This document shows positions 1 to 64,000 of a DNA stretch of 64,000 nt, piece by piece; position 1 is the first letter of the stretch, and every line of letters begins with the position of its first letter. Under the pieces are notes generated by a model. That model ran no database searches and was not told where the DNA came from. It saw nothing but the letters and a program-made list of their open reading frames with translations. The stretch comes from Halohasta salina. GTDB lineage: Archaea > Halobacteriota > Halobacteria > Halobacteriales > Haloferacaceae. The DNA lies in NCBI RefSeq assembly GCF_024178165.1, contig NZ_JAMZIE010000001.1:310001-374000 (forward strand). Direction: 5' to 3'. The position numbers and the translations under genes were made by a program.

Positions 1-927
1 GCCCGCTACATGGAGGAATCCGAGTACGAACGCGAGATCAACGAACTCGGGAGCCGACACAGCGGCGTCGACCTCATCGAGTACTCGCTGAACCGGAACC
101 TCGCCAAACACTTCAACGACCTGTTGGGCTTCTCGGAGGGCCGGATGTACGACCTGATCGCCCGGTATCTCCGGAAGTTCGACGCCTGGAACGTGAAGAC
201 AATCATGCGAGGCGTCTACTCGGGGGCCGACCGCGAGTCGATCGAGACCGACCTGATTCGGGCCGGCGAGTTCGACGAGTCGTTCCTCGACCGGCTATTG
301 GAGGCCTCGACTATCGAGGACGTGATCACGAGCCTCGACGGCACCATCTTCGGTGACCCGCTGGAGGCGGCCCTCGAAGACTTCGAGGAGACCGACGTGC
401 TGGTCCCGCTGGAGAACGCGGTCGACCGCACCTTCTACGAGGAGCTGTTGGCCGACCTCCCGTCGAGCGAGGCGATCGATCTCTACCGGGAGTTCCTCGA
501 AGCCGAGATCGACTTCCGGAACGCCCGCAACGCCCTGCGGCTGGCCCGCAGCGGTGCGGACATCGATCCCGCGGAGTACTTCATCGAAGGCGGGCGGCTG
601 TTCAACGCTCGGGAACTGGAGGGGCTGGTCCAGAGCCCCGACCAGCTGGTCTCGACGATCCGCGACAGCAGCTACGGCCGTGAGCTCTCGGGACCGCTGG
701 ACGAACTGGAGGACGCCGACAGCCTCATCGCCTTCGAGCGCGCTCTCGAATCGGTGTTGCTGAAATACTCCCGGCGGCTGGGCAACGTGTATCCGCTGTC
801 GATCTGCCCGGTCGTCGCCTACATCCTGATGAAGGAACGCGAGGTCGAAAACATCCGTGCGATCGCTCGCGGCCGTGAGGCCGGACTGAGCGAGGCCGAG
901 ATCGAAGGGGAGCTGGTGATCCTATGA
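1..927 (+). CDS. atpC: A-type ATP synthase subunit C (5' end cut by window)
   Basis: Central-stalk subunit of the archaeal A1Ao ATP synthase that couples the rotor ring to the A1 head. The reading frame is open from base 1 (Ala-Arg-Tyr before the first Met at base 10), so the true N-terminus, roughly 40-50 residues judged by usual family length, lies outside the window. The remaining 308 residues are an acidic, all-helical sequence typical of V/A-ATPase subunit C/d. The stop overlaps the start of the next gene in an ATGA junction, so translation is probably coupled. Gene order C-F-A-B matches the haloarchaeal atp operon, so H, I, K and E should lie upstream. Identification rests on context and overall sequence character. 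Confidence 0.93.
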   Translation, partial: ARYMEESEYEREINELGSRHSGVDLIEYSLNRNLAKHFNDLLGFSEGRMYDLIARYLRKFDAWNVKTIMRGVYSGADRESIETDLIRAGEFDESFLDRLLEASTIEDVITSLDGTIFGDPLEAALEDFEETDVLVPLENAVDRTFYEELLADLPSSEAIDLYREFLEAEIDFRNARNALRLARSGADIDPAEYFIEGGRLFNARELEGLVQSPDQLVSTIRDSSYGRELSGPLDELEDADSLIAFERALESVLLKYSRRLGNVYPLSICPVVAYILMKEREVENIRAIARGREAGLSEAEIEGELVIL

Positions 928-1250
928 GCCAGGAAATCGCAGTCATCGGGAGTCCGGAGTTCACCACCGGCTTTCGGCTCGCAGGCGTCCGCGTCTGTGA
1001 GAACGTCCCCGACGACCGGAAGGACGAACAGCTCGACGACGCCGTCGAGGACGTCCTCGCCGACGACGACGTGGGTATTATTGTCATGCACGACGATGAT
1101 ATGCCACACCTCTCGCGAGGGACACGGAAGGCCGTCGAGACCAGCGTCGAACCGACGCTGGTGACCCTCGGGGGCGGAGCCGGCAGCGGTGGACTACGCG
1201 GACAGATCAAACGCGCCATCGGTATCGATCTGATGGAGGACGAAGACTAA
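924..1250 (+). CDS. atpF: A-type ATP synthase subunit F
   Basis: Small (108 aa) central-stalk subunit F of the A1Ao ATP synthase, a Rossmann-like protein that contacts subunit D and modulates ATP hydrolysis. The sequence begins with a short beta strand ([11 protein letters not shown]), has a central strand GIIVMHDDD, and ends with a Gly-rich LGGGAGSGG segment, as in the family. Its ATG overlaps the atpC stop by four bases and its stop lies 2 nt before atpA, placing it firmly in the operon. Confidence 0.95.
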
Positions 1251-1252
1251 CT

Positions 1253-3009
<1,757 letters not shown>

Positions 3010-3010
<1 letters not shown>

Positions 3011-4428
3011 TGAAAGAGTACCAAACCATCAACGAGATCAGTGGGCCGCTCGTCTACGCCGAAGTCGACGAGCCGATCGGCTACGACGAGATCGTCGAGA
3101 TCGAGACCGAAGACGGCCGCACCCTGCGCGGTCAGGTGCTCGAATCCAACGACGGCCTCGTCGCAATTCAGGTCTTCGAGGGTACCAGCGGGATCGACCG
3201 CGAGGCGTCGGTTCGCTTCCTCGGCGAGACGCTGAAGATGCCCGTCACCGAGGACCTGCTCGGTCGGGTCATGGACGGCACGGGCCAGCCGATCGACGGC
3301 GGCCCCGAAATCGTCCCCGAGTCCCGCGAGGACATCATCGGCGCGGCAATCAACCCCTACTCCCGGGAGTACCCCGAGGAGTTCATCCAGACGGGTGTTT
3401 CGGCCATCGACGGCATGAACACTCTCGTTCGGGGCCAGAAGCTCCCGATCTTCTCGGCATCCGGCCTGCCGCACAACGATCTGGCACTCCAGATCGCCCG
3501 ACAGGCGAGCGTGCCCGAAGAAGAGGAAGGCGATGACGAGGAGGCCAGCGAGTTCGCAGTGGTCTTCGGTGCGATGGGGATTACCCAGGAAGAGGCCAAC
3601 GAGTTCATGGACGACTTCGAGCGCACCGGTGCGCTGGAGCGATCCGTGGTCTTCGCCAACCTCGCGGACGACCCCGCAGTCGAGCGGACGGTCACCCCCC
3701 GGCTCGCGCTCACCACCGCCGAGTACCTCGCCTTCGAGAAGGATTACCACGTGCTGGTGATCCTCACGGACATGACCAACTACTGTGAGGCGCTCCGAGA
3801 GATCGGTGCCGCCCGTGAAGAGGTGCCGGGTCGACGTGGTTACCCCGGTTACATGTACACCGACCTGGCGACGCTCTACGAGCGTGCCGGTCGGATTCAG
3901 GGTCGTGAGGGCTCGGTCACGCAGCTCCCGATCCTCACGATGCCCGGCGACGACGATACCCACCCGATCCCCGATCTGACGGGGTACATCACGGAGGGCC
4001 AGATCTACGTCGACCGTGACCTCAACAGTCAGGGCGTCCAGCCGCCGGTCAACGTGCTGCCGAGCCTCTCGCGGCTGATGGACGACGGGATCGGCGAGGG
4101 CCTGACCCGCGAGGACCACGGCGACGTGGCCAACCAGATGTACGCCGCCTACGCCGAGGGTGAGAACCTTCGGGACCTGGTGAACATTGTCGGTCGTGAA
4201 GCACTCAGCGAACGGGATAACAAGTATCTCGACTTCGCCGAGGCCTTCGAGACCGAGTTCATCGATCAGGGCTTCGAGACGAACCGCTCGCTCGAAGACA
4301 CCCTCGACATCGGCTGGGAACTGCTGAGCCAGCTCCCGAAGGCCGAACTCAACCGGATCGACGAGGACTTCATCGACTCCTACTACGTCGAAGACGAGGG
4401 CGAAGCCGTCGAAGCGACCGCCGACTAA
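3010..4428 (+). CDS. atpB: A-type ATP synthase subunit B
   Basis: Non-catalytic, regulatory nucleotide-binding subunit (472 aa) alternating with subunit A in the A1 hexamer. As expected for B, the P-loop is replaced by a degenerate [10 protein letters not shown] segment at about residues 147-156, while the fold around [20 protein letters not shown] is well conserved. It starts at a TAATG junction with atpA. In most haloarchaea atpD follows closely. Here atpD begins about 7.6 kb later, after a block of unrelated genes. Confidence 0.98.
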
Positions 4429-4445
4429 GCTATCGACTGTCTTTC

Positions 4446-4460
4446 GGTTTTTCCACTTTT
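4446..4460. terminator. T-rich tract between convergent atpB and cyclophilin genes
   Basis: The 30-bp gap between the two stop codons is T-rich on the + strand (runs of five and four T separated by CCAC). Archaeal termination commonly uses such oligo-T tracts. No strong hairpin precedes it. It would end the atp transcript before the inserted block, which is why atpD probably depends on its own promoter. Confidence 0.5.
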
Positions 4461-5076
4461 ATTCGTCGACCGCTACCGATTCGAGAGTTACTGGGTCGAC
4501 CGGTCGATCGTTCCCATCGGTCTCGACGCCGCCGATTTCACGAACGACAGCCATCCCCTCGGTGACCCGTCCGAACACCGAATGGACGTCGTCGAGATGT
4601 GGGGTTGCAGTCAGCGTGATAAAGAACTGCGAGCCGTTGGTGTCGGGCCCTGCGTTCGCCATCGAGAGGACGCCCGCACCGTCGTGGCGTAACTCCTCGT
4701 GGAACTCGTCGTCGAACTGGTAGCCCGGCCCGCCGCGGCCGGTCCCGGTTCGGTCGCCGGTCTGGATCATGAAGTCCTCGATCACGCGGTGGAACGGGAC
4801 ATCCCGATAGAAGGGTTCGCCGTCGACCGTCTCGCCGGTTTCGGGGTCGACCCACTCTTTATCGCCCGTCGCGAGGCCGACGAAGTTCTCGACCGTTCGG
4901 GGTGCGCGGTCGCCGTAGAGTTCGACTACCACCTCACCCCGACTCGTGTTCAGTGTGGCCGTCCGCGGGCCGGAGTCGGTGGTCTGGGTGGTCGAACTGT
5001 CGCCCAGACAGCCAGCAAGCGCTCCACCCACGCCCGCGGCTGTCAGCGTCAGCACCCGTCGTCGGCTGTGAGTCAT
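4459..5076 (-). CDS. Lipoprotein cyclophilin-type peptidyl-prolyl isomerase
   Basis: Cyclophilin (205 aa) catalysing cis-trans isomerisation of proline peptide bonds. The N-terminus has a twin-arginine motif (residues 5-7 RRR) followed by a hydrophobic stretch and the lipobox LAGC with Cys23. It is therefore probably exported by Tat and lipid-anchored outside the cell, as is common for haloarchaeal secreted proteins. The cyclophilin domain spans about residues 38-205, with the conserved segments VENFVGLA, FHRVIEDFMIQTGD and GSQFFITL. It is convergent with atpB and lies 48 bp downstream of the GT2 gene on the same strand. Confidence 0.93.
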   Translation of the reverse strand: MTHSRRRVLTLTAAGVGGALAGCLGDSSTTQTTDSGPRTATLNTSRGEVVVELYGDRAPRTVENFVGLATGDKEWVDPETGETVDGEPFYRDVPFHRVIEDFMIQTGDRTGTGRGGPGYQFDDEFHEELRHDGAGVLSMANAGPDTNGSQFFITLTATPHLDDVHSVFGRVTEGMAVVREIGGVETDGNDRPVDPVTLESVAVDE

Positions 5077-5124
5077 CGGTTCCCTCCTTCGGTAGCAACA
5101 GCATAACGATACTGATCGGCGTCG

Positions 5125-6033
5125 TTAGCCGTCGACTACCACGTCGAATCGGCCGCGCCAGTGGTAGCGTCGACCGCCCCAGACAAAGCTCCGAGATAAC
5201 CCATAGAGCAACAGCGGGAACTGAGCGATGAGCGCCGGATACGTCAACAGGACGGTCCACCGCCGAACACCGAAGTAGATATACAGTCCCGCCATCAGCA
5301 GCGTCGACGCCACTGCCGCCGGCAGCGGAAACAGGAGACAGCAGGCGACATACAGCGTCGACAGCGGGACAGTCACGTTCGGATACGGCGAGAAGTACCG
5401 GACGATCTGCATGAACCGGCTGTTACGTTCGAGGCTTTCACGAACTGTGCCGCCGATCTCGACCCGCCGGACGCGCTTGACTGGCGTCACGTCAAGATAC
5501 GCCCCCAACAGCCCGTCGTCGCTGACCGTCCGCCGGAGGTCGTGTAGAAACGCTGCCTCGTCGAGATCGTCCCGCTCGAAGATCACCGCCCCGCCCCACG
5601 GTTTGTTTACGAGCGTCAGTCCCGCGGTCGCCCCCATCACGTACATCGGTTCCATGAGCGTCGACAGCGGGTCGCGGCCGACGAAATACGGCACCTCCGT
5701 CGTCGGTCCCTGCCGTTCGTAGTCGCGCTGTAGGTCGGTAAGCCACGCCGGTGGGTGGTGAAAGTCGTCGTCGGTCCAGACCAGCCGGTCGTGGCGCGCG
5801 GCCTCCATCGCCGTGGCGATGGCGTTGGCCTTCCCCGAACAGTCCTCCGGCTCGCCGGCAACGAGGAATCGTACGCCGTCGGGCAACGAGTCGCCCGCGC
5901 CCGCGACCGGATCGCGTTCACTGTCACAGACGACCAGCAGTTCGTCGTCAGGGCTCAACTGGTCGGCGACTTCGTCGACCACGTCAGTTTCCCTAACGGT
6001 CGGTAGAATGACGCTCGTCGGCGGTCTGTCCAT
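5125..6033 (-). CDS. Membrane-bound family 2 glycosyltransferase
   Basis: GT-A fold glycosyltransferase (302 aa). The N-terminal catalytic domain begins SVILPTVRE. It has an acidic metal-binding motif in VWTDDDFHHP at about residue 90 and a second acidic segment in VSDDGLLGAY. The last about 90 residues hold three hydrophobic segments (about 212-285) ending in a basic tail, as in GT2 enzymes that transfer sugars to lipid carriers, such as the ceramide-glucosyltransferase/HpnI-like groups. Donor and acceptor cannot be read from the sequence. It is divergent from the TIM-barrel gene across 124 bp, so the two may share control. I infer a role in making a lipid-linked unit for the neighbouring polymer genes. 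Confidence 0.85.
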   Translation of the reverse strand: MDRPPTSVILPTVRETDVVDEVADQLSPDDELLVVCDSERDPVAGAGDSLPDGVRFLVAGEPEDCSGKANAIATAMEAARHDRLVWTDDDFHHPPAWLTDLQRDYERQGPTTEVPYFVGRDPLSTLMEPMYVMGATAGLTLVNKPWGGAVIFERDDLDEAAFLHDLRRTVSDDGLLGAYLDVTPVKRVRRVEIGGTVRESLERNSRFMQIVRYFSPYPNVTVPLSTLYVACCLLFPLPAAVASTLLMAGLYIYFGVRRWTVLLTYPALIAQFPLLLYGLSRSFVWGGRRYHWRGRFDVVVDG

Positions 6034-6157
6034 ACTGAATGTACGCCGACAGTGGGTGTAAGGCCGTCGACAGTGACAGCGACCGGACTCGTCAGGCGCG
6101 TCGACACTCGGGCAGAAAGGCAGAGTCGCTTTGTAAGTGGCGTTATAACGAAGCTAT

Positions 6158-6949
6158 ATGACCAACGCGCGAATCGGGTTCGTCACCCAGACTCACACCG
6201 GAGCGGTCACGCCGCTGGAGTCGATCCAGTGGGCTGCCGAGTTGGGGTACGATTTCATCGAACTCTACATGGACGGTGCCTCCGAACGAACCGGCCTCGA
6301 TCGGGAGGCGATCACCGCCGCCCTCGCCGAGACCGAGATCGATTGTCTGGTGCATCTCCCGTTCGTCGACCTCGATCTCGGGACGCCTCGCGACAAGGTC
6401 CGCGAGGGTTCGATCAGGGAGCTGCGGGCCTGTCTGGACGCGGCTGCGGATCTCGGTGCCGAGAAGGCCGTCGTCCACGCCAGCACCCATGCCACCGCTC
6501 CCGAGTGGAGCCAGCGGCGGACCAAACCCCGCATCCTCGCCTCGGTCCGGGAGCTCGAAGCCTACGCGACCGCCAACGGGATCGAGCTCTGTGTCGAGAA
6601 CCTCCCCGACGACGTGTTCACCATCCGGAGTATCGAGGAGATCCTCGCCGAGACCGACGCCTCGCTGACCGTCGACACCGGCCACGCACGCGTCTCGGGC
6701 TGTTCGGCAGCCGACACCGCTGCGTTCCTCGACGACCACCGCGAGCGGGTGTCCCACGTCCACGTCAACGACGCACGGGAGGCCCGCGACGAACACGTCC
6801 CGGTTGGCTCCGGGACGACCGACTTCGAGACGATTCTCGAACCGCTTGTCGACGGCTGGAACGGGACCGTCTCCGTTGAGGCCTACACCTTCGACAAGGA
6901 CTACATGCGCTTGAGTAAGGAGAAACTCGACGCGTGTCTTTCGGCCTGA
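6158..6949 (+). CDS. Sugar phosphate isomerase/epimerase-like TIM-barrel protein
   Basis: 263-aa member of the xylose-isomerase-like/AP-endonuclease-2 TIM-barrel superfamily. Likely metal ligands and catalytic residues sit in CVENLPDD, LTVDTGHAR, HVHVNDA and SVEAYTF. The family includes sugar and sugar-acid isomerases, epimerases and dehydratases as well as endonuclease IV. The short size and sugar-related neighbours favour a sugar or alditol isomerase, but the substrate is unknown. A TATA-like TTGTAAG at about 6131-6137 suggests a near-leaderless transcript. Its end overlaps the next gene by 16 bp, so the two are co-transcribed. Confidence 0.8.
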   Translation: MTNARIGFVTQTHTGAVTPLESIQWAAELGYDFIELYMDGASERTGLDREAITAALAETEIDCLVHLPFVDLDLGTPRDKVREGSIRELRACLDAAADLGAEKAVVHASTHATAPEWSQRRTKPRILASVRELEAYATANGIELCVENLPDDVFTIRSIEEILAETDASLTVDTGHARVSGCSAADTAAFLDDHRERVSHVHVNDAREARDEHVPVGSGTTDFETILEPLVDGWNGTVSVEAYTFDKDYMRLSKEKLDACLSA

Positions 6950-8262
6950 GGCGGGTCGTAACGCGGCTTCGGCGTCGGTGCTTCGATCGGTGGTGGCCTT
7001 CCCGGAGGTGGCGGTCGTCACTCGACCTGTTGTGGCAGTGGCTCGTCTATCTGGTCGTCGACCGGTTTTCGGGGCTCTGGAGCCGCAACGATCGACTCTG
7101 GGTGTTCGGCGCGCGTGGCGGATCGGGGTTCGTCGACAACGCCAAATACCTGTATCTGTGGGTGGCCGCCAACGAGCCCTCGGTCCGGCCGGTCTGGCTC
7201 AGCACGGACGACGACGTCGTCGATGCCCTCCAGCAGCAGGGGTACGAGGCCTACCACGCCCATTCGATCCGTGGCCGCCTCCTCACCCTCCGGGCCGGGG
7301 TCGTGTTCGTCACCCAAGGGCTCCGAGACCTCCACATGGGGAGTACTGCGGGAGCCACACTCGTCCAACTCTGGCACGGCCTCCCGTTGAAAACGATCGC
7401 GTGGGACGCCGAATGGCCAGACCAGCCGTGGCCCGTGCGGCGGTGTCACGCGTATATGGCCGACGAGATCGACCTCGTCACCGCGCCGTCGACCGCCGCC
7501 ATCGAGCCGCTGGCCTCCGGGTTGGGTGTCGCTCCCGACCGGTTCGTCGTGACCGGCTACCCGCGAGCGGACGCCTTCGCCGAGGAAATCGACGGCGCGA
7601 GGCTGACCGTCGACGAGTCACTCCTCGACCGCATCGAGTCACAAGCTGCCGACGGCGCGGTCGTCTTCTACCTGCCGACCTACCGCGAAGACGGCAAGTC
7701 GTTCGTCGATGCCTTCGATACCGCTGCTGTCGGCGAGCTACTTGAGGAACGCGGGGCCCACCTCTACATCAAGGCCCACCCTGACGAGCCGGTGACTGCC
7801 GTCGCCGACCATCCGCGAGTCCACTGGCTACCAGCCTCGGTCGACCCGTATCTCGTCCTCCCCCATGCGGACGTGTTAGTCACCGACTACTCGTCGGTAT
7901 TCTTCGACTTCCTCGCCGCCGACCGGCCGATCGTCTTCTTCGCGTACGACCGATCGGCCTACACCGCCGCTCGTGGCTTCTACTTCGACTACGAGTCGGT
8001 GACACCCGGCCCGATCGCGACCGACGTCGACGAACTCGGGACGGCGCTCGCTGAGGCACTCGAGGCGACAGCCGGTGGAACCGACCCGTATGCGACTGCA
8101 CGCCGACGGCTCCGCGAGCGGTTCTGTCCGGTTCCGCCCGGAGCGGCGTCGAAGCGGGTCTCCGAGGCGGTTTCGCGGCTGGTTTCCGGCGATCCCGAGA
8201 GCCGACGCCACCGTTCTAACTGTTCTTCGGACAGGTCGACCGCGGAACTAATCGAATTTTGA
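6934..8262 (+). CDS. TagB/TagF-like CDP-glycerol:glycerophosphotransferase
   Basis: 442-aa glycerophosphotransferase of the teichoic-acid type, transferring polyol-phosphate units from a CDP-polyol to a membrane acceptor. Recognisable motifs in order are QLWHGLPLKTI (with the family's HG), TGYPRADAF, FYLPTYRED, IKAHPDEPV and LVTDYSSVFFDF. The N-terminal 40 residues are strongly basic with an amphipathic/hydrophobic stretch, consistent with peripheral membrane binding. The start is GTG at 6934, inside the upstream gene. In bacteria these enzymes need CDP-glycerol or CDP-ribitol, and the cytidylyltransferase-HAD fusion 1.3 kb downstream could supply such a donor. Polymerase versus primase activity cannot be told apart here. 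Confidence 0.88.
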   Translation: MSFGLRRVVTRLRRRCFDRWWPSRRWRSSLDLLWQWLVYLVVDRFSGLWSRNDRLWVFGARGGSGFVDNAKYLYLWVAANEPSVRPVWLSTDDDVVDALQQQGYEAYHAHSIRGRLLTLRAGVVFVTQGLRDLHMGSTAGATLVQLWHGLPLKTIAWDAEWPDQPWPVRRCHAYMADEIDLVTAPSTAAIEPLASGLGVAPDRFVVTGYPRADAFAEEIDGARLTVDESLLDRIESQAADGAVVFYLPTYREDGKSFVDAFDTAAVGELLEERGAHLYIKAHPDEPVTAVADHPRVHWLPASVDPYLVLPHADVLVTDYSSVFFDFLAADRPIVFFAYDRSAYTAARGFYFDYESVTPGPIATDVDELGTALAEALEATAGGTDPYATARRRLRERFCPVPPGAASKRVSEAVSRLVSGDPESRRHRSNCSSDRSTAELIEF

Positions 8263-8280
8263 AACGTTCTGATAGAGAAA

Positions 8281-8288
8281 TTTAAGTA
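8281..8288 (+). promoter_or_regulatory. TATA-like box for the GDPD gene
   Basis: TTTAAGTA, centred 26 nt before the GTG at 8311 and preceded by an A-rich BRE-like stretch. The spacing fits a leaderless transcript starting at the GTG, which supports this GTG as the true start and a transcription unit separate from the TagF-like gene. Confidence 0.6.
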
Positions 8289-8310
8289 TTCGTCACCTAA
8301 CCCCCTCCTA

Positions 8311-9210
8311 GTGAGATCCGGGAACCCGCAGGGGACGCTGACGACCGCGGTCGACGGGCAGTCGACGGTCGAACTGAACGGGATCGCACACCGTGGTTTC
8401 GCCGGGCTGTATCCGGAAAATACGGTGGCTGCGGTCGAAGCCGCAGTGGCAGACGACCGGGCGACGAGCGTCGAGATCGACGTGATGCCGACCGCCGACG
8501 GAGAGATCGTCGTCTGTCACGACGACGACCTCTCCCGACTGACCGACGCGCCACCATCGGTTGCGGAGACCGACCTCTGGGAGTTGCCCTACGACCGGAT
8601 CGCGGGCTACAACGTGCTCGGCACGACGCAGTCGATCCCACGGTTGGACGACGTGTTAGCAGTGATCCCCCGAGAGATGACTGTCAATATCGAACTGAAA
8701 AATCCGGGGAGCACGGAGCTTCGGTTCGCCGAAACGCTCGACGGACCGGCCCTCGATGCGGCCGTCGACCGCTGGCGGCCGTTCGTCGGTCAGGTTCTCG
8801 ATATCGCGACTGACGGTGGTCACGACCTGCTGGTCTCGTCGTTCTACGAGGGTGCGCTCGCGGCGACCCGAGAGCTCGCCCCGTCGGTCCCGATCGCGTC
8901 GGTGTTCCACGCTTCGGTCGACACCGGCCTCGAACTGAGCCGTCGGTACGACGTCGAGGCGATCCACCCGCCGTGGAACATGGTGGCCGACGTCGAACTC
9001 CCGGACGACGGCCCGGTGCCGGGCTCGTTCGGTGACATCGACCTCGTCGAAGTGGCCCACGACGAGGGGCGAAACGTCAACGCGTGGACGGTGACGACGT
9101 GGCAGCAGGCCGCCGCACTCGCTGCGGTGGGCGTCGACGGGATCATCGCCGACTACCCCGGCGTCTGTGTCCCCCTCCAGCGGCCCGGCCTCGAATCCGT
9201 GACCCGGTGA
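8311..9210 (+). CDS. Glycerophosphodiester phosphodiesterase
   Basis: GDPD-family TIM-barrel enzyme (299 aa) that hydrolyses glycerophosphodiesters to glycerol phosphate plus an alcohol. Family signatures are present: AHRGFAGLYPENT (catalytic His), EIDVMPTADGEIVVCHDDD (metal ligands and second catalytic His), VNIELKN, and the C-terminal NAWTVTTW. No signal peptide or TM segment is visible, so it is probably cytoplasmic. The GTG start is supported by the TATA-like box 26 nt upstream. Next to a glycerophosphotransferase it may recycle or trim a poly(glycerol-phosphate)-like product. General lipid-head-group turnover is the alternative. Confidence 0.92.
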   Translation: MRSGNPQGTLTTAVDGQSTVELNGIAHRGFAGLYPENTVAAVEAAVADDRATSVEIDVMPTADGEIVVCHDDDLSRLTDAPPSVAETDLWELPYDRIAGYNVLGTTQSIPRLDDVLAVIPREMTVNIELKNPGSTELRFAETLDGPALDAAVDRWRPFVGQVLDIATDGGHDLLVSSFYEGALAATRELAPSVPIASVFHASVDTGLELSRRYDVEAIHPPWNMVADVELPDDGPVPGSFGDIDLVEVAHDEGRNVNAWTVTTWQQAAALAAVGVDGIIADYPGVCVPLQRPGLESVTR

Positions 9211-9263
9211 TCGACGCTCCGACGGCTACTCCGTGACCCAGTGATCGACGTTCCGACGGCTAC
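9196..9263 (+). repeat. Two tandem 34-bp repeats at the 3' end of the GDPD gene
   Basis: Copy 1 (9196-9229) covers the last codons and stop of the GDPD gene. Copy 2 (9230-9263) follows directly and differs at two positions. This looks like a recent tandem duplication, so the extra copy of the 3' coding end is now non-coding. Confidence 0.85.
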
Positions 9264-9519
9264 TGACCCTCGCCCGCGCGCGATGACTGCCTCCAGTGGG
9301 CTGATAGATCGACGACGGCCGTTCCTGACTCTGCTGAGTTCTCGGTCGGGATACAGTACGTAAACAGGTGCTGCCTTTCGTACGTGGTATATATAGCATC
9401 GAATCGAGTACGGAGTCCCGGCCGACGTTGTATAGTAGCCACCGCCTACTTATCCGGTCTGCTGTGAGCCTGCCCCCCGTACTTTTGAAGCGGACCCTGA
9501 TCCTCCCGGTGGCGAACGC
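9264..9519. other. Non-coding gap with an orphan TATA box
   Basis: Between the GDPD and cytidylyltransferase genes I see no credible coding region. A strong TATA-like sequence, TATATATAG, lies at about 9388-9396, but no start codon of a convincing gene sits 25-30 nt downstream on either strand. It could drive a long leader for the 9520 gene or a small non-coding RNA. A weaker T-rich element (ACTTTTGAA, about 9481-9489) lies 30-40 nt before the ATG at 9520. Confidence 0.4.
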
Positions 9520-11073
9520 ATGGATGCAGTTATCCTCGCGGCCGGAACCGGCTCCCGGCTCCGGCCACTGACAATCGATCAGCCGAAAGCGTGTGTGACC
9601 GTCGACGCGGTCCCGATCGCCGAACACCAGCTCAGAGCCTACGACGCGGCGGGATTCGAGACCGTCCACGTAGTGACTGGCCACATGGCCGATCGGATCG
9701 AAGCGCTCTGCGAGCGCCTCTCGGTAGCGCTCTCCGTCGACATCGAACTGATCCACAACGAGGTCTTCGCCAACACGGACAACATGTACTCGTTGTACTG
9801 TGCCCGCGAGGCCGTCGCCGGCGAGCCGTTCGTCCTCAGCAACGGCGACGTGGTCTTCGAACCCGCGGTCGTCGATCGGCTGGCCGCCGTCGACGACCAC
9901 AGCGCCATCGCGGTCGACACCGACCAGTACGACCCCGAGGCGATGAAGATCACCGTCGACGAGGCGGGCGCTATCACTGGGATCTCCAAACAGTTCGAAA
10001 ACGAGGTCGCCGCCGGGACGTCCATCGATTGCTACCGGTTTTCCGCGGCCACCTCGGCGAAGCTGTTCGATCGGATCGAGCGGCGGATCGAAGTCGACGG
10101 CGAGTACACCGCGTGGACCGAACTCGCCATCGACGACCTCGTATCGAGCGGTTCCCACGATGTCCGACCGGTCGATATCGAGGGCGCCGACTGGGTCGAG
10201 ATCGACGAGCGGGCCGATCTGCTGGCGGCCGACCGGACCTTCTCGTCGCTCGGCGACCTCCGCTCGATGGCGGCGGTGTTCTTCGATCTCGACGGAACGA
10301 TCTATCTGGACGAGACGCCCATCGACGGCGCTGCCGAGGTGGTCGACCGACTGCGTGCCGCGGGCGTCGACGTCTACTTCCTCTCGAACAATTCCTCGCG
10401 GTGGAAACCGACCTACGCCGACAGACTCGCCTCGATGGGGATCGACGCCGATCCCGACGACATCGTACTGTCGACCGACGGCGTGATCGACTACCTCCGA
10501 ACGAACGGAATCGAGGCGAGCTACGTCGTCGGCACCGAGGCGATGCGCGAGGCGGTTGCGGCCGCCGGAATCGAGCCGACGGCGGACGCTCCCGAAACCG
10601 TCGTCGTCGGCTTCGACACCGAACTCACCTACGAGAAACTCGCGGCGGCCACCCTCGCGATCCGCGAGGGCGCGGAGTTCCTCGTCGCCCACGGCGACAG
10701 GGTGTGTCCGACCGAAGCCGGGTTGGTCCCCGACTGCGGGTCGATCGCCGCGCTGGTCGAGACCGCGACCGACCGTGAGCCGAGCCACGTCTTCGGCAAG
10801 CCGTCGGCCGGGATGGTCGAGCACATCCTACAGCGGGAGGGGTACGCCACGTCGGAGGTCGCCATCGTCGGCGACCGGCTGTCGACGGATATCGAACTCG
10901 CCGAACGGCTGGGCTGTGAATCGGTGTCGGTGCTGTCGGGTGAGACCACCCGGCGGGCCGTCGAGACTGCCGCCCAACGCCCCTCGCTCGTCGTCGAATC
11001 GGTCGGTGAACTCTTCGCCGAGTCCGCCGAACCAGCCGAAACGATGTCGACAGCGGAGTCGACCGACCTGTAA
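9520..11073 (+). CDS. Fusion: LicC-like nucleotidyltransferase + HAD-IIA phosphatase
   Basis: A 517-aa two-domain protein. Residues 1 to about 240 are a sugar/polyol-phosphate nucleotidyltransferase with the pyrophosphorylase loop LAAGTGSRLRPLT, the segment NTDNMYSLYCARE, SNGDVVF, and a WVEIDERADLLAA ending. The NMYSLY and WVEID features resemble the LicC/choline-phosphate cytidylyltransferase group, so CTP and a small phosphorylated alcohol are the likely substrates. Residues about 250-500 are a NagD-like HAD-IIA phosphatase: FFDLDGTIYLDE with Asp256 as expected nucleophile, LSNNSSR, FGKPS, and GDRLSTDIELAE. The reading frame runs through without a break, so the fusion is real in this sequence. 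It probably makes a CDP-polyol for the TagF-like enzyme. The exact alcohol is unknown. Confidence 0.85.
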   Translation: MDAVILAAGTGSRLRPLTIDQPKACVTVDAVPIAEHQLRAYDAAGFETVHVVTGHMADRIEALCERLSVALSVDIELIHNEVFANTDNMYSLYCAREAVAGEPFVLSNGDVVFEPAVVDRLAAVDDHSAIAVDTDQYDPEAMKITVDEAGAITGISKQFENEVAAGTSIDCYRFSAATSAKLFDRIERRIEVDGEYTAWTELAIDDLVSSGSHDVRPVDIEGADWVEIDERADLLAADRTFSSLGDLRSMAAVFFDLDGTIYLDETPIDGAAEVVDRLRAAGVDVYFLSNNSSRWKPTYADRLASMGIDADPDDIVLSTDGVIDYLRTNGIEASYVVGTEAMREAVAAAGIEPTADAPETVVVGFDTELTYEKLAAATLAIREGAEFLVAHGDRVCPTEAGLVPDCGSIAALVETATDREPSHVFGKPSAGMVEHILQREGYATSEVAIVGDRLSTDIELAERLGCESVSVLSGETTRRAVETAAQRPSLVVESVGELFAESAEPAETMSTAESTDL

Positions 11074-11112
11074 TGTGCGGCCAGTGGCCGGGGTCAGTCG
11101 ACCGGCTGGGGG

Positions 11113-11124
11113 TGACTAGTCAGG
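11113..11124 (+). promoter_or_regulatory. Bat-type upstream activator element of the bop promoter
   Basis: TGACTAGTCAGG, with a perfect 10-bp palindrome TGACTAGTCA. The known Halobacterium bop upstream element has consensus ACCcnactagTTnGG and lies about 39-52 nt before the transcription start. Here the element is centred about 46 nt before the bop ATG at 11165. A TATA-like CTATTTGC (11131-11138) sits at the right place between them. The match and spacing are seen in the sequence; regulation by a Bat protein is inference. Confidence 0.7.
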
Positions 11125-11164
11125 TGGATGCTATTTGCAGTCGCCTGCCGTAATTTCCTGTGCT

Positions 11165-11911
11165 ATGGCAGCCCCAGGCACAATGCCAGGCAGTGAGTCG
11201 ATATGGCTGTGGATCGGTACCATCGGCATGGCGCTCGGCATGCTCGCGTTCATTGCGCGAGGGTGGAACGTCACCGATGAGGAACAAAAGCGCTTCTACG
11301 TGCTGACGATCTTCATCCCTGCGACCGCTGCAGTCGCCTACTTCTCGATGGCGACAGGGTTCGGACTCACCGAAATCACAGTCAACGGACAGGTGTTGGA
11401 CATCTATTGGGCGCGGTACGCCGACTGGCTGATCACGACGCCACTGCTGTTGATCGACCTCGCGCTGCTGGCACAGGCGAGTCGGAACACGATCTACACG
11501 CTCGTCGGCCTCGACGTGCTGATGATCCTCACTGGACTGGTCGGTGCGCTGGCGGCGACGCCCGCCGTCCGCATCGTCTGGTGGGGCATCAGCACCGCCT
11601 TGCTGTTGTTCCTGCTGTACTTCCTCGTCGAGTCGCTCAACGAGGCCGCCAGCAGGCAGACCGAGTCGGTGCGGAACTTGACGACGACGCTCCGCAACAT
11701 GTTGATCGTGCTGTGGCTGGCCTATCCGGTCGTCTGGATCCTCGGCACCGAGGGGACGATCGCTCTTATCCCGCTGTACGTCGAGACGGCGGCGTTCATG
11801 GTGCTGGATCTGACTGCGAAGGTCGGCTTCGGCTACGTGCTTCTGCGGAGCCACAGCGTCCTCGATCAGGTCGGAAGCGTCGACTCCGCGCCGAGTGCTG
11901 CCGTCGACTGA
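11165..11911 (+). CDS. bop: Bacteriorhodopsin (light-driven proton pump)
   Basis: Seven-helix retinal protein, 248 aa from the chosen ATG. Helix C reads [19 protein letters not shown]: Asp87 corresponds to the proton acceptor D85 and Asp98 to the donor D96 of Halobacterium bacteriorhodopsin. Helix G reads [13 protein letters not shown], with Asp215 (D212) and the retinal-binding Lys219 (K216). The release-group glutamates appear in GTEG and YVET. All proton-pump residues are therefore present, arguing against a chloride pump or sensory rhodopsin. A TTG start at 11135 would add ten residues, but promoter spacing favours ATG 11165. It lies directly upstream of atpD. No brp/blh or carotenoid gene is visible in the window. 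Confidence 0.96.
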
Positions 11912-12021
11912 TCGCTCCGGTCGACCGGCCGCTTTTGTAAGTCGTCGCGTTCGAGACGGTCGCCACTGCGACGGAAACTGAAAACCATTAACCCCTTTGC
12001 CAAATAAGGCCCACCCAAGCG

Positions 12022-12711
12022 ATGGCCGAGGACGTCAAACCAACCCGGAAGAACCTGATGGCGATCGAGGACCGCATCGAACTCTCCGAACGCGGTCACG
12101 ACACGCTCGAACAGAAGCGCGACGGGCTGATCATGGAGTTCATGGACATCCTCGATCAGGCCCAAGACGTACGCGAGGACCTCAACGCGAACTACGAGAC
12201 CGCCCAGCGCAAACTCGATATGGCGCGAGCGATGGAGGGCGACGTGGCCGTTCGCGGTGCGGCCGCCGCCTTGCATGACCACCCCGAGATCACGACCCAG
12301 TCGAAAAACATCATGGGCGTGGTCGTCCCGCAGATCGAGTCCTCGAAAGTCAAGAAATCCCTCGACGAACGTGGGTACGGCCTGCTCGGCTCGTCGGCCC
12401 GGATCGACGAGGCCGCCGACGCCTACGAGGAGTTGTTGGAGACGATCATCCTCGCCGCGGAAGTCGAGACGGCGATGAAGAAGATGCTCACCGAGATCGA
12501 GACCACCAAGCGCCGGGTCAACGCGCTGGAGTTCAAACTCCTGCCGGATCTCTACGAGAACCAGGAGTACATCGAGCAGAAGCTCGAAGAACAGGAACGC
12601 GAGGAGATCTTCCGCATGAAGAAGATCAAGGCCAAGAAGGAAGAACAGGAAGCCGAGGAACGCGAAGCCGAAGCCGAATCGGCCGTCGAGGCGACCGTCA
12701 CCAGCGACTGA
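12022..12711 (+). CDS. atpD: A-type ATP synthase subunit D
   Basis: Central rotor-shaft subunit (229 aa), a long antiparallel coiled coil. The N-terminus ([19 protein letters not shown]) and the C-terminal helix ([17 protein letters not shown]) are typical, followed by a charged tail rich in Glu and Lys. It is cut off from atpB by the inserted block. Upstream AT-rich stretches (CATTAACC at about 11988 and CCAAATAAGG at about 12000) may provide its own promoter, although readthrough from bop is possible since the gap is only 110 bp. Confidence 0.95.
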
Positions 12712-12945
12712 CTCTCGGTCGGTTGCGTCGTCGGCCAGCAGTCGTTTTTGCACGGTACCGAACGAAGAGTCACATCTGCGGGGGCTCAGATGTGGGGTGG
12801 CCGACGGACCGGACCACTCCATCGCATGGAGCTGTCGACGGTAGCGATCCGCGCACCACGCCCGGACCGCTACGGGCGTTTGTTCGCTCAGTCGAAGTTT
12901 GTTATACGACACCTACGCGTCGAGTAAGGACCTCCTACTCGCCGA
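12712..12945. other. Convergent gap between atpD and aRF1 with two hairpins
   Basis: No gene seen. A T5 run at 12745-12749 may end the atpD transcript. A perfect 8-bp inverted repeat CACATCTG/CAGATGTG lies at 12771-12794. A second stem CGCCCG/CGGGCG at 12859-12878 is followed by TTTGTT, resembling a + strand terminator. A TATA-like GTTATACG occurs near 12900 without an obvious gene. Confidence 0.5.
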
Positions 12946-14193
12946 TCAGACGCCCGTCGAGTAGCGAAGGATGCCGGCGACGCCGCCGAAGGCGTCCAGC
13001 AGCTGTTCGCCCTTCTCGAAGTCCGTCGATATGAACTTGACTTCGGTGCCGCGCTGTTCGGCGATGTCGATGAGGTGGTCGATCACGTCCTCGCGGTCGA
13101 CGACCTCGGCCTCGGAGCCGTCGGCACACTCGTGGTCAGGGGTGTCGTGCCGCCGGTCGACGACCTCGAACTCGTCGGTGCCGTCGCAGTCGTAGACGAC
13201 CACGTCACTGCGGAGGTCCTCGGAGATGAGCAGGCGGTCGACCGATCCCATCACGAGATTCCGCCGAGTGGGCTCGAAGCCGTAGGTCGCCTCGTTGCCG
13301 GTGTGGAGGTTCTCGAAGAACTCCTCCATCTGCTGTTTGTCCTTGACGACCTCCTGATCCGACAGCACGTCGCTGGCGGAGTCGACCAGATCGCTGAGGC
13401 CCGACTCGTCGGTGTAGGCGACGTCGAACTTCCCGAGGACCATGTCCTGCAGTTCGTGGTGGAGGTAGTCGCCGTCGAGGAACTCGTCTTTGGTCGGCGA
13501 GGGGCCGCCGACGAGGATGCCATCGAGGTCGTGGCGCTTCGGCACCATCAGGTCGTTGGCCATCCCGGCGACCTCCTGATAGAAGTTGTCGATCGCCTCC
13601 AAGCGGAGGCGGGCGAATCGCTGAGCGGACTGGCCACCCTTTCGCTGTTTGCCGGGCACCAGCGAGGACGCGGATTTGACCGGCTCGATGCGTTTCCCCT
13701 TGAGCCAACCGACGTTGGCCTCCCGGCGGTCCAGCACGATGAGCCCGAACAGCCCCTTGTCGAGCAGCATGTTCTCCAGCGGCTCGGTCAGGAAGTCCGA
13801 ATCGCAGTGGTAGCGGAACGACTGGATCGGCTCGGAGGGTGACTCCAGCACGCGGGTGACCATGTCGGTTTGGCCGCCACCGCTGTCGACCGCCCCCGAG
13901 AAGATGACGATCCCGTTTTCCGGCGGGTAGGTGTCGTAGTAGCGGAGTCGGTCCTTGATCGACGTCAGAGCGTCTTGGACGTTCGTCCGGGTCTGTTTGG
14001 ATTTGATGTTGGCGGCCTCGGAGTGCTCCTGGACGACGTGTTCGACGACCGAAGAGATCTGTTTGTCGTCGGGAATGTAGATCGTGACGAGCTGTGTGCC
14101 CGAGCCCTCGTACTCCTGGAGCTCTTCGATGACCTTTCGGAACTCGTATTTCCGGCGGTCCTCGCTGGGTTGCTCGTCGGCGTCCGTACTCAT
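12946..14193 (-). CDS. prf1: Peptide chain release factor aRF1
   Basis: Archaeal class-1 release factor (415 aa) that reads all three stop codons and triggers peptide release. The stop-codon recognition motif NIKS is at residues 62-65 and the peptidyl-hydrolase GGQ at 186-188 in RKGGQSAQRF. The C-terminal domain 3 follows. Length is normal for the family. A TATA-like ATACTTAC lies about 25 nt upstream of the ATG on the minus strand, suggesting a leaderless mRNA. It is divergent from the MinD-like gene. Confidence 0.96.
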   Translation of the reverse strand: MSTDADEQPSEDRRKYEFRKVIEELQEYEGSGTQLVTIYIPDDKQISSVVEHVVQEHSEAANIKSKQTRTNVQDALTSIKDRLRYYDTYPPENGIVIFSGAVDSGGGQTDMVTRVLESPSEPIQSFRYHCDSDFLTEPLENMLLDKGLFGLIVLDRREANVGWLKGKRIEPVKSASSLVPGKQRKGGQSAQRFARLRLEAIDNFYQEVAGMANDLMVPKRHDLDGILVGGPSPTKDEFLDGDYLHHELQDMVLGKFDVAYTDESGLSDLVDSASDVLSDQEVVKDKQQMEEFFENLHTGNEATYGFEPTRRNLVMGSVDRLLISEDLRSDVVVYDCDGTDEFEVVDRRHDTPDHECADGSEAEVVDREDVIDHLIDIAEQRGTEVKFISTDFEKGEQLLDAFGGVAGILRYSTGV

Positions 14194-14282
14194 TAGTATC
14201 CTATCGCCGGGGAGCCGGTAAGTATGCTTTGACTGGCCGAATCCGCCGATCGGTCGACCTGCCGGACCTGCATGACATGGTA

Positions 14283-14297
14283 GTAGTCGGTGGCTAC
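14283..14297. repeat. GTAG-N7-CTAC palindrome (prf1/minD4 gap)
   Basis: GTAGTCGGTGGCTAC: the GTAGTC-N3-GACTAC family with one imperfect pair. Lies just upstream of the minD4 TATA box. Confidence 0.75.
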
Positions 14298-14318
14298 GAT
14301 CAGTAGCTAGAGCGTACC

Positions 14319-14325
14319 TTTATAT
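14319..14325 (+). promoter_or_regulatory. TATA box for the MinD-like gene
   Basis: TTTATAT, centred 27 nt before the ATG at 14349, the standard position for a leaderless haloarchaeal promoter. A GTAG...CTAC palindrome lies about 20 nt further upstream at 14283-14297, where an operator or activator site could act. Confidence 0.65.
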
Positions 14326-14348
14326 CCGCGTCGTGGTAGCACGACAGT

Positions 14349-15743
14349 ATGGCACGGGTCTACGCTATCGCCAGCGCGAAAGGTGGCGTTGGCAAGACCA
14401 CGACGACGGCGAATCTGGGGTCGACGCTGGCCGGCACCGGCGCGGACGTCGTGGTGATCGACGGGGACATCGGGATGGCCAATCTCGGTGCGGCACTCGG
14501 CGTCCAGCCCGACGGGGCAACGCTGCACGACGTTTTGAGCGACGCGGCCGAGCCGGCGGCCGCCGCCTACGACGGGCCCGCGGGTCTCACCGTCGTCCCC
14601 GGCGACACCTCGCTGGAGGCGTTCGCCGCGGCCGACCCCCAGCGGCTCGATGCGGTCGTCGAGGCGTTCGACGACGCCGACTACGTCCTGATCGACGTCG
14701 GCGCGGGCGTCAGCCACGAGACCGGTGTCCCGCTGTCGATCGCCGACGCCGTCATCCTCGTGTCGACCCCCGAGCGCGATGCGCTGGTCGACACCGAAAA
14801 GACGCGCCAGCTCACCGACCGCCTCGGCGGCGTGGTCGCGGGAGCGGTGATCACCCGGACCGACGAGGCGACCCCGCTCGAAGAGGTCGTCAGCGGGACC
14901 CTCTCGGCCGACGTGCTGACGACAATCCCCGACGACGAGGCCGTCCGGGAGTCGATCGCCGTCGGCGAGCCGCTGTCGAGCTACGCCCCACACAGCGACG
15001 CCGCGGCCGCCTACCGACAGCTCGCGGCCGAACTGACCGGTATCGATCCCTCGGCCCCCGAGTCGACTCCGGCCGACGCCGACTCCGAGACCCGCGAGAC
15101 GCTGGAAGCACGCGACGACCAACTTTCGGACTCGCTCTCCGAGGGCGGCGTCACGATCAACGCCGGAGACGATGCCGGTGACGCGGGCGAGGAACGCCCG
15201 CTGGAGGAGTATCCCACGGCCGACGACACCGCCGCCGGCGCATCGAAGTGGGCCGAGGCCGCGACCGGCACCGTCGGCGACGTCGACAGCGCGGTCGAAG
15301 ACGCCGATCTCGGCGCAGGCTCCCCGGAGAGCACCGACCCCGACCCCGATCCGTCCCGGTCGGACGGTCCCAGTGTCGACCCCGAAGCCACACGACCGGA
15401 CGACGGCGACGGCGACGAGGAGACGGTGCCGCCGGACGCGATCCCGTTCAGCGGTGCGGGCGACGACGAGTCGGCGTCCGATGCCGCCGAGGACCCGCCG
15501 GCCGACGACACCGCACAGACCACCGTGCTGGGGGCGGCGATGGACGACGAGGATGGGGCCGTCGACACTGGGTCGACCGCCGACGCGAGCGAGGACGATG
15601 GCAGCGACGAGGCAGTGGTGATCCCCGACGCCGAGGAGACCGCCGGGGCGGCTGACGATGTCGACGATTCTGCCGAGATGGCCGACGACGATGAGAACGA
15701 CGAGGAAGAGAAACGCGGCTTCTTCAGCCGGCTGTTCCGGTGA
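14349..15743 (+). CDS. minD4: MinD/ParA-type ATPase with long acidic tail and terminal amphipathic motif
   Basis: 464-aa P-loop ATPase. The deviant Walker A motif SAKGGVGKTTT is at residues 9-19 with both signature lysines, and the switch segment VVVIDGDIGMANLG follows. The ATPase core ends near residue 235. The rest is a low-complexity Asp/Glu/Ser/Ala tail of about 215 residues, ending in EEKRGFFSRLFR. Neighbours aRF1 and argS match, from memory, the surroundings of Haloferax MinD4, an oscillating MinD homolog with a C-terminal extension that positions the motility machinery. The symbol is assigned by that resemblance. The terminal motif resembles the membrane-targeting sequence of bacterial MinD. 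Confidence 0.78.
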   Translation: MARVYAIASAKGGVGKTTTTANLGSTLAGTGADVVVIDGDIGMANLGAALGVQPDGATLHDVLSDAAEPAAAAYDGPAGLTVVPGDTSLEAFAAADPQRLDAVVEAFDDADYVLIDVGAGVSHETGVPLSIADAVILVSTPERDALVDTEKTRQLTDRLGGVVAGAVITRTDEATPLEEVVSGTLSADVLTTIPDDEAVRESIAVGEPLSSYAPHSDAAAAYRQLAAELTGIDPSAPESTPADADSETRETLEARDDQLSDSLSEGGVTINAGDDAGDAGEERPLEEYPTADDTAAGASKWAEAATGTVGDVDSAVEDADLGAGSPESTDPDPDPSRSDGPSVDPEATRPDDGDGDEETVPPDAIPFSGAGDDESASDAAEDPPADDTAQTTVLGAAMDDEDGAVDTGSTADASEDDGSDEAVVIPDAEETAGAADDVDDSAEMADDDENDEEEKRGFFSRLFR

Positions 15744-15791
15744 CTGTCGGGGAAACGTGGTATTCTTGTAGCCCCCGGTCACAGTGGCGGT

Positions 15792-15923
15792 ATGGCAGAC
15801 AACGGTTCAGTCCCGTTCTGGTGGATCGTCGCCTTCGTCCTGTTGGCACTCGGTGCCGGTATCGGTGCGATTTATCTCGTCGGTGGGAGCATCGTAACCG
15901 CGATTCCGGGCCTGTTGCTGTAG
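15792..15923 (+). CDS. 43-aa single-pass membrane protein
   Basis: Short ORF between the MinD-like gene and argS, starting MADNGSVPFWWIV. It carries one or two hydrophobic segments covering most of its length and ends GLLL. The ATG follows the MinD-like stop by 48 bp and a weak TATA-like TATTCTTG (15771-15778) lies about 18-20 nt upstream, so it may be co-transcribed. The composition (hydrophobic, no cysteines, G/C-ending codons) supports a real small protein. No function is assigned. It stops seven bases before the convergent argS stop. Confidence 0.6.
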   Translation: MADNGSVPFWWIVAFVLLALGAGIGAIYLVGGSIVTAIPGLLL

Positions 15924-15933
15924 CCGGCGCTAC
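15920..15933. repeat. Palindrome spanning the facing stop codons
   Basis: GTAGCCGGCGCTAC, a perfect inverted repeat with 5-bp arms and a 4-bp loop (extendable by one pair to TGTAGC/GCTACA). It covers the stop codon of the 43-aa gene and the last bases of argS. It may act as a bidirectional terminator or belong to the dispersed GTAG...CTAC palindromes of this window. Confidence 0.5.
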
Positions 15934-17687
15934 ATCGAGTCCGGTGCCGCCACGCCGAGCACCGACAGCGCGTTGGCCACGGTGTGTTTGGCAGCCGCGA
16001 CGAGCGCGAGCCGCGCCTGTCGTGTGTCGGCGTCCTCGGCGGTGAGCACCGGACACGAGCGGTAGAAGCCGTTGAACGATTCGGCGAGTTCTCGCGTGTA
16101 GGTGGCGATCCGGTGGGGTTCGAGGTCCTCGCCGGCCTCCTCGATCACGGCCGGGAACCGGGCGACGACGGCCAAGAGGTCGCGCTCTTCGGGGGTCGAC
16201 AGCACGTCGGCGTCGAACTCGGTCGCCGTCGGTTCGGTGTCGGCCTCTTCGAGGATCCCACAGCAACGGGCGTGGACGTACTGGACGTAGGGGGCCGACT
16301 GGGCCTCGAAGTCCAGCGCCTCGTCCCACCTGAAGGTGATCCCCTTGGTGGGTTGTTTCGAGACGATGTCGTAGCGCACGGCACCGATCCCGACCTGATG
16401 GGCGATGCGCTCGATGTCGTCGTCGTCGAGTTCGTCGTCGCGGATCCGGTCGTCGAGCCGGGTTTCGACCTCCTCGCGGGCCCGATCGATCGCCTCGTCG
16501 AGCAGGTCGTCCAGCATGACGCCGGTGCCGCGGCGGGTGCTCATCTTCCCCTCCGGGAGATTGACGTAGGAGTAGATCACGTCGTCCAGTCGTTCGGGAT
16601 CGTTGCCGAGGATATCGAGGGTCGCCTGTAGCTGTTCGGCCTGCAGTTTGTGGTCCTCGCCCAGCACGGTCACTGCGCGGTCGAAGTTGTCGAACTTCCA
16701 CTCGTGGTGGGCCAGATCCCGCGTGGTGTAGAGGCTCGTCTCGTCCGACCGGAGGAAGACGAGGTTCTTGTCGATGCCGTACTCGTCGAGTTCGAGCTGC
16801 CACGCGTCCTCTTCGTAGACCGCATACTCGGTCTCCTTCAGGCGCTCGGCGAGTTCGTCCGTGGAGCCGTCGACCATGAACCGGGTCTCCTTGACGAACT
16901 CGTCGAACTCCGCCGGCAGGCGGGCGAGACACTCCTTCATCCCACCGAGGACCTGATCGACGACCTCGCCGACCCGCTCGTAGGTTTCCTCGTCGCCGGC
17001 TTCGAGTCCCTGCAGGATCGAGGCGATCTCGGCCTCGGCGGCCTCGACAGCTGATTCGTCCGCGGTTTCGAGGTAGGAGTTCCCCTTACGGTAGTACCGG
17101 ACCAGATCGTACTCCGTGCGGTCGCGGGCGGGCTCGCTGTCGAGGTCACTCTCGTCGAATTTCTCGTAGGCCCAGGTGAAGACGGCCATCTGTCGACCGG
17201 CGTCGTTGACGTAGTAGTGGCGCTCGACATCGTAGCCCGCCATCTCCATCGCGTTGGCGACCGCATCGCCCAAGATTGGGTTCCGGGCCCGGCCGACGTG
17301 GACCGGCCCCGTCGGGTTGGCGCTGGTGTGTTCGACGACGACCGATTCGCCGCGGTCTTCGAGCTGGCCGTAATCGCTCTCCTGGGCGGCTTCGAGGGTC
17401 TCAGTCTGGTAGGCGTCGCTCGTGTGGAAGTTGAGATACGGCCCCTGTGTGGAGACCGCATCGAGGTAGTCGTAGGGGTCGGTGTCGACGGCGTCGGCCA
17501 ACTGCTGGGCGACTTGCGGCGGGGCCGCGCCGAGTTCACTGGCGAGACGGAAGGCGACACTTGAGGCGAGCGTAGCATCGAGGTCTTCGGGCGGCTCCTC
17601 GATCCCGAGGTCGCCGGTCGGCAGGTCGAGGGCCTCCAGACAGCCAGTCATGGCGCTCTCGACCTCCGAGCGGAACGGTCTGAACAT
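15930..17687 (-). CDS. argS: Arginyl-tRNA synthetase
   Basis: Class I aminoacyl-tRNA synthetase (585 aa) charging tRNA-Arg. The N-terminal Add-1 domain precedes the HIGH-like motif HVGR (130-133, within [16 protein letters not shown]) and the KMSKS-like GKMSTRRG; the C-terminal DALR anticodon-binding domain ends near residue 585. A TATA-like CTTTAGCG lies about 25 nt upstream on the minus strand. It is divergent from the riboflavin kinase across 281 bp. Confidence 0.97.
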
Positions 17688-17968
17688 ACGCCCCGGTTTT
17701 CCCCGACCGCTAAAGGACTTTCCGAAGCGACCGGAGCCCCTTCGGCCTTCAGTAGTCGGTGACTACGCGGCTGGATCGCTTCGCTGTCGGCTCCCGTCGA
17801 CTCCGCCGACGGCTCGGCAGCCCGTCGGCCAGTCAGCCAACCGACGTGGCTTTAGTTGTGGATCGCCTACCGACGAACGGAACCTTTCAGTGGCCGATCA
17901 AGTATAACGTTTTTGAGATGCATAGCAGATTCGGTATGCTTATGAGCGACGCGTTCCTTCGGTCGACT
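17688..17968. other. Divergent control region between argS and rbkR
   Basis: No separate gene seen. The rbkR frame stays open upstream to about 17759, but that stretch reads as basic, atypical sequence and is best treated as non-coding. It holds the perfect palindrome GTAGTC-GGT-GACTAC (17752-17766) and two AT-rich elements: AAGTATAACG at about 17899-17908, and GGTATGCTTATGAG at 17933-17946, the latter about 25-30 nt before the ATG at 17969. Confidence 0.5.
17752..17766. repeat. GTAGTC-GGT-GACTAC palindrome (argS/rbkR gap)
   Basis: Perfect 6-bp arms with a 3-base spacer in the divergent region. Confidence 0.8.
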
Positions 17969-18676
17969 ATGTCAGAATCGGCTCCGGGGACCCCCGACCA
18001 CGACGAGCTGCAGGCGCTGAAGGCCGTCGCGCTCGACGGCGGGCTCAACGGTCCCGTCAAGGTCTCGTGTGCCAGCCTCGCGGGACGGCTGGAGGCATCG
18101 AACCAGACGGCCTCCCGTCGGCTCCAGCGGCTCGAAGCCGGCGGGCTGGTCGACCGGGACATCGTCTCGGACGGCCAGTGGGTGTCGGTCACCGACGACG
18201 GCGAACGGGCCCTCCGGTCGGAGTACGCCGACTACCGCCGCCTGTTCGAGGAGGAAACCGGGCTGACGCTGTCGGGCACGATCACGACCGGGATGGGCGA
18301 GGGTCGCCACTACATCTCGCTGCCCGGCTACGAACGTCAGTTCGAGTCCAAACTCGGGTATGGGCCGTTTCCGGGCACGCTCAATGTCGACCTCGACGAG
18401 GCCAGCGTTCGGTCCCGCCCCGAACTCTCGGCGCAGGCGTCGGTCCCCATCGACAGCTGGGAGGACGGCGACCGCACGTTCGGCGCGGCGACCTGTTATC
18501 CGGCCCGCCTCGAAGCTGACGGGCGGAGCTACGAGCCGACCCACGTGATCGTCCCCGACCGGACCCACCACGACGAGGCGAGTCTCGAACTCATCGCGCC
18601 AGAAAAGCTCCGCGATGCCCTCGATCTCGCGGACGGCGATACGGTGTCGATCCACTTCGCGGAGGACTCGGCGTGA
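17969..18676 (+). CDS. rbkR: CTP-dependent riboflavin kinase with N-terminal HTH regulator domain
   Basis: 235 aa from the ATG at 17969. Residues about 10-90 form a MarR/winged-helix DNA-binding domain ([26 protein letters not shown]). Residues about 100-230 are the archaeal CTP-dependent riboflavin kinase domain (DUF120), with [18 protein letters not shown] and GTLNVDL. The kinase converts riboflavin to FMN, and such HTH fusions are known as RbkR, a riboflavin-pathway regulator in archaea. Its GTGA overlap with ribB supports one riboflavin operon. The start was chosen from family length and the TATA-like element 25-30 nt upstream. Confidence 0.9.
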
Positions 18677-19359
18677 CCCAGTCGACCGAGAGCGAGGCCG
18701 CCGTCGAGGCCGCCGTCGACGCCTTCGCCGACGGCCAGCCGGTGTTGATCCACGACTTCGCCGACCGCGAGGGCGAGACCGACATCGTCTACCCCGCGAC
18801 CGCGGTCGACGCCGATGCGGTCGCCCGACTGCGGAACGATGCCGGGGGGTTGATCTGCGTGGCCCTCTCGGATCCGGTCAGCGAGACGTTCGGGCTCCCC
18901 TTCCTGCAGGAGTTGGTCGACCACCCTGCCGCAGCCGACCACGAACTCGCCTACGACGACCGGTCGTCGTTTTCCCTGACGGTCAACCACCGCGAGACGT
19001 TCACGGGAATCACCGACGAGGATCGCGCGCTGACGATCTCCGAACTCGGGGGTGCGGCGGCCGCCGTCGAATCGGGGTACGACGAGGCCGACTTCGCCGA
19101 CGACTTTCGGACGCCGGGTCACGTCCACCTGCTGCGGGCTGCCCCCAACGGGCTGGTCGACCGGACGGGCCACACCGAACTCGGGATCGCCCTCGCCGAG
19201 GCGGCGGGCCAGCCGCCGGCGGTCGTCGTCTGTGAGATGCTCGACGACGAAACCGGCCGCGCGCGCTCGCCGGTCGACGCCGAAACCTACGCCGACCGCC
19301 ACGGCCTCGTATACGTCGAAGGTGAAGCGCTGCTGTCGGCGCTCGGCGACGGATCCTAA
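18673..19359 (+). CDS. ribB: 3,4-dihydroxy-2-butanone 4-phosphate synthase
   Basis: 228-aa RibB that converts ribulose 5-phosphate to 3,4-dihydroxy-2-butanone 4-phosphate plus formate for riboflavin synthesis. The acidic active-site loop [12 protein letters not shown] is at about residues 30-42, and the [12 protein letters not shown] and [13 protein letters not shown] segments carry the conserved His and Glu residues. The GTG start overlaps the stop of the riboflavin kinase by GTGA, so translation is coupled. Confidence 0.95.
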
Positions 19360-19408
19360 CGATTCTTGCAAACTGTTAAGAACTGGTAGGCGAAGGTTTT
19401 GGGTACCA

Positions 19409-20353
19409 ATGGCATCATTCGACGAGATGCGCGAAGCGGGCGACATCGAGACGATCTGGCAGAACGGGGAGTTCGTCGACTGGGACGAGGCGACGACCCA
19501 CGTGTTGACCCACGGGCTGCATTACGGCACCGGGATCTTCGAGGGGGCTCGCGCCTACGACACCGAAAACGGCACCGCGGTCTTCCGGTGGGAGGAACAC
19601 CTCGACCGGTTTTACGCGTCGGGCAAACCCTACGAGATGGAGATCCCCTTCAGTAGAGAGGAGCTAACCGAGGCGACGCTCGAACTACTGCGCCGACAGG
19701 ACCTCCAGAGCGCCTACATTCGACCGATCGCCTACTTCGGCTACAACAGCCTCGGGGTGAGTCCGGAGGGCTGTCCGACCGACGTCGCCATCGCCGCCTG
19801 GCCGTGGGGGGCCTATCTCGGCGAGGACGCACTGAAAAACGGGATCGACGTGATGGTCTCGTCGTGGCGCAAACACTCCTCCAGCCAGATCCCGACCAAC
19901 GCCAAGACGACCGGGCTCTACGTCAACAGCCTGCTGGCCGGCGAGGAGGCCCGCCGCAACGGCTACGCCGAAGCCATCGTGCTCAACAAGGAGGGGCAGG
20001 TCGCCGAAGGCCCCGGCGAGAACCTCTTTCTCGTCCGTGACGGCGAGATCTACACCCCGGCGCTCTCCCAGAGCATCCTCGACGGTATCACCCGCGACAC
20101 CGTGATCACGCTGGCCCGCGAGATGGGCTACACCGTCCACGATCAGGCGACGATCAGCCGCGGCGAACTCCACACCGCCGACGAGTTGTTCTTCACCGGC
20201 TCGGCCGCCGAGGTCACCCCGATCCGGCAGGTCGACAACGTCCAGATCGCCGACGGAAGTCGCGGTTCCGTCACCGAGGACCTCCAGTCGGCGTTCTTCG
20301 ATCTGGTCGAACGGGAAACCGACGCCCACGACGACTGGTTCACCTACGTCTGA
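19409..20353 (+). CDS. ilvE: Branched-chain amino acid aminotransferase
   Basis: Class IV PLP aminotransferase (314 aa) for valine, leucine and isoleucine. Key segments are HGLHYGTGIFEGARAY, the PLP lysine in TNAKTTGLYVNS, EGPGENLFLV, and the phosphate-binding FFTGSAAEVTPI. Start choice: ATG at 19409 gives the normal family length; the open frame further upstream overlaps ribB and is rejected. A TATA-like AGGTTTTGGG lies just upstream. Its 3' end overlaps the next, convergent gene by 14 bp. Confidence 0.95.
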   Translation: MASFDEMREAGDIETIWQNGEFVDWDEATTHVLTHGLHYGTGIFEGARAYDTENGTAVFRWEEHLDRFYASGKPYEMEIPFSREELTEATLELLRRQDLQSAYIRPIAYFGYNSLGVSPEGCPTDVAIAAWPWGAYLGEDALKNGIDVMVSSWRKHSSSQIPTNAKTTGLYVNSLLAGEEARRNGYAEAIVLNKEGQVAEGPGENLFLVRDGEIYTPALSQSILDGITRDTVITLAREMGYTVHDQATISRGELHTADELFFTGSAAEVTPIRQVDNVQIADGSRGSVTEDLQSAFFDLVERETDAHDDWFTYV

Positions 20354-20858
20354 GCGGTCCCGCCGAGGAGTCGACGGTGTGGCTGTCCGTATCCGAGCCA
20401 TCCGAATCGCTGTCTCCATCGGCACCGTCCGAGTCGCTGTCCCCATCACCAGTATCCGAGTCACTGTCTCCATCAGTGCCGTCCGAATCGCTATCCCCAT
20501 CATCAGTATCCGAATCGCTGTCGGTATCACCGTCTTTCCGGGCGCGTTCCAAGCCACGCGTGGGGCCGGTTTCTGGTACGTCGTCACTCCCGCGTTGTGG
20601 GTCGGTCGACGCAGTGTCCGACCCCGTTCCGATGTCGACGTCGAGAACGTACAGCACGACCGGGGGACAGACGTACGCGGCGATCGCGACGCCGGCGAAC
20701 AGTGGATCGATGAAGACGAGCAGGCCGAAAATAGTGAGGGCGGCCGCCGACGCGGCATGGATCGCCGAGTGGGTGTATCCTCGGTAATACGCCCACAGTC
20801 CGGACACCCACTGTCTCGTCGTCGAGACCGCCCCTGTTTCGGTGGTACTACCTCCCAT
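20340..20858 (-). CDS. Small membrane protein with Ser-Asp repeat tail
   Basis: 172 aa from the ATG at 20858. After a short hydrophilic N-terminus there are two hydrophobic segments (about residues 28-75). The C-terminal half is extremely acidic, including five 9-residue repeats of the form DSDSDxxDG just before the end, and finishes with a short basic RRR. No known domain recognised. The two-TM part resembles small haloarchaeal membrane proteins of unknown function. Its 3' end overlaps ilvE on the opposite strand. Confidence 0.65.
   Translation of the reverse strand: MGGSTTETGAVSTTRQWVSGLWAYYRGYTHSAIHAASAAALTIFGLLVFIDPLFAGVAIAAYVCPPVVLYVLDVDIGTGSDTASTDPQRGSDDVPETGPTRGLERARKDGDTDSDSDTDDGDSDSDGTDGDSDSDTGDGDSDSDGADGDSDSDGSDTDSHTVDSSAGPLRRR
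20388..20522 (-). repeat. Five 27-bp repeats encoding DSDSDxxDG
   Basis: Five in-frame 9-codon units in the tail of the 20340-20858 gene. The first five residues (DSDSD) are invariant; positions 6-8 vary (TDD, GTD, TGD, GAD, GSD). Copy number could vary between strains by slippage. Confidence 0.85.
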
Positions 20859-21146
20859 ACTCGTCCGACGACAGCAACGAGCAAGAACCCTCAACTCACA
20901 GGTTGTGATACGTCCCGGTCTCTTGTTCGGGTGGACCGCCGGCACAGTCGACTAACGTGGGACTACCGTGCCGTGTAGGCACTGCCTACTAGCCGAATTG
21001 GCGGTCTCAGATATGCTCCGACCGGTTTCACTCGAACCGCTTACGACGGCTCCAACACTGAACCTGACCAGTAGGATGTCTTTAACAGCTACACAGACTG
21101 TCTTATAGAATTCATAACAAAGAAGATATCCTTCTCGTGGCCTTCC
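20859..21146. other. Divergent intergenic region with a GTAGGC-N3-GCCTAC palindrome
   Basis: No gene seen. It contains the perfect palindrome GTAGGC-ACT-GCCTAC at 20975-20989. Further right are AT-rich stretches TCTTATAGAA (21101-21110) and TTCATAAC (21111-21118), which are plausible promoter elements for the zinc-ribbon gene at 21147. Confidence 0.5.
20975..20989. repeat. GTAGGC-ACT-GCCTAC palindrome
   Basis: Perfect arms; the fifth position of each arm has changed together (T-A to G-C) relative to the other copies. Confidence 0.8.
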
Positions 21147-21341
21147 ATGGACGTTCTCCATACCCAGACAACGGCCGAATCGCATCAGTCCCAGCAGCGA
21201 ACGTGTGAGAACTGCGGCGAGTACGTCACCAAACAGTTCGTCCGGGTCTTCGGCGCGAACGACGGTTCGGTCTACGGCTGCATGAACTGCCTGACCGGGC
21301 GTGATCTCCGGGAGGGGGCCGGCACCCAACCCTCCGACTGA
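21147..21341 (+). CDS. Small zinc-ribbon protein
   Basis: 64 aa with two CxxC pairs: CENC at about residues 20-23 and CMNC at about 45-48, which should bind one zinc ion. The spacing and the segment VTKQFVRVFGAND resemble a widespread haloarchaeal single-zinc-ribbon family (I believe DUF7563) of unknown function. A TATA-like TTCATAAC lies about 30 nt upstream. It is convergent with the DUF502 gene nine bases downstream. Confidence 0.8.
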   Translation: MDVLHTQTTAESHQSQQRTCENCGEYVTKQFVRVFGANDGSVYGCMNCLTGRDLREGAGTQPSD

Positions 21342-21349
21342 CCTCGTGG

Positions 21350-22039
21350 TCAGTCGTCGACCGTAGTCGGATCGCTCCCCGAGGAGTCGGCGTTCGTCGT
21401 CACCGTCGCCTCGCCGTCGTCGGCCGCCGGATTGGGCTCTTCCTCGACCGGGATCTGGTGGGCCGACTCGGCGAAGCCGGCGCTCAGCACGCGAGTCAGT
21501 GCCTCTTCGACCTTCTCGCCGGTGTCCTCGACACGCTCGGGGTCGACCTCCATGACGAAGCCGGTCGTGATGTTTGGTGCGGTCGGCATGAACAGCACGA
21601 CCCGGCCGTCCTGAGTCCGTTTGCCGGTTTTGAACGCGGTCATCCGGACCCCGTTCCAGATTTCGAGCCGGACGGGTTGTTGGAGATCGTCGGTTCCCGA
21701 GAGAGCGGTTTCGACCGCCAGCTTCGAGGCGTTGTAGACGACCCGGAGCCCCGGCACCCGGTTGATCGTGTCGTCGATCGTCGCCTCGAACACGCGGCCA
21801 GCAGTAGTCCGCATCAGGTAGCCGACTGCCAAAATCAGCGTGATGATGAGCGCGAGCGCGACGAGGATCCGCGTGAGAGGAACGAGCTCACCAGGGACGC
21901 CCAGTTCGGCGAAGTCGAGTTCGTCGATCAGCGGCAGGCCGATAATCCGGACGTACAGCCAGTTGACGACGAAAAGAAGGATCCCGAGTGGGAGCAGCAC
22001 GATCAGCCCACTGGCGATGTCGCGTTTCCACGTAGACAT
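21350..22039 (-). CDS. DUF502 family membrane protein
   Basis: 229 aa. Two transmembrane helices (about residues 10-30 and 58-80) are followed by a soluble domain of about 100 residues with the family segments NRVPGLRVVYNASK and VVLFMPTAPNITTGF, then an acidic low-complexity tail. DUF502 proteins are widespread in bacteria, plants (LCV-like) and archaea without a firmly assigned role. No operon partner: serA lies on the same strand 62 bp upstream. Confidence 0.88.
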   Translation of the reverse strand: MSTWKRDIASGLIVLLPLGILLFVVNWLYVRIIGLPLIDELDFAELGVPGELVPLTRILVALALIITLILAVGYLMRTTAGRVFEATIDDTINRVPGLRVVYNASKLAVETALSGTDDLQQPVRLEIWNGVRMTAFKTGKRTQDGRVVLFMPTAPNITTGFVMEVDPERVEDTGEKVEEALTRVLSAGFAESAHQIPVEEEPNPAADDGEATVTTNADSSGSDPTTVDD

Positions 22040-22101
22040 TCAGCAGACTCTCGGTTCCCGAGACCCTTATACATTGGACACTACGACCCCGGGGGCGGCC
22101 G

Positions 22102-23688
22102 CTACTGTCCGTCGAGGGTGATCGTCTTGAGTTCGATGATCCGGTCGTCGGCCAGCAGCTCTTCGAGCACCTCGTCGGGCACGTCGACGTCCAGATTGTA
22201 GACGGTCAGTGCCTCGCCGCCGATGGTTTCGCGGGCGTTGAACATCCCCGCGATGTTGACGTCGTTCTCACCGAGCACCGAGCCGATCAGGCCGATGACA
22301 CCGGGTTTGTCCTGGTTCCGGGCGACGAGCATGTGGCCGTACGGGATGGCGTCGACGCGGTAGCCGTCGATGCGGACGATCCGCGGATCGTCACCCGCAA
22401 AGAGGGTTCCCGAGACGGTCAGCGACTCGTCGCCGTCTTCGACTTTGACGGTAACGAGGCTCTGGAAGTCCTCGGTCTGCCGGGTCTTCGACTCGGTGAC
22501 CTCGATGCCGCGCTCCTCGGCGAGTCGGGGGGCGTTGACCGCGTTGACCTGCCATTCGAGGGGTTCGAAGACGCCCTTGAGCGCGCTTGCGGTGACGAGG
22601 TCGACGTCCTCTTCGGCGATATCGCCCTCGTAGTGGACCTCGACCGAGGAGATGCGCTCGCCCAGCAGTTGGGCGGCGATCTTGCCGGCGGTCTCGCTCA
22701 GCCCGAGGTAGGGTTCGATCCGCGGGAAGGCGGTCTCGTCGACCGACGGCGCGTTGAGCGCGTTGAGCACCGGCTGGTCGTTGAGTGCGGCGACCACTTG
22801 GTCGGCGGTGTCGACGGCGACGTTCTCTTGGGCGGCCTCCGTCGAGGCTCCGAGGTGGGGGGTGACGACGATCTCGTCGACGTCGAGCAGCGGCGAGTCC
22901 TCGCTGACCGGTTCCTCGGCGAAGACGTCGAGGGCGGCTCCGGCCATCGGGCCGTTTTCGACGGCGTCGGCGAGGGCGGCCTCGTCGACGATGCCACCGC
23001 GGGCACAGTTGATGAGGAAGCCGTCCTCGAGCAGGGCGAGTTCCTCTTCGGCGATCATGTTCTCGGTCTCGGGCAACAGCGGCGTGTGGATCGTCACGAA
23101 GTCCGCGGCTTCGAGACAGTCCTCGAGGTCGTCGACGAGTTCCGCGCCGAACTGTGCGGCCCGCTCCTCGGAGATGTAGGGATCGAAGACGACCAGCTCC
23201 ATCCCGAGGCTATCGAGGCGTTTGGCGACCTCTTGGCCGACGCGGCCCAGCCCGACGATACCGAGGGTCTTGTTGTTGACCTCGTAGCCGAGGTAGTCCG
23301 ATTTGGCCCACTCGCCGTCGGTGAGGCGGGTGTGGGCCTGTGGGATCCAGCGGGCGGCCGCAAAGGCCATCGCGACCGTGTGTTCGGCGGCCGCGCGGAC
23401 GTTGCCCTCGGGTGCGTTGGCGACGATCACGCCGTGGTCGGTGGCGGCCTCGATGTCGATGTTGTCGACGCCGATGCCGGCCCGGCCGACGATGACGAGA
23501 TCCTCGGCGGCCTCGAAGACCGCCTCGTTGACGTCGGTGCCCGAGCGGACGATCAACGCGTTGGCGTCGGCGACCGCAGTAAGTAGTTCCTCGCCTTCTG
23601 CTTCGTAGTTCGTCTCGACCTCGTAGCCTGCTTCACGCAGCCGATCGAGGCCCGCATCGTCGATCGGGTCCGTGACGAGTACCTTCAT
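22102..23688 (-). CDS. serA: D-3-phosphoglycerate dehydrogenase
   Basis: First enzyme of serine biosynthesis (528 aa), oxidising 3-phosphoglycerate to phosphohydroxypyruvate with NAD. The domain order is substrate- and NAD-binding D-2-hydroxyacid dehydrogenase (GxGxxG segment GIVGLGRVGQEVAKRL; INCARGGIVDEAAL; catalytic His in VTPHLGAS), the intervening domain, and a C-terminal ACT domain that usually senses serine. The start at 23688 (MKVLVTDPIDDAG) is preferred over an upstream Met that would add 13 atypical residues. A TATA-like CGCTTAATCG lies about 25-30 nt upstream. serB lies about 2 kb away, beyond the photolyase gene. Confidence 0.96.
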   Translation of the reverse strand: MKVLVTDPIDDAGLDRLREAGYEVETNYEAEGEELLTAVADANALIVRSGTDVNEAVFEAAEDLVIVGRAGIGVDNIDIEAATDHGVIVANAPEGNVRAAAEHTVAMAFAAARWIPQAHTRLTDGEWAKSDYLGYEVNNKTLGIVGLGRVGQEVAKRLDSLGMELVVFDPYISEERAAQFGAELVDDLEDCLEAADFVTIHTPLLPETENMIAEEELALLEDGFLINCARGGIVDEAALADAVENGPMAGAALDVFAEEPVSEDSPLLDVDEIVVTPHLGASTEAAQENVAVDTADQVVAALNDQPVLNALNAPSVDETAFPRIEPYLGLSETAGKIAAQLLGERISSVEVHYEGDIAEEDVDLVTASALKGVFEPLEWQVNAVNAPRLAEERGIEVTESKTRQTEDFQSLVTVKVEDGDESLTVSGTLFAGDDPRIVRIDGYRVDAIPYGHMLVARNQDKPGVIGLIGSVLGENDVNIAGMFNARETIGGEALTVYNLDVDVPDEVLEELLADDRIIELKTITLDGQ

Positions 23689-23839
23689 ATCCGTAGGATT
23701 TCTCGGCGGTCGATTAAGCGTTTCCACATCGGCCTACTATCCATCGTGACGTATTCCCACACCTGCTGTCGGATACAAACTGCCGACAAGTATCCATATC
23801 GGCGCATGTATTCGATATTTGAATCAGCTACCCCGGTCG

Positions 23840-25426
23840 CTACTCATCCGTTCCGAACGCTGACAGCGACGACTGGGAGGTCGACTCGGTATCGTCGGTC
23901 GTGTTATGGCCGTCGGCACCGGTCTCCCTCCGGCGTCGACCACGGCGCGACAGCGAGGCCCGCCGGGCCACTTCGGGGTCCGCAAGCGCCTGCTCGGCTG
24001 CCGGTTTGATCGCATCCAACTCCTCGAGGATCCGCTCGCGGGCGGCCTCGTACTCGACGATCGGATACGGGTAGTCATCGCCGATGTCGACGCCGCAGTC
24101 GGCCTGAACGTGGAGGGGTGTCTTTTCGGGCTGGTCGAGATGCTCGTCGGGCAAGTCAGCGAGTTCGGGCACCCACCCGCGGATGAACTCGCCGTCGGGA
24201 TCGTTGTCCCGGACCTGTTTGCGGGGATTGTAGATGCGCAGCATGTTGACACCGACCGTGCCCGCCTGCGTCTGAAACTGCGTGTAATTGATCGCGGGGT
24301 CGGCGTCGATCAGGTGGTAGTAGAACCAGTCAGCGCCGGGTTTCCACGGTTGTTGCAGGAGGTCACAGAGGAACGACGCACACATCGCCCGCATCCGGAA
24401 GTTCAGCCAGCCCGTGGCGGCCAGACATCGCATCGAGGCGTCGACCATCGGGTACCCCGTCCGGCCTTCCTTCCACGCGTCGACCAGTTCGGGATCGTGG
24501 CTGTCGGCGTGAAACCCCTCCATTGCGGGGTTAACTGCTTGGTCCATCCAACCGGGCCAGTCTTCGAGTTTCTGGTTGTAGTGGCGGTTCCAGTAGAGCC
24601 GCGAAACGAACATTTCCTTGCCACGGCCCGCAGCGTTGGCGTCGACGTACTGGTAGACCTCCCGGACCGAGAGACAGCCGAAACGGAGGTAGGGAGAGAG
24701 GCGGCTCGTGCCCGACCGGGCGTCGACCGGCGCGGAGATGTTGCCCGGATAGCTCCCGATGGCGTCAGTGAACAGTCGGAGGCGCTCGCGGGCGGCCTCG
24801 GTGCCGCCCGGCGGGACGTCGGTTTTGGTCGGCGAGATGTCGTAGGTCGACTCGATTCGGTCGATGGTGATCGGGGTGTCGACTGCGGCCAGCGAGACGG
24901 CTTCGGGGTCCCACGCGTACTGGTCGTCGGTGAACCACTCCTCGACAGCGTCGCTCCAGCCATCGCGGGGATTCTCGTTGCGGACCAGGCCGTCGCCGTC
25001 GACGAAAGTCACGTCGCAGTCGGCCGCCGCGGCGTTGTCGCGCTGCCAGCCGTACCGGCCGGTCGGGTCGGCGGTGGCGACGATCTCCCAGCCTGCCGCC
25101 CGGAAGCGTGAGAGGATTTCGAGGGGGTCGCCATGAGCATAGCTGAGTCGGCTGCCGTGCTGCTGGTATTGGCCGTCGAGGTCGACCAGCGATTCGTGGA
25201 GGAATCGGATGCGGGCGTCGCAGGCCAGCCCGTCGTCGCCGTAGAATTGGGGGTCGAAGACGAACAACGGCAAGAGGGTGTCGTACTCGCGGGCCGCGTA
25301 CGTCAGAGCGGGGTGGTCCCGCGTCCGGAGGTGTCGACGGTGCCAGACCACACAGCCGTTGGTGGCTTCGGAAATCGCCTCGGGCGTGGGTATGGTGTCG
25401 GCCGACCCTTCGCCATCCGTACTCAT
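23840..25426 (-). CDS. phr: Deoxyribodipyrimidine photolyase/cryptochrome family protein
   Basis: 528-aa flavoprotein that repairs UV pyrimidine dimers using blue light. The N-terminal alpha/beta antenna domain starts CVVWHRRHLRTRDHPAL. The FAD domain contains GRTGYPMVDASMRCL, TGWLNFRMRAMCASF and DADPAINYTQFQTQAGT. The last motif differs from the common class I form, so the subclass (one of several haloarchaeal phr types) is uncertain. The start MSTDGEG at 25426 is preferred to an upstream Met inside the inverted repeat. The C-terminus (SQSSLSAFGTDE) carries a PCNA-box-like sequence. Confidence 0.88.
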   Translation of the reverse strand: MSTDGEGSADTIPTPEAISEATNGCVVWHRRHLRTRDHPALTYAAREYDTLLPLFVFDPQFYGDDGLACDARIRFLHESLVDLDGQYQQHGSRLSYAHGDPLEILSRFRAAGWEIVATADPTGRYGWQRDNAAAADCDVTFVDGDGLVRNENPRDGWSDAVEEWFTDDQYAWDPEAVSLAAVDTPITIDRIESTYDISPTKTDVPPGGTEAARERLRLFTDAIGSYPGNISAPVDARSGTSRLSPYLRFGCLSVREVYQYVDANAAGRGKEMFVSRLYWNRHYNQKLEDWPGWMDQAVNPAMEGFHADSHDPELVDAWKEGRTGYPMVDASMRCLAATGWLNFRMRAMCASFLCDLLQQPWKPGADWFYYHLIDADPAINYTQFQTQAGTVGVNMLRIYNPRKQVRDNDPDGEFIRGWVPELADLPDEHLDQPEKTPLHVQADCGVDIGDDYPYPIVEYEAARERILEELDAIKPAAEQALADPEVARRASLSRRGRRRRETGADGHNTTDDTESTSQSSLSAFGTDE

Positions 25427-25496
25427 CAGTTGGCGTGAATTGGAGGTCGACTGTGTTAACGATGTGGTCGACCGCCCAACGAACTGGATTCCTGGT

Positions 25497-25602
25497 GGAC
25501 TGAAAGGGCGAGATGCTCTCAATGAACCCCGGCGACGCAAGCACCGCAACGAAGTGAGGAGCGCAGCGAGCCGCGGGAGTTGAGAGCATCGAGGGCTTTC
25601 TA
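25497..25602 (+). repeat. 106-bp inverted repeat, copy A
   Basis: Matches copy B (27013-27118) in inverted orientation over 106 bp with seven differences. Within the copy, GATGCTCTCAA (25512-25522) and TTGAGAGCATC (25580-25590) form a perfect 11-bp stem around a GC-rich core. It lies in the 273-bp gap between photolyase and serB, whose remaining sequence holds the serB promoter (TTTTTCATAG at 25669-25678, about 27 nt before the ATG). Confidence 0.9.
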
Positions 25603-25699
25603 TACCTACTATTCTCCTTCAACTACTCCCCCAAACACGACTCATAAACCAACGACTGAAACAGGGCGTTTTTCATAGCCTGCGCAAAAAGAGCCTCCA

Positions 25700-26353
25700 A
25701 TGAGCCTCATTGCGTTCGATTTCGACGGCACGCTGTCGGATTCGGAGATGACCGTGCTGCTCGGCGAGAAACTCGGCGTCGACGACGAGATGGCCGAGAT
25801 CACCGAGCGGGCGATGAACAACGAACTCAGCTACGCCGAGAGCCTCCGCAGTAGAGCCGACCTCATCACGGGTCTCTCTGAAGAGGATGCCGAGGACGCC
25901 TACAGCCAAGTGGAACTCCGACCTGACGCAGCCGCCCTCATCGACCGCCTGCGCGAGGCGGGCCACACGGTCGCCATCTTCACCGGCGGGTTCGAACGCG
26001 GCGTCCAGCGCGCCCTTGAGGCCGACGACACCGCAGTCGACATGATCGTTTCGAACCGCCTCCCAATCGAAGACGGCGAACTCACCGGCGAGGTCGAAGG
26101 CCCACTGATCGAGGGGACGAAAGACGACCAGCTTGAGGAACTGGCGGGCGAACTCGGCGTCGACATGGCCGACACCATCGCGGTCGGCGATGGCGCGAAC
26201 GACCTGCCGATGTTGGAGGTCGCGGGGCTGGCGGTCGGCTTCGAGCCGAAACCGGCCGTCGAGCCGTCATGTGACGAGGTCGTCTCGACGATGGCCGATC
26301 TCGGCACGCTGCTGGAGTCGCGTGGCATGCTGGCGGCGGCGGTCGACGACTGA
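25700..26353 (+). CDS. serB: Phosphoserine phosphatase
   Basis: HAD subfamily IB phosphatase (217 aa) completing serine biosynthesis. Nucleophile motif FDFDGTLSDSE at residues 6-16, serine of motif II in IFTGGFERGV, and the C-terminal VGDGANDLPML. It is a short archaeal form without a regulatory domain. The ATG at 25700 is supported by a TATA-like element about 27 nt upstream. serA on the other side of the photolyase gene completes most of the pathway. Both lie next to inverted-repeat copy A. Confidence 0.92.
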   Translation: MSLIAFDFDGTLSDSEMTVLLGEKLGVDDEMAEITERAMNNELSYAESLRSRADLITGLSEEDAEDAYSQVELRPDAAALIDRLREAGHTVAIFTGGFERGVQRALEADDTAVDMIVSNRLPIEDGELTGEVEGPLIEGTKDDQLEELAGELGVDMADTIAVGDGANDLPMLEVAGLAVGFEPKPAVEPSCDEVVSTMADLGTLLESRGMLAAAVDD

Positions 26354-26564
26354 ATCCGAACCCCTCTGTTTCGTCTGCGCGATCCATTCGCTTTTTCTGA
26401 GTAGTTCGTGAGAGGCGGGTTTAGTGGTGTTTGGGGCAGTCTATGGGGGTTTCCGGTTTGTGGTGGGGGTTTGGATATGGGGCAAATATTGCAGTCGAAG
26501 TCGACCACTGTGTGTCAATGGTACTCTTTCGTTTAGTTGGGATTTTAGAACAATAGTGTTAATA

Positions 26565-26981
26565 ATGTATCAAAATTATAAATCGCTACTGCACATTATG
26601 ATCTATATGATTGTTGAGAGCCTACTACCCTTGGTTGCTGCAATTTTAGGAGCACTCTGTCACGAATACGGCCATTGGTTGCTCGGTAGAATTTTCGGTG
26701 GTGATGCTTATTTTGACCAATATAAGCACTTCATGCCATCGAGGACTGCTTTTCACTCACCGAAAAACCTCTCTGAATCTCAAGTTCGATTGATCGGTGG
26801 TTGGCCCTACATTTTTGTCCCGATTGCTGTGTATGGACTTTGGGAACAACACCTACTCATCGCCATATTTGGGCTTGCTGCTGTAGCCATAATTAGCCCG
26901 TCTGATCTGCTTGCTGCTTGGCACCCTCAACAATGGATCAAATTGGCTTCTGGTGAAACAGTAAGCGGAAATGACTTCTAA
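26565..26981 (+). CDS. AT-rich membrane protein with HExxH zinc-peptidase motif
   Basis: 138 aa from ATG 26565 (26598 is an alternative giving 127 aa). The first hydrophobic helix runs straight into HEYGHWLLG, an HExxH metal-binding motif placed as in membrane-embedded M50/site-2-type proteases. Two further hydrophobic segments follow (about residues 85-100 and 105-125), and an Asp in ISPSDLLAA could be the third ligand. Its size is close to small zincin families such as DUF3267. Codon use is AT-rich, unlike all neighbours, indicating horizontal transfer. Function unknown: protease activity is inferred only from the motif. Confidence 0.6.
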   Translation: MYQNYKSLLHIMIYMIVESLLPLVAAILGALCHEYGHWLLGRIFGGDAYFDQYKHFMPSRTAFHSPKNLSESQVRLIGGWPYIFVPIAVYGLWEQHLLIAIFGLAAVAIISPSDLLAAWHPQQWIKLASGETVSGNDF

Positions 26982-27012
26982 TTAGCATTTAAGTGCTCTA
27001 CTGAAACACGTG

Positions 27013-27118
27013 TAGAAAGCCCTCGACGCTCTCGACTCCCGCGGCTCGCTGCGCTCCTCACTTCGTTGCGGTGCTTGCGTCGCCGGGGTTCGTCGAGACT
27101 GTCTCGCCCTTTCAGTCC
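27013..27118 (-). repeat. 106-bp inverted repeat, copy B
   Basis: Reverse-complement partner of copy A. Its internal stem is TCTCGAC (27030-27036) with GTCGAGA (27092-27098). Compared with copy A, one stem base pair has changed on both sides and another has become a wobble pair, so pairing is kept while sequence changed. No transposase is seen between the copies. Confidence 0.9.
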
Positions 27119-27202
27119 GCCAAGGATGTGGCTGATTAGTCGGTCGACGCCCACCACCCACTCCGGCAACTCTTAAACCCCGCTACAGCTAACAATCGCC
27201 AA

Positions 27203-29656
27203 ATGGCCGAGTCCGTCGACTACGTCGACCACCCCTTGCTCACGCCCTCCTTCATCGAGCGTCGACTCTACCAGATCCAGTTGGCCGGAACGGCCCGCAA
27301 CGGCCACACCCTCGTTTGTCTCCCCACCGGTCTCGGCAAGACGACCGTCAGCCTGCTCGTCACCGCCGAACGTCTCCACGACGTCGGCGGCAAATCCCTC
27401 TTCCTCGCGCCGACGAAACCACTGGTCGAACAGCAGGCCGAGTTCTACCGCGACGCACTCACCATCCCCGACGACGAGATCGTCGTCTTCACCGGCGAGG
27501 TCCGCCCCGACGACCGCGCCGCGCTGTGGGACGACGCCACGGTCGTCATCGCCACCCCGCAGGTCGTCGAAAACGATCTGGTCGGCAACCGCATCTCCCT
27601 TGCTGATGTGACCCACCTCACCTTCGACGAGTGCCACCGCGGCACCGGCGACTACGCCTACGTCTACATCGCCGAGCGCTACCACGCCGACGCCCGCAAG
27701 CCCTTGGTCACGGCGATGAGCGCCTCCCCCGGCGGCACCAAGGAGGATATCCAGACGATCTGTGAGAACCTCGGCGTCGACACCGTCGAGGTGATGACCG
27801 AAGACGACGCCGACGTCGACGACTACACCTACGAGACCGACATCGAGTGGAAGCGGATCGACCTCCCCGACGAACTCATCGCCATCCGCGACGGGGTCAA
27901 CGAGGTGATCGAGGACCGCCTCGAACAACTCCGCGAGCTGGGCGTCACGAAGGCCACGAGCCCCGATATCTCCCAGAAACAGCTCAACAAGATCGGCGCG
28001 GAACTCCGCCAACTGATGAGCAACGATCAGTCGGAGGGATATCAGGGCATGTCGGTCCACGCCGAGATCATGAAACTCCGCCGGGCGGTGACGCTGGTCG
28101 AAACCCAGAGCGTCGAATCTGTCCGGCGCTACTTCGAGCGCCAGAAGAACGCCGCCCGAAGCTCGGGGGCCTCGAAGGCCAGCCAGCGACTCATCGCCGA
28201 GCCCAAAGTCCAGGAGGCGATGCGGAAAGCCGAAGCCTACGACGATCTCCACCCCAAGTTCTCCCAGACCCGCATCCTGCTGGCCGAAACGCTGGGCATC
28301 AACGACGGCGACCGCGTGATCGTCTTCACCGAGTCCCGCGACACCGCCGAGGCCCTCACCGATTTCCTGAGCCAGAACTTCCACGTCCGCCGGTTCGTCG
28401 GCCAGGGCGACAAGGAGGGCTCCGACGGGATGACCCAGACAGAACAACAGGAGACCCTCGACGCGTTCCGCAACGGCGAGTTCGAGGTCCTCGTCTCGAC
28501 CTCGGTCGCCGAGGAGGGCCTCGACGTGCCCGAAGTCGACCTCGTCCTCTTTTATGAGCCGGTCCCGACGGCGATCCGCTCCATTCAGCGCAAGGGCCGA
28601 ACCGGTCGACAGGACGAGGGTCGCGTGGTCGTCCTGCTGGCAAACGACACCCGCGACGAGGCGTACTTCTGGATCTCCCGCCGCAAGGAAAAACAGATGG
28701 AGTCGGAACTCCGGAAGCTCAAGGGCGTCGCCGAGGAGGTCGAGGAGGAACTGGAGGCCCCCCAGTCGGCGCTCGACCAGTTCGACGGCGCGTCCGGCGA
28801 CTCCGGTGAGGCGGCAGCGGAGGCTGCGACTAACGGCGGCGTCGACGCCGATCAGGCGGTCGAGGACCCCGGACTGACCGATTTCGGAACGCCCGAGGCA
28901 GACGACGAGGCCGCCGAGGAGACGGTCGACACCGAAGCCGACGAAACCGAGACGGAAGCTGACGAAGACGACGGAATCGTCGCCACCGCCGCGAGCGACG
29001 ACGAGGACAGTGTCGAGATCGTCGTCGACCAGCGGGAACTCGACTCGAACATCGCCCGCGATCTCTCGACCCGCGAAGCGATTACCACCCGCCTCGAAAC
29101 CCTTGCTGTGGGCGACTACGTGCTTTCCGACCGGGTCGCCGTCGAGCGCAAGTCCGTCGCCGACTTCCTTGCCACCCTCACCGGCGGCGACCGCTCGATG
29201 TTCGAGCAGCTCGGCGACCTCACCCGCAACTATAGTCGCCCCATCGTCATCATCGAGGGCGAGAATCTCTACGGCGAGCGGAACGTCCACCCCAACGCCA
29301 TCCGCGGGGCGATCGCGAGCCTCGCCGTCGACTTCGGGGCCAGCGTCCTCCGGACCGACGACGAGACCGAGACCGCCGATCTGTTGGAGACGATCGCCAG
29401 CCGCGAACAGCAAACCCGCGACCGCGCGGTGTCGGTCCACGGCGAGAAAGGGGCCAAGACACGCGCCGAACAGCAGGAGTACGTCGTCAGTTCGATCGCC
29501 GATATCGGCCCCGTCACTGCCCGCGCACTCCTAGATCACTTCGGGACCGTCGAGGCCGTCATGACCGCTCGAAAAGCGGATTTACGTGACGTTACGGGAG
29601 TTGGCGAAGTAACGGCCGATACGATCCGTGATATCGTTGGAAGCGAGTATTCTTGA
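27203..29656 (+). CDS. hef: Hef helicase/nuclease (FANCM/XPF family)
   Basis: 817-aa protein for stalled replication forks and branched DNA. The N-terminal superfamily 2 helicase has CLPTGLGKTT (about residues 40-49), APTKPLVEQQ, the DECH box in FDECHRGTGDY, TAMSAS, and the C-terminal RKGRTGRQ motif. An acidic low-complexity linker (about 525-600) leads to an XPF-type nuclease domain with VERKSVADF near residue 647. Tandem helix-hairpin-helix motifs close the protein (IADIGPVTARALLDHFG; GVGEVTADTI). All catalytic residues look intact. The start ATG follows repeat copy B by 84 bp. Confidence 0.96.
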   Translation: MAESVDYVDHPLLTPSFIERRLYQIQLAGTARNGHTLVCLPTGLGKTTVSLLVTAERLHDVGGKSLFLAPTKPLVEQQAEFYRDALTIPDDEIVVFTGEVRPDDRAALWDDATVVIATPQVVENDLVGNRISLADVTHLTFDECHRGTGDYAYVYIAERYHADARKPLVTAMSASPGGTKEDIQTICENLGVDTVEVMTEDDADVDDYTYETDIEWKRIDLPDELIAIRDGVNEVIEDRLEQLRELGVTKATSPDISQKQLNKIGAELRQLMSNDQSEGYQGMSVHAEIMKLRRAVTLVETQSVESVRRYFERQKNAARSSGASKASQRLIAEPKVQEAMRKAEAYDDLHPKFSQTRILLAETLGINDGDRVIVFTESRDTAEALTDFLSQNFHVRRFVGQGDKEGSDGMTQTEQQETLDAFRNGEFEVLVSTSVAEEGLDVPEVDLVLFYEPVPTAIRSIQRKGRTGRQDEGRVVVLLANDTRDEAYFWISRRKEKQMESELRKLKGVAEEVEEELEAPQSALDQFDGASGDSGEAAAEAATNGGVDADQAVEDPGLTDFGTPEADDEAAEETVDTEADETETEADEDDGIVATAASDDEDSVEIVVDQRELDSNIARDLSTREAITTRLETLAVGDYVLSDRVAVERKSVADFLATLTGGDRSMFEQLGDLTRNYSRPIVIIEGENLYGERNVHPNAIRGAIASLAVDFGASVLRTDDETETADLLETIASREQQTRDRAVSVHGEKGAKTRAEQQEYVVSSIADIGPVTARALLDHFGTVEAVMTARKADLRDVTGVGEVTADTIRDIVGSEYS

Positions 29657-29791
29657 AGTCGATCAGTCGTTTCCTCACAACGTTTCAGATAGAGATAGTT
29701 GGAAAAAAATCTGCTATAAGACCGCTGGCAGTCGTCTGATAGATGCCTACGGGGCAGTGCAGTAACACAGCACTGTCCGTACGACACCACC
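29657..29791. other. AT-rich gap downstream of hef
   Basis: Contains an A7 run and a TATA-like GCTATAAGA at about 29713-29721. A transcript from it would start near 29745 and give the 29792 ORF a leader of about 45-50 nt. Nothing else seen. Confidence 0.4.
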
Positions 29792-30070
29792 ATGCGAATA
29801 CAAACCCCCACTCCCCCCATCGATGTTGTCGGTGTCGACGAGGCCTGCTACGGGCCACCACAACACGAGCAGTCGGTCGATCGGGCCGACTGTCTCTACG
29901 GGCCGCCACAACACGAACAGCACGTCGAACACCCCGACTGGGTCGTCTCGATTGCCTGCCGGGCGCTTGCCGCCGGGCCGGTGCCATCCGTGACCGTCCC
30001 GACACCCTCCGAGCCGGAACCGAACTCGACGGTCGACCGGGAACGCGAACCCGCCGTCGTTCGCCAGTAG
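29792..30070 (+). CDS. Hypothetical 92-aa protein with in-frame repeat
   Basis: Starts MRIQTPTPPIDVVG. It contains a 16-residue repeat with the shared core YGPPQHEQ; the corresponding 25-bp DNA repeats are 29848-29872 and 29896-29920. Composition is acidic with G/C-ending codons, as in neighbouring genes, and the 48-nt repeat period keeps frame. Two of its three Cys lie just before the repeat cores. No family recognised. The opposite-strand ORF over the same region is less protein-like, but I cannot exclude that neither is expressed. Confidence 0.4.
   Translation: MRIQTPTPPIDVVGVDEACYGPPQHEQSVDRADCLYGPPQHEQHVEHPDWVVSIACRALAAGPVPSVTVPTPSEPEPNSTVDREREPAVVRQ
29848..29920 (+). repeat. 25-bp direct repeats in the 92-aa ORF
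   Basis: CTACGGGCC-R-CCACAACACGA-R-CAG occurs at 29848-29872 and 29896-29920, differing at two third-codon positions (both synonymous). Synonymous-only differences favour selection on the encoded peptide. Confidence 0.85.
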
Positions 30071-30145
30071 CTCGGAGTACTGCTCGCAGCCGGGCCCGCC
30101 CGCTACTCGGACAGTCGAGACGATGGCTGCCGACAGCAACCGGAA

Positions 30146-30781
30146 TCAGTCGAGCGCCGCCAGCGCCTCGGCGGCCTCGCGGGCCGCCGCCAGTAGCTCG
30201 CGGGCCCGTCGCGGCTCGTCGGTCTCCTCGGCGGCCCGGGCGAACCGGGTCACCGTCCGCCGGAGCGACTGCCGTGCCTCGGCGAGACTCCCGGCGGCCG
30301 CCGTCTCGCCACCCCCCGCCGAGCGTCGCGGCTCGCCGTCGACCGTCGGGGCCGGTTCGCTCGTCCGCTGGCTCCGGGCGGCTCCCGTCTCGTCCCGGAC
30401 AGCATCCACCCGCTGCGGTCGTGACTGCGAGGACTGCTCGGGGCGCGCCTCCGCATCCCGGTCGCCCCGCGGCTCGGTCGACTGATCGCCGCGCGACTCG
30501 GCCATCCGGGGAGCCTCGGACCCGTCGTCGCCGGTCGGCTGAGCGTCGCCTGCGGTTCCCGCATCGGCGTCGGCCGCACCCTCGGCCTGACAGGTCGAAC
30601 AGAACGTCTGGCCGTTGTAGCGGAACAGGGGATCGCCACACCGGTCGCAGTGCTTGTTCGTCATCGTCGCCCCCTTCAGCAGGAGCTCGCTCATTCGCTG
30701 TGTGTCGGCCCGTTTCTCTTCGTCGTCGGCGAACTTCTTCCGAAGCTTCTCGCGTTCGGCTTCCTTGTCGAAGTCGCTCAT
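30146..30781 (-). CDS. Auto_anti-p27/SSSCA1-family zinc-ribbon protein
   Basis: 211 aa from the ATG at 30781. The N-terminal 65 residues are conserved: a charged helix, [15 protein letters not shown], then the zinc ribbon CDRCG...FCSTC (two CxxC pairs). This matches the Sjogren's/scleroderma autoantigen-1 (p27) family found across archaea and eukaryotes. The middle is a long disordered Gly/Arg/Ser/Glu region, and the end is Ala/Arg-rich helical ([11 protein letters not shown]). Molecular role unknown. It is divergent from malate dehydrogenase across 96 bp. Confidence 0.82.
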
Positions 30782-30877
30782 AGGCGACGAGAGGGGCCTG
30801 CGGTGGAAAAACACAGCGGCTCGACCGGCTCGCCCCGACCGAAACTTACAGGGAAATCCCCTGCGTCACTGTCGACC

Positions 30878-31792
30878 ATGACAAAAGTCAGCATCGTCGG
30901 TGCGGCTGGCACGGTTGGGGCGGCCACGGGCTACAATCTCGCGCTCCGGGATGTCGTCGACGAACTCGTCTTCGTCGACATCCCCGACATGGAGGACACG
31001 ACGGTCGGGCAGGCCGCCGACACCAACCACGGCATCGCCTACGACTCGAATACGGTGGTCCGACAGGGCGACTACGCCGCAACCGCGGGCTCGGACGTCG
31101 TGGTCATCACCGCGGGCATCCCCCGGTCGCCCGGCGACACCCGGCTGGATCTCGCCGAGGACAACGCCCCGATCATGGCGGATATCGGCGCATCGCTGGC
31201 GGAGTACAACGACGACTTTGTCACTGTCACCACCTCGAACCCGGTCGACCTGCTGAATCGCCACCTCTACGAGGTCGGCGACCGGCCACGGGAGCACGTG
31301 ATCGGCTTCGGCGGCCGCCTCGACTCGGCGCGGTTCCGCTACGTGCTGAGCCAGCGGTTCGATACCCCCGTCCGGAACGTCGAGGCGACGATCCTCGGCG
31401 AACACGGCGACGCACAGGTCCCGGTGTTCTCGAAAGTACGGGTCGACGGCCGCGATCCCACCTTCTCGGGCGACGAGCGGGAGGAGATCCTCGGCGACCT
31501 CCAGGAGTCGGCGATGGACGTGATCGAACGTAAGGGCGCGACCGAGTGGGGCCCGGCCACCGGTGTCGCCCACACCGTCGAGGCGATCGTCGAAGACACC
31601 GGCGAGGTACTCCCCTGCTCGGTCGTCCTCGACGGCGAGTTCGGCCACAGCGACACCGGCTTCGGCGTCCCGGCCAGACTCGGCTCGGATGGGGTCGAGG
31701 AGATCGTCGACTGGGAACTCGACGCCTACGAGACCGATCTGCTGGCCGAGGCCGCCGACAAGCTGGCCGACCAGTACGGCCGCATCGCCTGA
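30878..31792 (+). CDS. mdh: Malate dehydrogenase (lactate/malate dehydrogenase-like, halophilic)
   Basis: 304-aa NAD-dependent malate dehydrogenase of the TCA cycle. Rossmann motif [14 protein letters not shown] at the N-terminus, coenzyme Asp in VFVDIPD, substrate arginines in [13 protein letters not shown], and catalytic His in ILGEHGDAQ. Length and sequence type fit the well-studied halophilic tetrameric MalDH. The ATG at 30878 gives the family length; the longer open frame upstream overlaps the divergent gene's promoter and is rejected. It faces uvrC with only four bases between stops. Confidence 0.96.
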
Positions 31793-31796
31793 GGCC

Positions 31797-33530
31797 CTAC
31801 AGTCGCTCGGCGATCGCCGCAGCCGTCTTCTCACCGACGCCGTCGACGTCCCTGAGATCTTCGACCGAGGCGTTCCGAACGTTCTCGACGCTGCCGAACC
31901 GGCCGAGGAGGCGACTCCGCGTCTGGGGGCCGACACCCGGAATCCCGTCGAGGGCAGTGGCGACCTCGTCGCGGAGCGTCTGGTGGTACTGGACCGCAAA
32001 TCGGTGGGCCTCGTCGCGGACGCGCTGGCAGACGTGCAAGTGGCCGGCGTCGCTGGGCCAGTCGAACACGCGCTCGGGTGTAATCACGAGCTCCCGTTCT
32101 TTGGCCAGCGCGACCGCCGGCACGTCCCAGCCGGTCGCATCGAGGGCGTCGACTGCCGCGCCGAGTTGGCCCTCGCCGCCGTCGACCAGCAGCAGATCGG
32201 GGTCGGGCCGGTCGTCCCGGCCGTCGACCGCCCGGGTCGCCCGCCATTCGACCAGTTCGTACATGTTGGCGTAGTCGTCGTTGCGGTCGGTGAGCTTCTT
32301 GCGGCGGTAGTCGCTCGTTTCGGCGCTGCCGCCGACGAAACAGACGTTGCTCCCGACGACGTCCCGGCCCTGTGAGTGGCTCACGTCGAACCCCTCGATC
32401 CGTTCCGGGCGGCCGATTTCGAGTTCGTCGCCGAGTCTGCCGAGGGGGTCGCCGCTGGCCGGTCGCTGGCGGGCGTTCTTGAGCGCGAGGTCGACCAGTT
32501 TGGCCTCCCGGCCCGCCCCCGGCACCCGGACGTCGACGCCCTCGGCGTCGAGCCACGCGGTGACGTCCCCGTCTGTCGGCTGCTCGGAGAGCAACAGCGC
32601 GTCGGGGAACTCGCGTTCGGCGTAGTACTGGGGAATAAACGCCGACAGTAGCGCCGGCACGTGCTCCTCGTCGTCGGGGGCATCGAGGCTGTGCCGCGAG
32701 CGGTCGACCAGTTGGCCGTCCTCGCTGTGGAGTCGCGCCACGGTCGCCGCCTCGCCCTCGATGGCCACGCCGAGGACGTCGACGCTGCGCTCCCGCGAGT
32801 GGCCCGACACCGCCGACTCGCCGCCGCCGTGGAACGCCTCGACGGTTTCGAGCCGATCCCGGAGGTTCGCGGCTCGCTCGAAGGCCTGCTGCTGGGCGGC
32901 GGTCTCCATTGCTCGCCTGAGGGGATCGGCGAGCACGCCGGTCTCGCCCTCGAAAAACCGGATCGCCGAGTCGACGTCCTCGCGGTAGCTCTCGGGGTCG
33001 ATCTCGCCCGTACAGGGAGCCGTACAGAGCCCCATCTCGTAGTCGAGACAGGGCCTCTCGCGGCCGCTGTACTTGTGGTCCGAACAGCCACGCAGTCCGT
33101 AGATTTCGCGGATCGCCTTGACCGCCGTCTCGACCCGACTCTTGTCGGTGAAGGGGCCGAAGACGGTCGCCGCATCGTTTGGATCGCGCGTGATCTCGAT
33201 TCGTGGAATCGAGTGGTCTGTCAACTGCACCAGCGGGTAGGATTTGTCGTCCTTCAGCCGGACGTTGTACCGCGGCTGGTGGCGCTTGATGAGGTTGGCC
33301 TCCAACAGCAGCGCCTGCGTCTCGGTGTCCGTGACGGCGAACTCCAACTCGTCGGCCGCTCGGACCATCCGCCGGATGCGGTCGCTCCGGGGATCGGCGT
33401 ACGACCGCACCCGCGAGCGGATGTCGACGGCCTTGCCGACGTAGAGCACCGTCCCGTCGTCGAGGAACTGGTAGATCCCCGGCTCCTGTGGTGCGTCGCT
33501 GGCGCGTTCCCGAAGCATCGAGACCTGCAT
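31797..33530 (-). CDS. uvrC: Excinuclease ABC subunit C
   Basis: 577-aa UvrC making both incisions in nucleotide excision repair. N-terminal GIY-YIG nuclease ([11 protein letters not shown] and [13 protein letters not shown], residues about 15-45), Cys-rich segment [10 protein letters not shown], the RNase H-like nuclease domain with [13 protein letters not shown], and a C-terminal tandem HhH ([31 protein letters not shown]). All expected catalytic elements are present. A bacterial-type repair gene common in haloarchaea. It starts 82 bp from the DUF309 gene's end on the same strand. Confidence 0.97.
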
Positions 33531-33612
33531 TCGCCCCCAGTAGGGACGGCATAACTTTCAACCACGCGGTCCGGCGGGGGAGGTTGTCACCGACGCGGTC
33601 GGCGGTGAGTAG

Positions 33613-34092
33613 TTAGTCGACCAGATACTGTCGATCCGACTCGGTGGCGACCGGTCGCTCGCCGCCGATCCGGAGCTGCCAGCCGTCGATGACCGTCGGC
33701 TCGTCGTGGGCCGCCCGGAGCGTCGACCGCACGTCGGCGAGATCGAGGCCGTAGAAATCGTCGGGCACGCCACGTAGGTACTGCAGCGCGGTCGAAAAGA
33801 GGCTCCGCATCCCGTCGTCATTTTCGAAATCGACGTGTTTGTACGCGCCGGCGGCGACCTGCACCATCCCGTGGAGGAACGCGCTTTCGGTGGTGCCGCT
33901 GCCGTAGTTGTACCACTCGTCCTCGAAACAGTCGTGGGAGGCATGGAACTCGCCCGCGTTGAAGAATCGGACGCCGTAGAGGGTCGCCATTCGGAGGGTA
34001 CCGTGGTCCCAGTGGCCCGTCTCGGGGTTCCAGCCCGTCGGCTCACCGGCCAGCGGCGGCGCGACTGTCGGATCGTGGGTGTGGTCGTCCAT
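33613..34092 (-). CDS. DUF309 family protein
   Basis: 159 aa. Contains the DUF309 hallmark [12 protein letters not shown] at about residues 52-63 followed by [15 protein letters not shown], a small helical domain found in bacteria and archaea with unknown role. The start at 34092 (MDDHTHDP) is the only one fitting family length and codon character; the upstream extension of the frame is antisense to the sugar dehydrogenase. Divergent from that gene across 105 bp. Confidence 0.85.
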
Positions 34093-34167
34093 CCTGCTTG
34101 TCGACCGGGCGGGCGAGGGACCTAACGCCATCGGTGCGGCACCTACTGGTGGTGGCCCAACACACCG

Positions 34168-34174
34168 TTTATTT
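34168..34174 (+). promoter_or_regulatory. TATA box of the sugar dehydrogenase gene
   Basis: TTTATTT, centred 27 nt before the ATG at 34198, consistent with a leaderless transcript. Confidence 0.6.
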
Positions 34175-34197
34175 CGGCCGACCGACAACGTCGACCA

Positions 34198-35451
34198 ATG
34201 GATCGACGCAGCTATCTCGCAAGCGTGGCCGCGGCCTCCTGTGCGGTCGCCGGCTGTCTCGGCTCGACGGCCGACGACCCCGCCGACCCGTCGGGCGTCG
34301 CCGTCGAGCCCGTCGCCGACGGACTCTCCAACCCGTGGGGGCTGGCGTTTCTCCCCGACGACGGCCGACTCGTGGTTACCGAGCGCGACGCGAGGCGTGT
34401 CGTGCTGGTCGACCGCGAGACCGGCGATCAAACCGGCGTTGAGGGCGTCCCGACGGTCGACGCGGCCGGTCAAGGCGGGCTGCTCGACGTGGCGATCCAC
34501 CCCGAGTTCCCGGCCGAACCGTGGGTGTATCTGACCTACTCCGCAGCGAACGACGCCGGGGAGTCGACGACGCATCTCGGCCGTGGGCGGCTCGATCCGG
34601 CGGCTGCGAGGCTCTCTGATTTCGAGGTGCTCCACGCCGCCGAACCGTTTCTCGACCGCACCAACCACTACGGATCGCGGGTCGTCTTCGGCGACGACCG
34701 GCGGCTCTACCTGACTGTCGGCGATCGGGAGTTCAAGGACTTCGGGCCGGAGCACGTCTCACAAGACCTGACGAACGATCTCGGATCGATCCTCCGGTTC
34801 GAACCCGACGGCTCGATCCCCGACGACAACCCCTTCGTCGACAGCGAGGAACTCAGTTCCTCGGGCAGCCGGACACAGTCCGGCGACAGCGACGAGCGGA
34901 GCTCATCTGGCAGCCGGGCAACGCCCGGCGACGGCGACGCCCGCGATCCGATCTACAGCTACGGCCACCGAAACCCACAGGGGCTGGCGGTCCACCCAGA
35001 GACCGGGGCGCTCTGGGAATCCGAACACGGTGAGCGCGACGGCGACGAACTCAACGTGATCGAGGCCGGCGGCAACTACGGTTGGCCACTGGCGACCTAC
35101 GCCTGCGAGTACGGCACCGATCGGCCGGTCGGTGACTCGCCCGCCGAGCACGAGGATCTCGTCCCGCCGGTCTACTACTGGGAGTGCGGCACCGGCGGCT
35201 TCCCACCGGCGGGAATGACCTTTTACGACGGGCCGATCGACGACTGGCGAGGCGATCTGTTCGTCGGCAATCTCGCCGGCGAGTACCTCGGCCGGTTTTC
35301 GGTCGACGGCACCGACGTAACCGAACGGGAGCCGCTGCTCGCCGACCGGGGCTGGCGGCTGCGGGCGGTCGCTACCGCTCCCGACACGGGCCATCTGTAC
35401 GCCGCAGTCGACGCCCCTGAGGCACCGGTCGTCCGACTGGTCCCCGAATAA
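34198..35451 (+). CDS. PQQ-type soluble sugar dehydrogenase, exported lipoprotein
   Basis: 417-aa beta-propeller of the soluble glucose/aldose sugar dehydrogenase family, which oxidises sugars with PQQ and passes electrons to membrane carriers. N-terminal DRRSY twin-arginine motif, hydrophobic stretch and lipobox AVAGC (Cys20) point to Tat export and a lipid anchor. Family segments: [62 protein letters not shown]. Between two blades there is an insertion of two 15-residue SSSGSR-type repeats (residues about 216-245). Whether PQQ is made by this organism cannot be seen here. Confidence 0.9.
34843..34932 (+). repeat. Two tandem 45-bp units, each with a 15-bp hairpin
   Basis: Unit 1 is 34843-34887, unit 2 is 34888-34932. 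They contain the palindromes CCGGACACAGTCCGG (34869-34883) and CCGGGCAACGCCCGG (34914-34928). The stem base pair that differs has changed on both arms (A-T to G-C), while the encoded peptides differ (RTQS versus RATP). Confidence 0.85.
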
Positions 35452-35461
35452 TCGGGGCGTC

Positions 35462-35737
35462 TCAGGTGTCAGTCTCCGGCCGAGCGTAGTCGTGACCGAT
35501 GTAGAAAGCCAGCAGGTTCGCCGTCAGAAGGCCGGTGACGGCGAGTAGTTCGGTTCGCGTGCCGACGCCGGCGGTCAACACCACCAGCGTCGGGAGCGGG
35601 AGGGCGATAGCCAGCCAGAAGCCGACTGCCTCGACGGTCGAGGCTCCGACACATCGGAGCTGACCGACTACCGCCGTCGACTCCTCGCCAGCCTCGGGGC
35701 GGGGCATACAACGTTCGGCGAGGCGGGAGAGTGGCAT
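35462..35737 (-). CDS. Small two-TM haloarchaeal membrane protein
   Basis: 91 aa from ATG 35737 (ATG 35707, giving 81 aa, is an alternative). Two hydrophobic segments (about residues 37-57 and 61-82) follow a hydrophilic N-terminus and precede a short polar tail (HDYARPETDT). No known domain recognised. A strong TATA-like sequence (35771-35780) on the minus strand supports expression with a leader of roughly 12 nt from ATG 35737. Confidence 0.6.
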   Translation of the reverse strand: MPLSRLAERCMPRPEAGEESTAVVGQLRCVGASTVEAVGFWLAIALPLPTLVVLTAGVGTRTELLAVTGLLTANLLAFYIGHDYARPETDT

Positions 35738-35770
35738 CGATGTCTGACCTATGTGTGACGACGTGACATG

Positions 35771-35780
35771 CATATATAAT
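35771..35780 (-). promoter_or_regulatory. TATA box of the 35462-35737 gene
   Basis: Reads ATTATATATG on the minus strand, one of the clearest TATA boxes in the window. It is centred about 39 nt before ATG 35737, so the mRNA would have a short leader. Confidence 0.6.
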
Positions 35781-35927
35781 TATTTGCATCATACTGATTT
35801 GCTACCGGTATTCACCCCCGTCGACGGGGTAACTGATGCCGGCGAGACCGGTCGGTCGACGGTAATTCGAGTTGCCACGTACTCCGAATGCCACGCGTGG
35901 CTCGGTGTCCTACTGGATTCGAAAAAG

Positions 35928-36001
35928 AGCCGGAGGAGGGATCCGAACCCTCGACCTAATCCTTACGAAGGATTCGCTCTGCCAGGCTGAGCTACTCCGG
36001 C
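35928..36001 (-). tRNA. tRNA-Thr (anticodon CGT)
   Basis: 74-nt cloverleaf: acceptor stem GCCGGAG/CTCCGGC, D arm GCTC/GAGC, anticodon stem AATCC/GGATT with loop TTCGTAA (anticodon CGT, reads ACG), T arm GAGGG/CCCTC with loop TTCGGAT, discriminator U, no encoded CCA and no intron. The T loop has G where A58 is normally found. An oligo-T tract follows directly (CTTTTTC on the minus strand), a likely terminator. An AT-rich box (reading CTTATTTGC) about 30 nt upstream fits a tRNA promoter. Confidence 0.95.
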
Positions 36002-36051
36002 GCGCAGTTCACTGTACCGCCATACAGCAAATAAGGGTTGCGAAAGCCGGC

Positions 36052-36618
36052 TCAGAAATCCCCGTTTTCGTCGACGATTTCGACCTCGCCGCCGACGACG
36101 TCGATGTTGATCAGCGTCTTGACGTCGTAGTCGGTGTCGTCGAGTTTGTTCTCGCCGACCTTCTTGATCACTGCCAGCACGTCGACGACCTCGGCGTTCA
36201 TCTCGGTGAGCGCGTCCAGAATGGCGGTCATCGTCCCGCCGGTCGAGAGCACGTCGTCGAGAACGAGCACCCGGTCGCCTTCCTCGACGTCGTTGATGTA
36301 CATCTCGGATTCGGAGTAGCCGGTGACCTGCGACAGCGACACCTCGCCGTCGAGACCGTAGGAGCGCTTCCGGATGATCGCCACCGGGATATCGGTCATC
36401 AGCGAGACTGCCGTCGAGATATGAATCCCCATCGCCGCGGGTGTGACGATCTTGTCGACGTCTTCGAGGTTGGCCCGGCGGACGATTCGGACGGTGATCT
36501 CCCGGAGCAACTCGGGTTCCAACATCGGAACGCCATCGCTGATCGGATGAACGAAGTAGTGATAGCCGTCCTTTTCGGTAACTGGAGTGTCGAGAAGCGA
36601 CTGCCGCAGGCGGTCCAT
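36052..36618 (-). CDS. hpt: HGPRT-like purine phosphoribosyltransferase
   Basis: 188-aa PRTase. The PRPP-binding motif [14 protein letters not shown] is at about residues 115-128. The N-terminal [21 protein letters not shown] region matches archaeal hypoxanthine/guanine phosphoribosyltransferase-like proteins of the APRT fold group. It salvages purine bases to nucleotides, although some haloarchaeal paralogs act as transcription regulators. No DNA-binding domain is visible here. It is just upstream of tRNA-Thr on the same strand, with a separate promoter between. Confidence 0.85.
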
Positions 36619-36688
36619 GTTGGGACTTCTCCAGCCGCTACCTAAAGATGACGGTCCACCGCCGCGGGTCAGTTTTCGGCCCCAGCGG

Positions 36689-37456
36689 TCAGTTTTCGAC
36701 TGTCGTGTACCGAACCGTCTGTGTGATCAGCGCGGCGACCGCCAGCGCGGTCGCTCCGATCACGCCGATCGTCACCGGCCCCACGATCGCTTCGTAGGAC
36801 GCCACGCCCGCGACGACCAGATACGGTACTGCAACGCCGGCGACCACCAGTCCACCGCCGGCGGCCGTCAACAGGGCCGGGAGCCGCCGCTCGCCCGTCC
36901 GTTGGGCGATCGCCTGACTGGCGATCACGACGACGCCGAACGGCAGCAGTCCGCCGAGCCACAGGTACGTCGACGCCGGCTGGTCGCCGAGGCCGTCGCT
37001 CAGGCCCGCTCCGGTCTGGACGCCGGTCTGCAACAGGTAGCGCTCGCCGTCGACCGAGACGAGTCGGAAGACCGCAGCCGGCGGTCCTTCACCGTACTCG
37101 AAGTCGGCTGGCGGCTCCCGGACCGAGTCACAGACGAGGACCGATTCCCGGCAGACCGGTAGCTCGTAGCGCCGCCAGCCGTCGGCCTCGGGCTCGCGGT
37201 CGACCGTGCGCTCGACGGCGGTTCTGGCGGCCGGTGACAGTTCCGTCACCGGTGTCAAGGACTCGGGATCGAACTCGTAGAGGTCGACGAGCCGGTCGAA
37301 CTGGTCGCTACCCTCGGGAACCGCCTGGTGGAGATAGGGAGCAGGTTCACGGGTTTCGTACGGTGAGCCGAAGACGGGATGGGGAATCACCCCGCTGGTG
37401 AGCAACAGCGCACCGACGACGAGACCGACTCCCAGCCGGCGTCGATCAGCATCCAT
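36689..37456 (-). CDS. Membrane protein with large exported loop
   Basis: 255 aa from the ATG at 37456. A basic start ([11 protein letters not shown]) and hydrophobic segment look like a signal anchor. Residues about 32-155 form an acidic extracellular-type domain with two cysteines close together ([13 protein letters not shown]), perhaps a disulfide. Three hydrophobic helices follow (about 165-250). No family recognised. Divergent from the 122-aa membrane protein across 96 bp. Confidence 0.65.
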
Positions 37457-37552
37457 ACCGCCTCTTCGGTCCGTCGGCGACAAATCCGTTCCGACCGCGA
37501 CTGATAGCCGAATAACAAAAGTTGTTTGAAAGCCGTTCACGATAAGGTCGGT

Positions 37553-37921
37553 ATGAGTACCAGCGACGGCCGGCTCGAACTCGACTCGCTGACCACGCTC
37601 CACTGGATCGGCGTTAATCTGGCGTTGATCAGCGCAGTCGTCCATCTCGTGCTCGGCGTCAGCTTCTTCCCCCACCCGATGGGGGTGCTGTTCCTGCTGG
37701 CGACCGGCGGTTTCCTCGGCGGGATCGTCCTGCTGCTGGTCGACTACCGCCGTCGACAACTGTATCTGGTCGGTATCGCCTTTACCGCCGTCCAGATCGT
37801 CGCGTGGTACGCACTCAACCGGCCGGGACCGACGGATATCGGGCCGCCGGCATTCATCGACAAGCTTGCCCAACTGCTGTTGATCGGCGTCCTCGCCACG
37901 CTCTACCGCTGGGACTGGTGA
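37553..37921 (+). CDS. Small four-helix membrane protein
   Basis: 122 aa from ATG 37553 with four predicted hydrophobic helices (about residues 18-38, 43-62, 70-90, 103-118) joined by short loops. It resembles unnamed haloarchaeal membrane proteins. No catalytic motif. The next gene starts 40 bp downstream with GTG, so they may share a transcript. Confidence 0.7.
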   Translation: MSTSDGRLELDSLTTLHWIGVNLALISAVVHLVLGVSFFPHPMGVLFLLATGGFLGGIVLLLVDYRRRQLYLVGIAFTAVQIVAWYALNRPGPTDIGPPAFIDKLAQLLLIGVLATLYRWDW

Positions 37922-37960
37922 TGGCCGGCGCCACTACCAGTCGCGGGCCGGAGGCCAACG

Positions 37961-38689
37961 GTGGCGCGTAGACTGTCGGTCGACGGCTCGGCCGACCAGC
38001 GGCGATCGGTCGCGGCGCTGTGGCTCGGGCTGCTGGTCGGCGTGACAGTCGCGGTACTTACGACCAGTCTACAGACGATTCCGGACGGACGGTTTTTACT
38101 CGGCGTTGCCGGCGCGGTGATCGTCATTTCGGCGGTCGCCACCCGGCCGGTCACGACCGACAGTCGGCTCACGGTGGCGACGGCGATCACTCTCGCTCGT
38201 GGGGCCGCCCTCGCCGTGTTGGCCGGCTTCCTGTTCGTCGGTGCGGCACCGGTCACGTGGCTCCCGGCGGCACTGTTCGCTATCGCTGCGGGACTCGACG
38301 CCGTCGACGGCGTGGTCGCCCGCGCGACCGATACCGTAACCGATCTCGGCGCGCAGCTCGACACCGAGATGGACGGCCTGACCGTCCTGTTGGGAAGCCT
38401 GCTGGTCGTTAGTAAGGGACTCGCACCGGCGGTCTTTCTCGGTGTGGGTCTCGCCCGCTACGCGTTCGTCGCCGGGATCGGGCTTCGCCAACGCCGCGGA
38501 CTCCCCGTCTTCGAGCTCCCGCCGAGTCAACTCCGGCGGCTCCTCGGCGGGTTTGCGATGTCGGCGATCTGGGTCGCGCTGCTCCCGATGGTCGATACGG
38601 CGGTGAGCCGACCGCTGTCGCTCGCCGTGCTCGTCCCGTTTTTGGCGAACTTCGTCCGCGACTGGCTGGCGGTCTCGGGGCGGCGCTGA
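37961..38689 (+). CDS. CDP-alcohol phosphatidyltransferase family protein
   Basis: 242-aa integral membrane enzyme. The family motif DxxDGxxARx8GxxxDxxxD is complete (starting at DAVDGVVARATD near residue 111), so it should transfer an alcohol phosphate between CDP-alcohol and an acceptor alcohol. About six TM helices. It starts with GTG 37961; an ATG at 37920 overlapping the previous stop is quickly closed by a stop codon. It heads a + strand group with a glycosyltransferase and methyltransferase. Substrates unknown. A second, different member lies at 49768. Confidence 0.88.
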   Translation: MARRLSVDGSADQRRSVAALWLGLLVGVTVAVLTTSLQTIPDGRFLLGVAGAVIVISAVATRPVTTDSRLTVATAITLARGAALAVLAGFLFVGAAPVTWLPAALFAIAAGLDAVDGVVARATDTVTDLGAQLDTEMDGLTVLLGSLLVVSKGLAPAVFLGVGLARYAFVAGIGLRQRRGLPVFELPPSQLRRLLGGFAMSAIWVALLPMVDTAVSRPLSLAVLVPFLANFVRDWLAVSGRR

Positions 38690-38706
38690 CCCGCATCCCT
38701 ACTTAA

Positions 38707-38721
38707 GTAGTCGGCAACTAA
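38707..38721. repeat. Degenerate GTAGTC palindrome before the GT4 gene
   Basis: GTAGTCGGCAACTAA: inner arm pairs TAGT/ACTA retained, others lost. It overlaps the AT-rich promoter-like region of the glycosyltransferase. Confidence 0.5.
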
Positions 38722-38723
38722 AT

Positions 38724-38728
38724 AGGAG
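38724..38728 (+). promoter_or_regulatory. Shine-Dalgarno-like site before the GT4 gene
   Basis: GGAGG ends 11 nt before the ATG at 38740. Such sites are uncommon in this window, where most starts look leaderless, and suggest translation from a longer mRNA, perhaps shared with the gene upstream. Confidence 0.45.
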
Positions 38729-38739
38729 GTCGGACCGAC

Positions 38740-39864
38740 ATGCATCTCGGATTCGTCGTCTACGGCGGTCTCGACGGCACGTCCGGCGGCTACCGCTACG
38801 ACCGGCAGCTCGTCGACTACTGCCGGGACTGTGGCGACACGGTCGACGTGATCTCCCTCCCTGAAGGGAGCTACTGGCGGCGGGCGGCCGACGGCCTCGA
38901 CCCCACGATCGCCCGGCGGCTCGACCGGCCGGTCGACGTACTGCTGGAAGACGAACTGTGCCATCCATCGCTGTGGCGACAGCACCGCCGGCTCGACCGT
39001 CCCGGTGCCGTGGCCGCGCTCGTCCACCACGTCGCCTCCGATCGACCGTCGGGCCGGCTGCTGCGGCTCCGTCGGTGGATCGAGCGTCAGTACCTCCGCT
39101 CGGTCGACGGGGCGGTCTGCACTAGTGCGTTCACCCGCCGGCGGGCCGCCCGATTGGCCCCCGGCCTCGCCGACTGCCCGGTAGCCCCGCCAGCCGGCCG
39201 GACTGAGAGGACCGCCGCCACTCCCGAGGACGTCCGCCGTCGGGCCGCCGAAGGACCGCTCCGGATCGCCTTCGTCGGTAATCTCGTTCCGCGAAAGGAC
39301 CCGCTCTCCCTCCTCGAAGCGGTCGACCGGCTGGACGGCTGGGAACAGAGCCCCGACTGGGAGCTGACGGTCGTCGGCAGCCACACGGCGGCCCCGGCCT
39401 ACGCCGAGCGTGTGGTGGAGGCGGCCACCGACCGCGGACTCGACGATCGCGTCCGATTCGTCGGCGAGGTCGACGACGGGGCGCTCACGGACGTGCTCGC
39501 GGCCAGCCACGTCTGTTGTGTCCCCTCGACCTACGAGGGGTTCGGGATGGTGTATCTCGAAGCCATGGAGCACGGCGTCGTCCCGATCGCCAGCGCCACC
39601 GGCGGGGCCGGGGAGTTCGTCACCGACGGCGGCAACGGGGCGCTGGTCGACCCCGGCGACGCAGACCGGATCGCCGCCCTGTTGGCCGACTGGGCCGCCG
39701 ACCGCGACCGGTTGGGTGACCTCGGCGTCGCCGCACTGGAGACAGCCGCGGCCCACCCCAGTTGGGCCGAGACGCTGTCGGCTGTCCGGACGTACCTCCA
39801 GCGGCTTGCCTCCGACGCGACACCCGATCCGCAGGCTGCGACCCCACAGGAGGGTCGGTCGTGA
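38740..39864 (+). CDS. Family 4-type (GT-B) glycosyltransferase
   Basis: 374 aa. The C-terminal donor-binding half is typical: IAFVGNLVPRKDP, WELTVVGSHT, DRVRFVGEVDD, and the EX7E segment in STYEGFGMVYLEAMEHG. The N-terminal half is arginine-rich and lacks TM helices, so it is a cytoplasmic or peripheral enzyme. The sugar donor is not deducible. It overlaps the methyltransferase by GTGA, so the two are made together. A degenerate GTAGTC palindrome lies 20-30 nt upstream. Confidence 0.9.
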   Translation: MHLGFVVYGGLDGTSGGYRYDRQLVDYCRDCGDTVDVISLPEGSYWRRAADGLDPTIARRLDRPVDVLLEDELCHPSLWRQHRRLDRPGAVAALVHHVASDRPSGRLLRLRRWIERQYLRSVDGAVCTSAFTRRRAARLAPGLADCPVAPPAGRTERTAATPEDVRRRAAEGPLRIAFVGNLVPRKDPLSLLEAVDRLDGWEQSPDWELTVVGSHTAAPAYAERVVEAATDRGLDDRVRFVGEVDDGALTDVLAASHVCCVPSTYEGFGMVYLEAMEHGVVPIASATGGAGEFVTDGGNGALVDPGDADRIAALLADWAADRDRLGDLGVAALETAAAHPSWAETLSAVRTYLQRLASDATPDPQAATPQEGRS

Positions 39865-40802
39865 CGACCCATCACGAGTTCCTCGATGCGAAACGGACCA
39901 TCGAGGACCGGGCGCTGAACCGACGGGTGTTCGATCGGTTTACCGACGCACTCGCCGACCGGGCGGCTGCGCAAGCCGCCGAACCCGATCGGACGGCCGA
40001 ACGGGTCGTCTCCGCCGATCCGGTTCGGATCGTCGAAGTGGGGGCAGGGACCGGCTCGATGGTCGTCCGGCTCGCCGACTGGGAGGTCTTTCCCCCGCGG
40101 GTCGACTACCGGGCAGTCGACCTCGACGCTACAACCGTCGACCTCGCCCGCCGCCGGCTCCCCGAGCGGCTGTCGGCAGCCGGCTACACGGTCGACCGGA
40201 AGTCCGACCGCATCGTCGCTCGCCAGCCCAACGACGGCCTCGATCGGCGTCTCGAGATCAGCCTCGAAGTCGGCGACGGCTTCGCCATCGATGACGAGGC
40301 GGATGCGGTCATCGCCGCAGCCGTGTTGGATCTGGTCGACCTCCAACCGGCGGTCGAGGACCTGAAAAAGCTGCTCGCCGACGGCGGGCTGCTGTACGCG
40401 CCGTTTACGTTCAACGGCCACACCTCGTTCCTCCCGCGCGACTTGGTCGACGACCGGATCGAACGGCTCTACCACCGCCACATGGACGAGGTTCGCGATC
40501 AACCGGGAAGCAGCCGGGCGGGCCAACGGCTGTTGAAAGCGTTGCCGGCGGCCGGCTACACCGTCCTTGCGGCCGGGGGAGCCGACTGGACCGTCCGCCC
40601 GGTCGACGGCGAATATCCCGCCGCCGAGTCGACCGCGCTCGACGGGCTCCTGTCGACGATCGACGGTGCGCTCGCGGACTACCCTCCCGACGTGATCGAG
40701 GCCGATACGCGACGCGCGTGGATCGAGCGCCGGCGCGAACAGCTGGCTCGCGGCGAACTCACGCTGGTCGCCCACCACCTCGACGTACTCGCCCGACTGT
40801 AG
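39861..40802 (+). CDS. Class I SAM-dependent methyltransferase
   Basis: 313 aa. The SAM-binding motif VRIVEVGAGTGSMVVRL is at about residues 54-70, the acidic ribose-binding residue follows in DYRAVDLD, and a later motif is AVIAAAVLDLVDL. The acceptor is unknown. Starts with GTG overlapping the glycosyltransferase stop. Ends 27 bp before the stop of the convergent 180-aa gene; a GTAG...CTAC palindrome covers its stop codon. Confidence 0.85.
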   Translation: MTTHHEFLDAKRTIEDRALNRRVFDRFTDALADRAAAQAAEPDRTAERVVSADPVRIVEVGAGTGSMVVRLADWEVFPPRVDYRAVDLDATTVDLARRRLPERLSAAGYTVDRKSDRIVARQPNDGLDRRLEISLEVGDGFAIDDEADAVIAAAVLDLVDLQPAVEDLKKLLADGGLLYAPFTFNGHTSFLPRDLVDDRIERLYHRHMDEVRDQPGSSRAGQRLLKALPAAGYTVLAAGGADWTVRPVDGEYPAAESTALDGLLSTIDGALADYPPDVIEADTRRAWIERRREQLARGELTLVAHHLDVLARL

Positions 40803-40813
40803 TCGCCGGCTAC
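40799..40813. repeat. GTAGTC-GCC-GGCTAC near-palindrome at methyltransferase stop
   Basis: Covers the TAG stop codon of the methyltransferase in the 27-bp convergent gap; one pair is a T-G mismatch. Confidence 0.65.
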
Positions 40814-40829
40814 CGGTCGTGACCGCCAC

Positions 40830-41372
40830 TTAGGCGTCGACTACTGACGGACTGTCGGCGGCCGAGATCCGTTCGTCGGCCAGCAACTCGCGGAGTCGGC
40901 GTTCGCCTTCGGCCGGATCGTATCCCTGTCGACGCAGGTGGGCCAGCGGCGAAACGTTCGCGTTCAGCTCCCAGTGACACCAGAGTTCGGTCCCGCCATC
41001 GGCGGCGGGGAACAGCCGGACGTGCAGCTGGTGGCTCCCGGTGAGCCCCTCGGGCCGGTAGACGAAGCTGCCGACCTCGTGGACGCGCCGGCCGTCCCGA
41101 TCGTAACAGTGGAAGTAGGCTCTGACTAACCGGCGGAACCCGTAGGTCGACCGGAGTCTCCGTCGGGCGACTGCGGGGTCGACATCCCAGACACCGACAC
41201 GCTCGGGGGGTGGCGGCGGCAGCACGCTGAAATGCCGCGGCATGAGTGCGTCCGGGAGCGCTGTCAAGAGCCGACCGACCGTCAGCCGGAGCCGGTAGAT
41301 ACCGACCCACGAGGCCGTCGTCCAGCCGACCAGTAGGCCGACGGCCAGCAGGCCGACTCGTCGACCCCTCAT
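40830..41372 (-). CDS. Unknown protein with N-terminal membrane anchor
   Basis: 180 aa from ATG 41372, which overlaps the PTPS-like stop by four bases. One N-terminal hydrophobic helix (about residues 6-24), then a proline-rich PPPPPE segment and a soluble domain with HCYDRDGRRVHEVGSFVY and GSHQLHVRLFP, ending in a helical part. The soluble domain might be a lipocalin/SRPBCC-like beta structure, but I do not recognise a family. As last gene of the arfA operon it may serve the same pathway at the membrane. Confidence 0.65.
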   Translation of the reverse strand: MRGRRVGLLAVGLLVGWTTASWVGIYRLRLTVGRLLTALPDALMPRHFSVLPPPPPERVGVWDVDPAVARRRLRSTYGFRRLVRAYFHCYDRDGRRVHEVGSFVYRPEGLTGSHQLHVRLFPAADGGTELWCHWELNANVSPLAHLRRQGYDPAEGERRLRELLADERISAADSPSVVDA

Positions 41373-41761
41373 CTCTCGGCCAGCGTCCGTTCGTAGCTGG
41401 CGAACGCGTCGTCGTCCTCCCAGATTCGGATCCGGATTCGGTCCGGGTTCGTTGGCGACGCGTGGTCGACGACGTGCTCGCAGACGATCCGCGAGAAGTG
41501 CTCGACGCTCGGGTTTAGCCCCTCGAAGGCCGGCTGGTCGTTGAGCGTCGTATCGGCATAGGTGTCGACCACGTCGTCGAGTGCCGCGTTGATCGCGTCG
41601 ATGTCGACCAGATAGCCGTACTCGTCGAGCTCCGCACCCTCGAACTCCACGACCGCGGTGAACTGGTGGGAGTGAAGCTCGCCTTCGGGACCGGGATCGG
41701 GGACGGTCAGGAAGTGCTGGGCGATGAACGGCCGGCGGACCGAGACCGTGTACATACTCAT
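41369..41761 (-). CDS. 6-pyruvoyl-tetrahydropterin synthase/QueD-like protein
   Basis: 130-aa T-fold protein. Zinc ligands appear as the His in AQHF (about residue 15) and the HSH pair in ELHSHQF (about residues 30-32). The acidic catalytic side is seen in GLNPSVEHFSR and RIRIWEDDD. The family makes 6-pyruvoyl-tetrahydropterin or 6-carboxy-tetrahydropterin from dihydroneopterin triphosphate, but divergent members have other roles. The CxxxHGH-type catalytic cysteine motif of canonical QueD is not obvious, so the activity may differ. ATGA overlaps link it to the genes on both sides. Confidence 0.8.
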   Translation of the reverse strand: MSMYTVSVRRPFIAQHFLTVPDPGPEGELHSHQFTAVVEFEGAELDEYGYLVDIDAINAALDDVVDTYADTTLNDQPAFEGLNPSVEHFSRIVCEHVVDHASPTNPDRIRIRIWEDDDAFASYERTLAER

Positions 41762-42792
41762 TGGCCGGTCTCGTAGCTAAAGAGTGTTCCCAGCGTCCCG
41801 TCGGTCGACGTCGACAGCGCGTCGTAGGCCGCCGGAGCCTCGGTGATCGGGTAGCGGTCGGTGAGCAGCCCGTCGAGATCGAGATCGGCGAGCCGATCCC
41901 ACGCCAGCGCCAGCCGCCGCTCGCGGTCCCACCGCCCCCGAAGCGCGGGGTCGATGGTGCTGACCTGACTGCTCGAAAGCGAGATCCGACTCCGGTGGAA
42001 ACGTCCGCCGAGGTCGAGTTCGGTCGGTTTGGTGCCGTACCACGAGCCGACGACGATCCGACCGTCGTAACCGGTCGCCGACACTGCCGCATCCAGCGCC
42101 TCGGGGTTCCCCGATAGTTCGTAGGTCAGGTCCGCGCCGGCCGGCTCCTCGGCTCCGGTTTCGCCGGGCAGCGAGAGAGCCTCGCCGAGATCGTCGGGGT
42201 CGACGCTCGTGGTCGCGCCGAGTTCCCGCGACCGTTCGCGGCGTGCCGGGCTGTAGTCGACGGTCACCAGCCGGTCGAGCGGGAACGCCCCGAGCAGCGC
42301 GGTCGTCACCAGTCCGATCGGCCCCTGTCCGAAGACGACTACCCGCTCGCCGAGTTTAGGCGCGCCGTCCTGGACCAGCGTGACCGCGGTCTCGACGGTC
42401 GGCAGCAGCGTCGCTTGCTCGGTGTCGATCCCCTCGGGGACGGGGTGGAGTTCGTCGGCGGTCGCACAGAAGTGGCTCTCGTGAGGGTGGAACGCGAACA
42501 CCCGCCGGTCGAGCCACGCGGGGTCGACCTCGCTACCGACCGCCTCGACGACGCCGACGGCGGCGTAGCCGTAGTTGAGCGGGTAGGAAAGCGACCCCGA
42601 CAGCGCATCGAGGTTGGCGTCGGCAGCCATCTCCGAGGGGACGTTCCCCTCGTAGACCAAACACTCGGTACCGGGGCTGACCGCCGAGACCGTCGTCCGG
42701 ACCAGCAGTTCGTCGGCCGCTGGCTCGGGGATCGGCTCCTCGCGGACCTCGATTTCGCCGGGCGCGACGAAGTACAGCGAGCGGCGGGCCAT
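41758..42792 (-). CDS. Medium-chain dehydrogenase/reductase
   Basis: 344-aa MDR-superfamily oxidoreductase. The N-terminal GroES-like domain contains VSPGTECLVYEGN and YGYAAVGVVEAVG, and the Rossmann motif is VVVFGQGPIGLVTTALLG. The typical catalytic-zinc GHE signature is missing, so it may be zinc-independent, as in BchC-like dehydrogenases. Substrate unknown. It starts three bases after arfA and overlaps the PTPS-like gene, so it probably acts on the product of that pathway. Confidence 0.85.
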   Translation of the reverse strand: MARRSLYFVAPGEIEVREEPIPEPAADELLVRTTVSAVSPGTECLVYEGNVPSEMAADANLDALSGSLSYPLNYGYAAVGVVEAVGSEVDPAWLDRRVFAFHPHESHFCATADELHPVPEGIDTEQATLLPTVETAVTLVQDGAPKLGERVVVFGQGPIGLVTTALLGAFPLDRLVTVDYSPARRERSRELGATTSVDPDDLGEALSLPGETGAEEPAGADLTYELSGNPEALDAAVSATGYDGRIVVGSWYGTKPTELDLGGRFHRSRISLSSSQVSTIDPALRGRWDRERRLALAWDRLADLDLDGLLTDRYPITEAPAAYDALSTSTDGTLGTLFSYETGQ

Positions 42793-42795
42793 CGG

Positions 42796-43581
42796 TCAGT
42801 CGTCGCTCGTCGGGACGGGTGGCTGGGCGAACTCGACGGTCGTCCCCTCGTAGCGGCAGTCTTCGAGGGCGTGTTTGGCGGCGATCCCGGCCTCGTGGGC
42901 GGTCTCGCCGCGGCCGACGCCGACTTTGAGGTCGACGCCGACGTCCGCGCTGACGTGGTCGATGGCCTCCCGGTAGGCCTCTGCGGGGAGTTCGGGACAG
43001 GCCGCGATGATGTTGTCGCCGCCGACGAAAAACGACAGTGCACCGTGGGCCTGCCGCATGTACTCCATGAGGGAGGCGTAGCTCCGCTCGACGTGGAGAA
43101 ACGAGTCGAACTCGTTGAGCTGGTCGGTGTACTTGCCGGTCGCGTCGTTGATATCGAAGTGGGCGATCCGGACCGGCTCGGGGTCCGCGGCGTCCGGATC
43201 GAGGAACCGGCCGGCCAACACCTCGGTTCGGTCCTCGTCTTGGGCGCTGCCGGCGTCCTGCAGCCGCTCGGTCGCGCCGTCGAGGGCCGCCGCCGGCGTC
43301 TCGCCGACGCCGACGCCGAGGCTGACCGTCACCGGATACCGGTTGCCGACGCTCTCTTGGAGGGCGGCGTGATCCTCGCGGTCCATCCCGTTTGTGACCG
43401 CGATCATGTTATCGAACCGCGTAAAAAAGACGTAGCCGCCGCGGCTGCCAATAAACTGGGCGAGATCCGCAAACAGCCGCGACTGGAGCGTCTGGAGATC
43501 CATCTCGCGGCGCGGCTCGGGAGTAACCGTCCATGGCCCGTAGTTGTCGATCTGAACGAGCGTCAACTGAGTAGTCGTCAC
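42796..43581 (-). CDS. arfA: GTP cyclohydrolase III (archaeal riboflavin/F420 pathway)
   Basis: 261 aa from GTG 43581, chosen because the family begins close to TQxTLxQIDNYGPWT. ArfA opens GTP to the formamidopyrimidine FAPy, the first step toward riboflavin and deazaflavins in archaea. It has the tandem GGDEF-like halves: GGYVFFTRFDNMIAV and FVGGDNIIAACPELP with the metal-binding Asp residues. It leads a tightly packed operon with MDR, PTPS-like and membrane-anchored proteins. Confidence 0.93.
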   Translation of the reverse strand: MTTTQLTLVQIDNYGPWTVTPEPRREMDLQTLQSRLFADLAQFIGSRGGYVFFTRFDNMIAVTNGMDREDHAALQESVGNRYPVTVSLGVGVGETPAAALDGATERLQDAGSAQDEDRTEVLAGRFLDPDAADPEPVRIAHFDINDATGKYTDQLNEFDSFLHVERSYASLMEYMRQAHGALSFFVGGDNIIAACPELPAEAYREAIDHVSADVGVDLKVGVGRGETAHEAGIAAKHALEDCRYEGTTVEFAQPPVPTSDD

Positions 43582-43699
43582 AGTGACTCGCTTTTGGGAG
43601 CCCTCCACATTGGGTCTTTCCGTTCCCCAGAACCGTCCCCGATGCCGACCGGAGGTTCGAAACCGCGGGATTCAATTCGACCACCACCAACGTCGACGC

Positions 43700-44491
43700 A
43701 TGTCATATCGCGGGATCGTCCTCGACGTCGACGGGACCGTCGTTCGGGGCGACGAGCCGATACCGGGCGCTGCAGCGGGTCTCGATGCCGTCGAAGACGC
43801 CGGTCTCGACCGCGTGTTTCTCTCGAACAACCCGATTGCACGGCCACAGGCCTACGAATCGCGGTTCGAGACCGCCGGGTTCGCGGTCGACCGCGAGGAG
43901 GTCTTTACCGCCGGGACGCTCACCACCCAGTATCTCCGCGACGAACACGCCGCCGATCGGCTGTTCGTCATCGGCGAGTCGGGGCTCGAAGCCCAACTGG
44001 AGGCCGCCGGACTGCGTCTTGCCGAGGAACCCAACGCCGCCGAGGCGCTGGTGGCTTCGATCGACCGCGGCTTCGGCTACGAGTCGCTGTGTGATGCGAT
44101 CGTCGCTCTCGACCGGCCGATCCCCTTTATCGGGACCGACCCCGACACCGTGATCCCGCAGGACGGTCCCAACCGCCCCGGCTCGGGCGCGATCATCCAC
44201 GCCATCGAAGGGGTCGCTGGCCGGGAGGTCGACCGGATCTGTGGCAAACCCTCCGGGCTGGCCCGCCGAACCGCACTCGACTACCTCGGACACGCCGCCG
44301 ACGACTGTCTCGTCGTCGGCGACCGCCTCGATACCGACATCCAACTCGGGGCGGCCGCTGGAATGACCACTGTCCTCGTCCGCACCGGCGTCACCGACGA
44401 CGAGGCCCTCGCCGCATCACCGATCGACCCCGACTACGTGCTCGATTCGCTGGCCGACCTCGATGCGGTTCTCGACGGCCGCGTCGACTGA
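43700..44491 (+). CDS. HAD-IIA phosphatase (NagD/PGP-like)
   Basis: 263 aa. Motif I LDVDGTVVRGD with Asp nucleophile at about residues 8-18, motif II serine in VFLSNNP, Lys in CGKPSGLARR, and motif IV VGDRLDTDIQLG. It dephosphorylates small phosphate esters. Divergent from arfA across 118 bp, making it a positional candidate for the phosphatase step of riboflavin synthesis, which has no firm haloarchaeal enzyme to my knowledge. General phosphoglycolate-type housekeeping is the alternative. Confidence 0.88.
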   Translation: MSYRGIVLDVDGTVVRGDEPIPGAAAGLDAVEDAGLDRVFLSNNPIARPQAYESRFETAGFAVDREEVFTAGTLTTQYLRDEHAADRLFVIGESGLEAQLEAAGLRLAEEPNAAEALVASIDRGFGYESLCDAIVALDRPIPFIGTDPDTVIPQDGPNRPGSGAIIHAIEGVAGREVDRICGKPSGLARRTALDYLGHAADDCLVVGDRLDTDIQLGAAAGMTTVLVRTGVTDDEALAASPIDPDYVLDSLADLDAVLDGRVD

Positions 44492-44501
44492 TTCCACTTC
44501 A

Positions 44502-44516
44502 GTAGTCAGCGACTAC
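44502..44516. repeat. GTAGTC-AGC-GACTAC palindrome (HAD/small gene gap)
   Basis: Perfect 6-bp arms, spacer AGC, 10 bp after the HAD phosphatase stop. Confidence 0.8.
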
Positions 44517-44572
44517 GTACGGATCCGAACCGAGGACGATCCACGATCTTGTGTGGTATTGTCTGACAATGA

Positions 44573-44580
44573 TTTATATT
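44573..44580 (+). promoter_or_regulatory. TATA box of the 45-aa gene
   Basis: TTTATATT, centred 26 nt before ATG 44602. The spacing fits a leaderless mRNA and is the main evidence that the small gene is real. Confidence 0.6.
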
Positions 44581-44601
44581 CACCGGCGCGAACTCGCTCG
44601 T

Positions 44602-44739
44602 ATGGAACCGAGTGACACACCGTACGTCTTCGGCGACGAATCGCCAGCACCAGCCAGCCACGACCCCGAAGGGCGGGATCTCGTCATTATCGATGGGCGG
44701 GCGATGACCTACCGGAGCTACCACCGCACTCGGCAGTGA
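44602..44739 (+). CDS. 45-aa acidic small protein
   Basis: MEPSDTPYVFGDESP... to YHRTRQ. Acidic first half, basic last quarter, no cysteines or TM segment. Haloarchaeal-type codon use and a well-placed TATA box support expression. A perfect GTAGTC-AGC-GACTAC palindrome lies at 44502-44516, about 60 nt further upstream of the TATA box. Function unknown. Confidence 0.55.
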   Translation: MEPSDTPYVFGDESPAPASHDPEGRDLVIIDGRAMTYRSYHRTRQ

Positions 44740-44811
44740 GTGCCGGCGGTTTCGCACGCTGATTTTCCGATGACGGCCAAAAAATCGGTGAGCGGTGGCT
44801 GTATCTACCAG

Positions 44812-45210
44812 TTAGAACGCGCCGCCGTGGACTTCGATGTCGGCGTGGAGTTCGGGTTTGAGCGCGGCGTGGACGTGGCAGATGTCCTCGGCGCGGTCGA
44901 CGATGGCGGCGAGTTCGTCATCCGAGAGGTCGGCCTCGACGTGGACGGCAAACCGGATCGCCGACAGGTCGTCACCCTCGTCGATGTCGGCCTCGGCGTC
45001 GATCTGGATCGTGCCCAGGTCGTCGTGACCTTCCTTGTTGCCGCCGACACGGAGCGCGGGGAGGAAACAGGAGGCGTAATCCGCGACGAGTACCGCGTTG
45101 GGGTTGGGACCGGCCTCGTCGGTGGCGTCGATCGAGAGTTCGAAGTCGCCGACCTGACTCGTGGTTGCGTAGCCGTCCTCGCTGACAGTGGTGGTTTCGA
45201 TATCCGTCAT
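44812..45210 (-). CDS. OsmC/Ohr family protein
   Basis: 132-aa OsmC-like thiol peroxidase or redox protein. The two family cysteines are in YASCFLPAL (about residue 48) and EDICHVHAALKP (about residue 111). It probably detoxifies organic hydroperoxides, though many archaeal members have unknown substrates. It lies downstream of the metallo-hydrolase on the same strand, separated by 136 bp that should hold its own promoter. Confidence 0.9.
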   Translation of the reverse strand: MTDIETTTVSEDGYATTSQVGDFELSIDATDEAGPNPNAVLVADYASCFLPALRVGGNKEGHDDLGTIQIDAEADIDEGDDLSAIRFAVHVEADLSDDELAAIVDRAEDICHVHAALKPELHADIEVHGGAF

Positions 45211-45346
45211 GCATCCCGGTCGACGCCCGCGACCATCCTAAACGTTGCTCACTGCCGACGCGAATGAAGACGGTTCCGATTACGACTCGGTCGGAACGCG
45301 ATACTGGGCGATGTCGACCGGCTGCAGGTGGCGGCCGGGAGACGGC

Positions 45347-46060
45347 CTACAGTTCGAACGTCTCGTCGCCGGCGAGAACGTGGGGCTCGGCGTCGGTGCC
45401 GGTCGCCCGAACCTCGCGGAGCCAGTCGTCGACGTCGATCTCGATCGGCGGGAACGTGTCGTAGTGCATCGGGAAGGCGTGGTCGACGCCCAGCCAGTCG
45501 ACGGCGACCGCCGCCTGCCACGGCCCCATCGTGAAGTGATCGCCGACCGGGACAGCGGCGGCGTCGGGGTCGAGATACGGGCCGATGACGTCCCGCATCT
45601 CGCTCATCAAACTGGTGTCGCCCGCGTGGTAGAAACTGGTCGATGTCCCGCCGGACTGCGGTTCGGCGTCGCCGATGACGAACCCTGCGGGCATCCCGCC
45701 CGAGAACTCGTGGTCGGTGTTGATCCCGTTGGTGTGGTCGGCCCGAACCATCGTCACGAAGGCGTCGCCGCACTCGACGGTGCCGCCGAGGTTCATCCCG
45801 ATGGTATCGTCGAACCCGAACTCCTCGCTCGCGTAACTGACGATTTCGGGAGTCCCGACCAGCGTTGCATCGCTGAACGCCGGGGCGTGGGCGATGTGGT
45901 CGGCGTGGCCGTGGGTCAACAGCAGATAGTCCGGCGTCGACACGTCCTCGGGGTCGAGATCCGTCTTCGGGTTGTCGAAAAACGGGTCGATCAGGAGGCT
46001 GGTGTCGCCGACAGTAACGTGCCATGTCGAGTGGCCGTGCCACGTGAGTTCGAAGGACAT
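45347..46060 (-). CDS. Metallo-beta-lactamase-fold hydrolase (UPF0173)
   Basis: 237 aa. Zinc motif [12 protein letters not shown] at about residues 50-61, with further ligands in the [15 protein letters not shown] and HYDTFPP segments. This is the UPF0173 group of small metal-dependent hydrolases with unknown substrate. A TATA-like TTTTATATG on the minus strand (46086-46094) is centred about 30 nt before its ATG. Confidence 0.9.
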
Positions 46061-46085
46061 ACCGTCGACCGATTGTGCCAGCGCG

Positions 46086-46133
46086 CATATAAAACTGAAC
46101 TGCGACTGCCGCGCGCCGAGTATCAAATACTTT
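46086..46133. promoter_or_regulatory. Back-to-back TATA boxes with a palindrome
   Basis: Minus-strand TATA at 46086-46094 for the UPF0173 gene and plus-strand AATACTTT at 46126-46133 for the FAH gene. The perfect inverted repeat AGTAT-CAA-ATACT (46119-46131) overlaps the plus-strand TATA and could be an operator. Confidence 0.5.
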
Positions 46134-46159
46134 GTTATGAGTGGTCTAACCACTCCGGT

Positions 46160-46888
46160 ATGCGCTACATTCGATTCCGCGATCCGTCCGGCTCGGTCCG
46201 GCGTGGGACGTTCGACGACGGGACGATCCGGTTCGGCGACCGAACGTACGACCCCGAGACCGCCGACGTCCTCCCGCCCTGCGAGCCGACCAAGATCGTC
46301 TGTGTCGGGCTCAACTACGCAGATCACGCCGCCGAACGCGACTCCGAACTCCCGGATCGGCCGCTGCTGTTCTTCAAAACACCCAACACCGTCGCCGCCC
46401 ACGGCAGTACGGTGACGCTTCCCGACGGGAAGGAGCGCGTCGACTGGGAGGCCGAACTCGCCGTGGTCATCGGCGAGCAGTGTCGGAACGTCGCGGCCGA
46501 GGACGCGATGGCGGTCGTCGAGGGCTACACCTGTCTCAACGACATCTCGAACCGCGACGATCAGGACCGCGAACAGAACTGGATCCGCGGCAAAGCCTTC
46601 GACAACGCCGCCCCGATGGGCCCGGTGGTGGCGACACCCGACGAGGTCCCCGATGACGCCGCGATCGAACTCCGGGTCGACGGCGAGACCAAGCAGGCCT
46701 CTTCGATCGACCAGTTCATCTTCTCGGTGCCGGAACTGATCGCCGAGATCACGACCCACATCACCCTCGAAGCCGGCGACGTCATCTCGACGGGGACGCC
46801 CGCAGGCGTCGGCCCGCTGTCGGACGGCGACCACGTCGAAGTCGAGATCGACGGGATCGGGACGCTGGAACACGACGTCGACGCGTAG
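46160..46888 (+). CDS. Fumarylacetoacetate hydrolase family protein
   Basis: 242 aa. FAH-fold enzyme with [12 protein letters not shown], the metal ligands in [11 protein letters not shown], the [14 protein letters not shown] segment, and [12 protein letters not shown]. These enzymes hydrolyse or decarboxylate 2-oxo acids such as acylpyruvates, oxaloacetate or catechol-pathway intermediates. The reaction is not fixed by sequence. Divergent from the UPF0173 hydrolase. Confidence 0.9.
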
Positions 46889-46921
46889 CCGCCCGCTACC
46901 GACTGGTAGTCGGTGACTACC
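46885..46921. repeat. Two adjacent palindromes after the FAH gene
   Basis: GTAGC-CGCCC-GCTAC (46885-46899) spans the FAH stop codon. GGTAGTC-GGT-GACTACC (46905-46921) follows, the longest arm of the GTAGTC family in this window (7 bp each side). Confidence 0.8.
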
Positions 46922-47039
46922 CACCGCTAACCCCTCGAACTCACCGTCGATTCTGCTCCGAGCGCTCTCTGCACCGAGCGTCGAGTCCGCTGAATCACAA
47001 GCTTTACAATCGAACTTTCAGAAGCACAATCAGAGTTTC

Positions 47040-47228
47040 ATGTCTGCTATAGACGACACCGTTGCGGACCGAGTTCGAATCGCACGTGCGACCCTGTCGC
47101 CACCCCAGTTCGCCGTCGCTGCCGCCTTCGTGACCGCGATCGTGTTCACGCTGGTCGTGCTGCAGGAGCCGCTGGTCCACGACTCGCTGCACGATTTCCG
47201 ACACGCTACCGGGATCGTCTGCCACTGA
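47040..47228 (+). CDS. cbtB: Cobalt transporter subunit CbtB
   Basis: 62-aa membrane protein with one TM helix (about residues 24-42) and the conserved His-rich end VHDSLHDFRHATGIVCH. CbtB pairs with CbtA in predicted cobalt uptake linked to cobalamin synthesis. A TATA-like GCTTTACAATC lies about 30-40 nt upstream. cbtA begins three bases after the stop. Confidence 0.92.
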   Translation: MSAIDDTVADRVRIARATLSPPQFAVAAAFVTAIVFTLVVLQEPLVHDSLHDFRHATGIVCH

Positions 47229-47231
47229 CCG

Positions 47232-47957
47232 ATGCTGGGGTATCTCACGCGCGGCGTCTCGGCGGGGGCCGTCGCCGGCGTCGCCTACGGGCTGTTCACC
47301 GCGGTCGTCGTCGGCCCGCTGATCGCGGCCGTCGACCACGCCGGCCACGACCACGGCCACCACGCCGCCGACGCGGCGGCCGTCGCCGAGCCGATCACCA
47401 CCCTCGTCAGCGTCGGCGGCGGCCTGGTGTGGGCGATCTTCTTGGGCGGGCTCTTCGGGCTCGCACTGTTCGTCCTCGAACCCGCGCTGCCGGGCGGCCG
47501 ATCCAACCGACAGTACGTCCTCGCCGGCTGCGGCTTCCTGACGGTCTCGGCGATCCCGTGGCTGGTCTTGCCGCCCGCGACGCCGGCCTCGCAGCACCTG
47601 TATGGCGTCGACGCCCGGCTGGCGATCTACGCCGGGCTCGTCGGCGTCGGTGCGGTCGTCTCGGCGGCCGCCGTCGCCGGCTACCGGCGGATGGCTCCCC
47701 GACACCGGCTGCTTGGCGTCGCCACCGGGCTGGCCCCGGTCGTCGGCGCGGGGGTCGTTCTGCCGGCGATTACGCCGACGGTCGTCGCCCATCCGGGGCT
47801 GTCGACCGAGTTCGTCGCGGCCTATCAGGCGACGGTGGTCCTCGGACAGGCCGGGATCTGGTTCCTGATCGCCGTGACGTTTGGCTGGCTCCAGCGTCGA
47901 ACAGCACCATCGAAGGTGGCCGGAGCGACCGAGCCGACGCCGGCGGAGTCGGCATGA
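47232..47957 (+). CDS. cbtA: Cobalt transporter subunit CbtA
   Basis: 241-aa membrane protein with five to six TM helices and a His/Asp-rich loop DHAGHDHGHH (about residues 36-45), likely metal binding. Forms a predicted cobalt transporter with CbtB. No other cobalamin gene is in the window. A 31-codon ORF overlaps its stop. Confidence 0.92.
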   Translation: MLGYLTRGVSAGAVAGVAYGLFTAVVVGPLIAAVDHAGHDHGHHAADAAAVAEPITTLVSVGGGLVWAIFLGGLFGLALFVLEPALPGGRSNRQYVLAGCGFLTVSAIPWLVLPPATPASQHLYGVDARLAIYAGLVGVGAVVSAAAVAGYRRMAPRHRLLGVATGLAPVVGAGVVLPAITPTVVAHPGLSTEFVAAYQATVVLGQAGIWFLIAVTFGWLQRRTAPSKVAGATEPTPAESA

Positions 47958-48049
47958 GCCACCGAGCCGACCCCGACACGCCGGTTCAGGTCGACACCGA
48001 CGGCCGGGAGCTGACCGTCGAGCGCGCCGGCGTCGACCCGCGTGAGTAG
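47954..48049 (+). CDS. Possible 31-aa peptide coupled to cbtA
   Basis: The ATG overlaps the cbtA stop (ATGA) and encodes an acidic peptide, MSHRADPDTPVQVDTDGREL and 11 more residues. It could be a small accessory peptide or the remnant of a longer cobalamin-operon gene. Too short to judge by codon use. Confidence 0.25.
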   Translation: MSHRADPDTPVQVDTDGRELTVERAGVDPRE

Positions 48050-48137
48050 GCGGTGACGACTGACGGAGGCGACCGCTGACAGCGCGCTCCCGGTGTGCGG
48101 ACGTGTAATCACGCTTAAGGGGTGGCGTCTGCTTTCC

Positions 48138-49232
48138 ATGACTATGCACCCACGGGATCTCTCCGCGACCAGCCCCTACGTGCCGGGACGGGGAATCGAG
48201 GAGGTCGCCCGCGACCTCGGGCTCGACCCCGACGCGCTGATCAAACTCTCCTCGAACGAGAACCCCCACGGCTCTAGCTCGAAAGCCGTCGACGCCGTCT
48301 GCGACCGGGCTCGTGAGGGCCTGCACGTCTATCCGAAGGCCGCCCACACCGATCTCACCGAGAAGCTGGCCGACAAATGGAGCGTCGACAGCCAGCAGGT
48401 CTGGGTCTCGCCGGGGGCCGACGGCGCGATCGACTACCTCTCGCGAGCCATGCTCGAACCGGACCAGTCGGTGCTCGTTCCGGAACCGGGCTTTTCCTAC
48501 TACTCGATGAGCGCCCGCCACCACCACGGCGAGGTCTCGACTTACGGCCTCTCGAAGGACGACGAGTTCGCCCAGACCGCCGACATCGTCCTCGAAGCGT
48601 ACGACGGCGAGCGCATCGTCCACCTCACCTCGCCGCACAACCCGACCGGCAGCGAGTGGGCCCGCGAGGAGATCACGACGCTGCTGGAAGCGGTCGACGA
48701 CCAGACGCTGGTCGTGGTCGACGAGGCCTACGGCGAGTACTCCGAGCGACCGACCAGCATCGACCTCGTCGACGAGTACGACAACGTGGCCGTCCTTCGC
48801 ACCTTCTCGAAGGCCTACGGGCTGGCGGGCCTCCGGATCGGCTACGGGGTCGTCCCCGAGTCGTGGGCCGACGCCTACGCCCGCGTCAACACGCCCTTCG
48901 CCGCGAACGAACTCGCCTGCCGGGCCGCCCTCGCCGCGCTTGACGACGACGATCACGTCGACCAGTCGGTCGAGACCGCGGCGTGGGCACGGGAGTACAT
49001 ATACGAGAACCTCGATGCGCCGACCTTCGAGAGTGCTGGCAATTTCGTCCTTGCCGATGTGGGCGACGCGAGCCACGTCGCCGAGCGGAGCCAAGAAGAG
49101 GGCGTCATCATCCGCGACTGCAGCAGCTTCGGGCTGCCGGGCTGTGTCCGGATCTCCTGTGGTACCCGCGAGGAGACGAAGACGGCCGTCGAGACGCTCA
49201 ACGGCATCTTGGCCGAGGTGGCACCAACGTGA
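48138..49232 (+). CDS. hisC: Histidinol-phosphate aminotransferase
   Basis: 364-aa PLP enzyme of histidine synthesis. SSNENPHG at about residue 38, VWVSPGADGAIDYL, SPHNPTGSEW, VVDEAYGEYSE, the PLP lysine in RTFSKAYGLAGLRIGYG, and the C-terminal CVRISCGTREE. ATG 48138 chosen for family length; a second ATG two codons later is possible. It leads a three-gene group joined by GTGA and ATGA overlaps. Confidence 0.95.
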   Translation: MTMHPRDLSATSPYVPGRGIEEVARDLGLDPDALIKLSSNENPHGSSSKAVDAVCDRAREGLHVYPKAAHTDLTEKLADKWSVDSQQVWVSPGADGAIDYLSRAMLEPDQSVLVPEPGFSYYSMSARHHHGEVSTYGLSKDDEFAQTADIVLEAYDGERIVHLTSPHNPTGSEWAREEITTLLEAVDDQTLVVVDEAYGEYSERPTSIDLVDEYDNVAVLRTFSKAYGLAGLRIGYGVVPESWADAYARVNTPFAANELACRAALAALDDDDHVDQSVETAAWAREYIYENLDAPTFESAGNFVLADVGDASHVAERSQEEGVIIRDCSSFGLPGCVRISCGTREETKTAVETLNGILAEVAPT

Positions 49233-49771
49233 CCGACGCCACCGCTGACCCGCTGCGGATCGCCGTCACCGGCACCCCCGGCACCGGCAAAACCACCGCC
49301 ACCGAGGCGTTGGCCGACTGGGACGTCGACACGAGCGTCATCCACCTCAACGACGAAATCAAGGACCACGACCTGTGGACCGAACGTGACGTCGACCGCG
49401 ACTCGCTTGTGACCGACATCGAGGCCGTCGGGTCACATCTCGGCGACTGGAACGGGGTGCTCGAATCACATCTCGCCCACCACTTCGAGGCCGACCGCGT
49501 GGTCGTGTTGCGGTGTGCGCCGGTCGACCTCGAAACCCGGCTCGAAGAACGTGGCGACCCGCCTGAAAAGGCCCGCGAGAACGCCGAAAGCGAGGCACTC
49601 GATGTCGTGCTCTCGGAGGCCGTCGAGGAACATGGTCAGGAGTCGGTCTACGAGGTCGACACCACCGACCGCGACCCGGAGGCGGTCGCCGACGCGATCG
49701 CGGCAGTCATTGCGGGCGAGCGCGAGCCCAGCGCGGGCGAGGTCGACTTCACGGAGTATCTGCTGCCATGA
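49229..49771 (+). CDS. Adenylate kinase-like ATPase (archaeal AK6/Fap7 group)
   Basis: 180-aa P-loop NTPase with GTPGTGKTTATEAL near residue 15, NMP-binding region HLNDEIKDHDL, and LRCAPVDLETRLEERGDPPEKARENAESE with the lid-type arginines. Archaeal AK6-like proteins interconvert adenine nucleotides and relate to Fap7, which acts in small-subunit rRNA maturation. GTG start overlaps the hisC stop; its own stop overlaps the next gene. Confidence 0.88.
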   Translation: MTDATADPLRIAVTGTPGTGKTTATEALADWDVDTSVIHLNDEIKDHDLWTERDVDRDSLVTDIEAVGSHLGDWNGVLESHLAHHFEADRVVVLRCAPVDLETRLEERGDPPEKARENAESEALDVVLSEAVEEHGQESVYEVDTTDRDPEAVADAIAAVIAGEREPSAGEVDFTEYLLP

Positions 49772-50373
49772 CCCTCGACAAGTTCCGCCCGCTGGCCGAC
49801 CGCATGCTGACGCCGTTCGTCACGGCCGCCGACAGCCTCGGCCTGTCGCCCAACGGCGTCAGCGTGCTCTCGTTGGGCGTCGCGGCCGCGGCGGCCGCCG
49901 CCTTCGTCGCCGGCGAGCCGCAGTGGTACGCCGTCGGCGGCTTGCTGGTGTTGCTCAACGGCTGGCTGGATCTGGTCGACGGCGCGCTCGCCCGCCGGCA
50001 GAACGTCGCCTCCGACGGCGGCGACCTGCTGGATCACGTGATCGATCGCTACGCCGACCTGATCATCATCGGCGGACTGGCCGCCGGCGTCGACCGCTTT
50101 GCCCTCGGCTTTGTGGCCGTCACGGGCGTGCTGATGACTTCGTATCTCGGCACGCAGATTCAGGCCGTCGGCCTCGGGCGGGCCTACGGCGGGCTCGTCG
50201 GCCGGGCCGACCGGCTGGTGTTGATCACGATCACCGGGTTGGTCGCCGCGGTCGTCACCGGCCCCGTAGTCGCCGGCTACGGCGTGGTCGCGCTGCTGTT
50301 GGCGTTCTTCGCGGTCGTCGGCCACCTCACCGCCCTCCAGCGGTTCTGGGGCGCGTGGTCCGATCTCGACTGA
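49768..50373 (+). CDS. Archaetidylinositol phosphate synthase-like CDP-alcohol transferase
   Basis: 201-aa membrane enzyme with the complete CDP-alcohol phosphotransferase motif, starting at DLVDGALARRQN (about residue 71) and continuing GGDLLDHVIDRYAD. By family resemblance and the common archaeal order hisC / adenylate kinase-like / this gene, it likely joins CDP-archaeol to inositol 1-phosphate, giving the archaetidylinositol phosphate head group. About six TM helices. Starts in an ATGA overlap. Confidence 0.85.
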   Translation: MTLDKFRPLADRMLTPFVTAADSLGLSPNGVSVLSLGVAAAAAAAFVAGEPQWYAVGGLLVLLNGWLDLVDGALARRQNVASDGGDLLDHVIDRYADLIIIGGLAAGVDRFALGFVAVTGVLMTSYLGTQIQAVGLGRAYGGLVGRADRLVLITITGLVAAVVTGPVVAGYGVVALLLAFFAVVGHLTALQRFWGAWSDLD

Positions 50374-50403
50374 AGGGTGGCAAGCAGCGTCGCCGGCGTA
50401 TGG

Positions 50404-50410
50404 TTTATAC
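50404..50410 (+). promoter_or_regulatory. TATA box of the MBF1 gene
   Basis: TTTATAC, centred 27 nt before ATG 50434, as for a leaderless transcript; it supports that start over the upstream in-frame Met. Confidence 0.65.
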
Positions 50411-50433
50411 CGGGTGGCACGTTATCCGTTCAT

Positions 50434-50964
50434 ATGCCCCAATGTGAGATGTGTGGTGCCCAGGAGTCGTCGCTCACCACCACGAAAGTCGAGGGTGCGG
50501 AACTGGAACTCTGCGAGAACTGTCAGGGGTTCGGAACCACGGTCGAAACCCAGCAGTCGACCGGGGGAACCAGCAAGTACTCCACCTCCTCGAGTAGCGG
50601 CACTTCGGGGTCGTCGGGTGGCTCGACTGGTGGCTCGACGAGCTCCGGTGGGTCGACGCGGCGCAAGAAGGACATGTTCGACGACATGGACGAACTCGCC
50701 GGCGACTACGACGACCGCATCCGGGAGGCACGGGAGGCCGAGGGGCTGACACAGGAAGAACTCGCCGACGACCTCAACGAGAAGGCGAGCCTCATCCGCA
50801 AGCTCGAACGCGGCGACATCCTCCCGAGCGACGACGTCAAGGCCAAACTCGAGAAGAAGCTCGACATCACGCTCACCGAGGGCGCCGACGTCGGCGACAC
50901 CGAGTGGTCCAGCGGTTCGGGTCAGTCGATGACCCTCGGCGACGTCGTCGAGCGCAAGGAGTAG
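50434..50964 (+). CDS. Multiprotein bridging factor 1-like transcription factor
   Basis: 176 aa. N-terminal zinc ribbon with CEMC (4-7) and CENC (about 29-32), a Ser/Gly/Thr linker (about 40-75), then a Cro/cI-type HTH (IREAREAEGLTQEELADDL, KASLIRKLERGDILP) as in archaeal MBF1. The family bridges transcription factors and TBP in eukaryotes; in archaea links to translation and stress have been reported. Confidence 0.93.
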   Translation: MPQCEMCGAQESSLTTTKVEGAELELCENCQGFGTTVETQQSTGGTSKYSTSSSSGTSGSSGGSTGGSTSSGGSTRRKKDMFDDMDELAGDYDDRIREAREAEGLTQEELADDLNEKASLIRKLERGDILPSDDVKAKLEKKLDITLTEGADVGDTEWSSGSGQSMTLGDVVERKE

Positions 50965-51035
50965 CGCCGGACTCACCCCTCGGTTTACGGTCGAAAAACT
51001 GAAGCTATTTGTCGGAGGCGACTCGTTGTGTGGGT

Positions 51036-51680
51036 ATGTTCATCTTAGTGAACCTCAAGGCGTACCCGTGTGATCCGATTGCCGTCGCCGAAGCTGCCCA
51101 CGAGGTAGCCGAGGAGTCGGGCGTTCGCATCGCCGTCTCGCCGCAGGCCGCCCAGATCGAGGCCGTCGCCGAGACCGGCGTCGAGACGTGGGCCCAGCAC
51201 GTCTCGCCCAACCAGTACGGCAGCTTCACCGGGAGCCAGCTCGCCGAGGCCGCCGCCGCCGCCGGCGCGGTCGGCACGCTGATCAACCACTCGGAGAACC
51301 GCCGCAAACTCGCCGACATCGACGCCTCGATCCGCGCGGCCGAGCGCGCCGGCCTCGAAACCTGTGTCTGTGGGAACAACCCCCGACAGATCGCCGCCGT
51401 CGCCGCTCTCGGCCCCGATTCGGCGGCCGTCGAACCGCCGGAGCTCATCGGCGGCGACGACTCGGTCGCGACCGCCGACCCCGAGATCGTCGAGGACGCC
51501 GTCAACGCCGCAGCCGAGGTCGACGAGGACGTCGAGGTCTTCTGTGGTGCGGGCATCTCGACGGGCGAAGACGTCACTGCCGCGGAGGAACTCGGTGCCG
51601 AAGGGATCCTGCTGGCCAGCGGCGTCGCCAAAGCCGACGATCCGAAAGAGGCGCTCGAAGACCTCGTCTCCGGGCTCTAA
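51036..51680 (+). CDS. tpiA: Triosephosphate isomerase
   Basis: 214-aa archaeal-type TIM, shorter than bacterial forms and usually tetrameric. Substrate lysine in VNLKAYP (residues 5-11), catalytic His in LINHSENRR, catalytic Glu in [10 protein letters not shown], and phosphate-binding GAGISTGED. Interconverts DHAP and glyceraldehyde 3-phosphate. ATG 51036 is chosen over an upstream in-frame Met by family N-terminus. An oligo-T run at 51705-51710 probably ends the transcript. Confidence 0.96.
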
Positions 51681-51708
51681 GTCGGCCGCCCAGCGATCGA
51701 ACCTGTTT

Positions 51709-53787
51709 TTAAAAGCCGAAGACGTCCTCGGAGTCGTCGGTCCCGCCAATCGGGGCGTCGTCCCGCGGATCGTCGACCGACGGCCGGAAGCTTGCCTCGA
51801 TCGCCCGGACCATCGTGTCGACCTCGTTCGTTTCCAACTGGTAGGCGTAGGCCTCCTCGATGAGTTCGGGGACCGCGTAGGCGTACCGCCCGCGACCGGT
51901 GTGGCGGATCAGTTGGGCCTGTCGGAGCGGCCGGTTGCGGCTGTAGGCCAGCTGCTGGTCGTCGTCGCCGCCGGCCGCCCGATGGGCGGTCAACGGGTCG
52001 CTCTCGCCGGCCTCGCGGTAGTGTCTGAGCATGCCGACCGATTGCTCGGGTAACTCCTCGATCCGCTCGCGGAGCTCCTCGACGACCGCGTCCCGCGTGC
52101 CGAGTTCGACTGCTTCGGCGAACTGCATCGCCTCCTCGGCGATCTCTTGGCGGGTGACAGTGCCGAACTTCGAGTCGGCCTCGGCGGTACGTTCGGCCTC
52201 GCTGGGGCCGCTGACCTGACTCGGATCGACCGGCGTGGGGTCGACCGGCGCGCCGGCCGCGGAGCCGTCGAAGGCCGCCTCGTCGTCCGGGGACTCGAAG
52301 CCCGAGTCGGCGGCCGAGTCGGCCGTCGACCCCCCGTCGTCGGCAAACGGCGACCCGTCGTTCGGCCCGTCGAAGACCCCCGAGCGCAGCGCTTCGACCG
52401 GATCGGTCGGGATCTTCTCGCCGCTGGCCGTCTCGGCCCGGTCGTCGGCCGCCCCATCGCCGGTCGCTGTCGTGTCGTCGTCCGAAGCCGCCGTATCGGC
52501 GGTCTCAGTGCCGAGGGCAGCCATCGGATCGGTCGGTGGTTCGGCGGTCGACTCGGCTGGTGTGGCCGGGCCGCCGGTCGGGTCGCTTCCCTCGCGGTCG
52601 GGTTCGGCCTCGGCGATCAGCGGATCGAAGCCGGGGTCGTCATCGTCTGTCGACGCCTCCGGCTGGTAGTCGGCGATATCGGCCTGCTCGTCGGGGCGAT
52701 CGAGGTTTCGTCCCCGTCCGCCGCGGTGGGGGGCCTCCGAGCGCTGGAGCAGCGCCTGAGCGAACTGGTCGGCCATCCGGCTCAGGTCGCGGGCCTCTTC
52801 GAGTTCCTGCTCCAACTGCTGGATTTCGGCCTCTTTCTTGTCGAGTTCCTGCTGGAGGTCCGCGATCTTGCTCTCGCGGCGCTCCTTTTCGTCCGATATT
52901 TCGGTGAGTTCGGAGACCAGATCGCCGCTGACGGATTTGAGTTCGGGCCGCTCGAAGTCTTCGAGGCCGGGGGTCGCCCCCGCGTCGAAGGTGCGTTTGC
53001 GGTGGAACTGGACCCGCTGGATGTCGCTGGCCCAGTCGGCCACCAGAAAGCCCTCGCCGTCACCCATCTCCTCGATCGCTTCGGCGTACTCCGAGCCGAG
53101 AATGCGGCCGACGACCTTGGTGTCGTTGCGCCACGTCAGCCGGTGCCAGACGAGCCAGTCACACTGGGTGATGAAGTCCTTTTTCACGTCGGCGGGCCGC
53201 TGGCTGATGCCGACGATGCCGAGGCCGTGTTTCCGACCCCGCTTGCCGATCTTGATTAGCATTTTCCCGGCTTCGCCCATCCCGCTCTGCTCGGGGATGT
53301 ACTCGTGGCACTCCTCGACGACGACCAGGAAGGGCTTTTTGAGTTTTTTCTCCTTGGCGAAGAGGTGCCGCGTCGTCTCCAAGACGAGTTCGTCGGCATC
53401 GTCGTCGTCGAGATAGCCCGAGACATCGAGGATGATCGGGATGTTCTCTTCGAGAGCCAAGGAGGCGATCTTCTCGGCGTGGTCGGCGGTCACTTGGATA
53501 TCGCACTCGTCGTCGGCGCCGACGTGGAGGACTTCGTACTCTTCTTTGAGGCCGTAGTACTCGCCGTCGCTGTCGACGACCAACACGGGGAAGTTCTTGT
53601 CGAGGAGGTTTTCGAGCATCACCGAGACGGTGTTGGACTTGCCGCTGCCGCTTTTTCCGGTGACGAAGCCGCGGCCGGTCAGGATGTCGACCACGGGCAA
53701 CTCGACCGGCGTGCCGGCGGCGGTGTCGGGGGCCCCGCCCGGCCCCGCGCTCACGTCCGCGACGGTGATCGTTTCGTCGTCGCTCAT
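51709..53787 (-). CDS. HerA-type ATPase with long C-terminal extension
   Basis: 692 aa. The N-terminal DUF87/HerA-FtsK-like motor domain has GRGFVTGKSGSGKSNT (Walker A, about residues 38-53), VVDSDGEYYGL, VVVEECHEYIPE (Walker B), and VGISQRPADVKKDF. A coiled coil covers about residues 295-345, followed by an acidic disordered stretch to about 530 and a C-terminal helical/winged region (HTGRGRYAYAVPELIEEAY). HerA usually pumps DNA with the nuclease NurA, but no nurA is adjacent. The role may be in DNA processing or conjugation-like transfer. Convergent with tpiA. Confidence 0.88.
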   Translation of the reverse strand: MSDDETITVADVSAGPGGAPDTAAGTPVELPVVDILTGRGFVTGKSGSGKSNTVSVMLENLLDKNFPVLVVDSDGEYYGLKEEYEVLHVGADDECDIQVTADHAEKIASLALEENIPIILDVSGYLDDDDADELVLETTRHLFAKEKKLKKPFLVVVEECHEYIPEQSGMGEAGKMLIKIGKRGRKHGLGIVGISQRPADVKKDFITQCDWLVWHRLTWRNDTKVVGRILGSEYAEAIEEMGDGEGFLVADWASDIQRVQFHRKRTFDAGATPGLEDFERPELKSVSGDLVSELTEISDEKERRESKIADLQQELDKKEAEIQQLEQELEEARDLSRMADQFAQALLQRSEAPHRGGRGRNLDRPDEQADIADYQPEASTDDDDPGFDPLIAEAEPDREGSDPTGGPATPAESTAEPPTDPMAALGTETADTAASDDDTTATGDGAADDRAETASGEKIPTDPVEALRSGVFDGPNDGSPFADDGGSTADSAADSGFESPDDEAAFDGSAAGAPVDPTPVDPSQVSGPSEAERTAEADSKFGTVTRQEIAEEAMQFAEAVELGTRDAVVEELRERIEELPEQSVGMLRHYREAGESDPLTAHRAAGGDDDQQLAYSRNRPLRQAQLIRHTGRGRYAYAVPELIEEAYAYQLETNEVDTMVRAIEASFRPSVDDPRDDAPIGGTDDSEDVFGF

Positions 53788-53917
53788 TCAGTTAGATGGA
53801 TAGATCGGCTACGGGCACATAGTTCCTGCTGTCGATTCGTCGCTGGCCGTGACTGTCGTCCCGAACAGTCGGCTGGACGGCCAATACGCGTTATCCGGTA
53901 CCGATCGAAGCCCCACC

Positions 53918-54391
53918 GTGGCTGACCAAGCACGCCTCGACACGGCGCTCCGAGGCCAACCGTCGACGGGATCGGTCGACCGGATGCGGGCGGTGGCCCT
54001 CGCGGGGATCTGTCTCGACGCGGTGACAACGTGGGTGGTCTTTGCGGCCCCCGGTTACCGGGAGTACAACCCGCTTCTCGCCGGGCTCTGGGACGGACAC
54101 CCCTTGTTAGTCGCCGGCTACTTTAGTGGCCTCGCCCTCGCGGTGGTGGTCGCGACGGGCCGCCACCGACGGCTGTCGGCGGCGGTCTCGGCCTACGTGG
54201 TCGTCGTCATGGGTGTCTTCGGCGGTGGCAACAATCTCGTGCTGTTCGCCGTCGGTCCGCCGAGTCCGTTGGCAGTGGTGGCCGACGCAGTCGGCATCTC
54301 GGGGTCGACTGTCGTGGTGACGATCGCCCCGGCCTGTGGCCTGCTCGTCGCGGCCGGGGCCGTCTGCCTCCGTCGCGGCTCACGTTCGTAG
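53918..54391 (+). CDS. Four-helix membrane protein of unknown function
   Basis: 157 aa from GTG 53918, chosen because a TATA-like GTTATCCGG lies about 25 nt upstream. Four hydrophobic helices (about residues 26-44, 60-80, 86-108, 115-145) with segments ICLDAVTTWVVF and EYNPLLAGLWD, which look like the DUF5658 type (assignment uncertain). An in-frame start 69 bp upstream is possible. Confidence 0.65.
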   Translation: MADQARLDTALRGQPSTGSVDRMRAVALAGICLDAVTTWVVFAAPGYREYNPLLAGLWDGHPLLVAGYFSGLALAVVVATGRHRRLSAAVSAYVVVVMGVFGGGNNLVLFAVGPPSPLAVVADAVGISGSTVVVTIAPACGLLVAAGAVCLRRGSRS

Positions 54392-54485
54392 TGCGGCGAG
54401 GGAGCCGCGGGCCACGTTGTTCCGGTCACCACATCTCGATCCGCCACCGAAACGCACACGAGGCGTCGACAGTTCGCGTCGACGA

Positions 54486-56909
54486 TCAGTCCGACCCAGC
54501 GTCGTCGCCCCGGCCGCCATCGGTCTGGGCCGGAGTATCGTTCCCGCCATCGATATCCGACCACGGCACGGAGTCAGCCGTCGACGCGGTATCCGTCTCG
54601 GTGACTTTTCTGGCCGCGAGCAACGCTCCGTCAGCTGCAGGATCCGCCTCTACCGCCGACTCGCTGCCGGCTGCTGCGGGTTCGGCGGCCGTCGACGCCG
54701 CCTCCTCGGTGGCCGTCTGTGGGGCTGATGACGTTCCATCCGTGGCATCAGTTGCCACGTCCTTGGCGGCCGCGATTGCCGCCTCCGCGGCGGGGTCTGT
54801 CTCGCCGACCTCGAAGTCGTCGACGCTGTCGTGGAGTTCCTCGGCCGTCTGGCTGAGGCGCTCGATGGTCATCGTGACCTCCGACAGCGACGAGGCCTGT
54901 TCCTCGGAGGCCGCCGAGACGGTCGTCGCTTCGGCGGCGGTCTGCTGGCTGACACTGGAGACCTCGTCGACCATCGAGACGACCTCTTCGGAGGAGGCCG
55001 CCTGATCGTCGGTCGCCCGGCTGATCTCGGTGATGCCGGTCTCGGCCTCCTCGATGGCCGCCGCGATCTCGTCGAACATCTCGACGGCGTTCTCGATCGT
55101 CTCCGCGCCGGTCTCGACCCGCTGGCTCATCTCCTCGATGTCGTCGACCGTCTCGCCGGTCGTCTCCTGGACCTCCTCGATGCGAGTCTCGATCTTCGTC
55201 GTCGCCTCGCCCGCCTCCTCGGCGAGCTGTTTGATCTCGGTGGCGACCACGTTGAACCCCTCGCCCGCCTCGCCCGCGCGGGCGGCCTCGATGGAGGCGT
55301 TGAGCGCCAAGAGGTTCGTCTGCTCGGCGATCGAGGAGATCAGCTCGACGATCTCGCCGATCTGCTCCATCTGGGCATCGAGGGCCTCGACCTGCCGGGA
55401 GGCGTCTTCGGCCTCGGCCTCGATGGCCTCGATCTCGGCGGTCGCCTCGGCGGCGTACTCCCGGCCCTCCTGGCCGCGGTCGACCGCGCTGCCGGCGGTC
55501 GCCGAGACCTCCTCGGCCGAGGAGGCGACCTCCTCGACGGTCGCGGACATGTCGGCCATCTCGCCGGCGACCGTCTGGAGGTCGTCGCTCTGTTTGTCCG
55601 CCCCGTGTGAGATCTCGACGACCGACTCGGCGACGTCCTCGCTGGCGGCCTCGATCTCCTCGGCGCTGGCGGCGACCTGCTGGCTGGAGTCGGCGACCTC
55701 GTCGGCGATCGACTGGACCGTCTCGATGCTCTCCCGCAGTTGGTCGACGCCCTCGCTGAAGTCATCGAGCACGCGGCCGTACTCGCCGGGGAAGTCGGTG
55801 TCGACCTCTTGGTCGAGGCGGCCGTGTTTGAGCCCGTCGCTGGCCGCCGAGATCTGCCCGAAACTCGCCGACAGGCGGTCGGTGCCGCGCTGGAAGTCTG
55901 CGAGGACGCTGCCGTACTGGCCGGGGCGGTCGGCCTCGACCGTGCGGTCGAGTTTCCCCTCACGGAGCGCGTGGCTGGCGGCCTCGATCTCGTCGAAACT
56001 CCCGGTGAGTTCCTCGATACCCCCGTCGAGTCGCTGCATGATCTCGCCGTAGCTGCCGGGGTAGTCGGTGTCGATCTCTTGGTCAAGTTTCCCGGCCTGC
56101 AGGTTGCCGCTGACGACCGAGAGATCGTCGACGACACCCACGAGGTTCCGTTGCATCCGCCCGAAGGCGTCGACCATCACTCCGAGTTCGTCGTCCATCT
56201 CGCGGCTGGTGATCTCGGTGTCGAGCCGCCCCTCACTGATCGCTTCGGCCGACTCCGAGAGCCGTTGCAGCGGCGGCGTGATGTGTCTGTTGAGCACGAC
56301 CCCGATCCCGATCGCCGAGATGAACGCGATGACGGTGAGCCCCAGTAGCTCCATCTGGGTCGACTGCGTCGTGGCGTCAGCGAGGGCGACCTGCTCGTCC
56401 ATGTTTGCCTGCGCTGTGGCTTCGAGCGTGTGGGCCTGCTCTTCCATCTCGGCGCTGAGCGATTCCATCTCGGTCAGCGTTGCCGCCGCAACCTCCTCGT
56501 TGCCAGCGGCCTTCGCCTCGAAGTACTGCTCGCCGAGTTCGTTGTATTCGTCGTGTGTCGCCCGCAGGGTTTCGAGTTGGGCGACGGCCTCACCGGTGGG
56601 TTCCATGGCTGCAGCTTCAGTCTCGAAGTATCCGTCGGCCTCGTCGTAGGCCTCACGCGCACCCGCTTCGTCGAGTTGCGCCGAGTGCACCGCAACCTGC
56701 TGTTTCTGGATTTCGACGATCATCTCGGTGGCGTGGTCCATGTTCTGGCCCTCGGTGGCGATGACATGGGCCTCGTGGTCGAGTTCGGCGAGGCTCTGGT
56801 AACCCACCGCCCCCGTCGTGGCTACCAACAACGCCACGATCAGGAACGATGCGATCAGTTTCGGCCGGAGATTCAGTCTATCGATGCCGAGTGTGTTTGT
56901 GAGTCCCAT
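54486..56909 (-). CDS. Methyl-accepting transducer (haloarchaeal Htr-type)
   Basis: 807 aa. TM1 at about residues 22-45, an extracellular helical-bundle-like sensor (about 46-187), TM2 at about 188-208, then a HAMP domain and three tandem HAMP-like units sharing GxLDxxVDTDxPGxYG (about 270-420). The signalling domain includes the hairpin tip [20 protein letters not shown] and flanking methylation helices. The acidic tail (about 720-807) is disordered. It should bind CheW/CheA, but no che genes are near. It lies 70 bp downstream of the LOV/HTH regulator on the same strand. Confidence 0.93.
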
Positions 56910-56956
56910 ATGTAACATCACACGACAAAGCCGGTTCAAACAGCAGGATAACTGGT

Positions 56957-56982
56957 TAGTGTCGCCGATAGTTCTGACACTA
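56957..56982. repeat. TAGTGTC/GACACTA hairpin at the regulator's stop codon
   Basis: Perfect 7-bp arms (56957-56963 and 56976-56982) around a 12-base loop, overlapping the last codon and stop of the regulator and lying about 50-70 nt before the transducer ATG. It could be a terminator, a processing site or an operator for the transducer. Confidence 0.6.
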
Positions 56983-59900
56983 GCTATTTAGCCCCTCGTT
57001 CTCAGCTGTGAGATCCGGCTCCGACTCGAAGACAGCAGCGAGGAGCCGCCGGTGGGCGGCCTGCAGGTGGTTGTAGACGGTCGGGCTCGAAATCCCGAAG
57101 CTCTCGGCGAGTGCCTCGCCAGTCACGCCCCGTGGCGTCTCGTAGTAGCCGCCGTGGTAGGCCGCCGTGAGGATCTCGTACTGGCGGTCGGTCAGCAGTT
57201 CGGCCGCCGTCGTCGTCTCGATGGCGTCGGGATCGGTCGTCCGTCGCTGGGCCAGCAGTTCGATCTCCGGATACCGCGACAGCAGCGACGCGATCAGCGG
57301 CCGTTTGGCCGCCTGCTCTGGCGCCGCGATCCGAACGGTCGTCCCCGACGGGTCGGAGACCGATTCGAGGAGTCGACCGCCGTGTTTGGCGACGACGGAG
57401 GCGAGAAACGGCTTCCTGACCGTCAGGCTCAACTGCCCTTTGGCGGCCGTCCCGAACGGCTCGACGGCCAGCACGCCCGCGCTGGCGGCCGCTTCGCGCC
57501 GGACCGCCTCGCTGTCGCCGTCGAGGACCGTCACGAGGATCCGTATCGTCTCGTCTGTCGTTTCGAGGACGGTATCGAACCGAATCCGACCCTCGGTTGC
57601 CGCTGCCAGTCGCTGGAGGAGGTAGGTCGACCCGCCGAGGCTGAACTCGCGTTCGACGTATGCGGCCTCGGCTGTCGCATACCGCTGGTCGAGGATCCGG
57701 GAGTAGGTTACCGCCAGCGAGGCGACGTTCTCCAAGAGGTCGGCGTGCAGGTCGTCGAAGGCATGCTCGCTTCGGGCGTAGACCGACAGCACGCCGTACA
57801 GCACGTCGTCGTAGACCAGCGGCACGCTGTAGACTGATCCGTAGCCGACCGACAACGCGGCCTTCGCCCACGACTCTTCGAGGACGCGCGAGGCGATGGC
57901 GGGGACGCTGATCGCCCGTCGTTCGGTGGCGGCGCGTCCAGCGGGTAGCCCGCTCCCCTCCCCGACTGCGATCGAGTCGAGATACTCTTCGCCGTCGCCG
58001 GCCCACTCGGTCGGCTCGATGTCGGCCGCCCGTCCGTTCGGTCGTCCGATCCACGCGAAGTCGACGGCATCGATCCCCAGCAGCCCCGTACAGACGGCGC
58101 GCTCGATAGCCGCCTCGCTGTCACTATCGGCGACCTGCCGGTGGATCGCCTGTAGCGCGTCGAGACTGTCTGTCAGTGCTTCGATGGCCGACTGGTGGCT
58201 CGACAGCTCACTCGTGATCTCGTTGCGCTTCCGGTCGCTATGGAGCTGTTGGAAGGCAGCCTCGGCGTTGGCGGCCGCTACCTCGATGAGTTCCACGTCG
58301 ACCGGGTCGATCTCGCTGTGGCCCGTATCGAAGGCGACGATCACACCGAAATCCCCGATCGGCACCACGAGTGCCTGCTGGACCGGCTCGTCGACGGCCC
58401 GCTCGGCGGGTGGGAGGAACTCGCCGTCAAAGACGGTCGCCTCGCCTCGCTGATAGGCCTGCCAGATCGGGTTCGGCCCCGGTGCGATCCCTCCGAGTGC
58501 GGACTCGTCGCCGAGGTCGGCGGCAACTGCCGCCGGTGTGAGTTCGCCGCTGTCTTCGTCGAACTGGGTGACGGCGACGTAGTCGAACGCGAAGGCTCGG
58601 TCGACGAACTCGACGAGGAACTCGGCGATGTCGCCTTCCGAATCCGGGGGATAGAACGCCCGTGTCGACGTATGAAGCTCGTGGAGCACGCGCTCACGCT
58701 TTTCGAGTTCGCGCTTCTGGGTGACGCGGTCGGTGATGTCCTGCTGGAAGCCGATGTAGTTGACGACCGCCCCCGTCTCGTCGTGGACGGGCGCGATCTC
58801 CAGATGGTTCCAGAACATCGTCCCGTCGCGTCGGTAGTTGCGGAGTTCGACCGACGCGTCGGTCTCGCTGTCGATCGCCGCCCGGAGCGTCGACACCGGC
58901 TCCGGCTGGGTTCCCTCGCCCTGCAGGAACCGACAGTTCCGACCGAGAACCTCCTCGCGTGGGTAGCCGGTGAGTTCGAGGAACTGGGGGTTGACGTACA
59001 CCATCTCGTCGTCCGTCGTGGAGTCGGTGATGGCGATCCCGACCGGCGCTTCGTCGAGCGCCCGGCTCTTGGTGAGGAGTTCCTGTTCCCGCTCCGTTCG
59101 TTCGGTGATGTCCTGAAACGCGCCGTGAACGCCGAGCAGTTCGCCGCTGTCGTCGCGCCACGGCTTGCCCATTACCCGTACCCACCGGACCTCGCCGGTC
59201 GTGGTCACGATGCGGCACTCGTGGTCGAACGGCTCGCCGTCGGTCGTGAGGCGGTCGACCGCCTCACGGATCGTCTCGCGGTCCGCCGAATGGTAGAACT
59301 CCAAGACCTCCTCGACCGACAGCTCGGTCCCGAGCGGCTGTTCGAGAATCCGGTAGATCTCGTCGGTCAGCCGCAACCGCTCGGTCCGAAGGTCGAGTTC
59401 CCAGCCGCCGATGTCGGCGACGTCCTGAATATCCCGCAGGAAGTCGCGGTGTCGACGGAGTTCTGCCTCGCGTTTCTTCCGCTTGGTGGCTGCCCAATCG
59501 GCCACAACGTACTCCTCGGTGTCGTCGTCCTTCTCGGTGGCATCCGTGTGATCAGCCGCTTTGGGTTGGTCACCTCCGTCAGTCAGTCCGGTCGTCATCT
59601 GTACGGCTCGGCGGGCGCTAACTGCGTGGTCGATCCGATTGGCGAGCAGGGTGTATTCGGCATTCCCGCCCTGCCGGAGACAGTCGGTCGCCCCGGCAGC
59701 GAGTGCGTCGCTGGCAATTTCGTCGAGCCCGCCCTCGACGAACAGCACGAACGGAAGGTCCGGGAACCGCTCGCGAACGGCTGCGAGCAGTTCGCGGCCG
59801 GTCATTTCGGGGAGATCGTCTCCCGCGACGATACAGTCGGGGGGTCGATCGGCGATCGTTTCGAGGGCGGCCGCGGGGCTCGGTGTGGCCTCGACGTGGA

Positions 59901-60000
59901 TCGCGTCGTCCCAGCGAGCGAGTGCCGCGGCGGTCGGCTCCGTCACCGCCGGGGCGTCGACGTGGAGAATCTGAACCGGATCTCCGAGGTTGCGACTCAT
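56980..60000 (-). CDS. Bat-like regulator: degenerate receiver, PAS, LOV, two GAF, HTH
   Basis: 1006 aa. Residues 5-125 resemble a receiver domain, but the phosphate-accepting Asp position before LPEMTG is Gly. A PAS domain follows (about 190-310). Residues about 320-430 form a LOV-type PAS domain: GRNCRFLQ with the photoactive-type Cys356, [11 protein letters not shown], and IGFQQDIT with the flavin-contact Asn and Gln residues. Two GAF-like domains follow (about 445-600 and 640-780). Then comes a bacterio-opsin-activator-type domain and a C-terminal HTH_10 ([34 protein letters not shown]). Such proteins activate bop in Halobacterium. Blue-light sensing is inferred from the LOV residues. The ATG at 60000 gives the natural start. 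Confidence 0.88.
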
Positions 60001-60147
60001 ACATAAACAACTGACTGTTGTGGTAATAGTCGTTTGCACGTTTGCCGATCGATGGTAGACATCTGTCCACTCCTCTCGACGAACACGATCGGCACTCGCG
60101 GCCCCGCCGGCGGTAGCTTTGTGCCGGTCGACGCCGACTCACAACCG

Positions 60148-60450
60148 ATGCCCACAGTCTACGTTACGGCGCCGGAATCGACCGCCGACGAACTCGCGGC
60201 CACGCTCGTCGACGAACGGCTCGCCGCCTGTGTCAACGCCGTCGACTGCCGGTCGACTTATCGCTGGGAGGGCGAGGTCACCACCGACGACGAGACGATC
60301 CTCCTGCTCAAGACGACCGAGGCGGCCGCCGACCGGCTCACAGAGCGGATCGAGGAGCTCCACCCATACGACGTGCCCTGTATCGAGCGCTTCGACGAGA
60401 CCGACCTGCTGGCTCGGTTCGGTGCGTGGATCGACGAGTCGGTCGACTGA
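60148..60450 (+). CDS. cutA: CutA1 divalent-cation tolerance protein
   Basis: 100-aa trimeric CutA-type protein: VYVTAPESTADELAATLVDERLAACVN, STYRWEGEV, LLLKTTEAAADRL and the end LARFGAWIDESV match the family. Linked to metal tolerance, with an unclear mechanism. ATG 60148 chosen for the family N-terminus. Divergent from the LOV regulator. Confidence 0.94.
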   Translation: MPTVYVTAPESTADELAATLVDERLAACVNAVDCRSTYRWEGEVTTDDETILLLKTTEAAADRLTERIEELHPYDVPCIERFDETDLLARFGAWIDESVD

Positions 60451-60520
60451 GGCCGGTGTCAGACGTTGCGGCGGCATCGTCGTGCCGGTCGAACCCCTCG
60501 GGTCGGTGGTGATCCTCGGC

Positions 60521-61369
60521 TCACTCCGGGTCGACTAACCGTCCACCGTGCCGGCGTCGGTTCGCGGCGTAGACCACCGCGACCGCCGCGAGCGCGGCAT
60601 AGAACCCGAATATCCCGTCGCCGGCCGGATAGCCCGTCTCCCGGAGTGTCGACACGAGGGCGACGACCCCAGCGACGGCGGGTGGGATTCCGACGTAAAG
60701 CCACCACGTCGGCTGCCACCCCTCGGGACAGCGTAGAGCCGTCGCATCGAGGAACAGCCCGACGAACGCGGCGATCGAACAGGCAAACAGGCCGAGGGCA
60801 CTCGCAAACGAGAGACCGAAGCCGACTTCCGCGGGCCACAACAGCACCGCCAGCCACACCGGTGCGAGGACGGCATAGCCGACAACGACGAGCCACCACC
60901 GCGACCGGTCGGACTGGCCGGCGGCGGGCGCTCGTCTCCGCTCAGGGTCGACGCGGTAGAGCACCCAGTCGGTTCCGACCGCCGCGACGACGGTGACGGC
61001 GACCGACAGCCCCACGCCGAGGACGGCGACAACCGGTGCAAACAGGAGGATGAGACTGGGTGTTTCGGCCGCCGAGGCGATCAGCCGGAGCGTCGGCAGC
61101 CCGAAGACGACCAGCGCCGCGAGGCCGCCGGTCAGACCGGTCCAGATTCCGGCCCGCTTAGTCGACGCCGCTCGCTCGTGGTAGTAGAAGCCGACGAGCA
61201 CGCCGGCGACGAGCAGCGCGAGGCCGTCGAACTCCGGACCGGTGGCCACCCCCTCGCCCGACAGCGAGTCCCACGACAGCAGTAGCGAGACCGGAACCGA
61301 GGCGAGACCGGCGGCAATGGCGACGCGAAACGCGTCGTCGGTCGCCTCGGCTGCGAGTCGTTGGAGCAT
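60521..61369 (-). CDS. Seven- to eight-helix membrane protein
   Basis: 282 aa from ATG 61369 with hydrophobic helices through most of its length, loops rich in charged residues (WVLYRVDPERRRAPAAG), and a basic end (ANRRRHGGRL). No transport or enzyme motif recognised. It faces cutA, and dinB lies upstream on the same strand. Confidence 0.7.
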   Translation of the reverse strand: MLQRLAAEATDDAFRVAIAAGLASVPVSLLLSWDSLSGEGVATGPEFDGLALLVAGVLVGFYYHERAASTKRAGIWTGLTGGLAALVVFGLPTLRLIASAAETPSLILLFAPVVAVLGVGLSVAVTVVAAVGTDWVLYRVDPERRRAPAAGQSDRSRWWLVVVGYAVLAPVWLAVLLWPAEVGFGLSFASALGLFACSIAAFVGLFLDATALRCPEGWQPTWWLYVGIPPAVAGVVALVSTLRETGYPAGDGIFGFYAALAAVAVVYAANRRRHGGRLVDPE

Positions 61370-61446
61370 AGGCACGTCCCTCCGGCTCTCTGGAGCCGTC
61401 TCACTTATACCACTGCCCCCGTTTCAGAGCCAGAACTGCCACTCGA

Positions 61447-62787
61447 TCACTCGAACTCTCCGAGCGACGACTGGCCCTCGCGGCGGTCCTCGATCCCCGG
61501 CTCGGTCGACGCCTCGCCGGTATCGGCGTCAATCCAGTCGGTGATCCGCCCTCGGTCGACGCGCTCGGCGTCGTCGGTCGCTGGCGTGGCCATCCCGTCG
61601 CCACCTGCCGGGCTGTCGGCGGGCTCGAAGCCGTCCAGCCGGGCCTGATCGGCCTCCTCGAACGAGAGCTTCGAGACACGGACGCCCAGCTTGCGGACCT
61701 GCTCGTCGGCGAACTCCTCCAAGAGGTCGAGAGCGACCGATTCGACGAGATCGGGCTCGTCGACCGGGCCCGGCAACGAGGAGGCCCGCGTGTTCACGTC
61801 GAACGGCGGGGTGACGACCTTGATCCCGATCGTGCGGTACATCGCCCCGCGACTCCGGGCGCGGGCCGCCACGTCGGCGGCGAGTGCGCGCACCTGCTCG
61901 CGTTTGGCGTCCATCTCGTCGGTGGCCTCAGTGAAAGCCGACTCCCGCGAGAGGCTCTTGGGTTCCCCGGTGGGTGTCACCTCGCGGTCGTCGACCCCGC
62001 GGGCCCGATCGTACAGTTCGCGGCCGCGTTGACCGAAGCGATCGACCAGCGGCGCGGGATCGGCGTCGGCGAGATCACCGGCGGTTTCGATCCCCAACTC
62101 CCGGAGTTCGCGGGCCGTGACGGGGCCGACGCCGTGGATCTCGTCGACCGGCAGGGGGTCGAGAAACCCCGTAACGTCGTCGGGTGGGACGACCGTGAGG
62201 CCGTCGGGTTTGTCGAAATCGCTGGCGATCTTGGCCGTCGACATGTTCGGCGCGACGCCGACGCTTGCGGGGACGCCGACCTCACGGCCGATCTGCTGTT
62301 TGATGTGGCGACCGTACCCCTCGGCGATGGTCCGGTCGCCGCCGTCGACGCGATCCCACCCCGTCCGGTCGGTGACGTCGAGATACGCCTCGTCGATGCT
62401 CACCTCCCGGACGGTCTCGGCGTAGTCGTGCAGGATCGCTTTGACCTCTTCGGCGACCGACTGATAAAACTCCATGTCGACCGGTCGGTAGTAGCCGACT
62501 ACTCCATCGTAGTCGTCGCCGACGTCTTCGGCTCGGGGGAGGGCGTCGAGGGCTTGCCGGATCGCTTGGGCGCTCTCGACGCCGTGTTCGCGAGCTTCGT
62601 AGCTGGCGGTGGCGACCGCGCCGTGGCCCTCGCCGGGCTCGTAGCCCATCCCGACGACCAGCGGCTCGCCCCGTAGTTCGGGCTCGCGCAGTCGCTCACA
62701 GGAGGCATAAAAGCAGTCCATGTCGACGTGAAGGATAATGCGGTCCTCGGCGTCGACCGTGGCTCCCGGCAACTGCGGGCCGTCCAT
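61447..62787 (-). CDS. dinB: DNA polymerase IV (Y-family)
   Basis: 446-aa translesion polymerase. Catalytic residues in HVDMDCFYASCE (about 20-31) and REVSIDEAYLDVT (about 129-141). HhH segment PVDEIHGVGPVTARELRELG, little-finger domain (about 300-390), acidic linker, and a C-terminal PCNA-interacting box QSSLGEF at residues 439-445. All catalytic acids are present. Confidence 0.95.
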   Translation of the reverse strand: MDGPQLPGATVDAEDRIILHVDMDCFYASCERLREPELRGEPLVVGMGYEPGEGHGAVATASYEAREHGVESAQAIRQALDALPRAEDVGDDYDGVVGYYRPVDMEFYQSVAEEVKAILHDYAETVREVSIDEAYLDVTDRTGWDRVDGGDRTIAEGYGRHIKQQIGREVGVPASVGVAPNMSTAKIASDFDKPDGLTVVPPDDVTGFLDPLPVDEIHGVGPVTARELRELGIETAGDLADADPAPLVDRFGQRGRELYDRARGVDDREVTPTGEPKSLSRESAFTEATDEMDAKREQVRALAADVAARARSRGAMYRTIGIKVVTPPFDVNTRASSLPGPVDEPDLVESVALDLLEEFADEQVRKLGVRVSKLSFEEADQARLDGFEPADSPAGGDGMATPATDDAERVDRGRITDWIDADTGEASTEPGIEDRREGQSSLGEFE

Positions 62788-62863
62788 ACCCGGCGTTAGG
62801 AGTCAGGAAGTATGACTGTTGGCCACTCGCTCCGGCGGGCCGCCGTTCGGCACGTCTCCGGCC

Positions 62864-62873
62864 AAATATTTAA
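62864..62873 (+). promoter_or_regulatory. TATA box of the uORF-permease transcript
   Basis: AAATATTTAA, centred about 30 nt before the uORF ATG at 62899. Transcription should start almost exactly at that ATG, not at the permease start 65 nt further on. Confidence 0.65.
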
Positions 62874-62898
62874 CTCACAACCGAAACGACAGCAACTA

Positions 62899-62967
62899 AT
62901 GAACGACGTCGACGGGATCGTCCCCCAAACCGCCACCCTCCGTCACTCGGTGCTCCCGTGCCAATGA
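62899..62967 (+). CDS. 22-aa upstream ORF (leader peptide) of the permease
   Basis: [20 protein letters not shown] plus CQ, then TGA. It begins at the expected leaderless mRNA 5' end and its stop overlaps the permease start in ATGA. This arrangement suggests translational coupling or a regulatory leader peptide. An alternative is that the peptide is not functional and simply feeds ribosomes to the permease. Confidence 0.5.
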
Positions 62968-64000
62968 GCGACGACCAGCCAGCCACGCCCGAAGCGACGC
63001 AGGCCGACGCCCATGCCGATCCGGCCGTCGACATCGGTGAGACGACCGACGAGACGACCGTCACCGAGGAAGGGTCCGAACTCGAACGCACCATCGGCCT
63101 TAGCGGCGGGCTGACCATCGGCATCGGAACCATGATCGGCGCGGGAATCTTTGTTTTTCCGGGGCTGGCCGCGGGCAACGCTGGCCCTGCCGCCGCGGTC
63201 TCCTTCGGCATCGGCGCGGTCGTCGCGCTGCTGGTCGCCCTCCCGACCGCCGAGTTGGCCACGGCGATGCCGAAAAGTGGCGGCGGCTACTACTTCATCT
63301 CCCGCGGGATGGGATCGCTGTTCGGTGCGGTCGTCGGCCTCAGCCTCTGGCTCGGCCTCGTCTTTGCGACCGCCTTCTATCTGGTCGGCTTCGGCGAGTA
63401 CGCCCTCGCAGTACTGGTCGAGATCGGTCTCCCGCGGCCGCCCGACCTCGGCCCGTTGAGCATCGTCGCCGTCCTCGGCGTCGTCTGTGGCGTCGGCCTC
63501 ACGGCGCTCAGCGTCGGCGGGACCGAGAACACGACCAAACTCCAAAACGGGATCGTCAGTCTGTTGCTCGGGATTCTGGCGGTCTTTCTCACCGTCGGGA
63601 TCGTCGACGCCCTCGGCTTCCTCGGCTCGGAGTCGGCGCCCGAGACGTTCGCCCCCTTCGGCGTCGGACCGATCCTCTCGACCGCCGCGCTCGTCTTTAC
63701 CTCCTATCTGGGGTTCGCCCAGATCGCCACCGTCGCCGGGGAGATGAAGGAGCCGAGCCGGAACCTCCCGCTGGCGATGGTGGGGTCGGTGGTGGTCGTC
63801 GGCGTGCTGTACGTGGTGACGATCTTCGTCTCGACCAGCGCCTTCGGCAGCCAAGAGTTGGGCCAGTTGGGCGAAACTGCCATCGTCGAGGTCGCCCGCT
63901 CGTATCTCGGCTTGCCGGGGGCGATCGCGATCCTGCTGGCGGGGCTGTTCGCCACCGTCTCGTCGGCCAACGCCTCGATCCTCAGCGCCTCCCGCGCGCT
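62964..64000 (+). CDS. APC-family amino acid permease (3' end cut by window)
   Basis: Frame open to the window end (345 codons seen). A hydrophilic acidic N-terminus of about 45 residues is followed by [22 protein letters not shown], the APC family TM1 signature with GAGIF, then TM2 ([24 protein letters not shown]), [10 protein letters not shown], and at least eight TM helices including [21 protein letters not shown]. Substrate unknown; haloarchaeal relatives often end in universal-stress-like domains, which here would lie beyond the window. Confidence 0.93.

What the first reader, a model, noticed from the sequence alone, without database searches (positions are those of the whole stretch)
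5125..11073. Teichoic-acid-like polymer gene set inserted in the ATP synthase locus
Seen: GT2 glycosyltransferase, sugar isomerase-like TIM barrel, TagB/TagF-like glycerophosphotransferase, GDPD, and a cytidylyltransferase-HAD fusion lie side by side between atpB and atpD. Known: TagF enzymes use CDP-glycerol or CDP-ribitol, made by LicC/TagD-type cytidylyltransferases, and GDPDs cut glycerophosphodiesters. Inference: together they could make, donate and recycle a poly(alditol phosphate) or single alditol-phosphate decoration on the cell surface. This is a pathway I do not know to be described in archaea. Archaeal lipids use sn-glycerol-1-phosphate, so the stereochemistry of any CDP-glycerol would be of special interest.
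Basis: partly seen in the sequence, partly recalled or inferred. Interest (0 to 1): 0.72.

Follow-up and report, generated by a model that had tools for sequence, protein, structure and literature searches.

The report
Archaeal teichoic-acid-like decoration gene cassette
A set of four genes that travels together through salt-loving archaea appears to activate a small sugar-alcohol phosphate (probably glycerol phosphate) and attach it to something at the cell membrane, a kind of reaction known from bacterial teichoic acids but for which we found no description in these archaea.

Summary
Between atpB and atpD lie a GT2, an AP_endonuc_2 TIM barrel, a PF04464 (TagF/TarF-type) transferase, a GDPD and a LicC-type nucleotidyltransferase (NTase) fused to a HAD-IIA phosphatase. 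A cyclophilin and a bacteriorhodopsin gene sit there too.

The ATP-synthase location is a Halohasta peculiarity. The real unit is TIM-TagF-GDPD-fusion (6158-11073), conserved in other haloarchaeal families at unrelated places. The fusion occurs in 26 of 391 Halobacteria genomes. All 26 also have a strong TagF homologue, 23 of them within 10 kb. The linked TagFs fall in one clade (100/99). TIM orthologues (55% identity or more) occur only at fusion loci (19 of 19). A second TagF class pairs with a stand-alone LicC-type NTase, so the NTase-TagF coupling is seen twice. Catalytic residues are invariant. The own genome has no recognisable TagD.

Best reading: a CDP-polyol (most likely CDP-glycerol) pathway that adds a phosphopolyol to a membrane acceptor. 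Not shown: substrate, stereochemistry, acceptor, surface location. A polymer is not supported: TagF's N-terminal domain is absent, the cassette lies outside polysaccharide loci, and TagA and LCP are missing. The GT2 is not part of the unit. New variant of a known kind.

The parts
6158..6949 (+). AP_endonuc_2 (xylose-isomerase-like) TIM barrel, 263 aa; accessory member of the cassette
   Evidence: PF01261 E 6e-35; CbiR model 93 bits, cutoff 105; orthologues of 55% identity or more in 19 genomes, all at fusion loci; invariant His/Glu/Asp residues in alignment A4
6934..8262 (+). TarF/TagF-type phosphopolyol transferase (single catalytic domain, N-terminal helix 3-44), 442 aa
   Evidence: PF04464 E 4e-61; TarF model E 7e-29; Foldseek best hit TagF 3l7j E 2e-24; H148 and H282 (= SeTagF H444, H584) invariant; GTG start overlaps the end of the TIM gene, overlap kept in three Halohasta genomes
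8311..9210 (+). GDPD-family phosphodiesterase, 299 aa; no signal peptide apparent by eye, so probably cytoplasmic
   Evidence: PF03009 E 6e-34; the only GDPD of the genome; linked to the fusion in 22 of 23 TagF-anchored loci
9520..11073 (+). Fusion: LicC-type nucleotidyltransferase (residues 1-~243) and HAD-IIA phosphatase (~250-500), 517 aa
   Evidence: alignment A1 of 23 orthologues with NTase signature, D110, D229 and HAD D256/D258/S292/K427/D452 kept; AlphaFold pLDDT 91; NTase profile to LicC E 3e-21; HAD fold to HAD-IIA phosphatases including Rv1692
9386..9402 (+). TATA-like AT-rich stretch in the 309-bp gap before the fusion gene; possible separate promoter (by eye only)
   Evidence: sequence read; not tested
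5125..6033 (-). GT2 glycosyltransferase, divergent neighbour, NOT part of the conserved unit
   Evidence: PF13506/PF00535; seen only at the Halohasta loci

Best explanation
Genes 6158-11073 are a self-contained cassette. Inferred steps: (1) the NTase domain of the fusion activates a small polyol phosphate, most likely a glycerol phosphate, with CTP to give a CDP-polyol. (2) The TarF-like transferase, held at the inner membrane face by its N-terminal helix, transfers the phosphopolyol from that donor to a lipid or lipid-linked glycan, probably one or a few units. (3) The GDPD cleaves glycerophosphodiesters, supplying glycerol phosphate or recycling surplus product. (4) The fused HAD-IIA phosphatase removes surplus or wrong-isomer polyol phosphate next to the NTase. 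The TIM barrel is a metal-dependent accessory enzyme present in most but not all carriers. Shown here: gene content, conservation, linkage, clade-specific partnership, intact catalytic residues, folds. Inferred: CTP use, glycerol as substrate, the acceptor, the roles of GDPD, HAD and TIM, and any surface exposure.
For: Linkage of TagF, GDPD and fusion (with TIM in 16 of 23 loci) at unrelated chromosomal sites. Fusion in 26 of 391 genomes, all 26 with a strong TagF (hypergeometric 1e-25 by genome, 9e-7 by genus, not corrected for phylogeny). Fusion-linked TagFs fall in one clade of 26 with one exception lacking the fusion. TIM orthologues confined to fusion loci. GDPD-fusion-TIM stay together where TagF has separated, in two Halorussus genomes. 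The second TagF class is paired with an adjacent LicC-type NTase, mostly with under 110 bases between or overlapping. No TagD among the three CTP_transf_like proteins of the genome. Nearest solved NTases are the cytidylyltransferases LicC and PntC. TarF and TagF (glycerol) score better than TarL (ribitol).
Against: No biochemical datum. Cytidylyltransferases of this family accept varied substrates (phosphocholine, inositol-1-P, phosphoglutamine, phosphoglycerate; PMC12275187), so glycerol is not proven. No exporter or glycan gene is linked, so surface exposure is unsupported. Why a phosphatase is fused to the NTase is a guess. Seven of 26 fusion genomes lack the TIM gene and one (G265) lacks a linked GDPD. 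In G106 the TagF is of another clade and lies about 28 kb from the fusion.
Confidence: 0.6

Rival explanations
1. Same cassette, but the activated group is not glycerol phosphate: a pentitol phosphate (ribitol), a phosphoglycerate as in Caulobacter CpgD, or another small phosphate.
For: Cytidylyltransferases of this family use many substrates (PMC12275187). The TIM barrel is of a sugar-isomerase/epimerase superfamily. An rpiA-like (ribose-5-phosphate isomerase) gene lies next to the TIM gene in at least two loci of genus g5 (L048, L057). TarL (CDP-ribitol) is a near fold.
Against: GDPD is linked in 22 of 23 loci and GDPDs act on glycerophosphodiesters (established knowledge). TarF and TagF score above TarL. 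The HAD-IIA fold group includes glycerol-phosphate phosphatases. The rpiA neighbour is seen in one genus only.
Confidence: 0.25
2. A true poly(alditol phosphate), a teichoic-acid-like polymer on the cell surface.
For: PF04464 contains polymerases; TagF is the best fold match; a GDPD could trim such a polymer, as GlpQ does in Bacillus (PMC7086022).
Against: Only the catalytic domain is present (442 aa), close in size to TarF/TarB rather than to TagF (729 aa) or TarL (583 aa). No polysaccharide or export genes at type-A loci. No TagA/WecG and no LCP family member in the genome. The GDPD shows no signal peptide by eye.
Confidence: 0.15
3. The pathway makes a soluble glycerophosphodiester (compatible-solute-like), with HAD and GDPD as last step and breakdown.
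For: CDP-glycerol-based glycerophosphoinositol is reported for Archaea (title cited in PMC8262930). No transporter or glycan genes in the cassette. HAD and GDPD fit solute turnover.
Against: Solute pathways are recalled to use CDP-alcohol phosphatidyltransferase enzymes, not PF04464 (from memory, not tested). The transferase has a hydrophobic N-terminal helix in every type-A member.
Confidence: 0.1
4. The neighbours are an accidental cluster in the ATP-synthase locus with no joint function.
For: At the Halohasta locus they sit with unrelated genes (cyclophilin, GT2, bacteriorhodopsin).
Against: The same four genes are adjacent at unrelated sites in other families, and co-occur even when unlinked.
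Confidence: 0.02

Closest known systems
Bacterial wall teichoic acid enzymes TagD/TagB/TagF and TarF (CDP-glycerol route)
   Same: PF04464 transferase with both catalytic His residues; donor-making NTase genetically coupled to the transferase (also in the haloarchaeal type-B pairs)
   Different: NTase is of the LicC type, not TagD; it is fused to a HAD-IIA phosphatase; linked GDPD and TIM barrel; single-domain transferase; no TagA and no LCP in the genome
TagF-like capsule polymerases of Gram-negative bacteria (Cps3D, Bcs3)
   Same: Homologous TagF-like domain
   Different: Those are over 1100 aa multidomain polymerases in capsule loci; here a single-domain enzyme outside polysaccharide loci
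Cytidylyltransferases LicC, IPCT, PntC and CpgD
   Same: LicC and PntC are the nearest solved NTases; IPCT also matches; CpgD makes CDP-glycerate for a lipid headgroup (PMC12275187), a comparable logic. CpgD's sequence was not compared here
   Different: No HAD fusion reported in what we read; transferase and acceptor differ
Pneumococcal CDP-2-glycerol route (Gtp1/Gtp2/Gtp3, from memory; not held in the library)
   Same: Recalled as a cytidylyltransferase working with a separate phosphate-handling enzyme before a PF04464 transferase
   Different: Not compared by sequence here; a lead only
Haloarchaeal type-B loci found here (stand-alone LicC-type NTase + TagF)
   Same: NTase and TagF adjacent, same strand
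   Different: No HAD fusion, GDPD or TIM barrel; several lie among polysaccharide genes (e.g. L050)

Membership tests
PF04464 TagF/TarF-type glycerophosphotransferases | Score over the curated Pfam cutoff and TagF GT-B fold | tested here: met
   207 bits against 22.1; Foldseek 3l7j E 2e-24
PF04464 TagF/TarF-type glycerophosphotransferases | Catalytic His pair (SeTagF H444, H584; PMC5974469) | tested here: met
   H148 and H282 invariant in 18 orthologues
TarF equivalog (NCBIfam NF041712) | Score over the curated equivalog cutoff of 550 | tested here: not met
   101 bits: same superfamily, not the TarF orthologue
TagF polymerase | Additional N-terminal domain before the catalytic domain | tested here: not met
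   442 aa; alignment starts at TagF residue ~352
Wall teichoic acid pathway | TagA/WecG-type glycosyltransferase for the linkage unit | tested here: not met
   No PF03808 match in the own genome; controls ring
Wall teichoic acid pathway | LCP ligase | tested here: not met
   No PF03816 match in the own genome; controls ring
Wall teichoic acid pathway | TagD-type glycerol-3-P cytidylyltransferase | tested here: not met
   Three PF01467 proteins: NMN adenylyltransferase, RfaE-domain-like, pantetheine-phosphate adenylyltransferase
LicC-type cytidylyltransferases | Sequence profile match and nucleotide-binding/metal residues | tested here: met
   LicC E 3e-21; G9, G11, R13, K23, D110, D229 invariant
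LicC-type cytidylyltransferases | Uses CTP on a small phosphate | not testable with these tools
   Needs enzyme assay
HAD-IIA phosphatases | TIGR01460 score over cutoff; DxD, Ser, Lys and Asp motifs | tested here: met
   144 bits against 100.15; D256, D258, S292, K427, D452 invariant
GDPD | PF03009 over cutoff | tested here: met
   119 bits against 23.6
CbiR (cobamide remodelling) | Score over the equivalog cutoff of 105 | tested here: not met
   93 bits; AP endonuclease 2 superfamily only (PMC7733943)

The most novel reading that the evidence does not exclude
Haloarchaea carry a mobile, self-contained phosphoglycerol-decoration system in which one bifunctional NTase-phosphatase makes CDP-glycerol, possibly from the archaeal sn-glycerol-1-phosphate or the achiral 2-phosphate, and a TarF-like enzyme adds it to a membrane lipid or glycan: a teichoic-acid-like surface chemistry in archaea.
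Probability: 0.3. Interest if true: 0.8.

Novelty: new variant of a known kind. Interest (0 to 1): 0.6.

Why it matters
If true, archaea use a teichoic-acid type donor-and-transfer chemistry on their own membrane lipids or glycans. It would give a direct test of which glycerol-phosphate enantiomer an archaeal CDP-glycerol enzyme uses, a question tied to the 'lipid divide' between archaea and bacteria. It also adds a negatively charged group that could matter for salt tolerance, S-layer anchoring or virus attachment (speculation). The NTase-HAD fusion is an architecture we found no report of in the papers we could search (open-access library only, so absence is weak evidence).

Tried and rejected
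(a) SDR dehydrogenases near 10 of 23 cassettes looked like a missing reductase, but they share only about 25-30% identity between genera and are not one orthologue. (b) GT2, cyclophilin and bacteriorhodopsin as cassette members: seen at Halohasta loci only. (c) sucCD, an OBG-like GTPase gene and rpiA as partners: clade-specific neighbours. (d) Anti-phage defence: one weak PADLOC hit for the TIM barrel. (e) TIM barrel as CbiR: below cutoff. (f) The fusion in non-Halobacteria MAGs G439/G416/G407 as a guide to function: there the NTase signature reads LAANDNxQLRP in the two read in full (G439, G416), so that domain is probably inactive, and the nearby genes do not include TagF, GDPD or TIM. (g) The hydropathy script anchored several N-termini wrongly; the N-terminal helix claim rests instead. 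(h) Papers on the pneumococcal CDP-2-glycerol route and the archaeal glycerophosphoinositol enzymes were not held. (i) The sigma-70 promoter scan is not suited to archaea.
Full report
WHAT IS THERE. The window is G000:C11:310001-374000 of a 3.04-Mb haloarchaeal genome. The closest named relative is Halohasta litorea, whose locus is 85% identical in the fusion protein. From atpB to atpD the order is atpB(+), cyclophilin(-), GT2(-), TIM barrel(+), TagF-type transferase(+), GDPD(+), NTase-HAD fusion(+), bacteriorhodopsin(+), atpD(+).

THE REAL UNIT. Starting from PF04464 hits in 391 Halobacteria genomes, I fetched about 20 kb around the strong ones and searched them with the window proteins. In 23 loci (the window among them) the TagF gene lies beside the NTase-HAD fusion. 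In 22 of the 23 a GDPD is there too, and in 16 the TIM barrel. The surroundings differ: ATP synthase genes in Halohasta, rpiA in genus g5 (Haloprofundus), sucCD and an OBG-like GTPase in Halorussus. So the cassette, not the location, is what is conserved. The GT2 is not part of it.

REVERSE TEST. Searching with the fusion instead (alignment A1) finds it in 26 of 391 genomes, 10 of 86 genera. All 26 are among the 55 genomes with a strong TagF (hypergeometric 1e-25 by genome, 9e-7 by genus; phylogeny not corrected). In three genomes fusion and TagF are unlinked (L121-L123); in two of these (Halorussus) GDPD-fusion-TIM still sit together while TagF stands alone. TIM orthologues at 55% identity or more occur in 19 genomes, all fusion carriers and all at the fusion locus; the next best matches, at 50% or less, are other copies. 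Fusion-linked TagFs fall in one clade with support 100/99; its only member from a genome without the fusion is G225. Named carriers include Halohasta, Halegenticoccus, Halorussus, Haloprofundus, Halomarina and Haladaptatus, and no bacterium was found with the patterns used. Distances among the four families correlate (Spearman 0.39 to 0.89), which agrees with joint inheritance but is also expected from shared phylogeny.

A SECOND PAIRING. Most other haloarchaeal TagFs form separate clades. Eighteen of the 25 rows of the stand-alone LicC-type NTase family lie directly next to TagF on the same strand, mostly with under 110 bases between or a small overlap. These type-B pairs lack HAD, GDPD and TIM within the fetched stretch, and at least some lie among polysaccharide genes. 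That an NTase accompanies TagF in both types is the best evidence that the NTase makes the TagF donor.

PARTS AND RESIDUES. Fusion: AlphaFold pLDDT 91, two domains. NTase: G9, G11, R13, K23, D110 and D229 invariant; profile matches to LicC (3e-21), PntC (1e-15) and others including IPCT. HAD: D256, D258, S292, K427, D452 invariant; fold hits are HAD-IIA phosphatases, among them glycerol-phosphate phosphatase Rv1692. Transferase: pLDDT 88, N-terminal helix 3-44, hydrophobic or amphipathic in the type-A members aligned; the catalytic His pair is kept (residues named in PMC5974469). It scores better against TarF and TagF (glycerol) than TarL (ribitol), which favours but does not prove CDP-glycerol. 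The TIM and TagF reading frames overlap in all three Halohasta genomes, suggesting co-translation. A 309-bp gap with a TATA-like stretch precedes the fusion gene, so it may have its own promoter (inference).

HOW IT MOST LIKELY WORKS. NTase: polyol phosphate + CTP to CDP-polyol. TarF-like enzyme: CDP-polyol + membrane acceptor to phosphopolyol-acceptor. GDPD: cleaves glycerophosphodiesters to glycerol phosphate, as feed or clean-up. HAD: removes surplus or wrong phosphate. TIM: unknown accessory. I put joint function at about 0.93, CDP-polyol donor-and-transfer at about 0.75, and glycerol specifically at about 0.5. The stated best explanation, taken as a whole, is at 0.6.

POLYMER OR NOT. The enzyme has only the catalytic domain, as in TarF/TarB. 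The genome has no TagA/WecG and no LCP match and no TagD among its CTP_transf_like proteins. There is no export or glycan gene in the cassette. A single or short addition fits better than a polymer. Surface exposure is not shown; the acceptor may be a membrane lipid.

WHAT IS KNOWN. CDP-glycerol chemistry in archaea has a precedent in glycerophosphoinositol (title cited in PMC8262930). Bacterial WTA uses sn-3 units and GlpQ is stereospecific (PMC7086022). CpgD shows a cytidylyltransferase supplying CDP-glycerate for a lipid headgroup (PMC12275187). I found no paper on this cassette or fusion in the open-access library; that is weak evidence of absence.

LIMITS. Everything is comparative. Sampling is one genome per species. 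Gene starts were called by a simple script. The statistics ignore phylogeny. Small-molecule specificity cannot be read from these sequences.

Noticed in passing
window 11135-11911 (+): A bacteriorhodopsin-type gene (PF01036, E 9e-67) lies directly before atpD, inside the ATP synthase locus, in all three good Halohasta genomes; the helix-C motif (RYADW...LLLIDLALL, both Asp) and the retinal-lysine region look like a proton pump. A light-driven pump encoded in the ATP synthase locus is suggestive.
   Followed up: partly
window 4429-12021: The atpB-atpD spacing varies among haloarchaea: atpD follows atpB closely in some genomes and is not found within 1.5 kb in others, so this junction seems prone to insertions.
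   Followed up: partly
L153 8961-10481, L154 6048-7550, L155: Non-Halobacteria MAGs (family f16) carry an NTase-HAD fusion; in the two read in full (G439, G416) the NTase signature is degenerate (LAANDNxQLRP), suggesting an inactive or repurposed NTase domain; two of the three genomes also have TagF genes elsewhere.
   Followed up: partly
L074, L097: Some haloarchaeal genomes (G064, G308) have three PF04464 genes within a 20-kb stretch, a different, untouched TagF-rich type of locus.
   Followed up: no
window 9207-9270: Imperfect tandem copies of about 32 bases (gatcgacg.tccgacggctact...) directly after the GDPD stop.
   Followed up: no
L078 fusion protein, about residues 205-255: The fusion of G255 contains a direct repeat of part of its linker region next to an ambiguous base, possibly an assembly artefact.
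   Followed up: no
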